DNA of 64,000 bases from Solirubrobacterales bacterium (GTDB lineage Bacteria; Actinomycetota; Thermoleophilia; Solirubrobacterales; 70-9), in the NCBI GenBank assembly GCA_035573435.1, contig DATMZR010000007.1:1-64000 (forward strand), in the 5' to 3' direction. This document shows positions 1 to 64,000 of this stretch, piece after piece. The position numbers and the translations under genes were made by a program. Numbering within the stretch: position 1 is the stretch's first letter; every line of letters begins with the position of its first letter. The notes beneath the pieces were generated by a model. That model worked only from the letters and a program-made list of their open reading frames with translations, had not been told where the DNA came from and ran no database searches.

Positions 1-182
1 ATCCGCGCGACGCCTCCCGTGGCCCGGATGTCCGCCGGAACGCGCTCGAGCGCCATCACCGCGACCGCGCCCGCCTGCTCGGCGATGCGCGCCTGCTCAG
101 CGGTGGTCACGTCCATGATCACCCCGCCCTTGAGCATCTCGGCGAGCCCGCGCTTGACCCGGAATGTGCCTCGTTCGGCCAT
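1..182 (-). CDS. pdxS: Pyridoxal 5'-phosphate synthase lyase subunit PdxS (N-terminal part only)
   Basis: The first 60 residues of PdxS are visible; the rest lies beyond the left edge. PdxS condenses ribose 5-phosphate, glyceraldehyde 3-phosphate and PdxT-derived ammonia into pyridoxal 5'-phosphate in the cytoplasm. The N-terminus reads [19 protein letters not shown], followed by [14 protein letters not shown], both hallmarks of the family. Asp24 matches the conserved active-site aspartate. The ATG start is at 180-182. The pdxT partner should lie further left if the usual order holds. Identity is near certain from sequence. Confidence 0.95.
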
Positions 183-250
183 CACGCCCAAGGATAAGGG
201 AGGCCCGCCCATCGATAAGGGAGCCCCGGAGCGTGCGCCCCCATGGCACG

Positions 251-273
251 TTTGTGGCGGTATGCGCCACAAA
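251..273. promoter_or_regulatory. Perfect 9-bp inverted repeat upstream of pdxS
   Basis: Arms TTTGTGGCG (251-259) and CGCCACAAA (265-273) flank a 5-base spacer. The element lies between the 3' end of the RpiR-type regulator and the pdxS start, about 70 bp from the latter. It could be an operator for pdxS or a terminator for the regulator gene, although no T-run follows on either strand. Confidence 0.5.
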
Positions 274-320
274 GTCGCCGGGCCTGCGTCCGCCGGACGC
301 TTACGTTGTCCCTGGAGCCG

Positions 321-1232
321 CTATTTGAGTTTGAACGCGCGGATCCTGTCCTTGAATGCCGCCTTGTCGCGCGCATACACGCCGTGGGCGAGCGCCTGGA
401 TGACTCCCAGCAGGGCGGCGTTCGAGCGCGTGAACGAGGGGCTGTTGGAGGAGTAGTACAGGGTCAGCTCGGCGTGCTCGCCGACCTCGGACAAGGTGGC
501 GTCGCTGATCGAAAGCGTCCGAGCTCGGCGGTGACGGGCAAGCTTCATCGCCCGGACCACCAGCGGGTGGGCCCGTCCGGCCGAGAAGGCGATCACGAGC
601 GTGTCCTCGTCCACCCGGCTCAGCCTCGTGATCGAGTCCTGGCGAGGGCTCGCGACCACCTCGGCGCGGATGTCCAGCAGCGCCAGCAAGTGGCGCAGGT
701 AGCTGGCGAAGAAAGCCATCTGGTCCACGCCGACGATCATCACGCGGTGTGCCGAGCCGAGTGCCGAGACGCACGCCTCAACCTGTTCGCGCGTGAGCTT
801 GTGGGCGGTGGCTTCGACGTTCGTGTGGTCCGCGGCGAGTGAGGACTCGAATTCGGAGTGGTCGAAGTCGAACAGCTGGCCGGCGCCGTTTTGCTCATCG
901 GCGCGGGTGCGGTATTCCTCGATCGCCGCCTGCTGCAGCTCCGGATAGCCCTCGAACCCAAGCGCCTGCGAGAAGCGGACGACCGTCGAGGACGAGGTGC
1001 TCGCGCGACGAGCGAGCTCCTCGGCCGTCTGGAATGCCGCCTCGTCGAGATGGTCGACGATGTACCGGGCGACGTCCTTTTGCGAGCGAGAGAACTCGTC
1101 GAAGCGTTCGGAGATGTAGACGGACAGCGTCTTTCCGTTCGGCCGTGACTGGCGGCCGTTACGCGCGGTACGCGACTGGCCGCCACGGGTACGGGCCTGA
1201 GTCGGTCGAGGCTTCGTGGCCGTCTTGCTCAC
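321..1232 (-). CDS. MurR/RpiR family transcriptional regulator (HTH + SIS)
   Basis: This is a cytoplasmic DNA-binding regulator that senses a phosphosugar. From the GTG chosen at 1232 it is about 303 residues, close to the family's usual 280-300. A basic tail (residues 1-35) is followed by an RpiR helix-turn-helix with SQKDVARYIVDHLDEAAF and the recognition helix STSSSTVVRFSQALGFEGYP. A SIS domain fills the C-terminal half (RVMIVGVDQMAFFASYL, VIAFSAGRAHPLVVRAMKLA). An in-frame ATG at 1295 would add 21 residues, but neither start has a clear ribosome binding site. The ligand is unknown; no sugar-phosphate gene is adjacent, only pdxS downstream. Confidence 0.85.
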   Translation of the reverse strand: MSKTATKPRPTQARTRGGQSRTARNGRQSRPNGKTLSVYISERFDEFSRSQKDVARYIVDHLDEAAFQTAEELARRASTSSSTVVRFSQALGFEGYPELQQAAIEEYRTRADEQNGAGQLFDFDHSEFESSLAADHTNVEATAHKLTREQVEACVSALGSAHRVMIVGVDQMAFFASYLRHLLALLDIRAEVVASPRQDSITRLSRVDEDTLVIAFSAGRAHPLVVRAMKLARHRRARTLSISDATLSEVGEHAELTLYYSSNSPSFTRSNAALLGVIQALAHGVYARDKAAFKDRIRAFKLK

Positions 1233-1324
1233 GGCGGCATGATTCGCCCCAGTATCGGTTTTCCCTGCTAGGCCCCGGCCTTCGGCGGACGACATGCGGC
1301 CGAGCGATCTGGTTGGATCGCTCC

Positions 1325-1753
1325 GTGGACGCCGAGCGGGCACTCCGCCTCACCAACCGCAACATGATCGCCTTCGACCTGATGCTGGGTACGGGCGCGA
1401 TCCTGGCACCAAGCGCAACGCTCGCGGTGCTCGGTCACGAACCGCCGTCGCCCGACGCCCAGCACCTGTTCCGGCGCTGTGGGCCCGTCTGGCTCACCTT
1501 CGCCGCTGCTCATGCGGTGGCCGAGCGCCGGGGCGCCCCCCAGGACTGGTGGGCGCTGGCCTGGCTGAGGGGCACTGAGCTCGCCACCGACGCGCTGTGG
1601 TCGCGCTCGCCGGCCTTCTCCCGGCCGGGGGCGCGGGCCGGGCTGTGGCTTGCGGGCGCGTCCAACCTGGCGATGACGATCGGCTTCGGGTGGTTGGCCC
1701 TGCGTCAGCGAAGTGGCCGTCGGCGACGAGGCTGGCTGCGGCTGCGTGGCTGA
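1325..1753 (+). CDS. Small integral membrane protein, function unknown
   Basis: About 142 residues starting at GTG 1325; an in-frame TTG at 1313 is the alternative. Hydrophobic segments begin near residue 14 (IAFDLMLGTGAILAPSATLA), near 46 and near 100 (AGLWLAGASNLAMTIGFGWL), so three or four membrane passes are likely. An arginine-rich tail ends the protein. It is divergent from the RpiR-type regulator with under 100 bp between starts, so shared control is possible. I do not recognise the family. Confidence 0.6.
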   Translation: MDAERALRLTNRNMIAFDLMLGTGAILAPSATLAVLGHEPPSPDAQHLFRRCGPVWLTFAAAHAVAERRGAPQDWWALAWLRGTELATDALWSRSPAFSRPGARAGLWLAGASNLAMTIGFGWLALRQRSGRRRRGWLRLRG

Positions 1754-1762
1754 ACCGCCGCC

Positions 1763-2296
1763 CTACCCGGCGGCGGCGCCGCTTCCCACGACGCTGCACC
1801 TGGTAAAGCCCACCGCCTGGGCAAGCTTCAGGCGGCGGACCTGGCCGGCTGCGATCTCGGCCTGGGCCTTCGCGTACGCGCGCGCGTCTTCATCCTCGGC
1901 CGCCTGAAGGCCGCGCTCGAGCGCAGCGATCCCCTGCTCGCGTGCCCGCAGGTAGCGGTCGAGCGCGTCTTGGACCTCTGGCGGGGCGTCGAGCGCTCGG
2001 ATCTGGCTCAGCTCGTTCTCCGAAATGTCGAGCAAGTTCTTGGTCAGCGTCACCGCCTCCTCGGCGCTGGTCGGCGGTTTTTTCTGAAGGTCGGCGAACT
2101 GGTCGTGCGCCCGCTCGCAAACCTGGTCTCCCTTGGCGATGAACTCGGCCTTGCTCAGGGACGCCGTGTCCTCGTCGTCGAATGGCCCGAGGTCCAGGAG
2201 GGCCGCCAGCGCGCCGATCACGACCAGAGCCCCAAGCACCACCGCCACCACGACAGCTGGGCCCGTAGGGGTGAACGGCTCGCGGTTCGCCGGCAT
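1763..2296 (-). CDS. Hypothetical single-pass membrane protein with helical extracytoplasmic domain
   Basis: 177 residues from ATG. One membrane helix lies at about residues 13-37 (VVVAVVLGALVVIGALAALL). The rest is charged and mostly helical, with two cysteines (in DQVCERAH and FTRCSVVG) that could form a disulfide if exported. The pattern of a soluble helical bundle after an uncleaved anchor is common among actinobacterial surface proteins. It converges with the membrane-protein gene on the other strand, ending 10 bp from it. No family assigned. Confidence 0.65.
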   Translation of the reverse strand: MPANREPFTPTGPAVVVAVVLGALVVIGALAALLDLGPFDDEDTASLSKAEFIAKGDQVCERAHDQFADLQKKPPTSAEEAVTLTKNLLDISENELSQIRALDAPPEVQDALDRYLRAREQGIAALERGLQAAEDEDARAYAKAQAEIAAGQVRRLKLAQAVGFTRCSVVGSGAAAG

Positions 2297-2341
2297 CCGC
2301 GGCAGGGTAGCGGCCGGGCTGGCTGGGTCCTCGGGGGTATC

Positions 2342-2938
2342 TCAGGCCCCTCGGGCGTCAGCCGGAGGCTCGTGGTAGGCGCGAAGCCGGGCGCGGCGAG
2401 CGAGAGCGGCGAGGGCGATCACGGGAGGCCGCTGGGCCCACGGCGGTGGGAACGAGAGGTAGGTCCCGGGCATCAGCAACTCGGAGATGGTGAGCGCGAA
2501 CTGAAGGGGGTTCCGGATCAGACCGCGGCGATCCACGCGGCCCTCGCTGGCCAGGGCGGAAACCGTCTCGAAGTAGCCGGCGATTCCGTCCAGAAGCTCG
2601 GCGTCCGGTTGTTCCAGCTCCACCCACTGCCTGACGCGCAGAGGGCCCCGCCCCGCGTTCGCGGGATGAACGTGGGCAGCGTTCGGCGGGACGTCGAAGC
2701 GATGCGGTGCCGCCTCGCGCCGGCGATGGCGGCCGACCCGGTATTGCGCCTCGCCCTCCAGGAGCTCGAAGTGCTCCGTGACGGTCGGGTGCCGGTGGGG
2801 TAGCGCGACGAGCCGCGAGCCCTCAGGCACCCACCACTCCAACTCGAGGGCCCTCCCCTGGCTCGACCCGGGCGTGCGGACGAATGTCAGCTTCTCCCCG
2901 GTGACCTTGTTGATGATCGTCTCGCCCGGCGCGGCCAC
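2342..2938 (-). CDS. Cupin-domain protein
   Basis: 198 residues from ATG at 2938. Residues 10-110 look like a small cupin barrel. First motif histidines appear in VALPHRHPTVTEHFELLEGEAQ and a second-motif histidine in PPNAAHVHPANAG, which together suggest a metal site. The C-terminal 80 residues are helical and hydrophobic (FALTISELLMPGTYLSFPPP), unlike a bare cupin. Such proteins bind a metal and a small polar ligand; the reaction cannot be read from sequence. The gene is upstream of and parallel to the 177-residue membrane-protein gene. Confidence 0.75.
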   Translation of the reverse strand: MAAPGETIINKVTGEKLTFVRTPGSSQGRALELEWWVPEGSRLVALPHRHPTVTEHFELLEGEAQYRVGRHRRREAAPHRFDVPPNAAHVHPANAGRGPLRVRQWVELEQPDAELLDGIAGYFETVSALASEGRVDRRGLIRNPLQFALTISELLMPGTYLSFPPPWAQRPPVIALAALARRARLRAYHEPPADARGA

Positions 2939-3092
2939 GCGTGAAGCGACAATAGCCCAGCGTGGCGACGCCCGGCGCGCCCGTGGACGCCCGCGCCGTG
3001 ATGAGCCAGCGCCGTTAAAGGGATTGCTGCGAGTGCCGATGAAGCGCGTGGATAGGCTTGCTTGGGTTTTCGGGACAGCGGCCTATTTTTTG

Positions 3093-3124
3093 AGAACGCC
3101 GTTTCGTTGCGCGAGCGGCGTTCT
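3093..3124. terminator. Hairpin after the Flp pilin gene
   Basis: Arms AGAACGCCG (3093-3101) and CGGCGTTCT (3116-3124) are perfect, with a 14-base loop. The hairpin sits just past the stop of the minus-strand Flp pilin gene. A run of six T lies on the plus-strand 5' side, so the minus strand has A residues, not U, after the stem. Termination is therefore plausible but not classical. The rest of the gap 2939-3149 shows nothing else. Confidence 0.45.
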
Positions 3125-3149
3125 TCGCGTTGAGACCCCGAATCAGCGA

Positions 3150-3353
3150 TCAGCCGTCGCCGGTGAGCGCGTTCTCGACGGTGTCGAGGAGCTCGCTGAC
3201 GTCTCCCCCAACGAGGGTCAGGATCACAACCGACGCGATCGACACGAGGCTGAGCATCAGCGCGTACTCAGCGAACCCCTGTCCCTCCTCGCGATCAAGA
3301 GCTGACTGGATGCCCTCCTTCACGAAAAGGCCTATGCGCTGTAACCACATCAC
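3150..3353 (-). CDS. Flp/Fap-type pilin precursor (orphan)
   Basis: 67 residues. The prepilin signature G/XXXXEY is present: EEGQGFAEYALML, with processing expected between the first Gly and Gln so that Glu is at +5 and Tyr at +6. A hydrophobic segment of about 20 residues follows (SLVSIASVVILTLVGG), then a short polar tail. Flp pilins build Tad pili, but no TadA/B/C, RcpA or TadV gene is in this window. The prepilin peptidase at 52.3 kb belongs to the type IVa set. A possible ribosome binding site, GGGGGA, lies about 12 bases upstream of the start. Confidence 0.85.
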   Translation of the reverse strand: MMWLQRIGLFVKEGIQSALDREEGQGFAEYALMLSLVSIASVVILTLVGGDVSELLDTVENALTGDG

Positions 3354-3413
3354 TGGTTCAGTTCCCCCTAGCGGAGAGAGTAGGCCGTGACAAGCGCTTT
3401 GAAACCGGAAGAA

Positions 3414-3433
3414 GGTCTAGTTCGACCTAGACC
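3414..3433. repeat. 7-bp perfect inverted repeat upstream of the Flp pilin gene
   Basis: GGTCTAG (3414-3420) and CTAGACC (3427-3433) enclose TTCGAC. It lies between the stop of the SnoaL-like gene and the pilin start, so it may terminate the former or regulate the latter. No T-run follows. Confidence 0.45.
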
Positions 3434-3474
3434 CTTCACAGTGCGGTGAGTGGGGAGGAGGATCGAACCGAGTT

Positions 3475-3490
3475 AGTAAGGCGCCTTACT
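3475..3490. repeat. 16-bp perfect palindrome over the stop of the SnoaL-like gene
   Basis: AGTAAGGCGCCTTACT is self-complementary across all 16 bases and includes the TAA stop codon of the SnoaL-like gene (3486-3488). Its role is unknown; a dimeric regulator site is one possibility. Confidence 0.4.
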
Positions 3491-3875
3491 CCGAGAGCCC
3501 GGCGGCTTCGAGGGCTTCGTCGCGGTCCGCGTACTCGTAGAGGTAGACGATCTTGCCGTCGCGCAGTGTGAAGTGCAGATAGAGGCGCAGATCGACCTCC
3601 ACCTCGCTTCTCACGCCTCGGCCGGTGAGGTGCAGACAGGCCACGACGCTATCCGCGCCGTCCTTCACCTCCTCGACATCGATCTGATGCCCCTCCCAGT
3701 TCTCGAGCCAGCTCCTCCGGACACGGAGGGCGGCCTTATGACCCCCGGACGGGATATGCCCCTCCCCGATCGGATACCACTCGACGCCCGGATCCAACAT
3801 GCTGAGAAAGGCCTCCTCGTCATGCTCGTAGGCCTGAATGGATCGGAGCACGATCTCCACGTTCTCCTGCGACAT
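3486..3875 (-). CDS. SnoaL-like / NTF2-fold protein
   Basis: 129 residues from ATG. The sequence matches the NTF2-like fold: an N-terminal helix (NVEIVLRSIQAY), the turn FLSMLDPGVEWYPIG, and a four-stranded sheet ending with LRDGKIVYLYEYADRDEALEAAGL, which is typical of actinobacterial SnoaL-like proteins. These are small cytoplasmic pocket proteins, often of unknown substrate. The gene stands alone between the orphan pilin gene and the tRNA. Confidence 0.85.
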   Translation of the reverse strand: MSQENVEIVLRSIQAYEHDEEAFLSMLDPGVEWYPIGEGHIPSGGHKAALRVRRSWLENWEGHQIDVEEVKDGADSVVACLHLTGRGVRSEVEVDLRLYLHFTLRDGKIVYLYEYADRDEALEAAGLSE

Positions 3876-4048
3876 CGCCCGCGCAGTATCTCGCTACATC
3901 TGCCGATCCGCTGTCAGCCGAACCGGGCTCCGGCCTCGACCTTGGCACCGCGCTGATGTTCGCGTTTTGTTCGCAAATGGCCGGGGGTCGGGCCTCACGG
4001 CAACGGTCCCGACCATGAGAAACCCGCCGTGGCGGGGCTTCCTCCAAG

Positions 4049-4122
4049 TGGGCCGGGGAGGATTCGAACCTCCGACCGACGGATTATGAGTCCGCTGCTC
4101 TGACCAACTGAGCTACCGGCCC
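4049..4122 (-). tRNA. tRNA with CAU anticodon (elongator Met, or Ile2)
   Basis: A complete 74-nt cloverleaf on the minus strand. The 7-bp acceptor stem is GGGCCGG/CCGGCCC with discriminator A, the D-arm has TAGCTCAGTTGGTCAGAGC, the anticodon loop is CTCATAA, and the T-arm is GGAGGTTCGAATCCTCC. CCA is not encoded. The CAU anticodon is shared by elongator tRNA-Met and by tRNA-Ile2, whose C34 is lysidinylated; I cannot decide between them by eye. It is not an initiator tRNA, because the 1-72 pair is intact and three G-C pairs before the anticodon loop are absent. Confidence 0.95.
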
Positions 4123-4158
4123 GGGTGTCTCGATTATGGCCTGGGGTCAGATGGAAGA

Positions 4159-4440
4159 CCGCAATCTGCGGATTTCGCACAGGGGCCTACCTGCAATGAG
4201 GTAGAAGCCGCTCGACAAAGCGTGGCGGTTTCGGCACCATGCCGCCTTCGGGGGCGACGACTCCGTATCGGGATGGGATTCGCTTGCGGGAGGGGAGTCC
4301 AGGGGAACGTCGCCCCCGTTTCTTCCTCCAGGGCCCGGGTAAGAGGGCCAGTACTACCGCTGGATAGCGGCACAGCACGCGGGTCGCCCAGTGAGGGACT
4401 GGGCGGCCCGCTCCGTCTTTGAGGCGCTCCGAAAGGACCG
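4159..4440 (+). ncRNA. Candidate structured non-coding RNA, family not recognised
   Basis: This gene-free 454-bp gap (4123-4576) holds at least seven consecutive hairpins: CCGCA/TGCGG (4159-4171), CTACCT/AGGTAG (4187-4204), GGGGGCGAC/GTCGCCCCC (4250-4258 with 4309-4317) enclosing GACTCC/GGAGTC, GGCCC/GGGCC (4332-4349), CCGCT/AGCGG (4357-4370), a 14-bp stem 4379-4392 with 4398-4411, and a GAAA-capped TCC/GGA stem (4428-4437). The 14-bp stem contains one T-G pair that is a U·G wobble only if the plus strand is transcribed. No convincing reading frame covers it. I checked for tmRNA, RNase P, SRP and 6S hallmarks and found none. Strand and ends are inferred; 4441-4576 shows nothing further. Confidence 0.5.
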
Positions 4441-4576
4441 CTTCGGGTGCCGTCGAAGTGTCAGTCCATGGCGGGACCGAGGGTCGCCTTCTTTCGGGAT
4501 GGCGCCCTCCGGGAGCGTCGCTTGCACCCCAGGCGGCGCTCCCACCTGCGACAGACCGGCGCGGGTGTGGCCGTTC

Positions 4577-5623
4577 CTAGCCGGCGACCTGGTTGACGGC
4601 CTGCTCCAGCTCGGAGGGGCTGAAGGCACCCTGGAGGCGGCTGCGGACGATGCCCCGACGATCGACCACGAACAGCCACGGCTCGGTTTGCAGGCCGAAT
4701 GCGCGCAGCTGCGGGCGGTAGCCGTCGCTGGCGTTGTTGTTGTTGAAGACCTCCATGTGGATGAAGTCGACGCCGTCGCCGGTCTCGTGCTTGACCTGCT
4801 CGGCGACGTCGACGACCGGGCCGCAGACGCGACTCTCACACAGGGCCGGCGTCGCGAACACGAGCACGATCGGCTCCTTGCCGAGCGCGTCGGCGAAGTC
4901 CACGGTGTGCATGTCGTCGGGTGGGGAGCGCGTGTCGATCTGCCCCAGGTTGCCGCCGACGTCGGAGACGGTTGGGGTATGGATGCGCGGTGGGCGCTCG
5001 CCCACCGTGGGGATGTCCTCGGAGCCCCCAACCTTGATCGTCGGGATCAGAGCCGCGGTGTATCCGCTGCCCTCGCGGAACATCGCCGCCAGGTCCCAGT
5101 TGCCGTCCCGGTTGAGCTTCACGTTGGTGACGTAGACGAGTTTCGCCGCGTCCGGGTCCAGCTCGGTGGTCTGTGATTCGAACTGGGACTTGACCGCGAG
5201 GCTCTCGATCCGGGCGGGAAACGGGCCTTCGGCCTTGCCTCCGCCGCTGGGCGCCGCGTAGATCGCCACTTGGGCGTCGCTCACCTGCCCGCGAGAAGCA
5301 GTGAAGACGCCGAATCCGAAGCGGTTCTCGCCCCGCTCATAAACGGCCGCCGTGGGGCTCACAACCAGGTTCGACGGCTGGGCGCCGGAGCCACGGAGGA
5401 CCCGCGTGAGGGATCGTCCGTTCGCCGCCGGGAAGTCGGAGGCCGCCGGAGCGGGAGCGTCTCCCGGCGCATCGTCGCCCCCACCGCCCCCGCACCCGGC
5501 GCCCAGCGAGACGGCGGCAACGGCGGTCGCCAAGGCCACGGCGGGCCGGGCGGCCCGTCTCAGGCGCGAGAACTGCGAGCGAGCAAGGACCCACGTTTCG
5601 CTGCGGTCACGACGGTCGGCCAC
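4577..5623 (-). CDS. Lipoprotein with C-terminal thioredoxin-like fold
   Basis: 348 residues from GTG. An arginine-rich start and a hydrophobic stretch (ALATAVAAVSLGAGC) end in a lipobox with the lipidated Cys near residue 44, so the protein should be anchored outside the membrane. Residues 50-215 form a domain I do not recognise. From about 225 a peroxiredoxin/thioredoxin-like domain follows: IVLVFATPALCESRVCGPVV, with cysteines spaced CxxxxC rather than CxxC, and PWLFVVDRRGIVRSRLQGA. The spacing resembles SCO1 or peroxiredoxin-like proteins more than disulfide reductases. Redox function is an inference. Confidence 0.75.
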   Translation of the reverse strand: MADRRDRSETWVLARSQFSRLRRAARPAVALATAVAAVSLGAGCGGGGGDDAPGDAPAPAASDFPAANGRSLTRVLRGSGAQPSNLVVSPTAAVYERGENRFGFGVFTASRGQVSDAQVAIYAAPSGGGKAEGPFPARIESLAVKSQFESQTTELDPDAAKLVYVTNVKLNRDGNWDLAAMFREGSGYTAALIPTIKVGGSEDIPTVGERPPRIHTPTVSDVGGNLGQIDTRSPPDDMHTVDFADALGKEPIVLVFATPALCESRVCGPVVDVAEQVKHETGDGVDFIHMEVFNNNNASDGYRPQLRAFGLQTEPWLFVVDRRGIVRSRLQGAFSPSELEQAVNQVAG

Positions 5624-5705
5624 GCGCGAATCCTATGGATGAGGCCTAATGGCCAGGTAAGCAGCCGGGCTGTAGGGTCTCGCCCGCGAAGGCGACGAGA
5701 GGAGA

Positions 5706-6440
5706 TTGGCTTTGGCGGATCGAGCGGCGCTGGTCACGGGTGGATCGAGTGGGATCGGGCTGGCGATCGCCCGGGCGCTGGGCGAGGAAGGCTACGGCGT
5801 GACCGTCGCTTCGCGACGCCCCCAGAAACTCGAGGCGGCAGCGGATGGGCTCCGCAGCGCCGGCATCGACGTGTATGCGGCCCCGGTCAACATGACCGAA
5901 GAGGAGGCGGTCGCGGGGGTGGTCCAGGCCCACCGGGAGCGGTTCGGGCGGCTCGACGTCCTGGTCAACAACGCGGGCGTTGGGGTCGGCGAGGCGATGG
6001 AGGGGATCACCACGAAGTACCTCGACATGCAGCTTGGGGTGAACCTGCGCGCGGTGGTCATCGGCACTCGCGAGGCGTTGCCGATGCTGCGGGAGGCCGG
6101 CGCCGAGCACGGCAAGGCCTTGATCGTGAACCTGGCGTCGATTGCAGGCAAGATCGGCCAGGCGTGGTTATCCGTCTACTCGGCGACCAAGGCTGGCGTG
6201 ATCGGCTTCAGCCAGGCGACACAGAAGGAGGTCGCCGGCCAGGGGATCCAGGTGACGGCCCTGTGCCCGGGCTTCGTCGACACGGCGATGACGGAGTTCG
6301 CGAAGGAGCAGGTGAAGGCGGAGGAGATGATCCGCCCCGAGGACATCGCCGAGTCGGTTCGATTCCTGCTCGTGACGTCTCCGGCGTGCCTGGTCCCGGA
6401 GATCGTCTTCACTCGCCCGGACGAGCAGCTGGGCGCTTGA
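5706..6440 (+). CDS. Short-chain dehydrogenase/reductase (SDR)
   Basis: 244 residues. The start is TTG at 5706, chosen because GAGAGGAG sits directly upstream. It is a classical SDR: NAD(P)-binding TGGSSGIG (residues 10-17), NNAG near residue 90, catalytic Ser in VNLASIAGK and the YSATK motif with Tyr and Lys near residue 160. SRRPQ after the second strand suggests NADP preference. The substrate is unknown. Its 3' end overlaps the convergent hypothetical gene by 32 bp. Another SDR lies at 11.3 kb but they are not close copies. Confidence 0.9.
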   Translation: MALADRAALVTGGSSGIGLAIARALGEEGYGVTVASRRPQKLEAAADGLRSAGIDVYAAPVNMTEEEAVAGVVQAHRERFGRLDVLVNNAGVGVGEAMEGITTKYLDMQLGVNLRAVVIGTREALPMLREAGAEHGKALIVNLASIAGKIGQAWLSVYSATKAGVIGFSQATQKEVAGQGIQVTALCPGFVDTAMTEFAKEQVKAEEMIRPEDIAESVRFLLVTSPACLVPEIVFTRPDEQLGA

Positions 6441-6978
6441 GCGCGGCGAGGCGTTGCTCGGCGAGCTGCTCCTCCGCGGCGGCGAGCAGGTCGCGGTACT
6501 CCTCGTAGCCTCTGGCCGGGCGCATCCAGGACCAGTGGAGGCGGTCCCGCAGCTCGCGCGCGCGATGCCGCTCGCCTGTGTCAGGACGGCGACGCGCCTG
6601 GCGCTCCGCGATCGCGGCCCGCTCGGTGCGAATCTCGGCGGCCACCTCGGCGATCGAGCCGGGCTCGGAGGAATGCCCGGTCGAAAGGCTCGCCTCCAGA
6701 AGCGAGCGGAGCGTGCGCACCTCGCGGCGAGTGGCCCGACGGGGGCGTTTGGCCCCTGTGTAGCGATCCCATGCCCGGGCGAAGCTGGCGAGGCTCGTGC
6801 GCCCACCGTTTCGGTGTGCGGCCAGCATCGGACAGATGCCGCCGTCGCGATCCACGTAGGCGCCGACGATGATCGGGTTGGAGTCGATGCCCTGGAGCAT
6901 CGCCTCCTTGGTACGGGTCGGCAGGGCCTGGACGGCGAATCGGAGGCGCTCGGCGGGGTTTCGGTCGCGGCGTCGCAC
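6409..6978 (-). CDS. Conserved hypothetical protein, arginine-rich and helical
   Basis: 189 residues from GTG. The first 75 residues contain a compact-looking motif (DSNPIIVGAYVDRDGGICPM, LAAHRNGGRTSLASFARAWD), which looks like a conserved domain of unknown function. The rest is charged and likely helical or coiled-coil, with many Arg and Glu. No signal or membrane segment. It converges on the SDR gene and overlaps its last 32 bp. I do not recognise the family. Confidence 0.65.
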   Translation of the reverse strand: MRRRDRNPAERLRFAVQALPTRTKEAMLQGIDSNPIIVGAYVDRDGGICPMLAAHRNGGRTSLASFARAWDRYTGAKRPRRATRREVRTLRSLLEASLSTGHSSEPGSIAEVAAEIRTERAAIAERQARRRPDTGERHRARELRDRLHWSWMRPARGYEEYRDLLAAAEEQLAEQRLAALKRPAARPGE

Positions 6979-7037
6979 GGGTCAAGGGATACCGCGCGGG
7001 GGCCCGCGGCACAGGTTAGGCGCAGCGGCGCGCAACG

Positions 7038-8240
7038 GTGGTTGCAGTGAGATCGCGGAGGCTCCTGGTGGCGGCATTCGGAGACGCCGGCCACGCGTTT
7101 CCCGCAATCGCTCTCGCACGAGCGCTCCGTCGCCGCGGACACGAGGTGCTCGTCGAGACTTGGGAGCAGTGGCGGGAGCCGGTCGAGGCGGAGGGCCTGC
7201 GGTTCACGGCGGCACAGGAGTACAAGACCTTCCCGCCGCCCGCAGCGGATTCGGCCGACGGCGCCTCGGCGGCGGATGCGGCGCGGGCGCTGGTGCCGCT
7301 GATGGAGGAGTTTCGGCCGGACGTGGTGGTCAGCGACGTGCTCACGGTGGCGCCGGCGCTGGCGGCGGAGAAGGCGGGACGGCGACGGGCGACGTTGATC
7401 CCGCACGTGTATCCGGTGCACGAGCCGGGGATGCCGTTCTTCGCCTTCGGCCTTCAGCCGCCGCGAACGCCCATCGGAAGGATGGGCTGGCGGGCCGGCC
7501 TCCCGCTGCTCACGGCGGGGCTGAGGCGCGGCAGGCGCGAGATGAACGAGATGCGGGCGGCGGTGGGGCTGGCGCCGGTGGATCGGCTGCACGGTGGGAT
7601 CAGCGCCGAGCTGGCGCTGGTGGCGACCTTCCCGCAGCTCGAGTATCCGCGGCGCTGGCCGGAGGGCGTGCGCGTGACGGGGCCGATGGAGTTCGAGCTG
7701 CCCTATCCGGACATCGGGCTGCCCAACGGGGGCGCCCCGCTGGTGCTGGTGGCGCCCTCAACGGCGCAGGATCCGGAACTGCGGCTGCTCGGGGCGTCGC
7801 TGGAGGCGCTTGCGGAGGAGCCGGTTCGTGTCGTGGCAACTACGAACCGGCGAGGGGCCGGCGGGGAGTTGCCGCAGATGCCACCCAACGCGGTGGTGGT
7901 GGATTGGCTGTCGTACTCGCAGGTGATGCCGCAGGCGGCGCTGGTCGTATGTCACGGGGGGCATGGGACCGTGGCGCGCGCGCTCGGAGCGGGCGCGCCG
8001 GTGCTCTGCTGCCCGGCGGTCGGTGACATGGCCGAGAACTCGGCGCGGGCGGCGTGGGTGGGCGCCGGGTTGATGCTGCCGTGGCGCCTTACTCGGCCCG
8101 GGCCACTGCGGGCGGCGACGCGGCGTATCCTGGGCGACACCCGATTTGCCCAACGTGCGGCCGTGATTGCGGCCTGGGCGCGGGAGCACAACGGAGCACA
8201 ACGCGGCGCGGAGCTGGTCGAGTCGCTGGTCGCCGGTTAG
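7038..8240 (+). CDS. GT1-family glycosyltransferase (UGT/MGT type)
   Basis: 400 residues from GTG 7038; GTG 7047 is equally possible. The N-terminal half has the acceptor-domain start LLVAAFGDAGHAFPAIALA. The C-terminal half carries the sugar-nucleotide binding signature VVDWLSYSQVMPQAALVVCH, then GGHGTVARALGAGAPVLCCP and GDMAENSARAAWVGAGL, which is the PSPG-like motif of macrolide and rhamnosyl transferases. It should move a sugar from a nucleotide donor to a small hydrophobic acceptor in the cytoplasm. No biosynthetic cluster surrounds it, so the acceptor is unknown. Confidence 0.87.
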   Translation: MVAVRSRRLLVAAFGDAGHAFPAIALARALRRRGHEVLVETWEQWREPVEAEGLRFTAAQEYKTFPPPAADSADGASAADAARALVPLMEEFRPDVVVSDVLTVAPALAAEKAGRRRATLIPHVYPVHEPGMPFFAFGLQPPRTPIGRMGWRAGLPLLTAGLRRGRREMNEMRAAVGLAPVDRLHGGISAELALVATFPQLEYPRRWPEGVRVTGPMEFELPYPDIGLPNGGAPLVLVAPSTAQDPELRLLGASLEALAEEPVRVVATTNRRGAGGELPQMPPNAVVVDWLSYSQVMPQAALVVCHGGHGTVARALGAGAPVLCCPAVGDMAENSARAAWVGAGLMLPWRLTRPGPLRAATRRILGDTRFAQRAAVIAAWAREHNGAQRGAELVESLVAG

Positions 8241-8262
8241 GCGCGACGACGACCGTCGAGAA

Positions 8263-8336
8263 CTCCGGGGGCGGGACTCGAACCCGCAACCTTCGCGTTA
8301 ACAGCGCGCCGCTCTGCCTAATTGAGCTACCCCGGA
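8263..8336 (-). tRNA. tRNA-Asn(GTT)
   Basis: 74-nt cloverleaf on the minus strand: acceptor TCCGGGG/CCCCGGA with discriminator G, D-arm TAGCTCAATTAGGCAGAGC, anticodon loop CTGTTAA giving GTT, and T-arm GCGGGTTCGAGTCCCGC. The outermost anticodon-stem pair (27-43) is a G-A mismatch. CCA is not encoded. The short gap 8337-8444 shows no further feature. Confidence 0.95.
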
Positions 8337-8444
8337 TCGAGTTAAGCCAGCGTGCTTCCCGGGATTTGGGCCGCCAGCGTCCGAACTGTAGCGGTGGGAT
8401 GCACAGTAATTCCGCCCGCGACCTACAAAGCCGTTACTGCCGCC

Positions 8445-10247
8445 TCAACCCGTCCCGGCCGTCTCCCAGTGCGCGATCCGCTCCGCGAGCTCGGCGCGGC
8501 GGCGCTGGAGGTCGACCGGCGGGTCCCCTCCCCCCTGCTGCGCGACCCTGATCCGCCCCTCGATCATCGCCTGCTCCAGCTGCAGGAGGTTGAGTTCCAT
8601 CGCCTCGCGACCTCCAGGCTCACGCTCGGCCCTCATCACGAGCTGGGTGACCAGCGAAACCAGCTCCTCGTCCTCGCGTGGCAGGCCCCGCAGTGGCTCC
8701 TCCAGGTGCTCCGCTAGCCAGTCCCTGGCCCGCGCCACAGCGGGCGACGAGAGGTGCTCCGAGGTCAGACGCTCCAGCAGCTCCCGCCCCTCCGCCGGCG
8801 AGGCGATGCACATGGCCAGGAGCGCCTGTTCGCGGCGCTCGCGCGCGCTCAGCGCCCGTGGCGGCTCGGCCGGCCGGATAGCCCGCCCGCCCCCATCGCC
8901 TTCACTTGCAACCTGGCCGCCCGGGCGGGACGTCCCGCCGAGCTCCGGCTCACCTGTGATCCGCCTCATGATGAACCCCGCATCCGCATCCAGCCGATCC
9001 GCCACCACCCTTGCCAACTCGGTGCGGCTGATCGACTCCCGCATCGCCGCCAGCACCGGCACGACCTCGTCCAGCGCCCGATCCCTCCCGGCAGGCGAGG
9101 AGAGATCGGCCTCGTCCAGCGCCAGGCGGACGTGAAACTCCGGCAGCTCGACAGCCGCCTCGATCACCTCTCGAATTCGTTCCGGCTGCCCCGCCTCGAG
9201 CATGTCCGCGGGGTCCTCGCCCGCGGGCATCGCCGCGACACGCAGCCGCAGCTTTCGGCTCCCGGCAACCCGCTGCGCGCGCAGCATCGCCGCGCGGCCC
9301 GCCCGGTCGGCGTCCAGCGCCAGCACCGCCTCCTCCGCATGGCCGGAGAGCAGCTGGAGCTGCTCGGGCGTGATCGCCGTGCCCATCACCGCAACCGCCT
9401 CCTCGATTCCCGCCTGGTGGGCCGCGAGCGCGTCCATGTACCCCTCCACCACGACGGCGCGTCCCGCCTTGGCGATGGCGGCCCGCGCCCGATCGATCCC
9501 GTAGAGGGTGCGGCTCTTCCGGTAAAGCTCGCCCTCGGGCGAATTCAGGTACTTCGGCTTCGCGTCGGGGCGAAGCGCGCGCGCGCCGAATCCCTGCACA
9601 CGCCCACGCCCGTCGCGAACCGGAAACATGATCCGCGCCCGGAAGCGGTCGTAGTAGCCCCCTTGCCTTCCCTTCTGAACGAGGCCCGCCGCGACCAGCT
9701 CCGCAACGCCGAAGGCGGCCCGCTGTCCCCGGCTGACCACCTGGTCCCAGGCGCTCGGCGCATACCCCACCCCGAACGCCCGCAGCACTTCTTCGCCCAG
9801 GCCCCGCGACGCCAGATAGTCGCGCGCCTTTCCGGCCTCACCCGACTCCCACAGGTAGTGCGCGTAGAACTGTGCCGTCCGCTCCAGCAGTTCCCCGAGC
9901 CTCGCCCGCCGCTTCCGGACCTCCTCCGCCCGCGGATCCTCGCGCTCGCGCTCCATCTCCACCCCGTAGCGGTCCGCCAGGGCCTCCAACGTCTCGCCGA
10001 AGCCGAGCCCCTCCTTTTCCTGCACGAAGCGGAACACGTCGCCCCCCGCCTCACAGCCAAAGCAGTAGTAGAGCTTCTCCCGCGCATCGACGGAGAACGA
10101 CGGGGTGCGCTCATCGTGGAACGGACAGAGCCCCGTGTAGCGCTCGCCTGCGCGTCGCAGGTCGGTGTAGGCCGAAACGATCTCGACCAGGTCGGCGGCC
10201 GCCTTTACCCGCTCAATCGTCTCGGTCGTGAATCGGCCGCCCGTCAG
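8445..10247 (-). CDS. dnaG: DNA primase DnaG (probable CTG start)
   Basis: DnaG makes RNA primers at the replication fork. From the proposed start it is 600 residues, the normal length. The zinc-binding domain has C41-H44-C62-C65 (CPFHDERTPSFS and YYCFGC). The TOPRIM core follows (VVVEGYMDALAAHQAG, LALDADRAG), and a helical helicase-binding tail ends the protein. The family N-terminus GRFTTETIERVKAAADLVEI is present, but no ATG, GTG or TTG precedes it nearby in frame. The only sensible start is CTG at 10245-10247, which overlaps the dgt stop as CTGA. An upstream start would run far into dgt in another frame; the next downstream ATG would remove the zinc domain. Confidence 0.93.
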   Translation of the reverse strand: MTGGRFTTETIERVKAAADLVEIVSAYTDLRRAGERYTGLCPFHDERTPSFSVDAREKLYYCFGCEAGGDVFRFVQEKEGLGFGETLEALADRYGVEMEREREDPRAEEVRKRRARLGELLERTAQFYAHYLWESGEAGKARDYLASRGLGEEVLRAFGVGYAPSAWDQVVSRGQRAAFGVAELVAAGLVQKGRQGGYYDRFRARIMFPVRDGRGRVQGFGARALRPDAKPKYLNSPEGELYRKSRTLYGIDRARAAIAKAGRAVVVEGYMDALAAHQAGIEEAVAVMGTAITPEQLQLLSGHAEEAVLALDADRAGRAAMLRAQRVAGSRKLRLRVAAMPAGEDPADMLEAGQPERIREVIEAAVELPEFHVRLALDEADLSSPAGRDRALDEVVPVLAAMRESISRTELARVVADRLDADAGFIMRRITGEPELGGTSRPGGQVASEGDGGGRAIRPAEPPRALSARERREQALLAMCIASPAEGRELLERLTSEHLSSPAVARARDWLAEHLEEPLRGLPREDEELVSLVTQLVMRAEREPGGREAMELNLLQLEQAMIEGRIRVAQQGGGDPPVDLQRRRAELAERIAHWETAGTG

Positions 10248-11281
10248 AGCCGCGACTCCTCGGGCAGCGCGAGCCGTTTGAACGTCGCGATGCAGAAGCG
10301 ATCCGTCATCCCGGCGATGTAGTCGGTTATGCGCTGGACCTGGTCCTCCCCGGCGGCACCCTCGGGGACGTCCTCGGGGTGCTCGCTGTAGTGATCGAAG
10401 AGGCCCCTCAGCGTGCGGTGCACCCGTTCGTGCTCGCTCCGCGCCTCGGCGCCCAGATAAACCCGCTCGAACATGAACTTCCGCAGGCTCAGCATCGCTT
10501 CGCCGACCTCCTCGCCCTGGACGATGTCCCCCGCCTCGGGCGAGTGCTCGACGATGTCCGTAGCCAGCCTGTCGATCCGCCTGGACCCTGTGGACCCGAG
10601 GAGCTTTATCTCGGTCTCCGGCAGATCGTCCGGGACGATGATCCCCGCCCGCAGCGCGTCGTCGATGTCGTGGTTGATGTAGGCCACCCGGTCCACCAGA
10701 CGCATCAGCCGCCCCTCCAGCGTCACCGGCTGCTCCGAACCGGTGTGGTTGAGGATCCCGTCGCGAACCGCCTCGGTGAGGTTCAGGCCCCGTCCGTCCC
10801 GCTCCAAGACGTCCACGACGCGAAGCGACTGCCGGTTGTGACGAAAGCTTCGCCCGGCGCGGTCGCGCAGGGCCTGGTCGAGCGCCTCCTCGCCGATGTG
10901 GCCGAAGGGCGGATGGCCCAAATCGTGCCCCAGGCCAATCGCCTCCGTAAGGTCCTCGTTCAAGCCGAGGGCACGCGCCACGGTGCGGGCGATGCAGCAT
11001 GTCTCCAGCGTGTGGGTGAGCCGGGTTCGGTAGTGGTCGCCCTCCGGGGCAATGAACACCTGCGTCTTGTGCTTGAGGCGCCTGAAGGCCTTCGAGTGGA
11101 CGACCCGGTCACGGTCGCGCTGAAACGGGGTGCGCATCACGCTGTCCGCCTCCGGCTCGCGGCGGATCGCCGGATACGACGGCGTCGCCCTCTCCCACAG
11201 GTACTCGCCCTCCCAGGCTCGAACCCGTTCTTCGAACGATCTCGCGGAGACCGAGGCCAGCTGGCTTGCTGCGTTTGACAC
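10244..11281 (-). CDS. dgt: Deoxyguanosinetriphosphate triphosphohydrolase-like protein (HD domain)
   Basis: 345 residues from GTG 11281. The HD motif is clear: RRLKHKTQVF, RLTHTLETCCIARTVARAL, GLGHDLGHPPFGHIGEEAL and the later RVAYINHDIDDALRAG, giving the His and Asp metal ligands. The family splits dNTPs into deoxynucleoside and tripolyphosphate, controlling the dNTP pool. It lies directly upstream of dnaG with a 4-base overlap. A longer in-frame extension upstream exists but crosses the divergent SDR gene and is not needed. Only 24 bp separate its start from that of the divergent SDR. Confidence 0.92.
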   Translation of the reverse strand: MSNAASQLASVSARSFEERVRAWEGEYLWERATPSYPAIRREPEADSVMRTPFQRDRDRVVHSKAFRRLKHKTQVFIAPEGDHYRTRLTHTLETCCIARTVARALGLNEDLTEAIGLGHDLGHPPFGHIGEEALDQALRDRAGRSFRHNRQSLRVVDVLERDGRGLNLTEAVRDGILNHTGSEQPVTLEGRLMRLVDRVAYINHDIDDALRAGIIVPDDLPETEIKLLGSTGSRRIDRLATDIVEHSPEAGDIVQGEEVGEAMLSLRKFMFERVYLGAEARSEHERVHRTLRGLFDHYSEHPEDVPEGAAGEDQVQRITDYIAGMTDRFCIATFKRLALPEESRL

Positions 11282-11305
11282 CTCGAAAGAGAATAGGGTC
11301 AGCCG

Positions 11306-12070
11306 ATGCGCGAAACAGCCCTCGTCACGGGCGCCTCTTCGGGAATTGGGGAACAGTTCGCCCGCCAGCTCGCCACCCGGGGGCACGACTTGATCCTGGT
11401 CGCCCGCAGAATCGACCGCCTGGAGCGCCTCGCCGCCGAGCTTCCGACCGACGCGCACGCCGTCCCCTGCGACCTCGCCACGGACGCGGCGGGGCTGTCG
11501 GACCGGGTCGCCGAGCTCGGAGTGGACGTCGAGCTGCTGGTCAACAACGCCGGCTTCGGCACCTCGGGCCCTTTCCTGGAGCACGATCCGGGGCGCGACG
11601 CCGAGCAGGTGCGGGTCAACTGTGAGGCCATCGTCACCCTGACCCACGCCTTCCTTCCCGCCATGGTCGAACGGGGCCGCGGTGGGATCATCAACGTCGC
11701 CTCGACCGCCGGCATGCAGCCGATTCCGTACGAGTCCGTGTATGCGGCGACGAAGGCGTTCGCGATCAGCTTCACCGACGCCCTGCACACGGAGCTGAGG
11801 GGATCCGGTGTGCGGATCCTGGCGGTGAACCCGGGGCCGGTCCCCACCGAGTGGCAAGGAGTGGCCGGCTACGAGACGGGTCGCGTGGCCGTGGTCCCCG
11901 GCAAGATCCCGGCCGAGCAGGTGGTGCGAGAGTCGCTCGCCGCATATGACCGCGGGCGCCGCTCGGTGATCCCGGGCCGCACCATCCGCTGGTTCCTGCG
12001 CGCCACCCGTCCCTCCCCCCGCGCCGTACAGCTCAGGGTCACGGAGCGCCTCTACCGTCCCGGGTCCTAG
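11306..12070 (+). CDS. Short-chain dehydrogenase/reductase (SDR)
   Basis: 254 residues from ATG. Classical SDR signatures: TGASSGIG (residues 8-15), NNAG near 79, INVASTAGM with the catalytic Ser, and VYAATKAF with Tyr and Lys. VARRIDRL after the second strand favours NADP. The C-terminal part (RRSVIPGRTIRWFLRATRPS) resembles the DltE/YdfG-like SDRs that act on fatty or lipid carbonyls; that is inference. It is divergent from dgt and its last four bases overlap the recO 3' end. Confidence 0.9.
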   Translation: MRETALVTGASSGIGEQFARQLATRGHDLILVARRIDRLERLAAELPTDAHAVPCDLATDAAGLSDRVAELGVDVELLVNNAGFGTSGPFLEHDPGRDAEQVRVNCEAIVTLTHAFLPAMVERGRGGIINVASTAGMQPIPYESVYAATKAFAISFTDALHTELRGSGVRILAVNPGPVPTEWQGVAGYETGRVAVVPGKIPAEQVVRESLAAYDRGRRSVIPGRTIRWFLRATRPSPRAVQLRVTERLYRPGS

Positions 12071-12810
12071 GCGGCAGCTCGAAGCCGCACGTGGGCGTGA
12101 TGCTCGAGCGTCTCCGAGACGGCGCGCTCGACCTGGCGCAGGGCGCGACCCGAGGCGCTCGGGGCTAAGGCCAGCGGACTGCCCAGCGCCTCGACCATGA
12201 ACCGGTGCGCATCACCGGAGAGCTCGAAAGCCCCCCGCTCGCAGGCGGCGCAGACCACGCCCCCGGCCGCACCCGAGAAGCCCACCAGGCCCCCCGGCTC
12301 CCCGCAGCGCGCGCAGGAGGCGAGCTCCGGGGAGAACCCTGCCGCCAGGGCGAGCTTGAGGCGAAACGCAAGCGCCACAGAGAGCCCGGCGCCCCCATCG
12401 CCCGCCCCGTCGCCGCGCGCCGACCCTTGGCCGTCGAGCAGCGCCAGGTAGCGGCACAACAGGTTGTAGGCGGGCACATTGGCCTCGGCGGAGTCGAGCA
12501 ATCGCAGCACCGCGTCGCAGGCGCGCGCCGCCGCCATCAGCGCCGGCCCGCTCGAGCGCAGTTCGGGATGGGCGGCGACCGTCGATGCCGAGGTCACGGT
12601 GGCCAACTCTCCCCGCCCCTCGTGGAGAATCAGGTCGAGCCGGAAAAAGGGCTCCAGCCGGCCGCCGAAACGCGAGCGCGGCCGTCGCGATCCTTTGGCT
12701 ATCGCCCCCACCCGGCCGCGGGTGGCGCTGTAGAGGTGCAGGACGCGATCGGCCTCGCCATAGCGGATGCTGCGAAGCACGATCGCCTCGGTCTTGTAAG
12801 TGCCGGGCAT
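12067..12810 (-). CDS. recO: DNA repair protein RecO
   Basis: 247 residues from ATG. RecO works with RecR in RecF-pathway recombination, loading RecA on SSB-coated single strands. The N-terminal OB fold shows TEAIVLRSIRYGEADRVLHL and RGRVGAIAKGSRRPRSRFGG. The central helical domain follows, and a zinc knuckle has CARCGE and a later CAAC. There is a Gly/Ala-rich insertion near residues 130-145 (ARGDGAGDGGAG). Gene and length fit the family. Confidence 0.93.
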   Translation of the reverse strand: MPGTYKTEAIVLRSIRYGEADRVLHLYSATRGRVGAIAKGSRRPRSRFGGRLEPFFRLDLILHEGRGELATVTSASTVAAHPELRSSGPALMAAARACDAVLRLLDSAEANVPAYNLLCRYLALLDGQGSARGDGAGDGGAGLSVALAFRLKLALAAGFSPELASCARCGEPGGLVGFSGAAGGVVCAACERGAFELSGDAHRFMVEALGSPLALAPSASGRALRQVERAVSETLEHHAHVRLRAAA

Positions 12811-12829
12811 GTAACCGACAGCTTGCTCG

Positions 12830-13765
12830 TCAGGCCGGACGTGGCACCGAGTCGCGGATGGCGGCGGCGGTCACCGTGGCGGCGATCGTGCCGATCGCGA
12901 TCGGCGTGAAGCGGTCGGTGGCGCCGCTGCCGGACGAGAGGCAGAAGGCGACGTCGCCGTCCACGTCGGAGTGGACGGGGTCCACCGCGCGGGCAACGCC
13001 GCCGCTCGCCATCCTCGCCACACGGGCACAGGCCGCCTTGTCGAGCGCCGCGTCGGTCATCACGCAGACGAGCGTCGTATTGCGCTCCTCAAGCTTCGTC
13101 CAATCGGGCGGCCCCTCCATCGCCGCGATCAGGCCGGCGGTCGAAAGACTCTCCCTTTTCTCACCCTCCGGCCCCGCCAGCACCCGCCCGTCCTCGCCGA
13201 TGACGTCACCGAAGGCGTTGACGACCGCAAGGGCGGCCACGGTCTCACCGCGGCCGCTCCGCGCCGCCGCGTAGCCGATCCCCGTTGCGACGGAGCGCTC
13301 CCGCCCGCGGATCTTCCCGACCGCCGCTCCGGCGCCCGCGCCGACCCTGCCACGCTCCGGGACGCCCGCGGCGGCGGAGACACAGGCCGCATAGCCCTCA
13401 TCGGGGCCCGGGCGGGCCAGCGGATCTCCCTCCGCGAGGTCGTAGACGACGGCAGCGGGGACGATCGGCACCAGCCCCGCCGGCGTCTCATAACCCCTCC
13501 CGTTCTCCTCGAGCCAGCGAACCACCCCGTCGGCGGCAGCCAACCCGAAGGCGCTGCCACCGCTGAGCAGCACCGCGGTCACCTCGCTGGTGCCGGCGAG
13601 AGGACCGATCACGTCGGTCTCGCGGGTGCCCGGCCCGCCGCCACGCACGTCCACCCCGCCCCGGCTTCCGGGCGGCGGGATCACAACGCTGCAGCCCGTC
13701 GCGCCCTCGCGATCCGTCCAGTGACCAATCGTGAAGCCTCCAGGTGGGCCAATCGCCTTGCTCAC
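12830..13765 (-). CDS. P1 (DmpA-like) family peptidase
   Basis: 311 residues. Members are N-terminal-nucleophile hydrolases that self-cleave into two chains. Family marks here are the opening GFTIGHWTDREGATGCSVV, GGSAFGLAAADGVVRWLEE, GAGAGAAVGK and the putative processing site ERNTTLVCV, where the second chain would start with the nucleophilic Thr. VVNAFGDVI also matches. They are aminopeptidases or amidases for small substrates. The start overlaps the mutM stop as ATGA, so the two genes are probably translationally coupled, though their functions are not obviously linked. Confidence 0.9.
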   Translation of the reverse strand: MSKAIGPPGGFTIGHWTDREGATGCSVVIPPPGSRGGVDVRGGGPGTRETDVIGPLAGTSEVTAVLLSGGSAFGLAAADGVVRWLEENGRGYETPAGLVPIVPAAVVYDLAEGDPLARPGPDEGYAACVSAAAGVPERGRVGAGAGAAVGKIRGRERSVATGIGYAAARSGRGETVAALAVVNAFGDVIGEDGRVLAGPEGEKRESLSTAGLIAAMEGPPDWTKLEERNTTLVCVMTDAALDKAACARVARMASGGVARAVDPVHSDVDGDVAFCLSSGSGATDRFTPIAIGTIAATVTAAAIRDSVPRPA

Positions 13766-14649
13766 ACGCCGGCCTTCCGACGCTCCTTACGCCGTGGCGC
13801 CCGCCGGCGTGGCCGGCGGCGAAGACGCCGCTGGCAGGAGGGACAGAAGTAGGTCGAGCGGCCTGCAACCACGATCCTTCTGATCTCCGCGCCACAGCGA
13901 GGACACGCCTCACCCTCCCGCGTGTGGACCAGGAACTCGTCCTGCACCGTGCCGCGCTCTCCCCGCGCGTCCAGATAGTCGTCCACCGAGGCCCCGCCGC
14001 CCCTCAATCCCGCCTCGAGCGTCTCCACGATCGCCTCCCGCAGACGCTCGCAGTCCTCGGGCTTCATCGACCCCGCGGGCGACAGCGGGTGCAGCGCCGC
14101 CCGGTGAAGCGCCTCGTCGGCGTAGATGTTCCCGATTCCGGCGATTCCGACCTGGTTCAGAAGGAACGACTTGAGCGGCGCCCGGCGCCCGGAGGCCAGC
14201 CGGCACAGCTCCTCGGCCGTCAGCGCCTCCGACAGCGGTTCGATGCCGAGCCTGGAGGCGAAGTACTCGTCGAGGGCCGCGTCGTCGAGCAACACAGCCT
14301 GCCCGAACCTCCGCACGTCGGTGAACAGCAACCGTCCGTCCCCCTCGAGACTCAACACCGCTCGCAGGTGGCGAGGCTCGGGCCCCGCGTCCGCGGACGC
14401 GAGCAGGAGATTCCCGGTCATCCGCAGGTGTATGGCAAGCGTCCTGCCACCATCCAGGCACAGCAGGAGGTACTTCCCGCGCCGCTCCACCGCCTCGATC
14501 GTGTGGCCGGCCAGGGCCCGCTCGACCTCGGCCGGTGGCTCAGGGCGCGTCCAGCGTTCGTCGAGGACCCGGACCGACTGAATCCGACGCCCGCGTAGCT
14601 CTGGCTCGAGCTGGCGCCGGATCGTCTCCACCTCGGGAAGCTCGGGCAT
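13762..14649 (-). CDS. mutM: Formamidopyrimidine-DNA glycosylase
   Basis: 295 residues. It removes oxidised purines such as 8-oxoguanine and nicks the abasic site. The catalytic N-terminus MPELPEVETIRR (Pro2, Glu3) is intact, with the lysine of RRGKYLLL, the helix-two-turn-helix segment VGIAGIGNIYADEALHRA, and the C-terminal zinc finger CPRCGAEIRR ... YFCPSCQRR. A basic Arg-rich tail of about 20 residues extends past the zinc finger. Start at ATG 14649. Confidence 0.96.
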   Translation of the reverse strand: MPELPEVETIRRQLEPELRGRRIQSVRVLDERWTRPEPPAEVERALAGHTIEAVERRGKYLLLCLDGGRTLAIHLRMTGNLLLASADAGPEPRHLRAVLSLEGDGRLLFTDVRRFGQAVLLDDAALDEYFASRLGIEPLSEALTAEELCRLASGRRAPLKSFLLNQVGIAGIGNIYADEALHRAALHPLSPAGSMKPEDCERLREAIVETLEAGLRGGGASVDDYLDARGERGTVQDEFLVHTREGEACPRCGAEIRRIVVAGRSTYFCPSCQRRLRRRPRRRAPRRKERRKAGV

Positions 14650-14678
14650 CCCGACGGATTCTCACAGGCCCCAGATAC

Positions 14679-14713
14679 AGAACGCGGACCGTCGGGATCG
14701 CGGTCCGCGTTCT
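14679..14713. terminator. 13-bp perfect hairpin between the thioredoxin-reductase-like gene and mutM
   Basis: AGAACGCGGACCG (14679-14691) pairs fully with CGGTCCGCGTTCT (14701-14713) across a 9-base loop. It lies 30 bp upstream of the mutM start and 125 bp past the stop of the oxidoreductase gene. A terminator, an attenuator or an operator are all possible. No clear T-run follows on either strand. Confidence 0.55.
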
Positions 14714-14838
14714 ACAGGATCAAGTTGCGCCACCCGTGAGCGTGGGGGGGGACGGGCGGCGTCAACGCCCTATATACCCGGCTCGTCGCGGGCGAAACCA
14801 GGAAAGGTCACCGCCAACGACCGGGTTTCTCCAACCCC

Positions 14839-16560
14839 CTAGCTCGACGCAGCACCGGACTGCAGAGCGGGCTCCTTCGGACGGCCGTGTGGCTCCAGCC
14901 GGTCGGCGGCGAACAAACCGTGGAGCAGCTGAATCGCGACCGAGCCCTCGCCAACTGCGGATGCCACGCGCTTTGCCGAGCCGTGTCGCACGTCGCCGGC
15001 TGCGAACACGCCCGGCATGCTCGTTTCGAGCAGAAACGGGCTGCGATCCAGCGGCCAAGAGTGGTCGTCATCAAGATCCGGCCCCGTGAGGATGAAGCCC
15101 CGCGAGTCCCTGTCGATCTCCGCCGGCAGCCAGTCAGTGTGCGGGCGCGCTCCGATCAAGACGAAGAGTCCGCTGGCCTCGACGGTCTCCTCGCTGCCCG
15201 TCGCGCAGTCACGAAGCACCAGGTGATCCAGCCACCCATCCCCCCCACCCCCGACGATCTCGGTCGCCAGACTGACCGTGAGCCTTGGCGCCGCCTCCAC
15301 CTGGCGCACCAGGTAGTGCGACGCCCCTTCGCCGAGCGACGGACCACGAACGACGAGGGTCACGTGCTGCGCGTAACGAGAGAGGTTCAGCGCAGCCTGC
15401 GCAGCTGAGTTCGCGCCACCGAGAACGTAGACGTGCTTCCCCGCCATCGCGGGCGCCTCGGAAGCGGGAGCCCCGTAGAACACGCCGGCGCCGTTCAACG
15501 CTTCGAGTGCTGGAACGCCAAGGCGGCGATAGCTGGCGCCCGTGGCCAGGAGCACCGCGCGGGCGCGCACCGGGCCGCTGTCGGCGAGGGTGGCGAACAC
15601 CCAGTCGTCATCGCGGCGCAGCCCGGTCACGCTCTGCATGAACGAGAACTTCGCCCCGAACACCCACGCCTGCTCGTAGGCCTGCTGAGCCAGGCGGCGG
15701 CCGCTCACACCGCGGGAGAAGCCCAGGTAATTGCGAATCAGCGCGCTGGAGGTCGCCTGACCCCCGACCCCGCCTTCGTCGACGACCAAGGTGCTGAAGC
15801 CCTCCGAGGCGCCGTAGACGGCCGCCGACAGTCCCGCCGGCCCCCCGCCGACGATCACGATGTCGAATTCCATCCGCTCCGGGTTCAGGGGCGACCCGGA
15901 CGCGTTGGCGATCTCGGCGTTGGTCGGATCTATCAGGACCTTGCCGTCAGGAAAGACGACAATCGGGAGCGTCGACCCGTCGCCCGCCTCAGCGACGAGG
16001 GCGCGCCCGTCGCTCGAGTCGGCGAGGCAGAACGAATGTGGCATCGCGCAGCGCCCGAGCAGCTCCCTCAGCTCGAATGCCCTGCCGGACCAAGACTCGC
16101 CAACAACCCGGATTGCGTGCGGCGAGTCGCGCTGTGCCTCTGCCCACTCCAGCAGCAGGCTGGAGATCGCCTGGTGAAAGAGCTCGTCCGGCGACTCCGA
16201 CGGCCTGATCAGGTAATGGTCGAAGCGACCGCGGGCAATCGAGTCGAAGATCACCTCGCCCGTCGCCGGATCCCCCCAGTCACCCCACTCGATCAGCAGC
16301 CCGCGCCTTGCGTGCGGGTGAAGGTGACGCGCCCGATCCAAGAGCTCGCTTCCGGTCATCCCGGAGAGCCACTGTCCCGCGAGGACGAGGGCGACCTGCT
16401 CGCCGGCGGCCGCAAGCTCCTCGAGAAAGGCGAGTGCTTCGTGCGAGGATCGCAGGCACGCGATCCGGTAGTGCCGCGCGTAGCGGTCGCGCAACTCCCG
16501 CTCGACATCCCGGAACGTCCCAGCATCCTCGGCAACGGCGACAAGCGCAGGGCCAGGCAT
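14839..16560 (-). CDS. Pseudo-receiver / thioredoxin-like / thioredoxin-reductase-like fusion, without CxxC
   Basis: 573 residues from ATG 16560. Residues 1-130 resemble a CheY-like receiver, but the phospho-acceptor strand reads VALVLAGQW with no Asp. Residues about 155-235 look like a thioredoxin/glutaredoxin fold (IRVVGESWSGRAFELRELL, LPIVVFPDGKVL). From about 245 a FAD/NAD(P)H oxidoreductase of thioredoxin-reductase type follows: VIVGGGPAGLSAAVYGASEG, ATGASYRRLGVPALEAL, YVLGGANSAAQAAL, GVFAAGDVRHGSAKRVASAVGEG. Where true reductases carry CxxC there is GVFYGAPASEAPAM, with no cysteine. This is a known subfamily by architecture, but electron acceptor and signal are unknown. Confidence 0.85.
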   Translation of the reverse strand: MPGPALVAVAEDAGTFRDVERELRDRYARHYRIACLRSSHEALAFLEELAAAGEQVALVLAGQWLSGMTGSELLDRARHLHPHARRGLLIEWGDWGDPATGEVIFDSIARGRFDHYLIRPSESPDELFHQAISSLLLEWAEAQRDSPHAIRVVGESWSGRAFELRELLGRCAMPHSFCLADSSDGRALVAEAGDGSTLPIVVFPDGKVLIDPTNAEIANASGSPLNPERMEFDIVIVGGGPAGLSAAVYGASEGFSTLVVDEGGVGGQATSSALIRNYLGFSRGVSGRRLAQQAYEQAWVFGAKFSFMQSVTGLRRDDDWVFATLADSGPVRARAVLLATGASYRRLGVPALEALNGAGVFYGAPASEAPAMAGKHVYVLGGANSAAQAALNLSRYAQHVTLVVRGPSLGEGASHYLVRQVEAAPRLTVSLATEIVGGGGDGWLDHLVLRDCATGSEETVEASGLFVLIGARPHTDWLPAEIDRDSRGFILTGPDLDDDHSWPLDRSPFLLETSMPGVFAAGDVRHGSAKRVASAVGEGSVAIQLLHGLFAADRLEPHGRPKEPALQSGAASS

Positions 16561-16603
16561 GGATCGAACTCTAGTGCCCGGCACCGAGCGCTCTGCGGTG
16601 CCG

Positions 16604-17569
16604 CTAGCTAGCCGACTTGAGCGCCCGCGGGTGGGCCTTGAAGTAGACCTCCTTGATCCGCTCACCGGACAGGTGGGTGTAGAGCTGGGTGGTCGCGACG
16701 TCCGAGTGGCCCAGCATCTCCTGCACGGAGCGAAGGTCGCAGCCGCCCGACAGCAGGTGGGTTGCGAAGGAGTGCCGCAGCGTATGCGGGCTCATCTTGC
16801 CCTCCAGCCCCACCTCCCTCGCGTGACGCCGAATGATCTTGTAGAGGCCCTGGCGGGTCAGCGGGCCGCCGCGGAAGTTGACGAACAGCTTCGAGCGTGG
16901 GCGTGAGCCGATTAGCTCCGGGCGACCGGCGCGCAGATACCGCTTGACGGCCGCAGCCGCCTGCCGGCCGATGGGGACCGTGCGCTCCTTGTTGCCCTTG
17001 CCGTGAGGGCGCACGAAGCCGCGCCGCAGGTCCACGTCGTTGACCTCCAGACCCACGACCTCCGAGGCCCGCAGGCCGCATCCGTACATGACCTCGAGCA
17101 GGGCGCGATCGCGCAACGCGATCGCGTCGCCTCCGTCGACGCTCTCCAGGAGCCGCTTCACCTCGCCGTACGCCAGCACCCGTGGAAGCTTCCGGCTCTT
17201 GCTCGGCGGTGTCAGCGCCGCCGTTGGGTCGTCATCGACGAGCTCCTCGCGTCGCAGATGCCGATAGAAGGACCGCAGGCAGGCCGCCTTGCGGTTGATC
17301 GTCGCCGGCGAGCAGGGGTCATGGCCGTTGCCGGTCGCCAGGTCGGCAAGAAACTCGGCCACGTCGGTTCGCTCCGCGTCGGTTGCGCCGCGGTGACGCT
17401 TGGCCAGAAAGGCTCCGAACTGGAGCAGGTCGGTTCGATAGGCGGCGAGCGTGTTCTGGGAAAGGCCACGCTCGAACTCCAGGTGCGCGAGAAAGTCGAG
17501 CACCAGGGCCTCGAAGCGCGCCTCGACTGTGTCGCTGTGCTGCTTGCCGCTTCCGACTGCGACCGCCAT
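16604..17569 (-). CDS. xerD: Tyrosine recombinase XerD
   Basis: 321 residues. Resolves chromosome dimers at dif with XerC. The N-terminal SAM-like domain covers residues 20-110 (FLAHLEFERGLSQNTLAAYR). All catalytic residues are present: Arg in YGCGLRASEV, Lys in HGKGNKERTVP, His-x-x-Arg in HTLRHSFATHLL, His in LGHSDV and Tyr in TTQLYTHLS. The position downstream of pyrG and nudF matches the usual order. XerC could not be ruled out by eye, but context favours XerD. Confidence 0.93.
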   Translation of the reverse strand: MAVAVGSGKQHSDTVEARFEALVLDFLAHLEFERGLSQNTLAAYRTDLLQFGAFLAKRHRGATDAERTDVAEFLADLATGNGHDPCSPATINRKAACLRSFYRHLRREELVDDDPTAALTPPSKSRKLPRVLAYGEVKRLLESVDGGDAIALRDRALLEVMYGCGLRASEVVGLEVNDVDLRRGFVRPHGKGNKERTVPIGRQAAAAVKRYLRAGRPELIGSRPRSKLFVNFRGGPLTRQGLYKIIRRHAREVGLEGKMSPHTLRHSFATHLLSGGCDLRSVQEMLGHSDVATTQLYTHLSGERIKEVYFKAHPRALKSAS

Positions 17570-17654
17570 GCCCGCTTGTTCTCTCCATCACCAGCCATCC
17601 CTTGCCGGTGCAACCGGGCATGCGAGCCCCCAACGGCCCGTGTCCGTGAGAAGC

Positions 17655-18188
17655 TCAGGCGCCTTCTTCGCGGCGCAGCTCGCGAAACAGAAGCAGGCCG
17701 ATCAGCGACTTCGCGTCTGCGCACGCATCGATCGCCGCATCCAGCTCCTCCAGCGGCCAGACGACAACCTCCAGGCGCTCCTCCTCGTCGGACTGGGCGT
17801 GCGCCTCCTCGAGCCCGGTCGCCAAGTACACGATCACCTCTTCCTCGGCGAACCCGGGGCTGGTGTAGAAGCGCTTCAGCTCGCGCCACCCCGAAGCGGC
17901 CTTGCCGACCTCCTCGGCCAGCTCGCGCTTGGCGCAGTCGACCGGGCTCTCGCCGGGTACGTCGAGCTTGCCCGCCGGCAGCTCCAGCAGGGCGTCCTCC
18001 CCCACCGCCTCGCGTGGCTGCCGGACCAGGTACAGCGAGCGCTCGTCGTAGGCCACCACTGCCACCGCGCCCGGGTGGCCGACGACCTCGCGCCTCGAGG
18101 TCGAGCCATCGGGGTAGCGAAACTCGTCGATCCGTACGCGGGCCACCACGCCCTCCCAGATCGTCGTCGAGCCGATGCGCTCCATCAT
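17655..18188 (-). CDS. nudF: NUDIX hydrolase, ADP-ribose pyrophosphatase type
   Basis: 177 residues from the ATGATG at 18188. The Nudix box is complete: G-x5-E-x7-REL-x-EE-x-G in GKLDVPGESPVDCAKRELAE followed by EVGK. GHPGAVAVVAYDERSLYLVR and LLELPAG match the ADP-ribose pyrophosphatase subfamily, which cleaves ADP-ribose to AMP and ribose 5-phosphate. The start overlaps the stop of the M20 peptidase as ATGA. Confidence 0.9.
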   Translation of the reverse strand: MMERIGSTTIWEGVVARVRIDEFRYPDGSTSRREVVGHPGAVAVVAYDERSLYLVRQPREAVGEDALLELPAGKLDVPGESPVDCAKRELAEEVGKAASGWRELKRFYTSPGFAEEEVIVYLATGLEEAHAQSDEEERLEVVVWPLEELDAAIDACADAKSLIGLLLFRELRREEGA

Positions 18189-19297
18189 CGCGCGGCCGCT
18201 TCCTCGACGATCGCCTCGCAGACCGCGAGCATCTGCACGATCCGCTCCGCCGCAACGCTCTCCTGCGGGGTGTGGTTCGCCTCGGTCCCGTTCGCGATCA
18301 GCACGCACTCGAATCCGGCGGCGTTGAGGGCGTTTGCGTCGCTGCCACCGCCGGTCGCGACCTCGAGCGCCTCCACGCCGCAGCGCTCCAACGCCGCCCG
18401 CGCAACTCCCACCGATGCGGCGCTCGACGGCAACCGGTAGCCGCGGAACATCTCGTTCAACTCGATGTCGACGTCGCACTCGTGCTCGCTGGCCGACCAC
18501 GTGCACGCGTCCACCATCGCACCGATCGTCTTGCTCGCCCCCTGGTCGTCGAGGCTTCGCGCCTCCGCGTCGACACGGCAATGGCCCGGAACGACGTTCG
18601 ACGCCGTGCCTCCGGAGATCACGCCAACGTTCGCAGTCGTCTCCGGGGTCAGACGCCCCAGGCTCATCGCGGCGATCGCGCCCGCTGCGGCGACGATCGC
18701 ACTGCGCCCATCCTCCGGACGGATGCCGGAGTGGGCCTCCTTCCCCTGGAAGTCCGCCACGAGCCGCTTGTACGTGGGAGCCGCCGTGATCACCTCACCG
18801 ATCGGGCTCGCGTGGTCGAGCACGAAGCCGAACGGCGAGCGCAGCGACCTGGCGTCGATCTGCTTGGCTCCCCGCAACCCATCCTCCTCGGCGACCGTGA
18901 ACAGGATCTCGAGCCCGATCGGCGGCCGGCTGTGCGCGTGCCTGGCGGCGAGCTCGACCAGCACCGTGACCGCCGCCTTGTTGTCAGCTCCCAGGATCGT
19001 CTCGCCACGGCTTCTGTAGACGCCCTCGTCGAGAACTGCTTCGATCGGTTCGTCGTGCGGGACCGTGTCCAGATGGCAACCGAACATCACCCACTGGTCT
19101 CGCTCGCCCGGGACCCGAGCGATCAGGTTGCCGGCTCCGGCTCGCGCCGCGGCGGCCGCCGAGTCCTCGGTCGTCCCCACGTCCAGATCGCGAAGCTCGG
19201 CCAGCACCGCATCGGCCACGGCACGCTCCTCCCCGGTCGGGCTCGGGATCTGGCACAGCTGCACGAACCGATCGAGCATGCGCTGGTCGTCGGCCAC
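18185..19297 (-). CDS. M20 family metallopeptidase, PepT-like
   Basis: 370 residues from GTG. Di-zinc peptidase signatures: CHLDTVPHDEP near residue 74, GADNKAAVTVLVELA with the bridging Asp, FTVAEEDGLRGAKQID with the catalytic Glu pair, and late GGGSDANALNAAGF. A lid domain lies between. It most resembles peptidase T / tripeptidase-type M20 proteins, cutting short peptides in the cytoplasm. Forms a pair with nudF. Confidence 0.88.
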   Translation of the reverse strand: MADDQRMLDRFVQLCQIPSPTGEERAVADAVLAELRDLDVGTTEDSAAAAARAGAGNLIARVPGERDQWVMFGCHLDTVPHDEPIEAVLDEGVYRSRGETILGADNKAAVTVLVELAARHAHSRPPIGLEILFTVAEEDGLRGAKQIDARSLRSPFGFVLDHASPIGEVITAAPTYKRLVADFQGKEAHSGIRPEDGRSAIVAAAGAIAAMSLGRLTPETTANVGVISGGTASNVVPGHCRVDAEARSLDDQGASKTIGAMVDACTWSASEHECDVDIELNEMFRGYRLPSSAASVGVARAALERCGVEALEVATGGGSDANALNAAGFECVLIANGTEANHTPQESVAAERIVQMLAVCEAIVEEAAAR

Positions 19298-19342
19298 CCC
19301 CGAAGGCTATGTGAGGACCGGCGCAGGCCGAGGCCGAGCGCC

Positions 19343-19371
19343 TTGACCATCTCCGCGAGCAGGAATAAAGT
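19343..19371 (+). promoter_or_regulatory. Predicted sigma-70 promoter for the DUF1326-DUF2182 pair
   Basis: TTGACC (19343-19348), a 17-bp spacer, then TAAAGT (19366-19371), 33 bp before the DUF1326 start. GGAGAGGAGG precedes that start as ribosome binding site. The hexamers match consensus at five and four positions. Confidence 0.5.
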
Positions 19372-19403
19372 CGCGTTCGCAAGCTACGGAGAGGAGGCGA
19401 CAG

Positions 19404-20021
19404 ATGGCTTGGCGGATCGCGGGAACCTACGCGGCAAGCTGTTCGTGCAATCTCATCTGCCCCTGTCCGGTGGACGGCACGCCCACCGGGCCGGACGGCG
19501 AGTGCAAGGGGTTCCTGGTCTTCAGCATCAAGGACGGGAGCCTCGACGACACCGATCTCGCGGGTGTCAACTTTGCCCTCTACAACCTTTTCCCCTCGAA
19601 TCTGACCTCCGGTAACTGGAAGATCGGGATCGTGGTCGATGACGGGGCCTCCGACCAGCAGGCGCAGGCCGTGGAGCGCATCTGCAAGGGCGAGGAGGGC
19701 GGCCCGTTCGGCGAGCTGTCGAATTTCTATGGCGAGTACCTGGGGATGGAGCGCGACTCGGTCACCTTCTCCGACGGCGACCGTCCCTCGGCGACCGTCG
19801 GCAGCTCCAGCGAGGTGACCTTCGAGCCCCACGAGGGCCCCGATGGCAGCCCCACCACTGTCAAGGGAACGATGTTCGGTTTCGCGCCCGAGTACAAGAT
19901 CGGCAAGGGCCCCGGAAAGTCCGATCGGTTCGGCCTCGCCTATGAACCGATCTACGGCGAGTCCGCCGACTTCGAGTTCGCCAGCGAGATGGCAGAGGGC
20001 GCACCCACTGGTCGCATCTGA
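19404..20021 (+). CDS. DUF1326 domain protein
   Basis: 205 residues from ATG after a strong ribosome binding site. The diagnostic start is IAGTYAASCSCNLICPCP, with Cys13, Cys15, Cys19 and Cys21 close together, suggesting metal or redox chemistry. No signal peptide is seen, so it is probably cytoplasmic. The rest is beta-rich (FLVFSIKDGSLDDTDLAG, NWKIGIVVDDGAS). Followed after 18 bp by the DUF2182 membrane protein, a pairing known from other genomes. Function is not established. Confidence 0.88.
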   Translation: MAWRIAGTYAASCSCNLICPCPVDGTPTGPDGECKGFLVFSIKDGSLDDTDLAGVNFALYNLFPSNLTSGNWKIGIVVDDGASDQQAQAVERICKGEEGGPFGELSNFYGEYLGMERDSVTFSDGDRPSATVGSSSEVTFEPHEGPDGSPTTVKGTMFGFAPEYKIGKGPGKSDRFGLAYEPIYGESADFEFASEMAEGAPTGRI

Positions 20022-20039
20022 TCCAGGGCCCAGCAGCTG

Positions 20040-20984
20040 ATGGAATCGGCCACTCTACGCCGAGCTCCGCCCCTGCCCGGGCTGATCCAGCTCGGCTTGG
20101 TCGGGCTGCTGGTAGCCCTTGCCGGGATTGCATGGGCGCTGACCGACGACCGCATGACCGGCATGGACGCCGGTCCCGGTACGGACCCCGGGGCGCTGGG
20201 GTTCTTCCTCGGGGTCTGGGTGGTGATGATGGCCGCGATGATGTTCCCGTCGATCGCGCCGATGGTCCTGATGCACGTCCGGATCCAAGAGGGTCGGCGC
20301 GAGCGGGGCCAACCGGTGGCGATCGGAGCGACGTCGGTGTTCGTGGGCGGCTACCTGATCAGCTGGGCGGCGGCGGGACTGCTGGGATACGCGATCTTCC
20401 AGCTCGGAGCCGCCGTTTCGGGCGACGCCTTCTCCTGGGATAACGGTGGCCCGTACCTAGCCGGCGCCGTGATCGTCGGCGCTGCCCTTTACCAGCTCAC
20501 CCCGCTGAAGGACGTCTGTCTGCGCCACTGCCGAAACCCGTTCATGTTCATCATGCAGCACTGGCGCCCGGGCCGGGTGGGCGCGCTGCGCATGGGAGTG
20601 CTCCACGGCGGCTGGTGCGTGGGCTGCTGCTGGATGCTGATGGCGGCTCTGTTCGCGCTCGGGGTGATGAGCCTCGGCTGGATGGCCTTCATCGCCGCCC
20701 TGATCGCGGTCGAGAAGCTCTTGCCCTGGAAGGCGCTCGCCAACCGCAGCATCGCCGTGCTGCTTCTGGTGCTCGGGCTCGCGGTTGCCTTTACCCCGGA
20801 GGACGTGCCAGGCCTGACGCTGCCCGACTCACCCGAGGCTCGACAGGCGATGGAGTCGATGGGCATGGAGGGCAAGTCCCAGGGCTCCGGTGCGATGGAA
20901 GACGGGTCGATGGGCTCGGGCGGCGGGGGAATGGACGACGAATCGATGGGCGGCGGGGGCATGCACGGCGACAAGATGCCGTAG
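20040..20984 (+). CDS. DUF2182 predicted metal-binding membrane protein
   Basis: 314 residues. Six or so hydrophobic segments are visible, starting with LIQLGLVGLLVALAGIAWAL. Family motifs are GVWVVMMAAMMFPSIAPMVL, LKDVCLRHCRNPF and HGGWCVGCCWMLMAAL. The last 44 residues are Gly/Ser/Asp-rich with nine methionines and a histidine, like periplasmic copper-handling tails. With the cysteine-rich DUF1326 neighbour this suggests metal handling, perhaps copper, but that is inference. Confidence 0.88.
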   Translation: MESATLRRAPPLPGLIQLGLVGLLVALAGIAWALTDDRMTGMDAGPGTDPGALGFFLGVWVVMMAAMMFPSIAPMVLMHVRIQEGRRERGQPVAIGATSVFVGGYLISWAAAGLLGYAIFQLGAAVSGDAFSWDNGGPYLAGAVIVGAALYQLTPLKDVCLRHCRNPFMFIMQHWRPGRVGALRMGVLHGGWCVGCCWMLMAALFALGVMSLGWMAFIAALIAVEKLLPWKALANRSIAVLLLVLGLAVAFTPEDVPGLTLPDSPEARQAMESMGMEGKSQGSGAMEDGSMGSGGGGMDDESMGGGGMHGDKMP

Positions 20985-20999
20985 CCGCGTCGGCCTGAC

Positions 21000-22919
<1,920 letters not shown>

Positions 22920-22945
22920 TCATCGGCGTTTGTTGGTCCATGGTC

Positions 22946-24628
22946 TCATGCGGCGGCCAGCAGCTCGCGCGCGTGGCGACTCGCGGCTTCGTCGCTTCGC
23001 TCGGCGCCGAGCATGCGGACGATCTCGGCCACCAGCTCTTCGCCGTCAACCCGATCTACGGTCGCTCGGGCCTGGCCGCTGTGTGCTCCCTTTTCGATCC
23101 GGAAGTGCGCCTCGGCCAGCGAGGCGACCTGCGGCAGGTGGGTGATGCAGATCACCTGCTGCTCGGCGCCAAGCCGTTGCAACCGCTCTCCTGCGGCGCG
23201 AGCCGCGCTGCCGCCGATTCCGGCATCGATCTCGTCGAACACGAGCGTTCCGGCACCCGCGCCGCGGCCAAGTCCCGTGAGCGCGAGCATGATTCGCGAC
23301 AGCTCCCCGCCCGAGGCGGCGTCGCGAAGCGGCGAGGCCGGGATTCCCGGGTTGGTGGCAACGCGCAACTCAACCGCTTCCGAACCGTTCGGGCCGAAGC
23401 CGTCCGGGTGCGGAAGCAGCGACACCTCGAGCGACGCGCCCTCCATGCCGAGCTCGGCGAGCTCCGCCGCAACCCGCCTGGAGAGTTGAGTGGCAGCCCG
23501 TCGCCTGGCCTCGGCGAGCTGCGAGGCGCGTCGCGCGCGTCGCTTGGACGCCTCGTCCAGTCGACGCTCGAGCTCGCCGGTCACCTGAGCGGCGTTCTCC
23601 AGCCTGTCGATCTCAGCGCGGCACCTTTCGCGGTGCGAGAGAACGGCCTCGATCGAGCCCCCGTGCTTGCGCTTCAGGCGGTCAACCGCGTGCAGACGCT
23701 CCTCGACCAGCTCCAAGCGTCCGGGCTCGGCCTCGATTCCCTCCAGGTAGCCGCGAAGCGCGCTCGCGGCATCGCCGAGCTCGAGTGAGACCGCGCGGAT
23801 TGTCTCGGCGATCGCGTCGAGTGAGGAGTCGACGCCATCCACGCCCGACAGTTCGCGCTCTGCCCCTCCGATGAGGCCGTCGGCCCCATCCAGATCATCG
23901 CCGGCACCGGCGATGGCCCCCAGGGCGCCGGATGCCGCTGTTCGCAGAGCCTCGGCATGACGAAGGCGATCGCGCTCGTCCTCGAGCGCGCGCTCCTCGT
24001 CGGCGTCCGGGGAAGCGGCCTCGATCTCCGCCAGCTCGAAACGAAGCAGGTCGAGGTCTCGCTCTCTGGCCCCCTCCCTCTCGGCCAGCTCCGCCAGCTC
24101 GCGTGACAGGGCCACGGCCTCGGCGTAGGCGTCGCGGTAGCGGCCTCGGCGTTCGAGGTGCTCGGGGCCTGCGAAGCCGTCGAGGATCTCGAGCTGCGCC
24201 GAGGACAGCACCAGCCTGCGGTGCTCGTGCTGGCCGTAGAAGGCAAGGAAGCGAGAGCCCAGTGCCCGCAGGTCAGCCGCCGACGCGGAACGCCCCTGGA
24301 CGAAGGCGCTGGTACGACCGGAGGCGGCGATCCGGCGCCCCAGGACGAGCTCCCCGCTGTCGGCGGGCAGCCGCTCCCGCAGCTCTGCAAGCTCGGGATC
24401 GTCGAGTAGCCCGTCCACCGGCCCGAAGACCCCCTCCACGTAGGCCTCATCGGCGCCGGGGCGAACGATCTGCGGCCGTGCCTTCCCGCCCATCAGCAGG
24501 TCGAGGGAATGGGCCAGGATCGTCTTCCCCGCCCCGGTCTCACCCGTGATCGCGTTCAGCCCCTCAGCGAAGCGAAGCTCGGCGCGCTCGATCAGCAGCA
24601 GGTTCTCGATCCGCAGCTCGTGCAGCAC
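22946..24628 (-). CDS. recN: DNA repair protein RecN
   Basis: 560 residues from GTG 24628, which gives the family N-terminus VLHELRIENLLLIERAELRF. SMC-like ATPase for double-strand-break repair. Walker A is GETGAGKT, the signature is ASGGELSRIMLAL, Walker B is LVFDEIDAGIGG, and a coiled-coil fills about residues 160-350. A longer in-frame extension upstream would overlap the MFS gene and is not family-like. Confidence 0.94.
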   Translation of the reverse strand: MLHELRIENLLLIERAELRFAEGLNAITGETGAGKTILAHSLDLLMGGKARPQIVRPGADEAYVEGVFGPVDGLLDDPELAELRERLPADSGELVLGRRIAASGRTSAFVQGRSASAADLRALGSRFLAFYGQHEHRRLVLSSAQLEILDGFAGPEHLERRGRYRDAYAEAVALSRELAELAEREGARERDLDLLRFELAEIEAASPDADEERALEDERDRLRHAEALRTAASGALGAIAGAGDDLDGADGLIGGAERELSGVDGVDSSLDAIAETIRAVSLELGDAASALRGYLEGIEAEPGRLELVEERLHAVDRLKRKHGGSIEAVLSHRERCRAEIDRLENAAQVTGELERRLDEASKRRARRASQLAEARRRAATQLSRRVAAELAELGMEGASLEVSLLPHPDGFGPNGSEAVELRVATNPGIPASPLRDAASGGELSRIMLALTGLGRGAGAGTLVFDEIDAGIGGSAARAAGERLQRLGAEQQVICITHLPQVASLAEAHFRIEKGAHSGQARATVDRVDGEELVAEIVRMLGAERSDEAASRHARELLAAA

Positions 24629-24662
24629 CGGACGCTTAGTAGCAGTGGCCAGGGACGGATTC

Positions 24663-26186
24663 TCAAGCCGCCGCCGGCTCGGCCGCCGTCTCGCCGCCGT
24701 GCTCGCCAACGAAGTCACGCGACCGAACCAGAACGAAGCCGAGCACCGCCCCGACGATCGCTACCGCGGCCCCGACGAGCAGGATCTCGTTGAACCCGCT
24801 GATGAACGCCTGGTTCGCGGCGGTGGTGAGCTCGGCACGGCTTCCCGGCGGCGCCGCTTGAATTGCCGCCTGGGCGCCTCCCGAGGAGACGGCGTCCGCG
24901 AACCCGGGCGGCGCCGTGGGCGCCAACTCGGACAGCTTGGAGGAGATCTCGGACTGGAAGATCGCCCCCAGCGTGGCCACCCCGGTCGCGACTCCAACCT
25001 GACGGAAGGTGTTGTTGATGCCCGACGCCATACCGGCCTTCACGGGGGTGACCACCCCGATCGCGGTGGAAGCGATCCCCGGGTTCAGCAAGCCGATGCC
25101 CACCCCCGCGAAGAGGAAGCCCGCCAGGAGGGTCGTCCAGTCGTCGCCAAGCTCGATCCCGTGCATCAGCAGCAGGCCACCGCCAACCAGCCCCAGGCCC
25201 AAGCCGAGCAAAATCCGTACCGGGATCCGAGCCGAGAGCTTGCCGGCAACCGGGGCGACGAAGAAGGAGAGCAGGGTGATCGGCAGGAACCGCACCCCCG
25301 CCTCGAGCGGCGAGTATCCGAGCACGTCCTGGATGTAGAGGGTGATGTAGAGGAACATCGAGAACATCCCCGCAGAGAGCGCGAACGCGACGACCGAGAC
25401 CCCGACGAAGGCCGGCTTGCGGAAGAGCGAGAGGTCGAACATCGCGTGAGCCTGCCGATGCTCGACGACGAAGAAGGCGATCAGCAGGACGGCTGCTCCA
25501 CCCAGCGAGGCCACGATCTGGGGGCTTGACCACCCCTCCGGATTGCCGCGGATGAGGCCGAAGATCAGCGCGAACAAGCCCAGCGAGAAGGTCGCCAGGC
25601 CGGGCCAATCGATCGGCTCGGGATCGGGCGCCTTCAGGTTGGCTAGCTTCGTGGTGGTGAGGACGATCGCGCCGATGCCGATCGGCACGTTGACGAAGAA
25701 GATCCACTCCCAACCCAGGCCCTCGGTCAGCGCTCCGCCGACCAGCGGGCCCACGGCGATGGCGCCGCCGATCGTCGCACCCCAGGCGCCGATCGCGGTG
25801 CCTCGCTCCCGGCCCTGGAACTCCTGGGCGATCAGGGCCAGCGAGGTCGCGAACATCGCCGCTCCGCCCACACCCTGCAGCCCTCGCGCGAGGTTGAGCA
25901 GGGTGGCGTCGCCGGAGATCCCGCACAGGAACGAGGCGAGGGTGAAGACCGCGAACCCGATGTTGAAGATGCGGCGGCGCCCGATCCGGTCCGCCAGCGA
26001 GCCCGCCGTGAGCAGGAAGGCCGCCAGCGTCAGCGAGTAGGCGTCCACCACCCATTGGAGGCTGGAGAGGCTCGCATCGAGGTCCTTCTGGATGTCCGGC
26101 AAAGCCACGTTGACGACGGTGATGTCCAGCAGCAACATGAACGTCGCCAAGCAGACGGCAACCAGCGTCCACCACTTCCGCTCCAC
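24663..26186 (-). CDS. MFS drug exporter, DHA2 (14-helix) family
   Basis: 507 residues from ATG. Proton-driven multidrug efflux protein of the EmrB/QacA type. Marks include WWTLVAVCLATFMLLLDITVVNVALP in the first helix, VVDAYSLTLAAFLLTAGSLADRIGRRR (motif A) and GSGIGGAxxP-like segments in the middle. About 14 helices fit the hydrophobicity. It sits between nadK and recN, genes that are usually adjacent, so it looks inserted. No regulator gene adjoins it. Confidence 0.92.
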   Translation of the reverse strand: MERKWWTLVAVCLATFMLLLDITVVNVALPDIQKDLDASLSSLQWVVDAYSLTLAAFLLTAGSLADRIGRRRIFNIGFAVFTLASFLCGISGDATLLNLARGLQGVGGAAMFATSLALIAQEFQGRERGTAIGAWGATIGGAIAVGPLVGGALTEGLGWEWIFFVNVPIGIGAIVLTTTKLANLKAPDPEPIDWPGLATFSLGLFALIFGLIRGNPEGWSSPQIVASLGGAAVLLIAFFVVEHRQAHAMFDLSLFRKPAFVGVSVVAFALSAGMFSMFLYITLYIQDVLGYSPLEAGVRFLPITLLSFFVAPVAGKLSARIPVRILLGLGLGLVGGGLLLMHGIELGDDWTTLLAGFLFAGVGIGLLNPGIASTAIGVVTPVKAGMASGINNTFRQVGVATGVATLGAIFQSEISSKLSELAPTAPPGFADAVSSGGAQAAIQAAPPGSRAELTTAANQAFISGFNEILLVGAAVAIVGAVLGFVLVRSRDFVGEHGGETAAEPAAA

Positions 26187-26221
26187 TCAGAGCCTCAGAT
26201 CCATGCGGGTCGCCGGGGGTC

Positions 26222-27097
26222 TCAATGGGCGATGCGCCCGAACTTGTCGCGGATACGCCGGTAGAAGTTCGAGCCAGGGAGCTGCGCCAGCCGGCCGATG
26301 CCGTTATGGAAGCGGACCGCGATCTCGTGCCCGCTCCGAAGCTCTCCCACGTACTCGCCGTCCAGGACCACGTCCACGGCCTCTCGACCAGCCGCGTTGC
26401 CCACGTGCAATACATCGTCCGGCGCCACCACCAGGGCCCGGGCCGTCAGCGTGTGCGGCGCGATGAAGCTCACGACGTAGCCCTCGACCCCCCAGGCCAG
26501 AATTGGGCCCTGGTTGGCGAGGTTGTAGCCCGTGGAGCCGGCCGGAGTAGCGGCGACCAGGCCGTCGCAGCGCACATGGCCGACCTCCTTCCCCCCAAGC
26601 CGGTAGGAGAGCTCGGCCACCCGCCCGTGAGGCCGCCGGATGAACGACACGTCGTTGAGGGCGATCGGCCGGGCGGTGTCCACCTCAGCCTTCAATCCCG
26701 GGAGGTCCATGACCTCGAAGTCGCCGGCGAAGGCCCGCGCCAGCCCATCCGCAAGCTCCTCGCGCTCCACCGCGGCCAGGAAGCCGACGGTGCCGAAGTT
26801 GATTCCGAACACGGGCACACCGGTGCCCGCAAAACGGCGAAGCGCGGTGAGCATCGTCCCATCCCCACCGAGCACAAGGCAGAGGTCGGGCCGCTCCGGA
26901 AAATCCTCGTGGATCTCGATCCCACCGGCGGCCTGGCCGTGCTTCTCCTGCTCTTCAGGGGTCGCAGCGAGGGCACATGAGGCGCGCTCAGCTGCTGCGA
27001 TCGCCTCGCGCAGCGCGCTCGAGGTCTGTTCCGGATGGGAGTGGGTGAGGATTACCGCCGTCCGCACGGCCGCGGCTGGCTCGACGCGTGCGCTCAT
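26222..27097 (-). CDS. nadK: NAD kinase
   Basis: 291 residues from ATG 27097, overlapping the tlyA stop as ATGA. Phosphorylates NAD to NADP. The GGDGT motif is in LCLVLGGDGTMLTALRRFA. FGINFGTVGFLA and the NE/D-like LNDVSF follow, with GLVAATPAGSTGYNLANQGP and IAPHTL typical of the family. An in-frame extension upstream is low-complexity and lies inside tlyA, so it is rejected. Confidence 0.95.
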   Translation of the reverse strand: MSARVEPAAAVRTAVILTHSHPEQTSSALREAIAAAERASCALAATPEEQEKHGQAAGGIEIHEDFPERPDLCLVLGGDGTMLTALRRFAGTGVPVFGINFGTVGFLAAVEREELADGLARAFAGDFEVMDLPGLKAEVDTARPIALNDVSFIRRPHGRVAELSYRLGGKEVGHVRCDGLVAATPAGSTGYNLANQGPILAWGVEGYVVSFIAPHTLTARALVVAPDDVLHVGNAAGREAVDVVLDGEYVGELRSGHEIAVRFHNGIGRLAQLPGSNFYRRIRDKFGRIAH

Positions 27098-27876
27098 GGC
27101 TCGACCGCCCGAGCCGCGGCCTCCAGCTCCTCGATTCCCGGGCCCTCGGTGGTGCACCAGACGAAGCTCTCGCGGTTGCCCTTCGGCCCCGCGAGACCGG
27201 ACGAGGCGAAGCCTTTGATCGCGAGACCGAGTGCGCGGGCGGCCTCGCCGACGGACACCAACGCCTCGCGCCGCTCATCGGCCGAGCGCACAACGCCCCC
27301 CTTCACCCGGCCCCGTCCAAGCTCGAACTGGGGCTTGACCAGGGCGAGGATCTCCCCGTTCTCGGACAGGCACGCGGCCACCGCCGGCAGCACCTTGGCC
27401 AGCGAGATGAAGGAGACGTCGACCGTTGCCAGGCTCGGCTCGAATGGAAGCTCGGCCGGAATCAGCTCCCGCGCGTTCCTTCGCTCGATCACGTGGACCC
27501 GGGGATCGTTGCGGAGCCGCCACTCGAGTTGCCCATGGCCGACGTCGAGGGCGATGACCCGCTCCGCACCGCGCTGAAGCAGGCAGTCCGTGAAACCGCC
27601 CGTTGAGGCGCCGACGTCGAAGCAGGAACGGCCGTCCACGTCGATCTCGAGGGCGTCGAGGGCCCGCTCGAGCTTCAGTCCACCACGGGACACGAAGCGC
27701 GGACGCGGCTCGATCTCGAGCTCCGCGTCGGTCGCCACCAGCTGGCCGGGCTTCGTCGCTCGGCGACCGCCGCCGCCCACGCGCACCCTTCCGGCGCGCA
27801 CCTCGGCGGCGGCGCTGGTGCGCGATCCGGCCAGGCCGCGCTCCGTGAGCAGGGTGTCGATCCTGCGCCGGTCCAT
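27094..27876 (-). CDS. tlyA: TlyA family rRNA (cytidine-2'-O)-methyltransferase
   Basis: 260 residues from ATG 27876. An S4 RNA-binding domain opens the protein (RRIDTLLTERGLAGSRTSAA). The FtsJ-like methyltransferase follows with VSRGGLKLERAL, SAM-binding DVGASTGGFTDCLL, ALDVGHGQLEW and VKPQFELGR, which carry the K-D-K-E type catalytic set. In mycobacteria TlyA methylates 16S and 23S rRNA and determines capreomycin susceptibility. It is normally next to dxs, but here a 4.7-kb block intervenes. Confidence 0.94.
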   Translation of the reverse strand: MDRRRIDTLLTERGLAGSRTSAAAEVRAGRVRVGGGGRRATKPGQLVATDAELEIEPRPRFVSRGGLKLERALDALEIDVDGRSCFDVGASTGGFTDCLLQRGAERVIALDVGHGQLEWRLRNDPRVHVIERRNARELIPAELPFEPSLATVDVSFISLAKVLPAVAACLSENGEILALVKPQFELGRGRVKGGVVRSADERREALVSVGEAARALGLAIKGFASSGLAGPKGNRESFVWCTTEGPGIEELEAAARAVEP

Positions 27877-27999
27877 GGCGCCAACGGTACATGGCCGCAC
27901 CCGGGTTCGGGCGCCAATCGTGGCCGACGCGAAGAGAAGGCCCAAGTGTGACCGGCATCACACACGGATCGCACATACGTTCGTATCTTGAAGTTCGTC

Positions 28000-28359
28000 A
28001 TGGGAGTCTCACGAGCAATCCCCCTCTCCGCGCACGCCGCGACCGAGATGGTCGCCGCGCCGGCGATCATCGCCGCTCCCTTGCTGCTCGGTTTCGGCCA
28101 GGCGGCTACGGTGCTCGGCTTCGTGATCGGGGCGCTTCTGCTCGGCCTCGCCGTTCAAGCGGCGGGCCCCGGGCGCACGATTCCGCTTTCGGCCCACGCG
28201 GGATTCGACTACGTGCTGGCGGTTGTCGCGGGAGCCTCCGGTATGGCGATCGGGATCGCCACCGGCGAGTGGGCCCAAGGAGTCTTTTTGGTCGGCATTG
28301 GCGTCGCATTGGTGGCGCTGACCGCATCGACGCGGTTCAGCGTCCCCGCAGGCGCCTAA
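28000..28359 (+). CDS. Membrane protein with an internal duplication
   Basis: 119 residues from ATG 28000; a TTG at 27988 would add four. Two halves each begin with R-x-IPLSAHA (SRAIPLSAHAATEM and GRTIPLSAHAGFDY) followed by two hydrophobic helices, so the protein is a tandem repeat of a two-helix unit with four helices in all. No catalytic motif is seen. It may form a small channel or scaffold; function unknown. Confidence 0.7.
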   Translation: MGVSRAIPLSAHAATEMVAAPAIIAAPLLLGFGQAATVLGFVIGALLLGLAVQAAGPGRTIPLSAHAGFDYVLAVVAGASGMAIGIATGEWAQGVFLVGIGVALVALTASTRFSVPAGA

Positions 28360-28422
28360 GGAGCCGGCCTCCCCCCAAAAACAGAACACATCACACATAC
28401 ATATCTCTCCTCCCTGTACCCC

Positions 28423-28450
28423 AGAACACCCCGCTTCGGCGGGGTGTTCT
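28423..28450. terminator. 12-bp hairpin with TTCG tetraloop
   Basis: AGAACACCCCGC (28423-28434), TTCG loop, GCGGGGTGTTCT (28439-28450). A very stable stem of terminator type, 64 bp after the duplicated membrane-protein gene. GCTTGT follows on the plus strand, a weak U-rich tail. It is the clearest terminator in the left half of the window. Confidence 0.75.
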
Positions 28451-28496
28451 GCTTGTGGGATCGGGGATACTCCGGGGAGATGACGCAGGTGGACTG

Positions 28497-28649
28497 TTGA
28501 GCGTCGGAGTCGCAATCGCGGTCGGCGCCGCGATCGGGTTGGCGCTCGGCATCCTGGTCAGCGTGACCACAGACGTGCCCCTTGCGCCCGAGGTCGGACT
28601 CGTGCTCGGTGCACTGGCCGGTTGGCTGTGGAGCCGGGGCAGCGTGTAG
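28497..28649 (+). CDS. Small hydrophobic protein, probable
   Basis: 50 residues from TTG 28497; GTG 28455 is an in-frame alternative. Two hydrophobic segments are seen (VGVAIAVGAAIGLALGILVS and LAPEVGLVLGALAGWLW), so it would be a two-pass membrane peptide. A 6-codon frame (ATG 28480, preceded by CGGGGAG) ends in TGA overlapping the TTG start, which could couple translation. Codon use fits the genome. Evidence for expression is only positional. Confidence 0.4.
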   Translation: MSVGVAIAVGAAIGLALGILVSVTTDVPLAPEVGLVLGALAGWLWSRGSV

Positions 28650-28890
28650 CTCTCTAACGGCCATCGCGAGATACTTCGCAGGCGGTGTAGCTTCGGGCCT
28701 TCTTTTGCGTCGCCCCCGTTCTTTCAGCCCTTCGAGCTCCGCGACGGTCTGCTGATTCGGGCTCGAATGTTCCAAACCGAGAGCGAAGCTCTCGAAGCTG
28801 CCGGAGTTCAGGGCTAGGCGATGTCGCCTCCTCCACGCCAGATCAGCCCCGGATAGAGTCCTCGCCAGTCAACGACGGGAGGAGGTCCCA

Positions 28891-29154
28891 GTGCACGCAG
28901 TCGTCGTCAGCGTCACGATCAGCGACCAAGAGGCCGCCACGAGCCATCTGCGCGAGAACGTAGTACCCGGCGTCTCACAGTCCCCAGGATTCGTGGCTGG
29001 GTACTGGACACGAAAGGACGACTCGGGATTGGCGATGGTTGTCTTCGAGTCGGAGGACGCTGCCAACGCCATGAGCGAGAGGGTCCCATCGATGGTTCCT
29101 GACGTGGTCACCCTTGAGAGCGTCGATGTGCGCGAGGTCGTAGCCAACGCCTGA
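28891..29154 (+). CDS. Small alpha/beta-barrel (ABM-like) protein
   Basis: 87 residues from GTG 28891 after GGGAGGAGG. The pattern VVVSVTISDQEAATSHLREN, SPGFVAGYWTRKDDSGLAMV and VFESEDAANAMSERV matches small dimeric ferredoxin-like-fold proteins (ABM / DUF1330-like class) in Actinobacteria. These are monooxygenase-like folds, but most lack known activity. Cytoplasmic. The gap 28650-28890 upstream shows no convincing gene. Confidence 0.75.
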   Translation: MHAVVVSVTISDQEAATSHLRENVVPGVSQSPGFVAGYWTRKDDSGLAMVVFESEDAANAMSERVPSMVPDVVTLESVDVREVVANA

Positions 29155-29197
29155 TGCCAGTGGCAGAGCCGCCGTTTTCCGGGTCGGAAGGGGCGTG

Positions 29198-30265
29198 ATG
29201 AAGCGCCTGTCGGTGGTGGCCGTCGTCGCCTTCGCCCTCCTGTCGGCGCCGGTAGACGCCCAGGCCGCAACGGCAGAGCCGCTCTCCCCTTCCGACCTGG
29301 CGGTGCCCGCGGCCTTCACGGCGACGCCGGACGGCAGCCGCCTTCTCTACGGCGAGCGCTTCACGGGGCGCATCATGCGGCTCGATCCGGCGACGGGGAC
29401 GAGCACGCCGTTCTTCACCGTCCCCGACGTGGCGATGGCCGGCGAGCAGGGGCTGCTCGGCCTGGCGCTGGATCCGAGCTACCCCGCCGACGCGCGGGTG
29501 TGGGCGTTCGTGACCCGCACGGTCTCGGGGACGCCGAGGAACCAGCTCGTGCGGATCAGCGCCGACGGCAGCGGCTTCTCAGTGCTGCGCAACCTCCCCA
29601 CCGCCATGTTCCACAACGGGGGCCGGATCATCTTTGGTCCCGACCACAAGCTGTACGTCGTCATCGGGGAGCGTCACAGTGCGGCCCTGGCCCAGGACCT
29701 TTCCAGCCTCGCGGGGAAGGTGCTGCGGCTGAACCCCGACGGCACGGTGCCCTCCAACAACCCCAGCGCGGGAAGCCCGATCATCGGCTACGGGATCCGC
29801 AACTCGTTCGGCTCCGCATTCGACCCGAAGGAAGGGCGACTGTGGCTGACGGACAACGGCGATGACTGCAACGACGAAATCAACCTGATCGCCCGCCGGA
29901 CGCTGAGGAACTACGGCTGGGGGCCGTCGGCAACCTGCACGAGCCCTCCTGCGGCGCCCCGCAACACGAACCAGGACGGGCAGAGCTCGGTGCTGCCGAA
30001 GCTCTTCCTCCCTGTGTCACAGGGGATCACCGGGGCCGCCTTCTGCCACCTCTGCGGGCTGCCCCCGAGCGGCGGCCAGCTCTTCTTCGCCGAGTTCAAC
30101 ACCGGAATCATCCGCCGCGCCAGGCTGACCTCCGACCGCCTCGGGATCGCCTCACAGGCGCCCTTCTACGACCATCCCCAGTTTGTCCTCTCGCTCGAGA
30201 CGCCGCTCAACGGTGGCCCGATCTACTTCAGCACCACGACGAACATCTTCCGGCTCGACCCCTGA
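29198..30265 (+). CDS. Secreted PQQ-dependent sugar (glucose/sorbosone) dehydrogenase-like protein
   Basis: 355 residues from ATG 29198, favoured over GTG 29195 by spacing from GGAAGG. A signal peptide fills residues 1-24 (RLSVVAVVAFALLSAPVDAQA). The rest is a six-bladed propeller of the GSDH family: AGEQGLLGLALDPSYPADAR, VVIGERHSA, KVLRLNPDGTVPSNNP, GYGIRNSFGSAFDPKEGRLW and DDCNDEINLI. The family oxidises sugars outside the cell with PQQ, but many members have unknown substrates. Three cysteines are in the C-terminal half. Confidence 0.87.
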   Translation: MKRLSVVAVVAFALLSAPVDAQAATAEPLSPSDLAVPAAFTATPDGSRLLYGERFTGRIMRLDPATGTSTPFFTVPDVAMAGEQGLLGLALDPSYPADARVWAFVTRTVSGTPRNQLVRISADGSGFSVLRNLPTAMFHNGGRIIFGPDHKLYVVIGERHSAALAQDLSSLAGKVLRLNPDGTVPSNNPSAGSPIIGYGIRNSFGSAFDPKEGRLWLTDNGDDCNDEINLIARRTLRNYGWGPSATCTSPPAAPRNTNQDGQSSVLPKLFLPVSQGITGAAFCHLCGLPPSGGQLFFAEFNTGIIRRARLTSDRLGIASQAPFYDHPQFVLSLETPLNGGPIYFSTTTNIFRLDP

Positions 30266-30301
30266 ACCGACGCCGGCGTATCGTGAGGGGAGAGCGACAA
30301 G

Positions 30302-30321
30302 CGCCCGGCGTTTGCCGGGCG
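30302..30321. terminator. Hairpin after the sugar-dehydrogenase gene
   Basis: CGCCCGGC (30302-30309), GTTT loop, GCCGGGCG (30314-30321), 37 bp past the stop codon. No T-run follows. The rest of the 269-bp gap up to 30480 shows nothing clear. Confidence 0.5.
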
Positions 30322-30480
30322 ACTCGCCTGAGGCTCGGCGTGGGATGCGAGCCTTCGTGGATTGGACAGTCCCTCGAGGGACCTCGAAAGAAGCTAGCGT
30401 CGCCGGTGGACAGCCGCCCGGAGCGATCCCCCAAACAGCGGACTAATCGCACGCACGTGAGGTAGTCCCGACGCGCCGGC

Positions 30481-30520
30481 TGCGTCATCACCGGTTTGAC
30501 TGCGTCATCACCGGTTTGAG
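30481..30520 (+). promoter_or_regulatory. Tandem 20-bp repeat in the CFA-synthase promoter region
   Basis: TGCGTCATCACCGGTTTGA occurs twice head to tail (30481-30499 and 30501-30519), the 20-base units differing only in the last base. The end of the first copy reads TTGACT, which can serve as a -35 element, with TTAGGC at 30521-30526 as a weak -10 after a 19-bp spacer. The GTG start of the CFA synthase is at 30535, so the transcript could be nearly leaderless. Two turns of DNA per unit would suit a regulator binding twice on one face. Confidence 0.55.
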
Positions 30521-30534
30521 TTAGGCTCGGAATC

Positions 30535-31830
30535 GTGCCCTCCCCATCCACAGACGGCCTGCGTCGCGCCATCGAGCGGGCGCTCCCCGATCGCCCCTTC
30601 ACGATCGAGCTCTGGGACGGCTCCGGCGTCCCCTCCACGCGGGACGGCCCGACCCTGACCGTCCGCTCGCCGCGGGCGATCGGCCACCTTCTGCGCGCCC
30701 CTGGCGAGCTCGGTCTGGGCCGCGCCTACGTCTGCGGGGAGATCGATGTCGACGACCTGGACGGCGTGATCTCCCTGCTCGGGCGCTGGGAGGCGCCGCC
30801 GCTCGGCCTCCTGCAGCGAGTGCGCTTCGGTGCTGCGGCTTTGCGAGCCGCGGGGCTCCGTCGCCGGCCTCAGCCCCCCGCCGCCGAACTGCGCCCCCGC
30901 AGACGCCGGCATACGAAGCGCCGCGACGCCGAGGCTGTGCGCCACCACTACGACGTTTCAAATGATTTCTTCGCCCTTTTCCTGGACCAGACGATGACGT
31001 ACAGCTGCGCCCTGTTCGAGCGCGGAACGGAGACCCTCGAGGACGCCCAGCGCGCGAAGCTCGAGTTGATCTGCCGCAAGCTCGATCTGAAGCCCGGCCA
31101 GCGGATGCTCGACATCGGTTGCGGCTGGGGAAGCCTGGCGATCCACGCCGCGCGCGAACACGGCGCCCTTGTCCGGGGGATCACGCTGTCGGAGCCCCAG
31201 GCCGAGCTGGCGAGGGAGTTCGCGCGCGAAGCGGGCGTGGACGACAAGGTCGAGTTCAGCGTGATGGACTATCGCGATCTTGGCGTGGACCGCTTCGACG
31301 CCGTGGCCAGCATCGGCATGGTGGAGCACGTGGGCGAAGCCCAGATCGACGCGTATGCTCGCCAGATCGCCCGCGTCCTGGATCCGGGTGGTCGTGTCCT
31401 CAACCACGGGATCGCCGTGGTGCCACCCCAGGAGCGAGGCGCCCACATCGGCGGCGAGTTCTCAAACCGCTACGTGTTCCCCGACGGGGAGCTGCTGAAC
31501 CTGTCGCGGATGACGCTCGCCTTTGAACGGGCTGGTTTCGAGGCGCTCAACATCGAGAACCTGCACACCGACTACGCCGAGACACTGCGCCACTGGACGA
31601 CCCGGTTCGAGGAGCGCCTCGACGAGGCCGAGCGCCTGGCGGGCACGGAGCGCGTGCGCGTCTGGCGGCTGTACCTGCGCGCGGCCCGCAACTCGTTCGA
31701 GACGGGCACAAACGCCGTCTACCAGCTGCTGTGCAGCCGGCCGCTGACGGAGGGCGCCAGCTCGACCCCCACCGGCGCCCGTCACGAGCCGGCGCGCCGC
31801 CGAGTTCCCCCGGAGCGCGTCCCGGCCTGA
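30535..31830 (+). CDS. Cyclopropane-fatty-acyl-phospholipid synthase family methyltransferase
   Basis: 431 residues from GTG. Transfers a methylene from SAM to unsaturated acyl chains of membrane lipids. An N-terminal domain (residues 1-125) is followed by the family core: AVRHHYDVSNDFFALFLDQT, TYSCALFERGTETLEDAQ with the conserved Cys, the SAM motif MLDIGCGWGSLAIHAA, SIGMVEHVGEAQ, GGEFSNRYVFPDGEL and ENLHTDYAETLRHW. All match. The last 30 residues are a basic, disordered tail. Overlaps the DUF72 start. Confidence 0.93.
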   Translation: MPSPSTDGLRRAIERALPDRPFTIELWDGSGVPSTRDGPTLTVRSPRAIGHLLRAPGELGLGRAYVCGEIDVDDLDGVISLLGRWEAPPLGLLQRVRFGAAALRAAGLRRRPQPPAAELRPRRRRHTKRRDAEAVRHHYDVSNDFFALFLDQTMTYSCALFERGTETLEDAQRAKLELICRKLDLKPGQRMLDIGCGWGSLAIHAAREHGALVRGITLSEPQAELAREFAREAGVDDKVEFSVMDYRDLGVDRFDAVASIGMVEHVGEAQIDAYARQIARVLDPGGRVLNHGIAVVPPQERGAHIGGEFSNRYVFPDGELLNLSRMTLAFERAGFEALNIENLHTDYAETLRHWTTRFEERLDEAERLAGTERVRVWRLYLRAARNSFETGTNAVYQLLCSRPLTEGASSTPTGARHEPARRRVPPERVPA

Positions 31831-32558
31831 GCAAGCCGGTCCACATCGGCTGCTCGGGCTGGAACTACCGCGAGTGGCGCGGGGTCATCTACCCTGACGA
31901 CGTCCCGGCGCGAGCCTGGCTGGGGCGCTATTCGGAGCTCTTCAAGACGGTCGAGGTCAACGCCACCTTCTACCGGCTGCCGACCGAGAAGACCGTCCAA
32001 ACGTGGGCCGAGGAGACACCCGAGGATTTCCGTTTCGCAGTCAAGGCGAGCCGCTACATGACGCATGTGTACCGGCTCAGGGAGCCGACGAGAGGCGGCA
32101 CCCGGCTGTTCTTCGAAAGGCTCGAACCGCTGCGGGCGGCCGGGAAGCTCGGGCCGATCCTCTGGCAGCTTCCGCAGAACTTCAAGCGCGACGACGAACG
32201 GCTCGCCGGAGTCCTCGGGCGAGCGCCCGCCGGACGCCACGCGTTCGAGTTTCGTCACGAGAGCTGGTTCACGCGGGACGTTTACGACATCCTCGCCGCA
32301 CACTGTGCGGCACTGGTGATCTCCGACAGTCCGATGTGGCCCTTCCAGACTCACGATCTGACGACTGACTGGACCTACGTCCGCTTCCACTACGGCCGCC
32401 GGGGACGGCGCGGCAACTACTCGGAGCGCGAGCTCGAGGAGTGGAAGCGGCGGCTCGCCGCCTGGCGCTCGAGGGTCGAGATCTTCGCCTACTTCAACAA
32501 CGACCGGGAGGGCATTGCGCCGCGTAACGCCCGCTGGCTCGCCGAGCGTCTGAGCTAG
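31827..32558 (+). CDS. DUF72 (TIM-barrel) protein, probable CTG start
   Basis: 243 residues. Family start VHIGCSGWNYREWRGVIYP is present, with TFYRLPTEKTVQTWAEETP, FRFAVKASRYMTH, FEFRHESWF, TYVRFHYGR and EIFAYFNNDREG later. No ATG, GTG or TTG occurs near this start; the sensible one is CTG 31827, overlapping the CFA-synthase stop as CTGA. The nearest in-frame GTG (31731) would add 32 low-complexity residues inside the previous gene. The stop shares a CTAG palindrome with that of convergent dxs. Function of DUF72 is unknown. Confidence 0.88.
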   Translation: MSKPVHIGCSGWNYREWRGVIYPDDVPARAWLGRYSELFKTVEVNATFYRLPTEKTVQTWAEETPEDFRFAVKASRYMTHVYRLREPTRGGTRLFFERLEPLRAAGKLGPILWQLPQNFKRDDERLAGVLGRAPAGRHAFEFRHESWFTRDVYDILAAHCAALVISDSPMWPFQTHDLTTDWTYVRFHYGRRGRRGNYSERELEEWKRRLAAWRSRVEIFAYFNNDREGIAPRNARWLAERLS

Positions 32559-34555
32559 CCGGACACCGGGTGCGGAGCGCGAAGCGCGGTCAGCACCCGC
32601 TCCGCGACAGCCTCGCCGGTGAAGCCGACCTCCTCACGCAGGAGCGCCGGCTTGCCGTGTGTGACGTAGCGGTCCGGCAGGCCGACACGCATCACCCGCG
32701 CTCGGGACTGAGGCGAGGCGAACGCATCCTCCAGGTGCTCGAGCACCGCGGCCCCGAAGCCGCCGGGGAGGACGTTCTCCTCGATCGTCACCACCAACTC
32801 GTGCTCGCGGGCGAGGCGCTGGACCAGCTCCGCGTCAAGCGGCTTTGCAAACCGGCCGTCGGCGACCGTGACTCGGTGGCCATGCTCGCCGAGGATGCCT
32901 GCCGCGCGCAGGGCCACCTGCACGCCGTAGCCGTAACCAAGCAGCGCCACCCGCTCGCCCTCGGCCAGCAGCTCGCCGGCGCCGATCGGGATCTCCTGCC
33001 CCCGCTCCGGCAGCGGAACGCCTTCGGCGGCGCCCCGGGGGTAGCGGAAGGCGATCGGGCCGCCGTCGTGAGCGAGTGCGGTGCGAAGCATGTGGACGAG
33101 CATCGCCTCGTCGCGCGGCGCCATCAGGACCACATTGGGCAGCGGGCGGAAGTAGGAGACGTCGAACGCGCCGTGGTGGGTGGGGCCGTCGTCGCCCACC
33201 AGGCCGGCCCGGTCCATGGCGAAGACGACGTTGAGCTCCTGGAGGCAGACATCGTGAACGAGCTGGTCAAAGCCGCGCTGTAGGAAGGTCGAGTAGATCG
33301 CGCACACCGGCTTCGCCCCCTGGAGCGAGAGGCCGGCGGCGAACAGCACCGCGTCCTGCTCCGCAATCCCGACGTCGTAGTACTGCTCGGGCAGCTCCTT
33401 GCACAGCTTGTCGAGCCCGGTCCCCCCCGCCATCGCGGCCGTGATCCCGATCACCCGGCGGTCGCGTTTTGCCTCGGCCACCAGGGCATCCGCGAAAACC
33501 GCCGTGTACTGCGGTGGCGACGCAGGCGCGGGCCTCTCGAGCTTCTCGATCGCCTCCGGCGAATCGGTCTCCTTGATGGGCTTCAAGTCGGCCGGCGCCC
33601 GGTTGACGATTGATTTCGGCTTCGCCGCGTGCCACTTCTCCATTCCCTCCAGGCCACCGTCCTCTGCCGCGGCGAAGCCCTTGCCCTTGACCGTGTGGAT
33701 GTGGACCACGACGGGCCGCTGGGCGCCAAGGGCGTCCCCGATCGCGCGGCGCAGCGCTCCAACGTCGTGGCCGTCGATCACGCCCACGTAGGCGAGGTCG
33801 AGCTCCTCGAACAGAAGCCCCGGTGCCGCGTAGGCCTTGATCGCCGCCTTGATCTCGGGTCCCAGGCGCTCGATCGTCCCCCCTACACCGAGCGGCAGCC
33901 GGGTGAGGCGCTCCTCGACTCCCTCGCGAGCGTGGTACAGCATCGGGTTGAGCCGGAAGCGCTGGAAGTAGCGGGCGAGGGCGCCTACGTTCGGGGAGAT
34001 CGACATGCCGTTGTCGTTGAGAACGATCACGATCGGGGTCTCGAGCCCGCCGGCGTTTTGGAGCGCCTCGTAGGCGACGCCGCCGGTCAGCGCTCCGTCC
34101 CCGATCACGGCCACCACCTGGCCGTCGGTGCCGATCCCCTTGCGCATCGCCTCCTTGAGCCCCACCGCGTAGCCGATCGAGGTCGAGGCGTGGCCGGCAC
34201 CCATGATGTCGTGCTCAGACTCGAAAACCGAGCAGAACGGCGCCAGGCCGCCGTATTGGCGGATCGTGTCCAGCCGCTCGCGCCGGCCGGTGAGGACCTT
34301 GTGCGGATAGGCCTGGTGGCCGACGTCCCAGATGATCTTGTCGCGCGGAGAGTCCAGCAGGCTGTGGAGCGCTACGGCGAGCTCGCAGGCTCCCAGGTTG
34401 GCGCCGAAGTGGCCGCCGATCTCGCCGATCACGTCGATGATCAGCTCGCGGACTTCCTGGGCCAGCTCCTGGAGTTCCTTGTCGGTCAACCCCTTGAGGT
34501 CCGCGGGGCCAGTGATCTCCTCCAGCAGCCCCGTCGCTCGCCGCTCGTCGCTCAT
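32555..34555 (-). CDS. dxs: 1-deoxy-D-xylulose-5-phosphate synthase
   Basis: 666 residues. First enzyme of the methylerythritol phosphate pathway, joining pyruvate and glyceraldehyde 3-phosphate with thiamine diphosphate. IIWDVGHQAYPHKVLTGR, the TPP motif from VIGDGALTGG to VLNDNGMSI, and VVHIHTVKGKGF are clear. The middle domain has GIAEQDAVLFAAGLS and FAMDRAGLVGDDGPTHHG, and the C-terminal domain follows. The ATG overlaps the ispA stop, so precursor and next-step enzymes are probably made together. Confidence 0.97.
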   Translation of the reverse strand: MSDERRATGLLEEITGPADLKGLTDKELQELAQEVRELIIDVIGEIGGHFGANLGACELAVALHSLLDSPRDKIIWDVGHQAYPHKVLTGRRERLDTIRQYGGLAPFCSVFESEHDIMGAGHASTSIGYAVGLKEAMRKGIGTDGQVVAVIGDGALTGGVAYEALQNAGGLETPIVIVLNDNGMSISPNVGALARYFQRFRLNPMLYHAREGVEERLTRLPLGVGGTIERLGPEIKAAIKAYAAPGLLFEELDLAYVGVIDGHDVGALRRAIGDALGAQRPVVVHIHTVKGKGFAAAEDGGLEGMEKWHAAKPKSIVNRAPADLKPIKETDSPEAIEKLERPAPASPPQYTAVFADALVAEAKRDRRVIGITAAMAGGTGLDKLCKELPEQYYDVGIAEQDAVLFAAGLSLQGAKPVCAIYSTFLQRGFDQLVHDVCLQELNVVFAMDRAGLVGDDGPTHHGAFDVSYFRPLPNVVLMAPRDEAMLVHMLRTALAHDGGPIAFRYPRGAAEGVPLPERGQEIPIGAGELLAEGERVALLGYGYGVQVALRAAGILGEHGHRVTVADGRFAKPLDAELVQRLAREHELVVTIEENVLPGGFGAAVLEHLEDAFASPQSRARVMRVGLPDRYVTHGKPALLREEVGFTGEAVAERVLTALRAPHPVSG

Positions 34556-35463
34556 GACTGTCTGGTGTAGATGAAGTCGGTCATCCGGCTCAGGTCCCGC
34601 GGGTCGCCGCCCATCGCGGCGAGTGCGTCGTGTGCCTTTCGATGCGATTCGGAGGCCAGCTCGCGGGCGTGCTGGAGTCCGAACAGGCTGACGTAGGTGA
34701 GCTTCCCATGTCGCTCGTCGCTGCCGTGTGGCTTTCCGAGCTCTTCGTCGCTTCCGGTCACATCGAGGATGTCGTCGACGATCTGGAACAGGACGCCCAG
34801 CTCCTCGGCGAAGCGGCGGTAGGGAATTGTGTCACGTTCGCTCGAGCCCGCCAGGACGAGCGCGACGCCGACGCTGGCGGCGATCAGCCGGCCGGTCTTC
34901 AGCTCGTGCAGCTTCCTCAGCTCGACGGCCGGCTGCGTCACCGCTGCCGCGCCCGACGACGACGAGGGGGCCGGCGGGAGCGACGTGGTCACATCCACGT
35001 ACTGCCCGCCGACCATGCCGTCCACGCCGATCGCGCCCAGGAGCTCGCGAAGCGCTGCGACCACCGCGGCCGGCTCGCCGCGCTGGTGCTCGACGAACAG
35101 TCGCAACGCCTCCGCGAACAGCCCATCCCCAGCCAGGATGGCAACGTTCTCGCCGAAGACCACATGCGAGGTCGGCCGGCCGCGTCGCAGCTCATCGTCG
35201 TCCATGGCCGGCAGGTCGTCATGGATCAGCGAGTAGGTGTGGATCAGCTCGATCGCCCCCGCCGCCGGCAGCATCGACTCCGGCTCGATCCCGAGCGACC
35301 GGGCGGTTGCAAGCGCCAGCACCGGCCGGATCCGCTTCCCGCCGGCCAGCAGGGAGTACCGCATTGCCTCGTCGAGGCCCTCGGTTTCCTGGATCCCCGA
35401 GAAGCGCAACCCGGTGAGGTAGCTCTCGACCAGGTCGCGAAGGTCGTCCGGGTAGCTGCTCAC
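34552..35463 (-). CDS. ispA: Short-chain polyprenyl diphosphate synthase (IspA-like)
   Basis: 303 residues from GTG. Makes FPP or GGPP from IPP and DMAPP. GGKRIRPVLALATA, the first aspartate-rich motif in LIHDDLPAMDDDELRRGRPT, GDGLFAEAL, KTGRLIAASV and the second motif QIVDDILDVTG are present. A Ser-rich insert near residue 165 (PAPSSSSGAAA) is unusual. Product length is not determined. GTGA overlap with the xseB-like gene. Confidence 0.93.
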   Translation of the reverse strand: MSSYPDDLRDLVESYLTGLRFSGIQETEGLDEAMRYSLLAGGKRIRPVLALATARSLGIEPESMLPAAGAIELIHTYSLIHDDLPAMDDDELRRGRPTSHVVFGENVAILAGDGLFAEALRLFVEHQRGEPAAVVAALRELLGAIGVDGMVGGQYVDVTTSLPPAPSSSSGAAAVTQPAVELRKLHELKTGRLIAASVGVALVLAGSSERDTIPYRRFAEELGVLFQIVDDILDVTGSDEELGKPHGSDERHGKLTYVSLFGLQHARELASESHRKAHDALAAMGGDPRDLSRMTDFIYTRQS

Positions 35464-35639
35464 GGCCCTTCTCGGGCAGCGATCTCGCGTAGGGCGCTCT
35501 CGATCTCGGCGCCGGCCTTGCTGACCAGGTCCGCCGCCTCGCGAGCCAGGCCCTCGGCCTCCTCCTCGGATAGCTCGGGGTCGCGAAGGCGCGACGCGAT
35601 CTCGCGCAGCCGTTCCGCAAGCTGCTCGGTGGAGCTCAT
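35460..35639 (-). CDS. xseB: Exonuclease VII small subunit-like protein
   Basis: 59 residues from ATG 35639. Two amphipathic helices (STEQLAERLREIASRLRDPE and EEEAEGLAREAADLVSKAGA) fit the XseB hairpin, and the place between nusB and ispA is where xseB usually lies. However, no xseA is in the window and the core GxxxLEESLxxYExG-like pattern is weak. It may be an XseB homologue or another short coiled-coil protein. Confidence 0.6.
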   Translation of the reverse strand: MSSTEQLAERLREIASRLRDPELSEEEAEGLAREAADLVSKAGAEIESALREIAAREGP

Positions 35640-35649
35640 ACTGGAAACG

Positions 35650-36024
35650 CTAGTGGGATTGAGCCCTCGCGGCGGTCCCAAGGACCCCGTTCACGAACCC
35701 GGGCGCGTCCGTACCGCAATAGCGCCGGGCCAATGAAACGGCCTCGTCGATCGCCACCTCGGCCGGCACGTCGTCGCGGTGATGAAGCTCGTACAGGGCT
35801 ACGCGCATGATGCTCTTCTCCAGCGCCGCGATCCGGTCCAGATCCCAGCCGCGAGCCAGCCGCGCGATCTCTGCGTCGAGCTCGGCGCGATGCTCCTCGA
35901 CTCCCTCCACGAGATCCCGCGTGAACGGCTTCGCGTCTTCGAGCGCCTCTGCGGTCGGTCGGTCGGTCACCTCTCCCTGGTAGAGGGCGAAGACCGCGGC
36001 GCGGCGCTGATCCGAGCGGCGCAT
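35650..36024 (-). CDS. nusB: Transcription antitermination factor NusB
   Basis: 124 residues. All-helical RNA-binding protein of rRNA antitermination. RRAAVFALYQGEVTDRP, FTRDLVEGVEEHRAELDAEI, LDRIAALEKSIMRVALYEL and VAIDEAVSLARRYCGTDAPG then FVNGVLG are diagnostic. Follows efp by 18 bp, as in many actinobacteria. Confidence 0.95.
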   Translation of the reverse strand: MRRSDQRRAAVFALYQGEVTDRPTAEALEDAKPFTRDLVEGVEEHRAELDAEIARLARGWDLDRIAALEKSIMRVALYELHHRDDVPAEVAIDEAVSLARRYCGTDAPGFVNGVLGTAARAQSH

Positions 36025-36042
36025 TGTTGCCTGCTCGCCCGC

Positions 36043-36603
36043 CTATGCGCGCGAGACGTACTCGCCGCTTCGAGTGTCGACCCGAACCCGGTCGCCCTCG
36101 TTGACGAACAGCGGGACCTCCACCCGCACGCCCGACTCCAAGGTGGCCGGCTTGGTGCCTCCACCAGACGCGGTGTCGCCCTTGACGCCCGGCTGGGTGT
36201 CCGTGACCGCCATCTCGACCGCGCTCGGGACCTGCACGCCCGCCGGGCGTTCGTCCACGAACAGCACCTCCACCTCGGAGTTGGGAACCACCCAGCGCAT
36301 CGCGTCGCCGGCGAGCGGACGCGGGATCTCGAGCTGCGAGTAGTCGGAGTTGTCCATGAACACAGCGGCCTCCCCGGCGTCGTACAGGTACTGCATCCTC
36401 CGGGCCTCGGTCCGCACGGGGCGGAACTTCTCCCCGGCCCGGAAGGTCTTGTCCTGGACGCTGCCATCGTCCTGCTTGCGCAGCTTCGTGCGCACGAAGG
36501 CACCGCCCTTGCCCGGCTTGACATGCTGGAACTCGAGGATCCGGTAGATGACCCCGTCCACCTCGATGTGCGTCCCGTTCTTGAACTGATTGGTCGAGAT
36601 CAA
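36043..36603 (-). CDS. efp: Elongation factor P
   Basis: 186 residues. Relieves ribosome stalling at polyproline. ISTNQFKNGTHIEVDGVIYR, then EFQHVKPGKGGAFVRTKLR with Lys32 at the loop tip that contacts the P-site tRNA, and the C-terminal signature region (KGDTASGGGTKPATLESG). The lysine suggests no rhamnosylation; no modification gene is seen here. Normally next to pepP, but an 8-kb block separates them in this window. Confidence 0.96.
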   Translation of the reverse strand: MISTNQFKNGTHIEVDGVIYRILEFQHVKPGKGGAFVRTKLRKQDDGSVQDKTFRAGEKFRPVRTEARRMQYLYDAGEAAVFMDNSDYSQLEIPRPLAGDAMRWVVPNSEVEVLFVDERPAGVQVPSAVEMAVTDTQPGVKGDTASGGGTKPATLESGVRVEVPLFVNEGDRVRVDTRSGEYVSRA

Positions 36604-36637
36604 GGCTCCCAGCCTAGCGGCACGATCCGCGTGGGCC

Positions 36638-36671
36638 GGGCGCGGGACTCACGGCTGGCGGTCCCGCGCCC
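36638..36671. terminator. 11-bp perfect hairpin between the lipoprotein gene and efp
   Basis: GGGCGCGGGAC (36638-36648) pairs with GTCCCGCGCCC (36661-36671) with a 12-base loop. It lies 16 bp beyond the stop of the minus-strand lipoprotein gene and 35 bp before efp, as a terminator would. No T-run. Confidence 0.6.
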
Positions 36672-36686
36672 GACGCGATCACTGGG

Positions 36687-37484
36687 TCACTGGTGGGTGA
36701 CGCTCACCAGCTCGAACACCTCGTGGTGGCCCTTGACCACTTTCTCCTTCACGTCGCCCGTGCCGGGGGCGTAGTACTTCTGCTCGGTCTGCGGCTCCAG
36801 CGGGCTCCGCTCGCTCGTCACCAGCACGCCCGTGAACTGACCGGCCGGCACGGTCGTGTGGCCGTCGAGCGACAGGACGCGCGCCTCGTCGAGGGCCTGC
36901 CCCGGCGGGTAGTACTCCTGCCGGTAGGCATCGCCGGGCTGGGGGTTCCCGGGCATGATGATGCCGGGCTTGCCTCCGTTGACTCCCGCCTCCCACGAGT
37001 CGCTGGCCCTGACCAGGTGACCGTGCGTGCGCTCCAGCGAGTTTTCGCCCATGTACCAGACGTTGCCGTACTTGTCCTGGGCGTACCAGTCGAAGGTCCG
37101 CTCGATGGGAATGCCATGGGCTAGGACCGTGTCCCGGACGACTGTCGCCGGGACGCCGAGGATCCGCTTGGTCTGGTGCGTCACGGTCTCGTTGTCGATC
37201 TGGTGCTGGGTGCCCTTCACGCCCTTGTAATGGAAGGTCGTGCCGGGCTGAAGGGGCCAGTACCTGTTGTCGATCGTCCGGACGATGTTCGCCTGATCGA
37301 ACTTCGGCTTGTAGGGCTTCTCGATCGGCGCCAGGCTCGGTGCCGAGCCAACCGCCGACGACGCGCTTGCCGAGGTGCCGCCGCTCGAGGATCCACAGCC
37401 GCTCGCCAGTAGGGCGAAGAGGAGCCCCATGGCGAGAGCGACCACGATCCCCTGAATCGAACCCCGACCAAATCGTGAGGCCAT
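36687..37484 (-). CDS. Lipoprotein of unknown function
   Basis: 265 residues from ATG 37484, chosen because GGAGG lies six bases upstream; ATG 37496 is in frame but poorer. A signal sequence (IVVALAMGLLFALLASGC) ends in a lipobox. The Ser-rich linker is followed by a beta-rich domain: NRYWPLQPGTTFHYKG, TKRILGVPATVVRDTV, DWYAQDKYGNVWYMGENS, EYYPPGQALDEARVLSLDG. This looks like a DUF of secreted actinobacterial and proteobacterial proteins I cannot name. No neighbour hints at a role. Confidence 0.75.
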   Translation of the reverse strand: MASRFGRGSIQGIVVALAMGLLFALLASGCGSSSGGTSASASSAVGSAPSLAPIEKPYKPKFDQANIVRTIDNRYWPLQPGTTFHYKGVKGTQHQIDNETVTHQTKRILGVPATVVRDTVLAHGIPIERTFDWYAQDKYGNVWYMGENSLERTHGHLVRASDSWEAGVNGGKPGIIMPGNPQPGDAYRQEYYPPGQALDEARVLSLDGHTTVPAGQFTGVLVTSERSPLEPQTEQKYYAPGTGDVKEKVVKGHHEVFELVSVTHQ

Positions 37485-37615
37485 ATCTGCCTCCATTTCG
37501 TCGTTGCTGGGCTCCCTCAGCTTCCTTTCTACCCGGGCCGGATGAAAGGACGATGAACGGGCGATGAGCGATCAGGCACGTCGTCTCCGGGAACGAGGGC
37601 AGGAGGCGACCTAGG

Positions 37616-38836
37616 ATGATGAGCGTCATGGAGACCGCCACGGACACCGGCGCCCACCGGCTGAGCGCCGCGATGCGCGAAGGGGAGCGGGTGTTGCCGC
37701 TGGAGCTCTTCTTCGACCTCGTGTTCGTCCTCGCGCTCACCCAGTGCACCGCGCTGATGGCCAATCGACCAAGCTGGTCGAGCGTGGTCCAGGGCATGCT
37801 CGTGCTTGGCGTGCTGTGGTGGTCCTGGACCGGCTATACCTGGCTGACGAGCGTGCTCGACCCCGAGGAGGGCGCGGTTCGGATTGCGATCTTCGCCGCC
37901 ATGGCGGCGTTTTTGATCGTCTCGATCTGCGTTCCGGAGGCCTTCGACAGCCTGGCGCTCGAATTCGCCCTCGCCTACGGAGCGGTTCGTGCCGCGCACA
38001 TCGCGCTGTTCGTGCTGGCCAGCCGGGACGACCCGGCGCTTCGCAGGTCGGTGACGAGCCTGGCGCTGAGTACCGCGGCCGGCGTCGGCCTCCTGGCGGG
38101 CGCCTCGCTCCTGGACGGGTTCCCCCAGGGCGCTCTGTGGGCTCTCGCCCTATTGCTGGACATGGGCGGGCCGTACTTCTTCGGGTCGGAGGGCTGGAAA
38201 CTGGTCCCAAGCCACTTCGCGGAGCGCCACGGGCTGATCATCATCATCGCCCTGGGCGAATCGATCGTCGCGATCGGCGTCGGAGCCGAGGCCCAGCTCA
38301 CGTGGGGCATCGCCGCGGCGGCGCTGGCGGGCATCTCGCTGTCAGCGGCGCTCTGGTGGACCTACTTCGACGTGGTTGCGCTGGTTTCCGCACGCCGCCT
38401 GGTCAGCGCGGCCGAGGGACGAGAGCGAAACGAGCTGGCCCGCGACTCCTACTCGTATCTGCATTTTCCGATGGTCGCCGGGATCGTGCTCGTGGCGGTG
38501 GGCCTGAAGAAGACCCTCGCACACGTCGACGATCCCCTGGCCACCGTGCCGGCGTTCGCGCTGCTGGGCGGCGTCAGCTTCTACCTGCTGGGGCTGGTCG
38601 GGTTTCGCTACCGGCACGTACACACGATCAACCGACACCGTCTGCTGCTCGCCCTGGCGCTGCTTGCCGTGTTCCCCGCCGCGACGGTGCTGCCCGCGCT
38701 GGCCACCCTCGCGATCGTGACGGCGGTGCTGGCCGCGATGATCGCCTTCGAGACGATCAGCTATGGGGAGGGACGCGCCCGCGTGCGTCACGAGGAGGCG
38801 CTCCCGCCCGAGGCCAGCCTGGCCAGGCAGCAGTGA
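37616..38836 (+). CDS. LtrA family (low temperature requirement A) membrane protein
   Basis: 406 residues, about ten or more helices. Family marks are VLPLELFFDLVFVLALTQCT near the start and HFAERHGLIIIIALGESIVA IG in the middle. LtrA was named for low-temperature growth of Listeria, but its biochemical role is not settled. Starts with ATG 37616, and ATG 37619 is equally likely. It opens the 37.6-44.1 kb plus-strand block. Confidence 0.88.
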   Translation: MMSVMETATDTGAHRLSAAMREGERVLPLELFFDLVFVLALTQCTALMANRPSWSSVVQGMLVLGVLWWSWTGYTWLTSVLDPEEGAVRIAIFAAMAAFLIVSICVPEAFDSLALEFALAYGAVRAAHIALFVLASRDDPALRRSVTSLALSTAAGVGLLAGASLLDGFPQGALWALALLLDMGGPYFFGSEGWKLVPSHFAERHGLIIIIALGESIVAIGVGAEAQLTWGIAAAALAGISLSAALWWTYFDVVALVSARRLVSAAEGRERNELARDSYSYLHFPMVAGIVLVAVGLKKTLAHVDDPLATVPAFALLGGVSFYLLGLVGFRYRHVHTINRHRLLLALALLAVFPAATVLPALATLAIVTAVLAAMIAFETISYGEGRARVRHEEALPPEASLARQQ

Positions 38837-38854
38837 GGGGCCCCCGTGTAGAAG

Positions 38855-38883
38855 TTGTTGCTTCGTCAAGTATCTGGTACAAT
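38855..38883 (+). promoter_or_regulatory. Predicted sigma-70 promoter of the sigma-factor gene
   Basis: TTGTTG (38855-38860), 17-bp spacer, TACAAT (38878-38883). The -10 matches consensus at five of six positions. It is 35 bp upstream of the ATG at 38919, which has GAGAGGAAGG as ribosome binding site. This is the best-looking promoter in the window. Confidence 0.65.
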
Positions 38884-38898
38884 TGACTCCGTAGTCAA
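38883..38898 (+). promoter_or_regulatory. Palindrome at the expected transcription start of the sigma-factor gene
   Basis: TTGACT-CCGT-AGTCAA is a perfect 6-bp inverted repeat beginning at the last base of the -10 hexamer. It could be an operator blocking the start site, or a small hairpin at the 5' end of the transcript. Confidence 0.5.
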
Positions 38899-38918
38899 CT
38901 GACCGAGAGGAAGGCTTC

Positions 38919-39863
38919 ATGACGCGGATTCCTGCCGCGCGTGATGGAGCCCGCTCGCGTCGTAGCCGCGGCCAGCACGCCGCGGGGTCGACACCGAATC
39001 GTGTCGAGCGACGCGCAAGGACCCATCGCGCCGAGTACACCGAGACAACGGACAGCTTCCAGCTGTTCCTGAACCAGGCTGCCCGCTATCCCCTGCTCAC
39101 CGCCGACGAGGAGATCGACCTGGCGCAGCGGATCGAGCGTGGCGATTTGGAGGCCAAGGAGCGACTGATCAATTCGAACGTGCGGCTGGTGCTGTCGAAC
39201 GCGCGCCGCTATCAGGGCCTGGGACTGTCGATGCAGGACCTGGTCCAGGAGGCGATGCTGGGCTTGATCCGGGCGGCCGAGAAGTTCGACTGGCGCCGCG
39301 GCTACAAGTTCTCTACCTACGCAACGCTCTGGATCCGTCAAGCGATGCAGCGCGGCCTCGACAACACCGGGCGCCCGGTGCGACTGCCCGCCCACGTTGC
39401 CCAGCGGCAGCGAACGGTGAACCGCGTCGCCGCCGAGCTGACTGGGAAGCTGGACCGGGAGCCCACCGACGAGGAGATCGCCGCCGAGGCCGAGCTGCCC
39501 CTCGACGAGGTAGCGGCGATGCGTGACGTGACCCGGGTCACCACCAGCCTCGATGCGCCGGTCACCGAGGACGGCGAGGCCACCCTCGGCGAGCTGCGCG
39601 CCGACGAGGCGCCCCCGGTCGAGGAGCAGATCGCCGACCGCCAGCGCGAGCGCACCGTCGAGTCGGCGCTGTCGAAGCTGCCGGAAACCGAAAGGCGCGT
39701 GATCGAGCTGCGGTTCGGCACCGCCGACGAGCCGGTTGCGAGCCTGCGCGAGGTCGGGCGAGAGCTCGGCGTGACCCAGGAGCGCGTCCGTCAGCTCGAG
39801 GAGAAGGCGCTCAGGCGCCTGGCCGCCGACCGCTCCCTCGCCGCCTGGCGCGAGGCCGCCTGA
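38919..39863 (+). CDS. Sigma-70 family RNA polymerase sigma factor (group 2-like)
   Basis: 314 residues. Directs RNA polymerase to promoters. After a basic, disordered tail (residues 1-45) come region 1.2 (LFLNQAARYPLLTADEEIDL), region 2 (NVRLVLSNARRYQGLGLSMQ, DLVQEAMLGLIRAAEKFDW, YKFSTYATLWIRQAMQR), region 3 (LPAHVAQRQRTVNRVAAEL) and region 4 (RELGVTQERVRQLEEKALRR). No region 1.1, and short for the housekeeping factor, so probably an alternative sigma of the SigA/SigB-like group. No anti-sigma gene is adjacent. Confidence 0.9.
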   Translation: MTRIPAARDGARSRRSRGQHAAGSTPNRVERRARTHRAEYTETTDSFQLFLNQAARYPLLTADEEIDLAQRIERGDLEAKERLINSNVRLVLSNARRYQGLGLSMQDLVQEAMLGLIRAAEKFDWRRGYKFSTYATLWIRQAMQRGLDNTGRPVRLPAHVAQRQRTVNRVAAELTGKLDREPTDEEIAAEAELPLDEVAAMRDVTRVTTSLDAPVTEDGEATLGELRADEAPPVEEQIADRQRERTVESALSKLPETERRVIELRFGTADEPVASLREVGRELGVTQERVRQLEEKALRRLAADRSLAAWREAA

Positions 39864-39894
39864 GCCTCAAGCGGACCTAGACTGATTCGAGACG

Positions 39895-41307
39895 ATGCTG
39901 TCTCGGATGAGGAACCGAATCGACACCGACGAGCTCGCAGTCGCCACGCTCGAAACGCTCGGCGCGGTAGGCGTGGCGACCGGGCTCGTCGCCCTGCTCG
40001 ACGAGGTGGCGCCCGCGACGGGGCTCGGCGTCCTCTACCTGCTGGCCGTGCTGTTCGTCGCCATCCGCCACGGTCAGGTAGCCGCGCTGATCACGGCCGT
40101 GCTCGGCGTCACGACCTTGAACTTCCTGTTCATCGAGCCGCGCTACCGGCTGACGATCTCGGACTCGCACAACGTGGTTGCGCTGGGTGTGTTCCTGATC
40201 GCCGCCCTGGTGGTCGGCCGCCTCGCCGCATTGGCCCGCCGACGGGCGACGGAAGCCGAGCGACGTGCGGTCCTGGCCACAGCGCGCGAGCGGGAGGCAG
40301 CGATCCTCGCCGACGCGGCAGCTTCCGTTCTGGCGGGCGGCAATCTCGAGATCGAGCTGACGAGTCGCGGTGCGACTCTTGATGCGTCCGCCCCGTCCGC
40401 CGTGCGGCTCGGCCTGACCGCTGCGCCCTCCCCGCTTGACGGGGAGCTCGCCGTGCGCCTCCCCGCGAGCCGTCCCGGATGGCTCTACGGCAGACCGGAC
40501 GCTGGCTGGGACCAGCGGAGCCTGGAGCGCCTCGCGGAGGCCCTCGCGCGCCTGATCGACGTCGGGCGGGAGCGCGACCGCGTCGCAGCCCGCTCGGCCG
40601 AAGCGGAGGCCGCCCGCCGCGCGGACGTGGCGAAGACGGCGCTGCTTCACGCGATCTCGCACGATCTTCGATCACCGCTGACCGCGATCACGACCGCCGC
40701 GGCCGGGCTGCGACAGGGCGCGATCGATCCCGACGATCGCGAGGTCCTGCTGACGGCAATTGAGACCGAGTCGGCTCGCCTCGCTCGACTCGTGGACGAC
40801 CTCCTCGACCTGTCGCGAATCGAGGCCGACGCCGTGAACCCCCGGACCGACTGGTGCGACCTCCACGACACCCTGGCCAGCGCGGCGGGCCAGGTGCGGG
40901 CGCACTTCGGTGAGTGCCCCATCAACCTCGAACTGGAACCGGACCTGCCCCTGGTTCGAGGCGACGCCACCCAGCTCGAGCGGGTGTTCTTCAACCTGTT
41001 GGAGAACGCGGTCAAGTTCTCCCCTGAAGGCGCACCGGTGCGAATCGGTGGCACGGTGGCCGCAGGCAAGGTCACGATCACCATCACCGACCAGGGCAGG
41101 GGCATTCCGCGCTCGAAACGCGCCGAGATCTTCGAGCCCTTCGTTCGCGGCGGCGACGGTGGCGGGGGATCTGGCCTCGGGCTGGCCATCTGCCGCGGCC
41201 TGGTGAAGGCAAACGGTGGCGAGATCCGCCTCCAAAGCGGCACGGATCGGGGGACCACATTCGCAGTCTCGTTTCCACTCGTCTCCCAGCCGGCGGAGGT
41301 GCCGTGA
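39895..41307 (+). CDS. KdpD-like sensor histidine kinase lacking the KdpD/USP N-terminus
   Basis: 470 residues. Residues 15-112 form a DUF4118 four-helix membrane domain (ATGLGVLYLLAVLFVAIRHG, LNFLFIEPRYRLTISDS), the part that KdpD uses in the membrane. A linker and coiled coil lead to the kinase: H256 in LLHAISHDLRSPLTAI, N box FFNLLENAVKF, G1 DQGRGIPRS and G2 GGSGLGLAICRGLV. The approximately 370-residue cytoplasmic KdpD-plus-USP part of full KdpD is absent, as in other truncated KdpD-like kinases. Overlaps its response regulator as GTGA. No kdpFABC in the window. Confidence 0.9.
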   Translation: MLSRMRNRIDTDELAVATLETLGAVGVATGLVALLDEVAPATGLGVLYLLAVLFVAIRHGQVAALITAVLGVTTLNFLFIEPRYRLTISDSHNVVALGVFLIAALVVGRLAALARRRATEAERRAVLATAREREAAILADAAASVLAGGNLEIELTSRGATLDASAPSAVRLGLTAAPSPLDGELAVRLPASRPGWLYGRPDAGWDQRSLERLAEALARLIDVGRERDRVAARSAEAEAARRADVAKTALLHAISHDLRSPLTAITTAAAGLRQGAIDPDDREVLLTAIETESARLARLVDDLLDLSRIEADAVNPRTDWCDLHDTLASAAGQVRAHFGECPINLELEPDLPLVRGDATQLERVFFNLLENAVKFSPEGAPVRIGGTVAAGKVTITITDQGRGIPRSKRAEIFEPFVRGGDGGGGSGLGLAICRGLVKANGGEIRLQSGTDRGTTFAVSFPLVSQPAEVP

Positions 41308-41987
41308 ACGAACGGGTCCTGGTCGTCGACGACGAGCCACAGATCGTTCGGGCGCTCAAAGTCATCCTGCGCAGCGCGGGATACGTCACCGAGGCGGCTG
41401 AGTCCAAGGAGGAGGCCTTGAACGCGGTCGCGGTGCGGCCGCCCGACGCCATGGTGCTGGACCTCGTCCTGCCGGACGGCAGCGGAGTCGAGGTGTGCGC
41501 CGACGTGCGGCGATGGAGCAGCCTGCCGATCATCGTCCTGTCCGCGATCGGCGACGAGCGCGAGAAAGTGCGGGCGCTCGACGCCGGCGCTGACGACTAC
41601 GTCACCAAACCCTTCGGCACCGACGAATTGCTCGCCCGCCTGAGGGCGGCCCTGCGCCGCGCGACGGAGGACGGCGGAGGCCCGAGGATCACGATTGGCG
41701 AGCTGACCGTCGATGTCGCGGCCAGGGTCGTGACCCGCGGCGAAACCGAGGTCCACCTGACGCCGATCGAGTTCGACCTGCTCAGGGTGCTCGCGCAGCA
41801 CCGCGGCCGACTGGTAACCCAGCGCCAGCTCCTGCACGAGGTCTGGGGGCCGGGCTACGAGACCGAGACCCACTACCTGCGCGTTCACATCGCTCACATC
41901 CGCTCGAAGCTCGAGCCCGAGCCCTCGCGGCCGCGTTACCTGATCACCGAACCGGGGGTCGGCTACCGGCTGCGGGACGACCTGTAG
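41304..41987 (+). CDS. KdpE-like OmpR-family response regulator
   Basis: 227 residues from GTG. Receiver domain with acidic pair DD near residue 10, phospho-acceptor D53 in MVLDLVLPDGSG and Lys in DDYVTKPFGT. The C-terminal winged helix has VHLTPIEFDLLRVLAQHRGR, THYLRVHIAHIRSKLE and YLITEPGVGYRL, which matches KdpE closely. The likely output is the permease gene 120 bp downstream, given the tandem repeat there. Confidence 0.92.
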   Translation: MNERVLVVDDEPQIVRALKVILRSAGYVTEAAESKEEALNAVAVRPPDAMVLDLVLPDGSGVEVCADVRRWSSLPIIVLSAIGDEREKVRALDAGADDYVTKPFGTDELLARLRAALRRATEDGGGPRITIGELTVDVAARVVTRGETEVHLTPIEFDLLRVLAQHRGRLVTQRQLLHEVWGPGYETETHYLRVHIAHIRSKLEPEPSRPRYLITEPGVGYRLRDDL

Positions 41988-42027
41988 GCGCGTTCTTAGC
42001 GAAATCTCTACGCCCGCGGGCGACGAT

Positions 42028-42049
42028 TTAGCGCCCGCTTAACGCCCGC
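42028..42049 (+). promoter_or_regulatory. Tandem 11-bp repeat, candidate response-regulator site
   Basis: TTAGCGCCCGC (42028-42038) is followed at once by TTAACGCCCGC (42039-42049), ten of eleven bases identical. OmpR-family regulators bind such direct repeats one helical turn apart. A third TTAGCG lies at 41996-42001. The repeat is 62 bp upstream of the permease ATG. Confidence 0.5.
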
Positions 42050-42110
42050 CGCCCGACCATCAGGGTGAGATGCCTGCACCCATCACAAGCGGGCGGTCAC
42101 CGGAGGCGCA

Positions 42111-44090
42111 ATGGCGCAGCTGAAGGAGCGCGGCCTGCGGCGAAGCGTCGGGGTTCCCGGCCTGTTCGCCACCGCCTACGGCAACGTGGGCTCGTCGATC
42201 TACTACGCGCTCGGCCTGGTCGCCGCCCACGCCCTCGGCCTCACCCCGCTGGTCTTCATCTTCGCCGGTGGCCTGTTCGCCCTGACCGCGAAGACCTATG
42301 CCGAGGGCGCCTCGATGTTCCCGGAGGCCGGCGGCTCCTCGTCGTTCGCTCGTCACGCCTTCAACGAGGTGGTGTCATTCTTCGCCGGCTGGGGGCTGTC
42401 GCTCGACTACATCATCACGGTGGCGATCAGCGCCTTCTTCGTCCCCCACTACCTGTCCGTCTTCTTTCCTGCCCTTGGACACGGGCCTGGCGACGTGATC
42501 GGCGGAGCGGTCGTGATCGCCGTCCTGGCCCTGCTCAACATCCGTGGGATCGGCGAGTCGACACGCCTGAACATCTTCCTCGCGATCACTGATCTGCTTA
42601 CCCAGATCGCGCTCGTCGTCCTCGGCGCCGTGCTGATCCTCGACCCCGCGCTCCTCGTTCGTCAGGTTCACCTCGGGGTGGCTCCGAGCTACAGCCAGCT
42701 TTTGTTTGCCGTCTCGATCTCGATGATCGCCTACACGGGGATCGAGACCGTCTCCAATATGGCCGAGGAGGCGCGGGATCCGGGCAAGGACGTGCCGCAA
42801 ACGGTCAACTACGTCCTCTTTGCCGTTCTCGGCATCTTCGCCGGGATCTCGATCGTCTCGATCGTGGCCCTGCCGGTCACCCAGGACGCAGCCGGCCACT
42901 ACTCGACCCAGCTCGGCACCACCTATAAGGACGACCCGGTGCTGGGGATCGTCTCAGCCCTCCACCTGCATGGGGCAGTCGAGACGGCGGCCCGCTACTA
43001 CATCGGCATCCTCGCGGCGACGATCCTGATCATCGCCACCAACGCTGGGCTGATTGGGATCTCGCGACTCTCGTGGTCGCTCTCAGAGCATCGCCAGCTT
43101 CCCGGGGCCTTTTGCCAGCTCCACGAGCGCTACCGCACCCCGTGGTTCACGATCGCTTTCTTCTCGCTCATCGCAATGATCCTGCTGATCCCGGGCCAGA
43201 CCGACTTCCTGGGAAACCTCTACAGCTTCGGGGCGATGCTCTCGTTCACGGTCGCCCACGTTTCGATCATCGCTCTGCGCCTTCGCGACCCTCGCCGCGA
43301 CCGCCCCTACCGAGCGCCCTGGAACGTGGCGATCAGGGGCAAGCCCGTGCCGATGACGGCTGTGCTGGGCGCTCTGGGAACCGGAGCCGCCTTCGTCTCG
43401 GTGGTCGTCCTTCATGACGAGGCACGCTACGTTGGTACCGGCTGGATGCTGGTCGGGATGGCCGGCTACCTCATCTACCGCCGCCGCCACGGCCTCGATC
43501 CGCGCCGCCAGTACCGGATCGAGCGTCCCCAGCGCCCGCTCGGCTTCTACGAGGTCGCGTACCGCTCCGCCCTGGTCCCGATCTTGGGCACCGATGTCAA
43601 CACGGAGGCCATGGCACGGGCCGCGAAGCTGGTCGGACCTGACGCCGAGGTCGAGGCCTTGTACGTCCTGGCCGTCCCCCGCGAGCTCGAGCTCGGGGAC
43701 GGGATGGCCGAGGAAGAGGAGCTGGCTCGCAACGTGCTCGAGGTCGCGCGCCTTCAGGGCCGTGCTCGACATCTCAAGGTCCGCGTCAGGCTGATCCGCA
43801 CCCGCAATCCGGGCGCGGCGATCGTCGAGGAAGCGATCGAGCGACACTCCGACCTGATCTACATCAGCACCGAGCACGGCGCCAGCAACGGTGAGCGCCT
43901 GCTCGGGCCCACCAGCCGCTACGTGCTCGCCAACCGTCCCTGCCGGATCGTGGTCGAGGGCGGAAACGCGGACTTCCCTCACGAGTCGACTACGGTCAAC
44001 TCCTTTGGGAAGCTGCTGAAGTTTCGGCAGCCGTCGTCGGCGACGGTCACCAGGTCCTCGATCCGGACTCCCAGCCGGCCGGGGAGGTAG
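42111..44090 (+). CDS. APC superfamily permease with C-terminal USP-like domain
   Basis: 659 residues from ATG after GGAGG. Residues 10-460 are about twelve helices of the APC fold: TAYGNVGSSIYYALGLVAAH, AEGASMFPEAGGSSSFARHA, ISMIAYTGIETVSNMAEEAR and DPGKDVP. Residues about 500-625 resemble a universal stress protein: a first strand ALVPILGTDVNTEAM, AIVEEAIERHSDLIYISTEH and LGPTSRYVLANRPCRIVV. KimA-type potassium importers share this layout. With KdpDE-like genes beside it, potassium or an amino acid are both possible substrates. The last 37 residues read antisense through the pepP end. Confidence 0.88.
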   Translation: MAQLKERGLRRSVGVPGLFATAYGNVGSSIYYALGLVAAHALGLTPLVFIFAGGLFALTAKTYAEGASMFPEAGGSSSFARHAFNEVVSFFAGWGLSLDYIITVAISAFFVPHYLSVFFPALGHGPGDVIGGAVVIAVLALLNIRGIGESTRLNIFLAITDLLTQIALVVLGAVLILDPALLVRQVHLGVAPSYSQLLFAVSISMIAYTGIETVSNMAEEARDPGKDVPQTVNYVLFAVLGIFAGISIVSIVALPVTQDAAGHYSTQLGTTYKDDPVLGIVSALHLHGAVETAARYYIGILAATILIIATNAGLIGISRLSWSLSEHRQLPGAFCQLHERYRTPWFTIAFFSLIAMILLIPGQTDFLGNLYSFGAMLSFTVAHVSIIALRLRDPRRDRPYRAPWNVAIRGKPVPMTAVLGALGTGAAFVSVVVLHDEARYVGTGWMLVGMAGYLIYRRRHGLDPRRQYRIERPQRPLGFYEVAYRSALVPILGTDVNTEAMARAAKLVGPDAEVEALYVLAVPRELELGDGMAEEEELARNVLEVARLQGRARHLKVRVRLIRTRNPGAAIVEEAIERHSDLIYISTEHGASNGERLLGPTSRYVLANRPCRIVVEGGNADFPHESTTVNSFGKLLKFRQPSSATVTRSSIRTPSRPGR

Positions 44091-45085
44091 ACGCCCGGCT
44101 CGACTGTGACCACGTCCCCGGTCTCGAGCGTCTGGTCAGACCTTTGCGAGACGCGCGGCGCCTCGTGGACCTCGAGCCCGACCCCGTGTCCCAGGCCATG
44201 GCCGAAGTGCTCGCCGTGGCCCGCGCTGACGATCGGATCTCGGGCCACGGAGTCGGCGTCGCGTGCCGGGACGCCCGCATGGATCGCCGCCAGCGCCATT
44301 TCCTGCGCCGAGCGCACGAGCTCATAGACCTCGTGCGCCTCGTCGTCGATCTCCCCCACGGCCACTGTGCGCGTGCAGTCCGAGCAGTAGCCGTCGACGA
44401 TCGCGCCCATGTCGATCAGCAGGAGCTCGCCGGCGCCCACGGGCCGGTCGGAGGAGCTGTGATGTGGCAGGGCGCCGTTCGCACCGGCGGCAACGATGGC
44501 CGGAAACGCCGGGTCGTCGGCGCCCAGCTCGCGCATCCGCTGATGGGCGTCCAGCATGATCTCCCGCTCCGTCCTTCCCACCACCCCCCGGTCGAAGATC
44601 CAGCCATAGACCTCGTCCGCAAGCCGGGCGGCCTCGGCGATGGCCCGCAGCTCGTCAGCGTCCTTGCGGCGGCGAAGGCGCTCGACCAGGCCGCCGGCCG
44701 CCACCAGTTCCACCTCCTCGGGGACGCCCTGCTCGAGCTTGCGCAGGCTCTTGACGCTGGTCTGGGCTTCGTCGTAGCCGACCCGCCCCCGCAACCGCGG
44801 CAACGCCGCGTCGAGCAGCTCGCGTTCGGCCGTCGCACGCTCGAACTCCGCATCCACCTCGCGCTTCGCTCGCTCGACGTAGCGAAAGTCGGTGAGGAAG
44901 ACGCGATCCTCGGCGCCCACGATCGCCAGGCCGCTGGTCCCGCTGAACCCTGTCAGCCAGCGCAGGTTCGAGATCGCGTCGGGAGTGGAGTCCCCAGGGC
45001 GGACCAGATCGCCCACCAGGAGCTGGTCGATCCCGTGCTCAGGCAAGAGGCGCGCCAGGCGCTCGGGCCGGGTCACGGCGTTCAC
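43979..45085 (-). CDS. pepP: Xaa-Pro aminopeptidase (M24 family)
   Basis: 368 residues from GTG 45085, which overlaps the aroQ stop as GTGA; a longer upstream frame is low-complexity. The creatinase-like N-terminal domain is ISNLRWLTGFSGTSGLAIVG. The pita-bread domain has the metal ligands in LLIDMGAIVDGYCSDCTRT, GHGLGHGVGLEVHEAPRV, VVTVEPGVYLPGRLGVRIED. It removes N-terminal residues before proline. Such a gene normally sits between aroQ and efp. The 3' end overlaps the convergent permease by 112 bp. Confidence 0.92.
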   Translation of the reverse strand: MNAVTRPERLARLLPEHGIDQLLVGDLVRPGDSTPDAISNLRWLTGFSGTSGLAIVGAEDRVFLTDFRYVERAKREVDAEFERATAERELLDAALPRLRGRVGYDEAQTSVKSLRKLEQGVPEEVELVAAGGLVERLRRRKDADELRAIAEAARLADEVYGWIFDRGVVGRTEREIMLDAHQRMRELGADDPAFPAIVAAGANGALPHHSSSDRPVGAGELLLIDMGAIVDGYCSDCTRTVAVGEIDDEAHEVYELVRSAQEMALAAIHAGVPARDADSVARDPIVSAGHGEHFGHGLGHGVGLEVHEAPRVSQRSDQTLETGDVVTVEPGVYLPGRLGVRIEDLVTVADDGCRNFSSFPKELTVVDS

Positions 45086-45519
45086 TCGAGCGCTCGCTTC
45101 AGGATCCCGAGCGCCTCGCGATAGCCCTCGGGGCCCTTCCCCCACACGGCCCCGACGGCCAGGCCCTCCAACACGGACTGGCTCCGCCACTCCTCGCGCG
45201 AGCGCACATCCGAGAGGTGAACCTCCACGGACGGCAACCCCGTGATCTCGAGCGCATCGCGGATCGCGTAGCTGTAGTGGGTCCAGGCGCCCGGGTTGAG
45301 CAGGGCTGCGTCGGCGACCTCGGGCAGGCGATGCAGGTGTTCCACGAACGCCCCCTCATGATTGGTCTGAAAGAAGTGCACCTCGAGTTCGAGGTCGTGC
45401 GCGAAGCGCTTGATGGTCAGCTCGAGCTCCGGGAGCGTGATCGTCCCGTAGTGCTCTGCCGGGCGACGGCCGAGCGCGTCGAGGTTCACGCCGTGCATGA
45501 CCTCCACCCGGTTCCTCAT
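45082..45519 (-). CDS. aroQ: 3-dehydroquinate dehydratase, type II
   Basis: 145 residues. Third shikimate step. MHGVNLDALGRRPAEHYGTI with the conserved Arg and Tyr, FFQTNHEGAFVEHLH, LLNPGAWTHYSYAIRDAL with the Asn, and VEVHLSDVRSREEWR with the catalytic His are all type II marks. ATGA overlap with aroKB. Confidence 0.96.
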   Translation of the reverse strand: MRNRVEVMHGVNLDALGRRPAEHYGTITLPELELTIKRFAHDLELEVHFFQTNHEGAFVEHLHRLPEVADAALLNPGAWTHYSYAIRDALEITGLPSVEVHLSDVRSREEWRSQSVLEGLAVGAVWGKGPEGYREALGILKRALE

Positions 45520-47090
45520 CGCAGCTCCTCCACTGCGGCTCGGACGGTGTCCGGGTCCACTGGGCGGCCGACGACCGGCTGGCCGGCCCGCTCGAGAAGC
45601 ACGAACCCCACCCCGTCTGCCGTGCGCTTCTTGTCTAGCTCGACCGCCGCCAGAACCGTTTCGACGTCGATCGCCGGGTCGAGCCGGGTCGGCAGGCCGT
45701 GGCGTTCAAGCAGGTCGTGGACCTCGTCGCGGAGCTCGACCGCTCCGGACAGCCGAAGGGCCGCCAGCAGGCCCAGCCCGACCGCCTCGCCGTGTCGGTA
45801 GCGCTCATATCCGCTTGCCACCTCGACGGCGTGACCGACGGTGTGGCCCAGGTTGAGCACGGCCCGGCGACCGCTGTCGCGCTCATCGGCGGCCACGACG
45901 TCGAGCTTGGTCTGGACGCAGGCGAAGATCGCATCGCCGAGCTTCGCCGGATCGAGCTCGGTGAGCTTCCGGACCCGCTCCCACGGCTCCGCACCGGCGA
46001 TCAGCGCCGTCTTCACCACCTCGACGAAGCCCGCCGCCAGCTCCTCGGCCGGCAGGGTCGCGAGCGTTGCCGTGTCGGCAAGCACGGCGCTCGGCAGGTG
46101 GTAGGCGCCGACGTAGTTCTTGGCTTCGGGCAGGTCCACCCCGGTCTTGCCTCCGTAGGCCGAGTCGACCTGGGCGAGCAGCGTCGTGGGCACCTGCACC
46201 ACGTCGACTCCCCGCTGGTAGGTCGCCGCGCAGAACCCGGCGAGATCGCCGGCCACGCCGCCACCCAGCGCCACCAGATGGTCGGCACGGGACATCCCGA
46301 GCCGCGCAAGCTCGCGCAGGACCCGCTCCGCCTCGGCCAGCGTCTTGGCGCGCTCGCCCGGCTCCACCTCCACGAGCCCCGCGAGCGGCTGCACCGCCTG
46401 GGCGTACAACCCGGCCACCGTCGAGTCGCTGACACAAAAGCGCCGCTGCGGGAGGGGCCAGAAGCCCGCGGCCAGCAGCCCATCCCCGACGTAAGCCGGG
46501 TACTCGCCCGAGTCGCTCGACGCCCAGGCCATTCGCGTCCCCGGAGGGAGCTCGCGCAGCCCGAGCAACGAAGGCAGCGCCCGCGCCACCATCTGCTCGT
46601 CGCCCGGAGGGAGAATCGCGTCCGCAAGCCGCGCATAGAAGGGCTCGCGCTCGGCGTGCAGGGCCTCGAACTGATGGCGATCCTGGGCCAGAGGCCGATC
46701 GCTGCCCTCCACCCGCCGCCAGGCCTCCTCAGCCGACACCTGCAGCCAGACGACGATGTGCCGAGCAAGCGCTTCACGAACCGGCTCCGAGGTGACCGCC
46801 CCACCGCCCAAAGCGATCACCCCGCCGTCGGCGTCCCCGAGCAGCTTCGTGACCTGCGCTGACTCGAGGCTTCGAAACTCCTCTTCCCCGCGACGTCCGA
46901 AGAACTGGGCGATCGGCATTCCGACCTCGTCCTCGAGCAGCTCATCGGCCTCGAGCGCCTCCAAGCCCGCGTCGCGTGCGGCGCGGGCAGCAGCCGTCTT
47001 GCCGGCCCCCATGAAGCCGATGAAGACGATGGCCGGGCGCCGAGCCGCCTGCGCGATCGAGGCCTCGTCCGACTCCACTAGCGTCGCCAC
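45516..47090 (-). CDS. aroKB: Fused shikimate kinase / 3-dehydroquinate synthase
   Basis: 524 residues. Residues 15-180 are shikimate kinase with P-loop IGFMGAGKTAAARA, ADELLEDEVGMPIAQFF, GEEEFRSLE and VIALGGGAV. Residues 185-524 are dehydroquinate synthase: LVALGGGVAGDLAGFCAATY, VPTTLLAQVDSAYGGKTGVD, LNLGHTVGHAVE and RHGEAVGLGLLAAL with the zinc ligands. No break or shift separates the two. It catalyses the second and fifth shikimate steps. Overlaps aroC by 13 bp. Confidence 0.95.
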   Translation of the reverse strand: MATLVESDEASIAQAARRPAIVFIGFMGAGKTAAARAARDAGLEALEADELLEDEVGMPIAQFFGRRGEEEFRSLESAQVTKLLGDADGGVIALGGGAVTSEPVREALARHIVVWLQVSAEEAWRRVEGSDRPLAQDRHQFEALHAEREPFYARLADAILPPGDEQMVARALPSLLGLRELPPGTRMAWASSDSGEYPAYVGDGLLAAGFWPLPQRRFCVSDSTVAGLYAQAVQPLAGLVEVEPGERAKTLAEAERVLRELARLGMSRADHLVALGGGVAGDLAGFCAATYQRGVDVVQVPTTLLAQVDSAYGGKTGVDLPEAKNYVGAYHLPSAVLADTATLATLPAEELAAGFVEVVKTALIAGAEPWERVRKLTELDPAKLGDAIFACVQTKLDVVAADERDSGRRAVLNLGHTVGHAVEVASGYERYRHGEAVGLGLLAALRLSGAVELRDEVHDLLERHGLPTRLDPAIDVETVLAAVELDKKRTADGVGFVLLERAGQPVVGRPVDPDTVRAAVEELR

Positions 47091-48244
47091 CCGATCCGCT
47101 CCCGGTAGGCGGACAGGGCGCCCAGCGCGTCATCGATGTGGTCGCCACCGAACTTCTCCCGGTAGCAGCGGGCCAACACCAGAGCCGTCATCGCCTCGCC
47201 CACAACCGCGGCCGCCGGGACCACGGTCGAGTCCGTTCGCTCGCGAAGTGCCGCGGTGGGCTCCTTCGTCTCTGTGTCGACCGAGCGCAGGGGCTTGGTC
47301 AGGGTCGAAATCGGCTTGAGCGCGGCGCGCACCAGCAGCGGCTCTCCATTCGACATTCCCCCCTCCACGCCGCCGGCGCGGTTGGTCTCCCGGTGCCAGC
47401 CATCCTCTTCGGACCAGAAGATCTCGTCGTGCGACTCAGATCCGGGCCTGCCCGCGACCTCCCAGGCTTCGCCCACCGAGATCCCCTTCACCGCCTGAAT
47501 CGAGACCAGAGCCTGGGCCAGGCGTCCGTCCAGACGCTCATCCCAGCGCGTGTGGGAGCCGAGCCCCGGCACCAGGCCGAAGGCCCGCACCTCGAAGACT
47601 CCGCCGAGGCTCTCGTTCGCCTTCCGCAAGCGATCGATCTCGGCCACCATCACCTTGCTCGCTTCCGCGTCCAAGCAGCGGACGGGCGAGGAATCCACGT
47701 CGGCGAAGTCCGCGGCGCTGAGACCCTCGCGCTCAGGCGCGGCCACCGATCCGATCTGGACCACGTGGCTGTACACGCCGACCCCGAAGGCCATGAGGAG
47801 CTCCTTGGCGAGCGCACCGGCGGCCACCCGCGCCGCCGTTTCGCGAGCGCTGGCGCGCTCCAGCACGTTGCGAACGTCGGAGTGTCCGAACTTGAGCAGG
47901 CCGGCGAGGTCGGCGTGCCCCGGGCGGGGGGTGTGAACCTCCTCCAGCTCGGCGTCGACGGGCCACGGGTGCATCCGCTCCTCCCAGTTCGCGTAGTCGC
48001 GGTTCGCGACCAGAACGGCGACCGGAGACCCGAGCGTTCGGCCGTGCCGCACGCCGGAGCGGATCTCGACCGAGTCGCTTTCGATCTTCATCCGCCCACC
48101 ACGCCCGTGACCGAGCTGGCGGCGCGCCATCTCGCGGTCGAGGCGCTCCCGATCGAGGCTCAAGCCGGCCGGAAGCCCCTCGACGATCGCGACCAGGCCG
48201 GGCCCATGCGACTCGCCCGCGGTTGTGAAGCGAAACGCCGTCAT
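47078..48244 (-). CDS. aroC: Chorismate synthase
   Basis: 388 residues. Last shikimate step, FMN-dependent. FTTAGESHGPGLVAIVEGLP, ARRQLGHGRGGRMKIESD, RPGHADLAGLLKFGHSDVRN, ERASARETAARVAAGALAKE and GGVEGGMSNGEPLLVRAALK are diagnostic. First gene of the aroC-aroKB-aroQ-pepP run. Confidence 0.97.
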   Translation of the reverse strand: MTAFRFTTAGESHGPGLVAIVEGLPAGLSLDRERLDREMARRQLGHGRGGRMKIESDSVEIRSGVRHGRTLGSPVAVLVANRDYANWEERMHPWPVDAELEEVHTPRPGHADLAGLLKFGHSDVRNVLERASARETAARVAAGALAKELLMAFGVGVYSHVVQIGSVAAPEREGLSAADFADVDSSPVRCLDAEASKVMVAEIDRLRKANESLGGVFEVRAFGLVPGLGSHTRWDERLDGRLAQALVSIQAVKGISVGEAWEVAGRPGSESHDEIFWSEEDGWHRETNRAGGVEGGMSNGEPLLVRAALKPISTLTKPLRSVDTETKEPTAALRERTDSTVVPAAAVVGEAMTALVLARCYREKFGGDHIDDALGALSAYRERIGWRR

Positions 48245-48289
48245 CGCGCCGCCAACCCTAGCGACGCGGAAGCCGCCTCTTGGTGGCGC

Positions 48290-49177
48290 CTATCCCTGGG
48301 CCGCGAACGCCGAGAGCGAGCCGCGCTTGCCCTGCTTGCTCGCTGCGTCCACGTCGGCCGGAGCGAGGCGGATCTCGAACAGCTTCAGCTTGTAGGTGCG
48401 GTCGGACTCCGGCGCATAGGTGAGCTCCGCTTCGTCGCCCACCTTGAGCTTCAGGAGTCGGCAGTTTGCGGGGCCGGGTACGCATTCGCCGTCTCCGGTC
48501 ACCGAGCTGACGTCGTCGGTGACCAGGAAGAGCGCGTGCTTCAGGTCCTGGGTGGCTCCGGAGAAGGCGATCATGGCCTTCGTTTCGCTGGGCAGGAACT
48601 TCCCCAGCTCGACGCTCTTCCGGCGGCTCAGGTCGCCTGGGGGCCCAATCGCGAGGTCAGCCTGGAAGACAAACAGGGTCGGCTCCGTGGAGCCGCCGGA
48701 GCCACCGGAAGGCTTGGAGGAGGGAGGCGTATTCGTGCTGCCCCCGGGCGAGGTGCTCGAAGCCGAGGTTGGCTCCGCGGTCGACGACGTCGAGCTCGAT
48801 CCGCCTCCGGATGTCGTTACGCCTGTCGTAGCGAGCGGCTCGGTGACCGATGACTGGTCGACCTTCGAGGTCACCTCCGGCAGCGTGAACTGCTGGTGGA
48901 ACGGGTTCTTGGAGTTGAAGCGGTCGAGGCGCTTCCTGTACGCGGTGACCCCCAGTTGCCGAGTCAACACCGCGGCCTCGGCGGCGGTCTCCGCGCCGGG
49001 CTCGCTCGCCTCCGGGGCGGTGCTCGGCGTCGTGTCCGTCGGAGCAGCAGAGCTCGAGAGGGCCATCGGGACGGCGATCAGGGCCACGGCGAGCGCAAGC
49101 GCCGGCAGCAGCAACCGGCGGTCGCGCAGGTCGCGGTACAGGTCGGTGAGAATCTGCGGCGGCTGCACGTTCTTCAT
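48290..49177 (-). CDS. Pilus-assembly protein in the PilP position, not PilP by sequence
   Basis: 295 residues, ATGA overlap with pilO. A short cytoplasmic tail, then one helix (LLLPALALAVALIAVPMAL), then a Ser/Thr/Gly/Pro-rich linker of about 80 residues (residues 105-165), then a beta domain with two cysteines (CVPGPANC). No lipobox and no PilP signature. It is the last gene of the pilM-pilN-pilO run and must share their role at the inner face of the pilus machine. In this presumed monoderm it may replace PilP. Confidence 0.7.
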   Translation of the reverse strand: MKNVQPPQILTDLYRDLRDRRLLLPALALAVALIAVPMALSSSAAPTDTTPSTAPEASEPGAETAAEAAVLTRQLGVTAYRKRLDRFNSKNPFHQQFTLPEVTSKVDQSSVTEPLATTGVTTSGGGSSSTSSTAEPTSASSTSPGGSTNTPPSSKPSGGSGGSTEPTLFVFQADLAIGPPGDLSRRKSVELGKFLPSETKAMIAFSGATQDLKHALFLVTDDVSSVTGDGECVPGPANCRLLKLKVGDEAELTYAPESDRTYKLKLFEIRLAPADVDAASKQGKRGSLSAFAAQG

Positions 49178-50061
49178 GGCGTCGGAGCGGGTGCGCTCGA
49201 GGTCGGCGCCTCGGCGGTCGTGGTGGTGCTGGACGCAGGGGTCGGGGTGGCGGTCGAGGTCACGGGAGCCGGACCGCTCGAAGTCGCACCCGCGGTCACC
49301 CCCTGGTCAGCAGGGGTGAGGTAGGTGGTCACGGCCAGGCTGGCGACGAGCGTCGAGGTCGCGCCGGAGCTTGCACCGCCCGCGGTCTTCGGCGGGGCAA
49401 GCGCAAACCCGTCGACGGTGAGGAGGCGGCCTGTGACGTCGACCTCGCCGTGCGGCATCTGGACCATCCTGTCGAGGCTCTCGAGGAAGGTCGCGATCTG
49501 GAAGAAGTCGCCGGTGAACGTGAGGCTGTACGGCATGACGGGCAGGCCGGCAGGCCCCACGGAGGCGCCGATCGGCAGCGTCGCAGCCGCCGCTTCGGTC
49601 GCGGGCGCCGGAGCGGTCGCGGCGACGTTCGTGGTGTCCTCGGCAGTGCCGGTGGAGGGCGTTTCCGGTGGTATCGGCGACACCGACGTGCCGGAGCTGG
49701 AAGGCGCGGTCGCCGTGGACGCGGCCTGCGCGCTCTCGGTGAGATCAATCGAGCGGAAGTCGACGCCTGAGCGGTCCGCAAGCCTCTGCACCTGGACCAG
49801 GAGGCCCGCCTGGTCGCCGTCCGCCGGCACCGCCTTGCCGAGTACGACCAAGCTGCGGTAGTTCACTGGGTAATCCTCACGGGCCTGCTCGCCGGCAGCG
49901 GCGGTGTCCTGTGCCTGCACCAGGGACGCCTGGAGCCCGTCTATGTCGTCCTTCAGGCTGGCGGCTTCGTCGCGCTTGGGGCTGATCATGAGGAGCCAGA
50001 AGCCGGCGATCATTGCGATCACCGCCACGGAGATGACGATGGTCAGCTCGTTCCGCCTCAT
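49174..50061 (-). CDS. pilO: PilO-like type IV pilus assembly protein
   Basis: 295 residues. N-terminal membrane helix (LTIVISVAVIAMIAGFWLLM), coiled-coil (EAASLKDDIDGLQASLVQAQ) and a C-terminal ferredoxin-like domain (MPYSLTFTGDFFQIATFLES, VDVTGRLLTVDGFAL), the PilO plan. It is stretched by low-complexity Ser/Thr/Ala/Pro at two places, unusual in proteobacterial PilO. Pairs with PilN. Confidence 0.85.
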   Translation of the reverse strand: MRRNELTIVISVAVIAMIAGFWLLMISPKRDEAASLKDDIDGLQASLVQAQDTAAAGEQAREDYPVNYRSLVVLGKAVPADGDQAGLLVQVQRLADRSGVDFRSIDLTESAQAASTATAPSSSGTSVSPIPPETPSTGTAEDTTNVAATAPAPATEAAAATLPIGASVGPAGLPVMPYSLTFTGDFFQIATFLESLDRMVQMPHGEVDVTGRLLTVDGFALAPPKTAGGASSGATSTLVASLAVTTYLTPADQGVTAGATSSGPAPVTSTATPTPASSTTTTAEAPTSSAPAPTP

Positions 50062-50966
50062 GGCGCCGTCCCCGTTCCCGGAATGAAGGTGTTGGCGTCC
50101 TTGCGGGCCTTCTCCGTCTGCTGCGCGGTGGATTCCTTCTGCTGCTGAAGCTGCTGCTGCCCGTCGGAGATCTGGCTTTGATCCGCGGTCGTGGCCGAGG
50201 AGTCCGATGCGGTCGGCTCGGAAGCCGGCGCCGCCGGCGCCGCCGGCGCCGCTGTTCCGGCGCTCGCGGGGACCGGTACCGCATCGAAGGCCGCCACGAT
50301 CGTGAACTTGGAGATGAAGTCACGGGTGCGGCAATCGCCCGCAGGGTTACTCGCGCCCGCGCCGCCAGATGAGCCTCCGGTCGCGCTATCGGGATCGGGG
50401 CGATCCGAGCTCAAGACCGAGACGCGAGTGACGCCGTCGATGTCCCTGAGCGCAGCGAGAAACCTCGCGACCGCGTCGTGACCAGCGCCGCAGCCCTCTA
50501 TCTGGAGCGATGGCCCCTGCACGCTTTCTGAGGTCGAGACGGCGGAGCCCGAGCTCGAGCTGGAGCCCGAGTCGTCGATCTGCACCTCCGGACTCACGGT
50601 GGCGGTGAGGTTGGTGAGCCAGACGTCCTCAGGAATCACGATCGCCAACTCGCGCAAGACGCGCTCCCAGTCGAAGCGGCTCCGGGCCAGCGTGTCGACC
50701 GTCAGTGCACGCGCTTGCTGGAGCGAGGCGAAGTTGGCGAAGGCACTGACGCGCTCGGCCTGTACCTCTGCCTCCGCCAGCTGGCTCTCGAGGCTGGACT
50801 TCTCGGCCTCCCGGTCGGAGATCTGGTTGTTCGTGAGCACAACGCCGGTGACCCCCACCAGCGCCGCAGCCAGCACCGCGACGATCACATAGGAGAGCAC
50901 GCCCGCGCGCATGGGCGCCTTCTCGCCGCGGCGCGCCTCGGGCGGAATCAGGTTGACCGGACGCAT
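50058..50966 (-). CDS. pilN: PilN-like type IV pilus assembly protein
   Basis: 302 residues. Begins MRPVNLIPPEARRGEK, the PilN N-terminal motif that docks in PilM, then a membrane helix (LSYVIVAVLAAALVGVTGVV), a coiled coil and a domain with RFDWERVLRELAIVIPEDVW and LTNLTATVS typical of PilN. The C-terminal 90 residues are Ala/Pro/Ser/Gln-rich and contain an APAAP repeat. ATGA overlap with pilO. Confidence 0.88.
   Translation of the reverse strand: MRPVNLIPPEARRGEKAPMRAGVLSYVIVAVLAAALVGVTGVVLTNNQISDREAEKSSLESQLAEAEVQAERVSAFANFASLQQARALTVDTLARSRFDWERVLRELAIVIPEDVWLTNLTATVSPEVQIDDSGSSSSSGSAVSTSESVQGPSLQIEGCGAGHDAVARFLAALRDIDGVTRVSVLSSDRPDPDSATGGSSGGAGASNPAGDCRTRDFISKFTIVAAFDAVPVPASAGTAAPAAPAAPASEPTASDSSATTADQSQISDGQQQLQQQKESTAQQTEKARKDANTFIPGTGTAP
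50224..50250. repeat. Three tandem copies of a 9-bp unit inside pilN
   Basis: GCCGGCGCC repeats three times without change, coding for an Ala-Pro-Ala stretch in the extracytoplasmic tail of PilN. Such in-frame repeats can vary in copy number without shifting the frame. Confidence 0.8.
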
Positions 50967-50969
50967 GCC

Positions 50970-52136
50970 TCAATCCCCCAGGGCAAGGCCGAGTGAAACG
51001 GTCAAGCGAGCTGCCTCAGCCTTGTCCAGATGGGCCAGAGCCAGAGGCCGCCCGATCTCGCACCGCTGGCCGAGGTCGTGTTGGAGGCGCTCGACGAGGC
51101 CGGGGATGGTGGTCCCAGGGCCGCAGGCCACCATGCCTTCAATCGGCACGGCTCCCTCTTGGGCTGCGTAATACTCGAGCGACAGGCGAAGCTCGTCCGC
51201 AAGCCGCGATGCCCCTTCGGCCAGCGCCTCGCGGGCAGCGCCGATCGTCTCCGGGTCGCCATCAACCCCCTCGAGCGGCTGCTCCATTCCCACGTGGTCA
51301 AGCCACTGGCGGGCATGGTCGAGGCTGAGCTCACGCCGCTCGGCGAGCCTCTGGGCGATGCCCTGGACCCCAAATGGCGAGACACGGGTGAACAGGCAGG
51401 TGGCACCCCGGGCCACCGCGAGGTTCATGACGTCACCGAGGTTGCAGTAAAGCCTTGCCGGAGCGTGCTGCTCCGGCGCCAGCTCGGCGGCAACGGCCTC
51501 GCCTTGCTGGACGTGTTCGGCGATCCGGTCCTCATAGGACGGCGGGCCATACCCAGGGGCATCGACAAAATCGCTCGGCTCGACCGGGGGATGGGCCTCA
51601 TGGGCGAGCGCGCGAATCATCCCGAACGCCGAGAGGTCAATCCCGACCGGTCGCAGGCCCGCCCGGTTCATAGCCTCCATCAGCCCGCCGAGCATGTCGC
51701 GGCGCGCCGCCACCGCCACCACTTCCACCTGACGCTCACCATTCGCGCCAGTCGAATGTCCCACCACCTGCCAGTCGAGCACTGCCTGCTCCAGCGGCAT
51801 CGGGATGTGGTCCTGGGCCTGGAAGCGGATTGCCGTCTCCAACTCGCTCGGGTTCTCGATCAGCGGCAAGCGAAGCGTCCGCACCGCCACCCGTTGGCTG
51901 GCGAGTCCGAGCCGAACGGTTTTCGAGAGCTTGTGCCTGGAGAACAGCTCCTTGAGCGCGTCGCCCAGTGCCTCGGGGTCGGACACCTCGCCCTCGTGGA
52001 AGACTCCGGCGCCAAGCGGGGCGACGCCGAACTTGGTGACCGCCGAGTCGCCGTTGGACCCAAGCTCGATCGCTGCCGCGCTTCCGGCCTCCACGTCGAG
52101 GCCGACGATTGCCTTGTTCTTGTTCGTCGAAAGCAT
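50970..52136 (-). CDS. pilM: PilM-like actin-fold pilus assembly ATPase
   Basis: 388 residues. VGLDVEAGSAAAIEL is the phosphate-1 motif, RLPLIENPSELETAIRFQAQ and IPMPLEQAVLDWQVVG match PilM, GIDLSAFGMIRAL is in place of the second phosphate loop, and VACGPGTTIPGLVERLQHDL matches the adenosine motif. Binds ATP and the PilN N-terminus on the cytoplasmic side. It opens the pilMNO run; the 144-bp gap to pilD (52137-52280) should hold its promoter, but no clear hexamers were found. Confidence 0.92.
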   Translation of the reverse strand: MLSTNKNKAIVGLDVEAGSAAAIELGSNGDSAVTKFGVAPLGAGVFHEGEVSDPEALGDALKELFSRHKLSKTVRLGLASQRVAVRTLRLPLIENPSELETAIRFQAQDHIPMPLEQAVLDWQVVGHSTGANGERQVEVVAVAARRDMLGGLMEAMNRAGLRPVGIDLSAFGMIRALAHEAHPPVEPSDFVDAPGYGPPSYEDRIAEHVQQGEAVAAELAPEQHAPARLYCNLGDVMNLAVARGATCLFTRVSPFGVQGIAQRLAERRELSLDHARQWLDHVGMEQPLEGVDGDPETIGAAREALAEGASRLADELRLSLEYYAAQEGAVPIEGMVACGPGTTIPGLVERLQHDLGQRCEIGRPLALAHLDKAEAARLTVSLGLALGD

Positions 52137-52280
52137 GCTTGCTTCAGCCCAGGGGACGGAGGACCGCCACGGGCACTAGATCGACCGAAACAGGCGATCC
52201 CTTGAAATTGCGAGCGCGTCTTGAATAGGCCTCGGCTCCAAGGGTCTCTGCGGGAAGGCGTACGAGGGCTGGGGGCGGCC

Positions 52281-53045
52281 CTAGTCCTGAAAGAAGCTAT
52301 GCACGTACCAGTCGACCATCGCGTCGCCGAACCAGAGGCTGACCACCCCACCCAGAGCCAGGAACAACCCGAAGGGAATCGTCTCCTTGCGTGCCGCGGC
52401 GCCCCGGAGGCCGATCAGCACCAGCCCGACGAGCGCCCCGGCGGCGAAGGCGATCAGCAGGGCGGGCGCGACCGCCCGGCCCAGGTAGATGCCCATGACC
52501 GCGACGAGCTTCACGTCCCCCATGCCCATCCCCCGGGGGTACACCAGCGCGACGCAGAGCAGAAAGCCGCCGGCCGCCACGGCGGCGATGCCGCGCTCGG
52601 CCAGGCTCCCCGGGTCGGTGGCGGCGGCGATTGCCGCCCCGAGTATGGCCCCCACCAGCAAGACCGCGTTGGGGATCACGCGGCGCTCGAGGTCCGTGAG
52701 GGTGATCGTCACAAGCAGGGTGCAGAACGTGAGCCCCAGGGCGAGCTCGCCGAGGTCGTCCGTGCCGAGGATCAGGACCGTGGCCGCGAACAGGGCCGCC
52801 ATCGCCAGCTCGGTGAGCGGGTAGCGCGGGGAGATCCGTTCGCCACAGCCGCGGCAGCGGCCGCGCAGGAGCAGCCAGGAGAACACCGGCACGTTGTCAT
52901 AGGCGGCGATCGTCGCTCCGCAGCCCGGGCAGCGGGAGCGCCCGCCGACGACGGACTCGCGCCGCGGCACCCGGTGGGCGACGACCGTCGCAAAGCTGCC
53001 CAGCGCCAGACCGGCACAGGAGAGGAGCGGTAGGAGCGGCGTCAT
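52281..53045 (-). CDS. pilD: Prepilin peptidase (A24 family)
   Basis: 254 residues, about eight helices. Cuts and N-methylates prepilins. The cytoplasmic loop carries SRCPGCGATIAAYDNVPVFS and RGRCRGCGERISPRYPLTEL, a four-Cys zinc site with the methylase region. Catalytic aspartates appear in LTDLERRVIPN and GMGMGDVKLVAVMG. It should process PilA, the PilV-like and PilW-like proteins next to it, and perhaps the Flp pilin at 3.2 kb. Confidence 0.95.
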   Translation of the reverse strand: MTPLLPLLSCAGLALGSFATVVAHRVPRRESVVGGRSRCPGCGATIAAYDNVPVFSWLLLRGRCRGCGERISPRYPLTELAMAALFAATVLILGTDDLGELALGLTFCTLLVTITLTDLERRVIPNAVLLVGAILGAAIAAATDPGSLAERGIAAVAAGGFLLCVALVYPRGMGMGDVKLVAVMGIYLGRAVAPALLIAFAAGALVGLVLIGLRGAAARKETIPFGLFLALGGVVSLWFGDAMVDWYVHSFFQD

Positions 53046-53097
53046 GGTCTCGGCAAGGTCGCGATGGTCGCGCTCGAATCGGACGGCACCGGAGCCC

Positions 53098-54465
53098 TCA
53101 GGGCAGCGGCGTGGTGGTCTGGACCTCCAGCCGCGACGGGTAATCCGGGTGGTCGTACATGAACTCGAGGACGTCGCCTGTGGTGCCGTTTCGGCGCACG
53201 GCGATCTCCACCCCGACCCGCTGTCCCACGAGCGCCACGGTCGCCGATGAGAAGCTCATCGGAACGCGCCGCCGCGTCCAGGCGCCGGCGGGCCAAGGGT
53301 TCTCCGAGTAGACGAAGAAGGCGTTCGGCGGACTCGTGAGATCGACCAGCTGCGTGTCGCAGGGAGCCGGCAGGGGTGTGCACTCCGCGGTGGTCTCCTT
53401 GCGAATGAAGACGAACACGCAGATCGTCCCCTGGGCGTTGACGTTGTTGATCGTCCGCGTATAGAACTCGAGCGTCGCCTGCCCATTCATCTGGAAGACC
53501 TGTTGCAGGGGCTGGCTGACCCAGCGATGGATCTTGTACTGGGGATTGGCGCCGCCGCTGTAGCTGCAGCCGTTGACGTCTTGGCGCAGGAGCTGGAGGC
53601 CCTTGTCCTGGTCGGGATTCAGGCTGGGCTCGACGTCGTTCGCATAGTCGTAGAGAGCCGGAATGTTGGGGTCGTTAGGGTCGGCGTCCGGTGGAGCCTC
53701 GGTGTAGAGGCCGTCGGGCTTCTTCGGATTGGGGTCGCTGCAGTCTCCCCAGGTCTGATGCTCGGCGTGGTCTTGCGTGATGTCCTCGCGCGAGGCGTGG
53801 TTGCAGGTCGTGTCGGAGAGGAAGAACTGCTGGGCCGTCTGTGATGGCCCGCCTGCGCCCGGGTCGTTGCTGGTCTCGGTCGAAGCGTCTGGGTCACTGA
53901 CGTTGGACTGAACCTCGGTGTAAGCGCGGGTGGTCGAGATGGGGGCGTTGTCGAGCGTGACGATCACTGCCACCCGCTTGTAGTCGTGAGGGCCGGGACA
54001 GGCGTCGATGCCGCTGTTCGGGACCAGCTGGCAGTTAGGATCGTTTCGCCAGACCACGTAGCGGTAGACCTTGCCCTTGATGTCACCGCTGGTGAACGAG
54101 GTCGGCCCTGGGCTCACAGTCCCCGCGGTGAGCCCGCCGATGTTCTTGACCGCCATCTCGGCGTAGTCGGACGGCGTGTTGCCGTCCCAGCCGAGCGCGA
54201 AGTCGCTGCCGCTAACCCGGTAGCGAGGATCCTTCGGATCGGTCGAATGGCCCGGGGTGGCCGTCAGCGCAACGTCCTCGTAGTCCAGGTGGCGTATCTG
54301 CTCGAGCTCGCGCTGGGCCCGGTTGATGGCCACCTGCGTCTGCTCGGCGCGGAAGGTGTTCCGCGTCGAGGTATCGACGACGCCGAGTACGGCCATGGCG
54401 CCGATGGCGAGGACGAGGACGGCGACCAGGGTCTCGATGAGCGCGAACCCGTCCTGGCGCCTCAT
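53098..54465 (-). CDS. Very large PilV-like minor prepilin
   Basis: 455 residues. Class III-type prepilin start: MRRQDG/FALIETLVAVLVLA, with Glu at +5 after cleavage. PilV-like minor pilins are usually 120-200 residues, so about 300 extra residues are present. The distal part has an Asp/Asn/Pro-rich segment (residues 190-275) and a beta-sandwich-like domain (QATLEFYTRTINNVNAQGTI, RVGVEIAVRRNGTTGD) with several cysteines. A tip adhesin is my inference. The ATGA overlap with the PilW-like gene links them. Confidence 0.82.
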   Translation of the reverse strand: MRRQDGFALIETLVAVLVLAIGAMAVLGVVDTSTRNTFRAEQTQVAINRAQRELEQIRHLDYEDVALTATPGHSTDPKDPRYRVSGSDFALGWDGNTPSDYAEMAVKNIGGLTAGTVSPGPTSFTSGDIKGKVYRYVVWRNDPNCQLVPNSGIDACPGPHDYKRVAVIVTLDNAPISTTRAYTEVQSNVSDPDASTETSNDPGAGGPSQTAQQFFLSDTTCNHASREDITQDHAEHQTWGDCSDPNPKKPDGLYTEAPPDADPNDPNIPALYDYANDVEPSLNPDQDKGLQLLRQDVNGCSYSGGANPQYKIHRWVSQPLQQVFQMNGQATLEFYTRTINNVNAQGTICVFVFIRKETTAECTPLPAPCDTQLVDLTSPPNAFFVYSENPWPAGAWTRRRVPMSFSSATVALVGQRVGVEIAVRRNGTTGDVLEFMYDHPDYPSRLEVQTTTPLP

Positions 54466-55046
54466 CGGTTCCTCAGATCCACGCCGTCCTCGAGAGTGAC
54501 GGCGTCGTCACCGCCCTCTGCGGGGAAGACGAGTCTCATGGTGACGTAATCCGGGTTCGCGCTGTCGGGCAAGTAGCCGAACACCGCACTGCTCGAGAGT
54601 CCGCCGACGAGACGTTCCGTTGTGGTCATCCCCGGCTGCCCGGCCAAGGGGGCCTCCGTGCGGTCACACGCGCCGGCGGCACATGTGTACGCGACTTTGC
54701 AGGCGATCGCAGGCTTCGCCGGATTGGTTTCCGGTGCGCCACCGCATTGGGTGCGCCGCACGTAGGTGTCGAAGGTGATCGACTGCGAAGTGGGCGCCGG
54801 CGACTGCTCCACTCGAGAGCTTTGCCGCAGCTCTCGCGCAAATCGCTCTTGGAGCACGCGTCCCTGCTGAATGGCGAAGTCGCGGTCGCTGACGCGGGGT
54901 TGACTCTTGACCGCGACGATGAGCAATGCCATCCCGGCGCTCAGCACGACCAAAAGCATCATCGTGAAGACCAAGAGCTCGACCATCGAGACGCCGCGCT
55001 CGCTCTTCAACGCCTGGATCCCGCTTTTCACCCTCGCCTTGTCCAT
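54462..55046 (-). CDS. PilW-like minor prepilin
   Basis: 194 residues. Prepilin site SERG/VSMVELLVFTMMLLV with Glu at +5, after a 18-residue leader. A long N-terminal helix (DRDFAIQQGRVLQERFAREL) and a beta domain with four cysteines (TQCGGA, ACKVAYTCAAGACDRTEA) follow. Translated first of the pair with the PilV-like gene. A minor pilin that probably primes assembly. Confidence 0.85.
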   Translation of the reverse strand: MDKARVKSGIQALKSERGVSMVELLVFTMMLLVVLSAGMALLIVAVKSQPRVSDRDFAIQQGRVLQERFARELRQSSRVEQSPAPTSQSITFDTYVRRTQCGGAPETNPAKPAIACKVAYTCAAGACDRTEAPLAGQPGMTTTERLVGGLSSSAVFGYLPDSANPDYVTMRLVFPAEGGDDAVTLEDGVDLRNR

Positions 55047-55189
55047 GACCAGCCAACCCGCCGTTCGCCGGGGTCGCCAGATTGATCGGCGCCCCAGCCG
55101 CGAAACTCAAGTTCGGGCGCTCGTCGGCCTTCCGGGTCGCGCGCACCACTACCAACCCCCTAAACGCAAAGCCGACCCGGAGAAACGAA

Positions 55190-55211
55190 GGGCGGGCCCG
55201 CAGGCCCGCCC
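55190..55211 (-). terminator. Rho-independent terminator of pilA
   Basis: GGGCGGGCC (55190-55198), loop CGCA, GGCCCGCCC (55203-55211). On the minus strand the stem is followed by TTCGTTTCT, a fair U-rich tail. It is 42 bp past the pilA stop, so the abundant pilin message would end here before the minor-pilin genes. Confidence 0.8.
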
Positions 55212-55253
55212 GTTCGAATCAGATCCGGCTCCCTGCCGGGTACTAGCTGGGGA

Positions 55254-55697
55254 CTAGTCCCAGTGCCCGCCCGTCGGGCAGCCGGCGTCCCCGCCTGTGT
55301 TACAGGTGAGGTCGGTAGTGCCGCCGGCGTTCCGGGTGACGCTAAACGTGTTCCCGGTGTCCGACGTCGCCGTGACCGTGTAGGTGTCGGCAGTCACGTT
55401 CGACACCGCGAGCGTCGCTCCGGTGAGCGTCTCCTCGACGTTCTGCAGGTTGGCCACCGTGACACCGCCGGCACCGTTGTACGCGCCGTTGTTGTCAGTC
55501 GCGATCGTCTCCGCGGCCGTCTCGGCCGTCCGTGCGTAGGTCTTGGCCTGCGCGTCGCGAGCCTTGTCCCTCTGGTTGAAGAACGCGGGGATCGCGATCG
55601 CGGCCAGGAGTCCCAGAATGAGCATGACGACCAGGAGCTCGACCAGCGTGAAACCGGACTCGTCCCGTGCCATCCTCTGACGCAGCTTGAGGAGCAT
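55254..55697 (-). CDS. pilA: Major type IV pilin precursor
   Basis: 147 residues from ATG 55697, chosen for GGGAGGGAG upstream; an earlier ATG-like start at 55730 is less likely. Leader MLLKLRQRMARDESG is cut before FTLVELLVVMLILGLLAAIA, with Glu at +5. The head is Thr/Ala/Asn-rich with a Cys pair near the C-terminus (DLTCNTGGDAGCPTGG) that would make the D-loop. Own terminator and own promoter region suggest separate, strong expression. Confidence 0.93.
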   Translation of the reverse strand: MLLKLRQRMARDESGFTLVELLVVMLILGLLAAIAIPAFFNQRDKARDAQAKTYARTAETAAETIATDNNGAYNGAGGVTVANLQNVEETLTGATLAVSNVTADTYTVTATSDTGNTFSVTRNAGGTTDLTCNTGGDAGCPTGGHWD

Positions 55698-55814
55698 GTA
55701 CTCCCTCCCAAATGGTTCGTTTCCCGCCAAGCCCCATTCCGGGACTGGCCTTTCATGTTCCCCTTACTCGGTTTCTGGTAGCTGGAGCTTGAGTTTCTGA
55801 GGGGTACATCCGTC

Positions 55815-55838
55815 CACCTAGGGGCTGGCCCCTAGGTG
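55815..55838. promoter_or_regulatory. 10-bp perfect inverted repeat upstream of pilA
   Basis: CACCTAGGGG (55815-55824), CTGG loop, CCCCTAGGTG (55829-55838). It lies 25 bp after the stop of the twin-HTH regulator gene and about 120 bp upstream of the pilA start. Terminator of the regulator gene or operator/attenuator of pilA. No T-run. Confidence 0.55.
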
Positions 55839-55862
55839 TGAACGCAGGGGGGATGGCAATGG

Positions 55863-57029
55863 TCAGCGCGCCGGATGTCCCTCGAGCCAGCGCTCCACCA
55901 CTGCGCCGACCTGCTCGACGGCCGCCTCTGGCCTGGCGCCCTGGTCGCGCAGGGTCCGCCACACCTCGAGATCGGTGAGAGCCCGCAGGGACGCCACCGA
56001 GAGGCTGCCAGGCAGCTGTGAGCGCAGCGCCTCGGTGACCAGCGCGTCCAGCGAGGCGTCGAGTTGGTCCATCGCCTCGCGTAGGGCCGGCACCTCCGCC
56101 TGCTCCCTCCGTGCGACCGCGATGCCGTCGGCACCGCGCTCGTAGATGGAGAAAAGCGTCTCCACCAGGCGCCGGATCCGCTCCTGCTCGGAGGAGGCTC
56201 CGGCGAAGATGTCGCGGGCCCGGTCCGGCGGGGGCATGCGAAGGCTCTCCAGAAAGTGCGCACCACAGCTTCGGACCAGGTCGTCGAGCGTGGGGAACAT
56301 GGCCTCGACCGTCTCGATGGGCACCTCCGCGCCTGCCGCAATCTCCGGCCAGGTGGTGGCCTGGATGCCCTTGAAGCTGTGGAGCTCCAGGGTGCACTCG
56401 ATGATCCGTTCGCGGGTGGGATCGACCTCGCGACGCGGTCCGGGCTGATCGCCGCCCGCGCCCTCGAAGCCGCGGCGGATCGCCTCGAGCCAGAAGGAGG
56501 CGGTGTCAGGGGGCGTGGCCTCGGGCGCCTGCTCGAGGGCGCGCCGCCCTCGCGGGCTCAGCGCCCAGAACACCTGCCGGCCCAACTTGCGGCGGGTCAC
56601 GAGCCCGCTGTCCAGCAGCCGGCGGCCGGTGCGGCTGACCTGGGTCTCGTCGGTCTCGAGGAGCCGGCGCAGCTCCCGGCTGCCAAGTTGGGGCGAGCCC
56701 TCGAGCAAGCCCAGGAACTCGTGCGCCTGCGTGCCCTGCGCCACGCCCGCAGGAGAGGCTACGCGCTCGAGCCCCCAGTGGGCAAAGGCGATCGCGGCGT
56801 CGAGCCAGCTGAGCAGCTGCTCCTTCTCCTTCTCGCCGGCGCGGGCCCGCGCGTCGCGGAGGGCATCGAGCGCGGAGCCGAGCGTCTGGGTGTCGGCCTC
56901 GAGCACGGCGTCCACCAGCCCCAAAGCAACGGCGTCCAGGCGACCCGGCTCGTGCTCGAGGCTCGCGATCCGGCGGACGAGGGCACTCGAACGGGGATTA
57001 CCGCGCTGGTCTACGGTGATTGCGTTCAC
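55863..57029 (-). CDS. Twin-HTH transcriptional regulator (MarR-like winged helix + TetR)
   Basis: 388 residues from GTG 57029; GTG 57035 is equally possible. Residues about 100-170 look like a winged helix (GSRELRRLLETDETQVSRTG, RRLLDSGLVTRRKLGRQVFW). Residues about 200-380 are TetR-like: DPTRERIIECTLELHSFKGI, TTWPEIAAGAEVPIETVEAM and FPTLDDLVRSCGAHFLESLR, then a ligand domain. Two DNA-binding folds in one chain are uncommon. Starts 31 bp from the divergent hydrolase gene over an AT-rich, repeat-bearing gap, so autoregulation and control of that gene are likely. Confidence 0.8.
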   Translation of the reverse strand: MNAITVDQRGNPRSSALVRRIASLEHEPGRLDAVALGLVDAVLEADTQTLGSALDALRDARARAGEKEKEQLLSWLDAAIAFAHWGLERVASPAGVAQGTQAHEFLGLLEGSPQLGSRELRRLLETDETQVSRTGRRLLDSGLVTRRKLGRQVFWALSPRGRRALEQAPEATPPDTASFWLEAIRRGFEGAGGDQPGPRREVDPTRERIIECTLELHSFKGIQATTWPEIAAGAEVPIETVEAMFPTLDDLVRSCGAHFLESLRMPPPDRARDIFAGASSEQERIRRLVETLFSIYERGADGIAVARREQAEVPALREAMDQLDASLDALVTEALRSQLPGSLSVASLRALTDLEVWRTLRDQGARPEAAVEQVGAVVERWLEGHPAR

Positions 57030-57051
57030 GGCCACCAGGCTATCACAGCGT

Positions 57052-57077
57052 GTCAACTATATGTCAAGTGACTATAT
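57052..57077. promoter_or_regulatory. AT-rich repeat element in the divergent promoter
   Basis: GTCAACTATAT (57052-57062) is followed by GTCAAGTGACTATAT (57063-57077): two GTCAA...CTATAT units, the second holding a GTCA-AG-TGAC inverted repeat. Read on the minus strand there are two TTGAC boxes. The element spans the start of the hydrolase gene and lies 23 bp from the regulator start. Strikingly AT-rich for this genome. Confidence 0.5.
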
Positions 57078-58389
57078 CGACTACTCCGATCTCTTCTGCG
57101 AGCTGTTCGACGGGATCGATCTAACCGAGTTCCGTGCCCACGGTGAGAGCTGGCTCCTCGATCCGCAGGTTCAGTCCGCCGCCGCGGCCGTGGAGGCGGC
57201 CGCGCTCGCGGCCGAGCCGATAGACGTCCGGCACCCCTTCGCTGCCCTGCTCGGCCTCGACGCGGCTCTGGCCCGGGCCAACCCGCTTCTGGGTGGCCCG
57301 GCGCCGCCTGCCCTCAGCGAGTACGCCCTCCGCTACGCCGAGAGCGGACGCTTCGACTCCGGGGGCAAGCCGGGCGCCCTGCTCCCCCGCTTCGCCCGGC
57401 CCGGTCGCCGTGGCCAGCTGCCCCAGGACCTCGCGGACACGTTCGGCGCGCTGGTGCGCGTGCGCGGAGCTGACTGGGACGCCTGCGATCACGCCACTCT
57501 TCCCCCCCATGCCCGACTGACTCGCCTGGACCGCGAGGCCGGCCTGCGGGTGGCCACCGCGCCGATGATTCGTGACCCGAACGAGCTCGAGTGGGAGGTG
57601 GAGGAGCGCGGCGGGGTGCGCTTCTATCGGATCCACCCCGCCGACCACGAGGCGACCAGGCACCGGGTGGAGCGGGTGATCGCGGGCTGGGACAAGCGCG
57701 ACGTGGCGATCGGCATGGTGCCCGAGCTCTGCCTCTCCCCCGCCCTGCTCCAAAGCTGGCAGAGCGCCCTACGCGAGCGGGAGCGCGCGGCCACCAGCAA
57801 GCTACGCATGGTCGTGGCAGGCAGCGGAAACGTGGAGGAGACCACGCCCCCGGTCAACTCGGCGGTGCTGCTCGACGCGCGCACCGGCGAGGCGCTCGCG
57901 CGCCAGCGCAAGGTCCATCCGTTCAACTTCTCCCAGGCGGACCTGGAGCTATGGGGCCTCGACGGGCGGTTGAGCGCTCCGATCGACGAGGACCTGACCC
58001 GCGGCGAGCGCGTGTGCGTGGTGGAAACGGGCGGGGCGCGGCTGGCGGTGCTGGTCTGTGAGGACCTGGCGCGCCTGCACGCCTTCGCGGCGGCGCTCCA
58101 TGGGCATGGGGTGTCGCTGATCCTGGTGCCGGTGTTCGCCCGCCCCACCAAGGACCGGCGCTGGGAGCGCTCGCGGGCGGAGGTTTACAGCGACGCCATC
58201 GGTTCAAGCGTGGTGGTGGCCAACAGCCTGGTGATGGCTTCGATCCTCCGCACTCCACCGCCGGTAGGCACGGCGATCGCGGTGGCGCCCGGCGAGGCGG
58301 CCGTGGGTCACGCAGCCGCGCCCGACGACGTGGTGGTGTTCACCCTTGAGGGCGGAGCGCCGCGCGTGGCGCACGAGCAATCGGGCTGA
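57061..58389 (+). CDS. Carbon-nitrogen hydrolase (nitrilase superfamily)
   Basis: 442 residues from ATG 57061. The catalytic triad of the superfamily is visible: Glu in GMVPELCLSPALL, Lys in RQRKVHPFNF and Cys in AVLVCEDLARLHAF. The first 170 residues are a helical extension not in standard nitrilases. The family cleaves C-N bonds of nitriles, amides or carbamoyl groups; similar extended forms are annotated only as hydrolases. It is the only plus-strand gene within the pilus cluster. Leaderless expression is possible. Confidence 0.85.
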   Translation: MSSDYIDYSDLFCELFDGIDLTEFRAHGESWLLDPQVQSAAAAVEAAALAAEPIDVRHPFAALLGLDAALARANPLLGGPAPPALSEYALRYAESGRFDSGGKPGALLPRFARPGRRGQLPQDLADTFGALVRVRGADWDACDHATLPPHARLTRLDREAGLRVATAPMIRDPNELEWEVEERGGVRFYRIHPADHEATRHRVERVIAGWDKRDVAIGMVPELCLSPALLQSWQSALRERERAATSKLRMVVAGSGNVEETTPPVNSAVLLDARTGEALARQRKVHPFNFSQADLELWGLDGRLSAPIDEDLTRGERVCVVETGGARLAVLVCEDLARLHAFAAALHGHGVSLILVPVFARPTKDRRWERSRAEVYSDAIGSSVVVANSLVMASILRTPPPVGTAIAVAPGEAAVGHAAAPDDVVVFTLEGGAPRVAHEQSG

Positions 58390-58422
58390 ACCGCCGCAAG
58401 CGGGCGGCCACCACCAGGACGG

Positions 58423-59655
58423 CTAGCGGATCTTGTCGTAGAGGCTGAAGATCGGCAGGTACATCGAGATCACGATGAAGCCCACGATGCTGCCGACGAG
58501 GATGATCATCAATGGCTCGATCAGGGCAGTGAGCGATTTGATCTTGGCGTCCACCTCGGTCTCGTAGAAGTCCGCGATCTTGGACAGCATCGTCTCGAGC
58601 TGACCCGATTCCTCTCCCACGGAGACCATGTGCTCCACCATCGGCGGGAAGACCGCGTGCTCGCCGATCGGTTGGGCGATGGTCCCGCCGCGCTTCACTG
58701 AGGCGTAGACGTCCTCCATTGCCTCGGTGATCACCGCGTTGCCGCAGGTCTCGCCGGCGATCTCGATCGCCTGGAGGATCGGTACGCCCGAGGCGACCAT
58801 TCCCGAGAAGGTCCGCGACCAGCGCGCCAGCGCCACCTTCTGGACCACGTCGCCGATCCGCGGGATGCGGAGCTTGAAACGATCCCACTGGCGCCTGCCG
58901 CGATCGGTCTTCTTCCAGCGCAGGAAGCCGTAGATGCCTCCGGCGAGCAGCGCGATCAGCACGTACCACTGGTGGGTGACGAAGTCCGAGACGCCGACGG
59001 TCAGCTGGGTCATCAGCGGGAGACTGGTGTCCTCGCCCGGGTTGTCCGCCTTGATCTCGTCGAAGATCCCGACGAACACCGGCACGATCACCGCGACCAT
59101 CACGACCATCACGACCGCAGCCAGGCTGAAGACCACCGCCGGGTAGGTCATCGCCGCGCGCACCTGCCGGCGCAGCGCGTCCAGCCGCTCGAGCTGGTAG
59201 GCGATCCGCTCCATTGCCTCAGCCAGGCGTCCCGAATCCTCGCCGGAGCGCACGACGGCGCGGTACAGCGGATCGAAAACCCCAGGTTGAGATTCCATCG
59301 CTTGAGCCAGCGAGCTTCCTGACTCGACGTCCTCCCGCACCCCGACGATCGCTTTCTTGAGCATCTCGTCCTCGGTCTGCGCCTCCAGCGTGTAGAGCGA
59401 GCGCAGCATCGGCATCCCCGAGACGATCAGGGTCGCGAACTGGCGCGAGAAGACGGCAACCGCACGAAGGTTGACGCTCTTGAAGCGCTGGAAGATGCTT
59501 TCCAGCTTCAGCGCCTCGCGCTTCTCCGAGACGTCCAGGACGATCAGGCCGCGCTGGCGCAACTGCTCCGAGACCACCCTCTTCGAGGAGGCCTCCATCT
59601 CGCCGCGCGCTGGGACGCCGGCGAGGTCGACGGCTCGGAAGGCAAACGTGCTCAT
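58423..59655 (-). CDS. pilC: Type IV pilus platform protein PilC (GspF family)
   Basis: 410 residues. Inner-membrane platform. Two GspF repeats: FSRQFATLIVSGMPMLRSLY and WSRTFSGMVASGVPILQAIE, each followed by long helices, with membrane segments near 170, 225 and 385. GEMEASSKRVVSEQLRQRGL is the N-terminal motif. Downstream of pilT, as usual. Confidence 0.95.
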   Translation of the reverse strand: MSTFAFRAVDLAGVPARGEMEASSKRVVSEQLRQRGLIVLDVSEKREALKLESIFQRFKSVNLRAVAVFSRQFATLIVSGMPMLRSLYTLEAQTEDEMLKKAIVGVREDVESGSSLAQAMESQPGVFDPLYRAVVRSGEDSGRLAEAMERIAYQLERLDALRRQVRAAMTYPAVVFSLAAVVMVVMVAVIVPVFVGIFDEIKADNPGEDTSLPLMTQLTVGVSDFVTHQWYVLIALLAGGIYGFLRWKKTDRGRRQWDRFKLRIPRIGDVVQKVALARWSRTFSGMVASGVPILQAIEIAGETCGNAVITEAMEDVYASVKRGGTIAQPIGEHAVFPPMVEHMVSVGEESGQLETMLSKIADFYETEVDAKIKSLTALIEPLMIILVGSIVGFIVISMYLPIFSLYDKIR

Positions 59656-59671
59656 CCGGTCCCGCCTCCGA

Positions 59672-60769
59672 TCACGCCGCAGTCACCGGGACCTGATTGA
59701 CGCCGGTCCCGGCCAGCAGTCGCTTCAGCTCCTCCGGGACAGAGGCGCGCTGCTCCGCAAGCGGGCGCGTGATCTTCCCCATCCGGACCAACTGTGCGAG
59801 GTGGGAGTCCATGGTCTGCATCCCGACCGCGCCCGAGGTCTGAAGCGCGGAGTAGATCTGGTGAGTCTTCCCCTCGCGGATCAGGTTTCGGATCGCGGGC
59901 GTCGGCACCAGCACCTCGCAGGCGACGATCCGGGCGGAGCCGTCGGCCGTCGGCAGGAGCTGCTGGGTGACGATCCCCTGAAGGGCGATCGAGAGCTGCA
60001 TCCGCACCTGGTGCTGCTGTGCACCCGGGAAGACATCGATGATTCTGTCCACGGTCTGCGCCGTGGACTGGGTGTGGAGGGTGGCGAACACGAGGTGGCC
60101 GGTTTCCGCGGCGGTCAACGCAGTCGAAATCGTTTCCAGGTCCCGCATCTCGCCGACCAGGATCACATCGGGGTCCTCGCGCAACGCCGCCTTCAGGGCG
60201 ATCGAGAAGTCCTGGGCATCCGCACCAATCTCGCGCTGGTTCACGATGCACTTCTTGTGCGAGTGGAGATACTCGATCGGGTCCTCGATCGTCAGGATGT
60301 GCTCCTCCCGATCCTCGTTGATCATGTCGATCATCGAGGCGAGTGTCGTCGACTTCCCGGAACCCGTCGGGCCGGTGACCAGGACGAATCCACGGGGCTT
60401 GCGAGTGAACTCCTCGAGTACCAGCGGTAGGTTGAGCGAGTCGAGGCTGTGGATGTCGTGTGGGATGTGACGGAAGGCAGCGGAGATCGAGCCGCGCTGG
60501 AAGAAGCAGTTCACTCGGAAGCGGGCCACTCGCGGGATCGAGTACGCGAAATCGAGCTGCTGTTGGTTCTCAAAGCGCTTCCGCTGGGAATCGTTGAGGA
60601 TCGAATAAACGATCTCCCGGCTCTCCTGCGGGCTGAGCCGTGGATAGCCCTCGATTGGCACGATGCGCCCGCGGATGCGCATCGCAGGCGGGAACCCAGG
60701 CGTCAGATGGACGTCCGAAGCCCGTAACTCGACCATCCTGGTCAGCACAGCGGCGAAATCGAGGCTCAT
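59672..60769 (-). CDS. pilT: Twitching motility ATPase PilT
   Basis: 365 residues. Retraction motor. ASDVHLTPGFPPAMRIRG, Walker A TGPTGSGKSTTLASM, Asp box EDPIEYLHSHKKC, Walker B VILVGEMRDLETIS and His box GHLVFATLHTQST are intact, and AIRNLIREGKTHQIYSALQT is the PilT C-terminal motif. Its presence means the pilus should retract. Confidence 0.96.
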   Translation of the reverse strand: MSLDFAAVLTRMVELRASDVHLTPGFPPAMRIRGRIVPIEGYPRLSPQESREIVYSILNDSQRKRFENQQQLDFAYSIPRVARFRVNCFFQRGSISAAFRHIPHDIHSLDSLNLPLVLEEFTRKPRGFVLVTGPTGSGKSTTLASMIDMINEDREEHILTIEDPIEYLHSHKKCIVNQREIGADAQDFSIALKAALREDPDVILVGEMRDLETISTALTAAETGHLVFATLHTQSTAQTVDRIIDVFPGAQQHQVRMQLSIALQGIVTQQLLPTADGSARIVACEVLVPTPAIRNLIREGKTHQIYSALQTSGAVGMQTMDSHLAQLVRMGKITRPLAEQRASVPEELKRLLAGTGVNQVPVTAA

Positions 60770-60817
60770 CGAACCTCTAGATCGTCGGCAAGGGCAGGAA
60801 GCTTGAGAAGTGAGCGG

Positions 60818-62614
60818 CTAAGTGGAAACCCGGGCGACTTCCTCGATCGAGGTAACGCCGTTCCTGACCTTGTGCAGCCCGTCCTCGCGCAGGGTGACCA
60901 TGCCCTGCTCCCGAGCCACGGCGGCGATCTCGGCCTCCGCCCCGCCACCGACCGTGAGCTCCTTGATCTCCTCGGTCATGGGCATCACTGAGAACAGGCC
61001 GATCCTGCCTCGGTATCCCGTGTGGCTGCAGCGCCCGCAGCCAAGCGGCTCGTAGGTCTCCAGGTCGGCTCCGACCCGGAATCCCGCCGCGGCCAACGCG
61101 TCCTGGGGGATCACGGCGCGCCGCTTGCAGTGCGTGCAGAGCTGACGCGCTAGACGCTGTGCGACCACGCAATCGAGCGCAGACGCGGTGAGAAAGCCCT
61201 CGATCCCCATCTTTGTCAGGCGCGCAACGGCGCCCGGCGCGTCGTTGGTGTGCAGAGTGGTCAACACCATGTGGCCGGTCAGCGCCGCCTCGATGGCAAT
61301 CCGAGCCGTCTCCTCATCGCGAATCTCACCGACCATGATCACGTCGGGGTCGGCGCGCAGGATCGAGCGTAGGCCGGTGGCGAATGTCAGGCCCGCCTTC
61401 CGGTTGACGTTGAGCTGGTTGATGCCCGAGATCCGGTACTCGACCGGATCCTCGATCGTAATGATGTTGCGCTCTACGGCGTTCAGCTCCTGTAACGCGG
61501 CGTATAGCGTGGTCGACTTCCCCGACCCGGTGGGTCCTGTCACCAGGACCGCGCCATATGGCTTGGTGAAGGAAGCCTCGAATCTGATCCGGCTCTCGCC
61601 GCCCATCCCGAGCTCGTCCAAGGTCCGCATCGCCTGGTCTTTGTCGAGAATGCGGATAGTGCAGCCTTCTCCCCTCTGCGTTGGCAGAGTCGTCACGCGT
61701 AGGTCGACCTTGCGCTCCTCAACATTTACGCTCACCCGGCCATCTTGGGGCACCCGCTTCTCGGCGATGTCCATATCGGCCATCAGCTTCACGCGTGAAA
61801 CGACCCCGGAGATCATCCGCTTCGGGACACGCGCGGTCTCGTGCAGCACGCCGTCGACCCTGAACCTGATCCTCATCTCGTCCTCGTCCGGTTCGAAGTG
61901 GATGTCGGAGGCTCCCTCGCCGACTGCCTCACCTAGCACCGAGTAGACGAGCTTGATCACGGGGGCGTCGTCGGCCGACTCGCGCAGCTCGCTGACCTGG
62001 GCCTCGCCAGCGAGCTCGTCCTCCTCCTCGGAGACGGCTTCTGAGACTGCGCTCTCGAGCGTGTTCATACGCCCGATCAGGGCCTCGATATCGTCCTCAG
62101 CGGCGACCGCGACCCGACAGTTGAGCCCAGTCATCATCTGAATGTCGTCGACCGCCAGGACGTTCGCTGGGTCGGCCATCGCCAGGAGCAGCGTCTCCTT
62201 GTCCACATAACCGACCGGGATCGACCTGTAGCGCCGCGCGGCGGCCACCGCAATCAGGTTCGTCGCGCCGATGTCGACGCTGTAAGCGGTGAGGTCGAGG
62301 TGGTCGAGGCCGTAGCGCTCGGCGATCGCCCGTGAGAGCTGGTCCGCGTCGATGACCTCGCGCTCTCGCAGCAGCGCCTCCGGGGACCTGCCGGCGACGC
62401 GCGCCTCGTTGACCACCTCGTCGACCCGCTCGCGCGTGGCGTAGCCCAGCTCAACGATCACGTCGGTGACGAACATCCCCGAGTGGCCGCGCTGCATGGG
62501 CGCGGTGACCCCATTGGTGGCGGCCTCGCTGCGTTCATCGTCAAGCTTGCGCGCCGTCGCCTCGCCCGTGTCGGGCACTGGCGTGAGGTGTCTTCGGCGG
62601 TGCAGGAAGCTCAT
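60818..62614 (-). CDS. pilB: Type IV pilus extension ATPase PilB
   Basis: 598 residues. Assembly motor. An N-terminal GspE_N domain (residues 40-190) binds the platform. Walker A TGPTGSGKSTTLYAAL, EDPVEYRISGINQLNVN, IMVGEIRDEETARIA and GHMVLTTLHTNDAPGAV follow. The zinc tetracysteine is CTHCKRR and CGRC, typical of PilB/GspE and absent from PilT. ATGA overlap with aroE. Confidence 0.96.
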   Translation of the reverse strand: MSFLHRRRHLTPVPDTGEATARKLDDERSEAATNGVTAPMQRGHSGMFVTDVIVELGYATRERVDEVVNEARVAGRSPEALLREREVIDADQLSRAIAERYGLDHLDLTAYSVDIGATNLIAVAAARRYRSIPVGYVDKETLLLAMADPANVLAVDDIQMMTGLNCRVAVAAEDDIEALIGRMNTLESAVSEAVSEEEDELAGEAQVSELRESADDAPVIKLVYSVLGEAVGEGASDIHFEPDEDEMRIRFRVDGVLHETARVPKRMISGVVSRVKLMADMDIAEKRVPQDGRVSVNVEERKVDLRVTTLPTQRGEGCTIRILDKDQAMRTLDELGMGGESRIRFEASFTKPYGAVLVTGPTGSGKSTTLYAALQELNAVERNIITIEDPVEYRISGINQLNVNRKAGLTFATGLRSILRADPDVIMVGEIRDEETARIAIEAALTGHMVLTTLHTNDAPGAVARLTKMGIEGFLTASALDCVVAQRLARQLCTHCKRRAVIPQDALAAAGFRVGADLETYEPLGCGRCSHTGYRGRIGLFSVMPMTEEIKELTVGGGAEAEIAAVAREQGMVTLREDGLHKVRNGVTSIEEVARVST

Positions 62615-63435
62615 CTGGCTCTGGCGGCCCGGCGCATCGTCTCGATCGGGGGGTCCTGTCCCGTCCAGATACGAAGCGACGCGGCGCCCTGGCGAACCAA
62701 CACCTCGAGCCCATCGACGACCGTGGCGCCGTGCGCTCTCGCCGTCCTGGCGAGCTCGGTCTCGACCGGTCCGTAGGCGAGGTCCACCAATTGGTGTGTA
62801 TCGCCCAACGAATCGGCACCAATGGGCAGGCTCTTGAGGGCCGCGGGCCCTTCACCGGGCGTGCCCATGCCCACGGTCGTGGTGTTGACGATCAGGTCGA
62901 AGTCGGCCGACGTGAGCCGCTCTTCACCCGAGGCAAGAGCCGACGCGCCCACTTGGCCCGCCAGGCGCTCGGCCTTCTCAGGCGTCCGGTTCCAGATCGC
63001 GACCTGCGCGCCCTCGGTCACCAGCGCCCAGGCCACCGCGCGGGCTGAGCCGCCCGCGCCGAGCACCAGGGCGCTCTTGCCCGCAGGTGGCTCCGGCAGC
63101 GATTCCAGGAAGCCCTGGGCGTCGGTGTTCTCCGCGACGATCCGCTCCGAACTGAAGCTGAGCGTATTGGCGGCGCCGACGGCGAGGGCCGTGGCGGAGG
63201 CTTCGTCGGCCAGCTCCAGCGCGGCCACCTTGTGTGGCACGGTCACGTTCGCGCCCACGAAGTCCCCGGCCGCCATCTTGCGCACGAGCAACTCGAAGTC
63301 CGCCGGCGCAACCTCGATCGCCTCGTAGGACCATTCGCCGGCCAGGCCCAGCTCCGCAAGCGCCGCGCGGTGCATCGCCGGCGAGCGCGAGTGCGAGACC
63401 GGCTGGCCGAGGACCGCGAGCCGCTTGCGGGTCAC
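62611..63435 (-). CDS. aroE: Shikimate dehydrogenase
   Basis: 274 residues from GTG. Fourth shikimate step, NADPH-dependent. LGQPVSHSRSPAMHRAALAE with the shikimate-binding serines, GANVTVPHKVAALELADEAS with the catalytic Lys, ENTDAQGFLESL with Asp, and LVLGAGGSARAVAWAL for NADP. Lies between mltG and the pilus motor genes, far from aroC-aroKB-aroQ but on the same strand. Confidence 0.96.
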   Translation of the reverse strand: MTRKRLAVLGQPVSHSRSPAMHRAALAELGLAGEWSYEAIEVAPADFELLVRKMAAGDFVGANVTVPHKVAALELADEASATALAVGAANTLSFSSERIVAENTDAQGFLESLPEPPAGKSALVLGAGGSARAVAWALVTEGAQVAIWNRTPEKAERLAGQVGASALASGEERLTSADFDLIVNTTTVGMGTPGEGPAALKSLPIGADSLGDTHQLVDLAYGPVETELARTARAHGATVVDGLEVLVRQGAASLRIWTGQDPPIETMRRAARAR

Positions 63436-64000
63436 GGGCAGTTTGCAGGGGTGGGAGCGTTGCCGCCGTTCGCCGCCCGCGCCTCGTCATACGCCGCTTT
63501 GGCCCGGCTGAACTCGGCCTCGGTGGTGGCGAAGGTGTGCTCGCCACAGGTGTTGGGCTTCACCACGTAATACAGGTACGGCTCCTGCGCTGGATGAGCC
63601 GCCGCCTCTATCGAGTCGAGGCCGGGGTTGCCGATCGGTCCGGGCGGCAGCCCAGAGTTCGTGTAGGTGTTGTACGGCGAGTTGATCTCGAGCTCGGACG
63701 GGCTGATCGGCTCCGTGAAGTTGCCGCTCGCGTAGCGAACCGTGGCGTCGATCTGGAGCGGCATCCCGGCGTGGAGGCGGTTGTAGATCACTGCGGCGAC
63801 CAGCGCTCGCTCCTTCGGCACCTGGACCTCGCGCTCGATCATCGAGGCGATGATCACCACGTCGTAGGTGGTCAGGTTCTTTGAGCGAGCGTAGCCCAGG
63901 TTCACCTGGGAGATGTTCTGTTCGAAGGCGTCCAGCTGGCGGGCCACCAGATCCTCGACCGTCGGGCGGCGGGGCAACTCGTAGGTCGCCGGGAACAGGA
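63432..64000 (-). CDS. mltG: Endolytic murein transglycosylase MltG (C-terminal part)
   Basis: About 189 C-terminal residues; the gene runs off the right edge. FPATYELPRRPTVEDLV matches the conserved LFPATYEL motif. ASMIEREVQVPKERALVAAV carries the catalytic Glu, and VIYNRLHAGMPLQIDATVRY, NSPYNTYTNSGLPPGPIGNP and YYVVKPNTCGEHTFATTEAE complete the YceG domain. It cuts nascent glycan strands. GTGA overlap with aroE. The chain usually continues upstream to ruvX and alaS. Confidence 0.95.
   Translation of the reverse strand, partial: LFPATYELPRRPTVEDLVARQLDAFEQNISQVNLGYARSKNLTTYDVVIIASMIEREVQVPKERALVAAVIYNRLHAGMPLQIDATVRYASGNFTEPISPSELEINSPYNTYTNSGLPPGPIGNPGLDSIEAAAHPAQEPYLYYVVKPNTCGEHTFATTEAEFSRAKAAYDEARAANGGNAPTPANCP

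What the first reader, a model, noticed from the sequence alone, without database searches (positions are those of the whole stretch)
39895..44090. Split KdpD logic: truncated kinase beside a permease that carries a USP-like domain
Full KdpD has a cytoplasmic KdpD + USP part before DUF4118. Here the kinase starts at DUF4118, and a USP-like domain is instead fused to the APC permease encoded 120 bp after the KdpE-like regulator. KimA-type potassium importers have this permease-plus-USP layout and bind cyclic di-AMP through it. The three genes could form a potassium (or solute) sensing and uptake module in which the nucleotide sensor sits on the transporter. Substrate and signal are inference.
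Basis: partly seen in the sequence, partly recalled or inferred. Interest (0 to 1): 0.6.

Follow-up and report, generated by a model that had tools for sequence, protein, structure and literature searches.

The report
Potassium-starvation switch driving a stress-domain permease
In a soil bacterium that lacks the usual potassium pump, the pump's two-component switch sits in front of a membrane transporter carrying a stress-protein domain, and the same DNA control site is found in front of the pump genes of related bacteria, so the transporter very probably belongs to the cell's response to potassium shortage.

Summary
A 470-aa kinase (DUF4118-HisKA-HATPase) lacks the KdpD and USP parts. A KdpE-like regulator overlaps it, and an APC permease with a C-terminal USP domain follows. 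In this order (Solirubrobacterales) KdpD is split throughout: kinase half + KdpE + kdpABC + a separate KdpD-N. The window genome has no KdpA and no KdpD-N. The same kinase/regulator type sits beside this permease in 9 of 151 sampled genomes, in several separate branches of the kinase tree. I found a 50-bp operator in the regulator-permease gap: four CTTNACG half-sites at 0/11/32/43, then a -10-like box. Derived from permease promoters alone, it recurs upstream of kdpA (29/40; reversed control 0/40). It also precedes permeases not linked to the regulator. It occurs once in the window's genome. So the permease belongs to a KdpE-type regulon shared with kdpFABC. K+ as substrate is likely but unproven: four KimA TM6/TM10 residues are conserved, but the key Asp appears to be Asn, and amino-acid carriers are closer overall. 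Cyclic di-AMP control is not supported by motif.

The parts
39895..41307 (+). sensor histidine kinase, C-terminal half of KdpD type (DUF4118-HisKA-HATPase_c), 470 aa
   Evidence: kinase tree
39955..40266 (+). DUF4118 membrane sensor domain (residues 21-124), the only DUF4118 in the genome
41304..41987 (+). KdpE-like OmpR-family response regulator, 227 aa, overlaps the kinase stop codon
41995..42044 (+). operator: four CTTNACG-type half-sites at 41995, 42006, 42027 and 42038; the only full site in the genome; shared with kdp promoters of relatives
42055..42060 (+). -10-like hexamer GACCAT, 10 bp after the last half-site, same position in kdp promoters
42102..42106 (+). Shine-Dalgarno-like GGAGG before the permease ATG
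   Evidence: read directly from sequence
42111..44090 (+). APC-superfamily permease with C-terminal USP domain, 659 aa
43560..43955 (+). USP domain of the permease (residues 484-615)

Best explanation
This is a KdpDE-type two-component system whose target is an APC-USP permease instead of, or in relatives in addition to, kdpFABC. Under potassium limitation the DUF4118 kinase phosphorylates the KdpE-like regulator (inferred from KdpD/KdpE). The regulator binds two pairs of 11-bp-spaced direct repeats at 41995-42044 and activates the promoter whose -10 lies 10 bp further on (the site is shown by comparison; binding and activation are inferred). The permease then takes up potassium as a secondary, proton-driven carrier, and its USP domain adjusts activity to a nucleotide or to cell state (substrate, coupling and ligand are inferred). 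In this genome it would be the inducible potassium system next to one Kup, because kdpA and trkH were not found. Estimated confidence: membership of the KdpE-type regulon about 0.9; potassium as the transported ion about 0.6.
For: Linkage: 73 DUF4118 loci above cut-off in 151 genomes; 44 within 8.5 kb of KdpA and 9 beside this permease. Of 8 DUF4118 genomes lacking KdpA, 7 have the kinase beside the permease and the eighth has the regulator beside it at a contig end. Repeated association: permease-linked kinases need 6 label changes on the kinase tree, at least 5 forced by supported branches (at least 4 in the first, smaller tree), several nested among kdp-linked kinases. Operator: built only from permease promoters, then found upstream of kdpA in 29/40 (shuffles at most 16 of 24; reversed control 0/40). 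Order-wide, 47 sites versus 4 control sites: 26 upstream of kdpA, 11 upstream of this permease (four of them, in G080, G108, G114 and G128, at permeases not linked to the kinase) and 1 upstream of a Kup transporter. Exactly one site in the 2.58-Mb own genome at up to 3 mismatches, control 0. The same -10 position follows in 22 permease and 24 kdp promoters. E. coli KdpE half-sites TTTATA/TTTACA have the same 11-bp period (PMC3264566). The permease lies directly beside whole kdp operons in L124 and L128 and in the kdp locus of Conexibacter sp. DBS9H8. KimA T230, E233, N237 and Y377 are identical in the permease. Own genome: no KdpA, no TrkH, one Kup.
Against: No transport, binding or expression data. 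KimA Asp36, essential for K+ uptake (PMC6994465), appears as Asn25, invariant in the close family, though the TM1 alignment to KimA is uncertain. SLC7 amino-acid carriers score better than KimA, and a profile comparison with Kup is not significant. About half of the close relatives in the sample are not next to the regulator, and a Solirubrobacteraceae group lacks the operator. The genomes are mostly MAGs and not independent of one another.
Confidence: 0.68

Rival explanations
1. The permease is in the potassium-limitation regulon but imports an organic solute (amino acid, polyamine or other cation) that stands in for, or balances, missing potassium.
For: Best solved relatives are SLC7 amino-acid carriers and CAT4. 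The key KimA Asp is Asn. Haloarchaeal APC-UspA fusions are annotated as amino-acid transporters (PMC3102087).
Against: Residues of the KimA TM6/TM10 site (T209, E212, N216, Y371) are kept, while aligned CAT4 has Ile, Asp, Ser and Val there. The main other operator targets found are kdpA and a Kup, both K+ transport genes.
Confidence: 0.25
2. The permease is a transporter-like co-sensor: its USP domain takes over the part of the missing KdpD-N/USP protein and controls the kinase rather than, or besides, transporting.
For: KdpD-N is absent from this genome but present in kdp-carrying relatives. The kinase gene is often flanked by one or two such permeases.
Against: Permeases of the same family occur in genomes with KdpD-N and without any linked kinase. 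Putative transport-site residues are invariant. No interaction evidence.
Confidence: 0.1
3. Chance or merely historical adjacency: the regulator controls something else and the permease is unrelated.
For: About half of the close permeases are unlinked.
Against: Unique operator directly before the permease, the same operator before unlinked permeases, repeated linkage.
Confidence: 0.03

Closest known systems
Split KdpD/KdpE-kdp system of Deinococcus radiodurans (SK + RR beside kdpBAC + kdpD-N; PMC5716572)
   Same: Kinase is the C-terminal half of KdpD, with its own regulator; direct counterpart of the kdp-linked loci of this order
   Different: No kdpA and no KdpD-N in the window genome; the regulator's operator lies before an APC-USP permease
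KimA, K+/H+ symporter of the KUP family (PMC6994465, PMC10284832)
   Same: APC-fold membrane domain plus cytosolic a/b domain; T230, E233, N237 and Y377 conserved
   Different: Asp36 probably replaced by Asn; Arg337 absent; C-terminal domain matches Usp, whereas KimA's is PPAT-like; overall closer to SLC7; preceded by a two-component operator, with no c-di-AMP riboswitch near it
Haloarchaeal APC transporters fused to UspA (PMC3102087)
   Same: APC permease with a fused USP domain
   Different: Assigned to amino acids; no Kdp-type regulation reported there
E. coli KdpE operator (PMC3264566)
   Same: Direct repeats with 11-bp period, TTTACA-like half-site
   Different: Four GC-richer half-sites in two pairs instead of one AT-rich pair

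Membership tests
KdpD/KdpE two-component system | DUF4118 membrane domain followed by HisKA and HATPase_c | tested here: met
KdpD/KdpE two-component system | Cytosolic KdpD (PF02702) and USP part, in one protein or as a separate KdpD-N | tested here: not met
   absent from the kinase and from the 97%-complete genome
KdpD/KdpE two-component system | KdpE-type regulator | tested here: inconclusive
   best NCBIfam model KdpE, 256 bits, under the 325-bit cut-off; C-terminal DNA-binding region aligns with E. coli KdpE
KdpD/KdpE two-component system | kdpFABC as target | tested here: not met
   no KdpA in the genome
KdpD/KdpE two-component system | 11-bp-period direct-repeat operator shared with kdp promoters | tested here: met
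KdpD/KdpE two-component system | Induction by low K+ | not testable with these tools
   needs expression data
KimA (KUP-family K+/H+ symporter) | TM6 and TM10 K+/H+ residues T230, E233, Y377 | tested here: met
   identical at T209, E212, Y371
KimA (KUP-family K+/H+ symporter) | Essential TM1 Asp36 | tested here: inconclusive
   Asn25 by alignment with Kup Asp23 and close to the TM1 break in the model; direct KimA alignment of TM1 ambiguous
KimA (KUP-family K+/H+ symporter) | Closest overall relationship to KimA/KUP | tested here: not met
   SLC7 proteins outrank KimA; Kup profile comparison not significant
KimA (KUP-family K+/H+ symporter) | c-di-AMP contact Arg337 | tested here: not met
   aligns with Gly332
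KimA (KUP-family K+/H+ symporter) | K+ transport | not testable with these tools
   needs uptake assay
c-di-AMP-binding KdpD-USP | (A/G/C)XSXSX2N(Y/F) motif | tested here: not met
   no match in the permease nor in four KdpD-N proteins of relatives (motif from PMC8214093)
APC-USP fusion permeases | APC permease domain plus C-terminal Usp domain | tested here: met

The most novel reading that the evidence does not exclude
A KdpDE branch that has lost its ATP-driven pump and its cytosolic KdpD-USP sensor, and in which a USP-bearing secondary permease takes both places: it is the regulated uptake system and carries the nucleotide-sensing domain on the transporter itself. This would have evolved several times within one bacterial order through a shared KdpE operator.
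Probability: 0.3. Interest if true: 0.75.

Novelty: new variant of a known kind. Interest (0 to 1): 0.62.

Why it matters
In the papers read here KdpDE controls kdpFABC; I found no report of a KdpE-type regulon that includes an APC-USP permease. A shared operator gives this poorly annotated permease group a physiological role (potassium limitation), predicts which relatives are in the regulon from DNA alone, and makes the function of a transporter-fused USP domain testable. It also offers a KdpE box for an actinobacterial order outside Mycobacterium.

Tried and rejected
c-di-AMP riboswitch near the permease: the genome has 10 such riboswitches, but none is in the window or in 22 relative loci. 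A KdpD-N half elsewhere in the genome: none. KimA family by overall similarity: not best. KUP family by profile comparison: not significant, so residue mapping through Kup is treated as weak. TM1 mapping to KimA: ambiguous. G006 was first counted as permease-linked, but its kinase has no DUF4118, so it was dropped from the second tree. The first tree script failed for a technical reason. A plasmid search for a named KimA homologue gave only distant APC permeases under 30% identity. Operator sites outside kdpA, permease, Kup and CorA had no recognisable downstream gene in the ORFs scanned and may be chance, since the control pattern gave 4.

Full report
What is there. The window carries, on the + strand, a 470-aa histidine kinase (39895-41307) with DUF4118, HisKA and HATPase_c, a KdpE-like OmpR-family regulator (41304-41987) whose start overlaps the kinase stop, and a 659-aa APC permease with a C-terminal Usp domain (42111-44090). 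A sigma-factor gene ends at 39863, so the kinase is truly short. The AlphaFold2 model of the permease (42 aligned sequences, mean pLDDT 87.8) has a helical membrane domain and a five-strand, four-helix C-domain at 486-616; the last ~40 residues are of low confidence.

Where it is. Close relatives are Solirubrobacterales (Thermoleophilia), mostly MAGs, plus the complete genome of Conexibacter sp. DBS9H8. The window's assembly has 2.58 Mb in 43 contigs and is 97% complete. It has one DUF4118, no KdpA, no KdpD-N, no TrkH, one Kup, one diadenylate cyclase and ten c-di-AMP riboswitches. Two paralogous APC-type permeases of the same length stand in tandem elsewhere.

The truncated kinase is not peculiar to this locus. 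In 151 genomes of the order, 44 of 73 DUF4118 loci above the cut-off are within 8.5 kb of KdpA. Those kinases are mostly short too, and the KdpD-N half is a separate gene downstream of kdpACB. That split is known from Deinococcus and cyanobacteria (PMC5716572). What is peculiar is that in nine genomes the kinase lies beside the window-type permease, and seven of these lack KdpA. Of eight DUF4118 genomes without KdpA, seven have the kinase beside the permease; in the eighth (G052) the permease contig ends in the regulator gene. A Fisher test on these approximate genome counts gives p about 6e-7, with the caution that related genomes are not independent. Further loci from genome contigs show PERM-PERM-HK-RR-PERM clusters (L134, L135 and others), a permease directly beside a divergent kdpBCA-RR-HK unit (L124), and a permease convergent with kdpABC-KdpD-N (L128).

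Repeated association. On a 47-row kinase tree the permease-linked label needs 6 changes, at least 5 forced by well supported branches (at least 4 in the first, 36-row tree); examples are G014 with kdp-linked G018, G066 with G133, and the G127/G105 clade. The window's own clade of 10 is permease-linked throughout. This regulator family has therefore come to lie beside the same permease family several times; some of these changes could be losses of kdp from a locus that once held both, as in Conexibacter sp. DBS9H8 today.

The operator. Aligning promoters of linked permeases showed a fixed 50-bp block: four CTTNACG-like half-sites at offsets 0, 11, 32 and 43 (window 41995-42044), scoring 18-23 of 24 in 15 of 17 where shuffles reach at most 15. 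I then looked where it had not been trained. Upstream of kdpA, 29 of 40 genomes score at least 17; the reversed control 0 of 40; shuffles at most 16. Order-wide with up to 2 mismatches there are 47 sites against 4 for the reversed pattern; 26 lie upstream of kdpA, 11 upstream of this permease, 1 upstream of a Kup K+ transporter and 1 upstream of a CorA-like gene. Four of the permease sites are in genomes where the permease is not linked to the kinase: in G080, G108 and G128 the kinase sits with kdp, and G114 has kdpA but no DUF4118 was found in its assembly. In the window's genome the site occurs once, before the permease. Behind the last half-site a -10-like hexamer stands at the same 10-bp distance in 22 permease and 24 kdp promoters; from my own knowledge this is the geometry of PhoB-type activation. 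E. coli KdpE uses TTTATA-N5-TTTACA, also an 11-bp period (PMC3264566); the M. smegmatis box is reported as different (PMC5401905). I conclude that the permease is a member of a KdpE-type regulon.

What it transports. For potassium: the regulon, and the identity of KimA T230, E233 (proton coupling), N237 and Y377 with T209, E212, N216 and Y371 (roles from PMC6994465), all invariant in 21 close homologues except that Y371 is read from the invariant list of the same alignment. The aligned CAT4 amino-acid carrier has Ile, Asp, Ser and Val there. Against: KimA Asp36, essential for K+ uptake, corresponds to Asn25 by the Kup alignment, though TM1 is not reliably aligned, and SLC7 carriers are closer overall. 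I hold potassium at about 0.6 and an organic solute at about 0.25.

The USP domain. It matches Pfam Usp clearly and solved USPs weakly. The KdpD-USP c-di-AMP motif (PMC8214093) is absent and KimA's Arg337 is not conserved. The KimA C-domain is described as PPAT-like (PMC10284832). A nucleotide ligand remains possible, but c-di-AMP is not favoured by these tests. APC-UspA fusions are known in haloarchaea (PMC3102087), so the fusion itself is not new.

Verdict. Observation confirmed. Interpretation partly supported: a potassium-responsive module is now well supported at the level of regulation; split KdpD is an order-wide trait; c-di-AMP control is not supported; substrate unproven. Literature searches found no report of an APC-USP permease in a KdpE regulon, within the open-access library searched.

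Noticed in passing
L125, L126, L128, L133, L141, L145, L152, upstream of the permease: In Solirubrobacteraceae the permease lacks the KdpE-type operator but shares another conserved block (GTCGGGATCATA..., and TGCA...GGGATTTTGCA...), suggesting a different regulator.
   Followed up: partly
L238:100-149 (G101:C124:19599-19648): A near-perfect copy of the operator lies upstream of a Kup K+ transporter gene.
   Followed up: yes
L245:128-177 (G147:C105:36727-36776): The operator lies upstream of a CorA-like transporter gene, next to a kdp locus.
   Followed up: partly
window genome G000: Ten c-di-AMP (ydaO) riboswitches above the gathering score in a 2.6-Mb genome, none in the window; downstream genes not examined.
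   Followed up: no
window 43979-44090: The permease 3' end overlaps the convergent M24 aminopeptidase gene by 112 bp; the overlapping permease tail (residues ~621-659) has very low confidence in the model.
   Followed up: no
window 38919-39863: A sigma-70 family factor gene ends 31 bp before the kinase on the same strand; whether it is co-transcribed or part of the response was not tested.
   Followed up: no
L158, L177, L192: MAG records titled Bifidobacterium breve carry a permease ~50% identical to the window's, like those of Thermoleophilia; they are probably mislabelled.
   Followed up: no
L132, L134: The permease is flanked by two kinase+regulator pairs of different kinase clades, one on each side.
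   Followed up: partly
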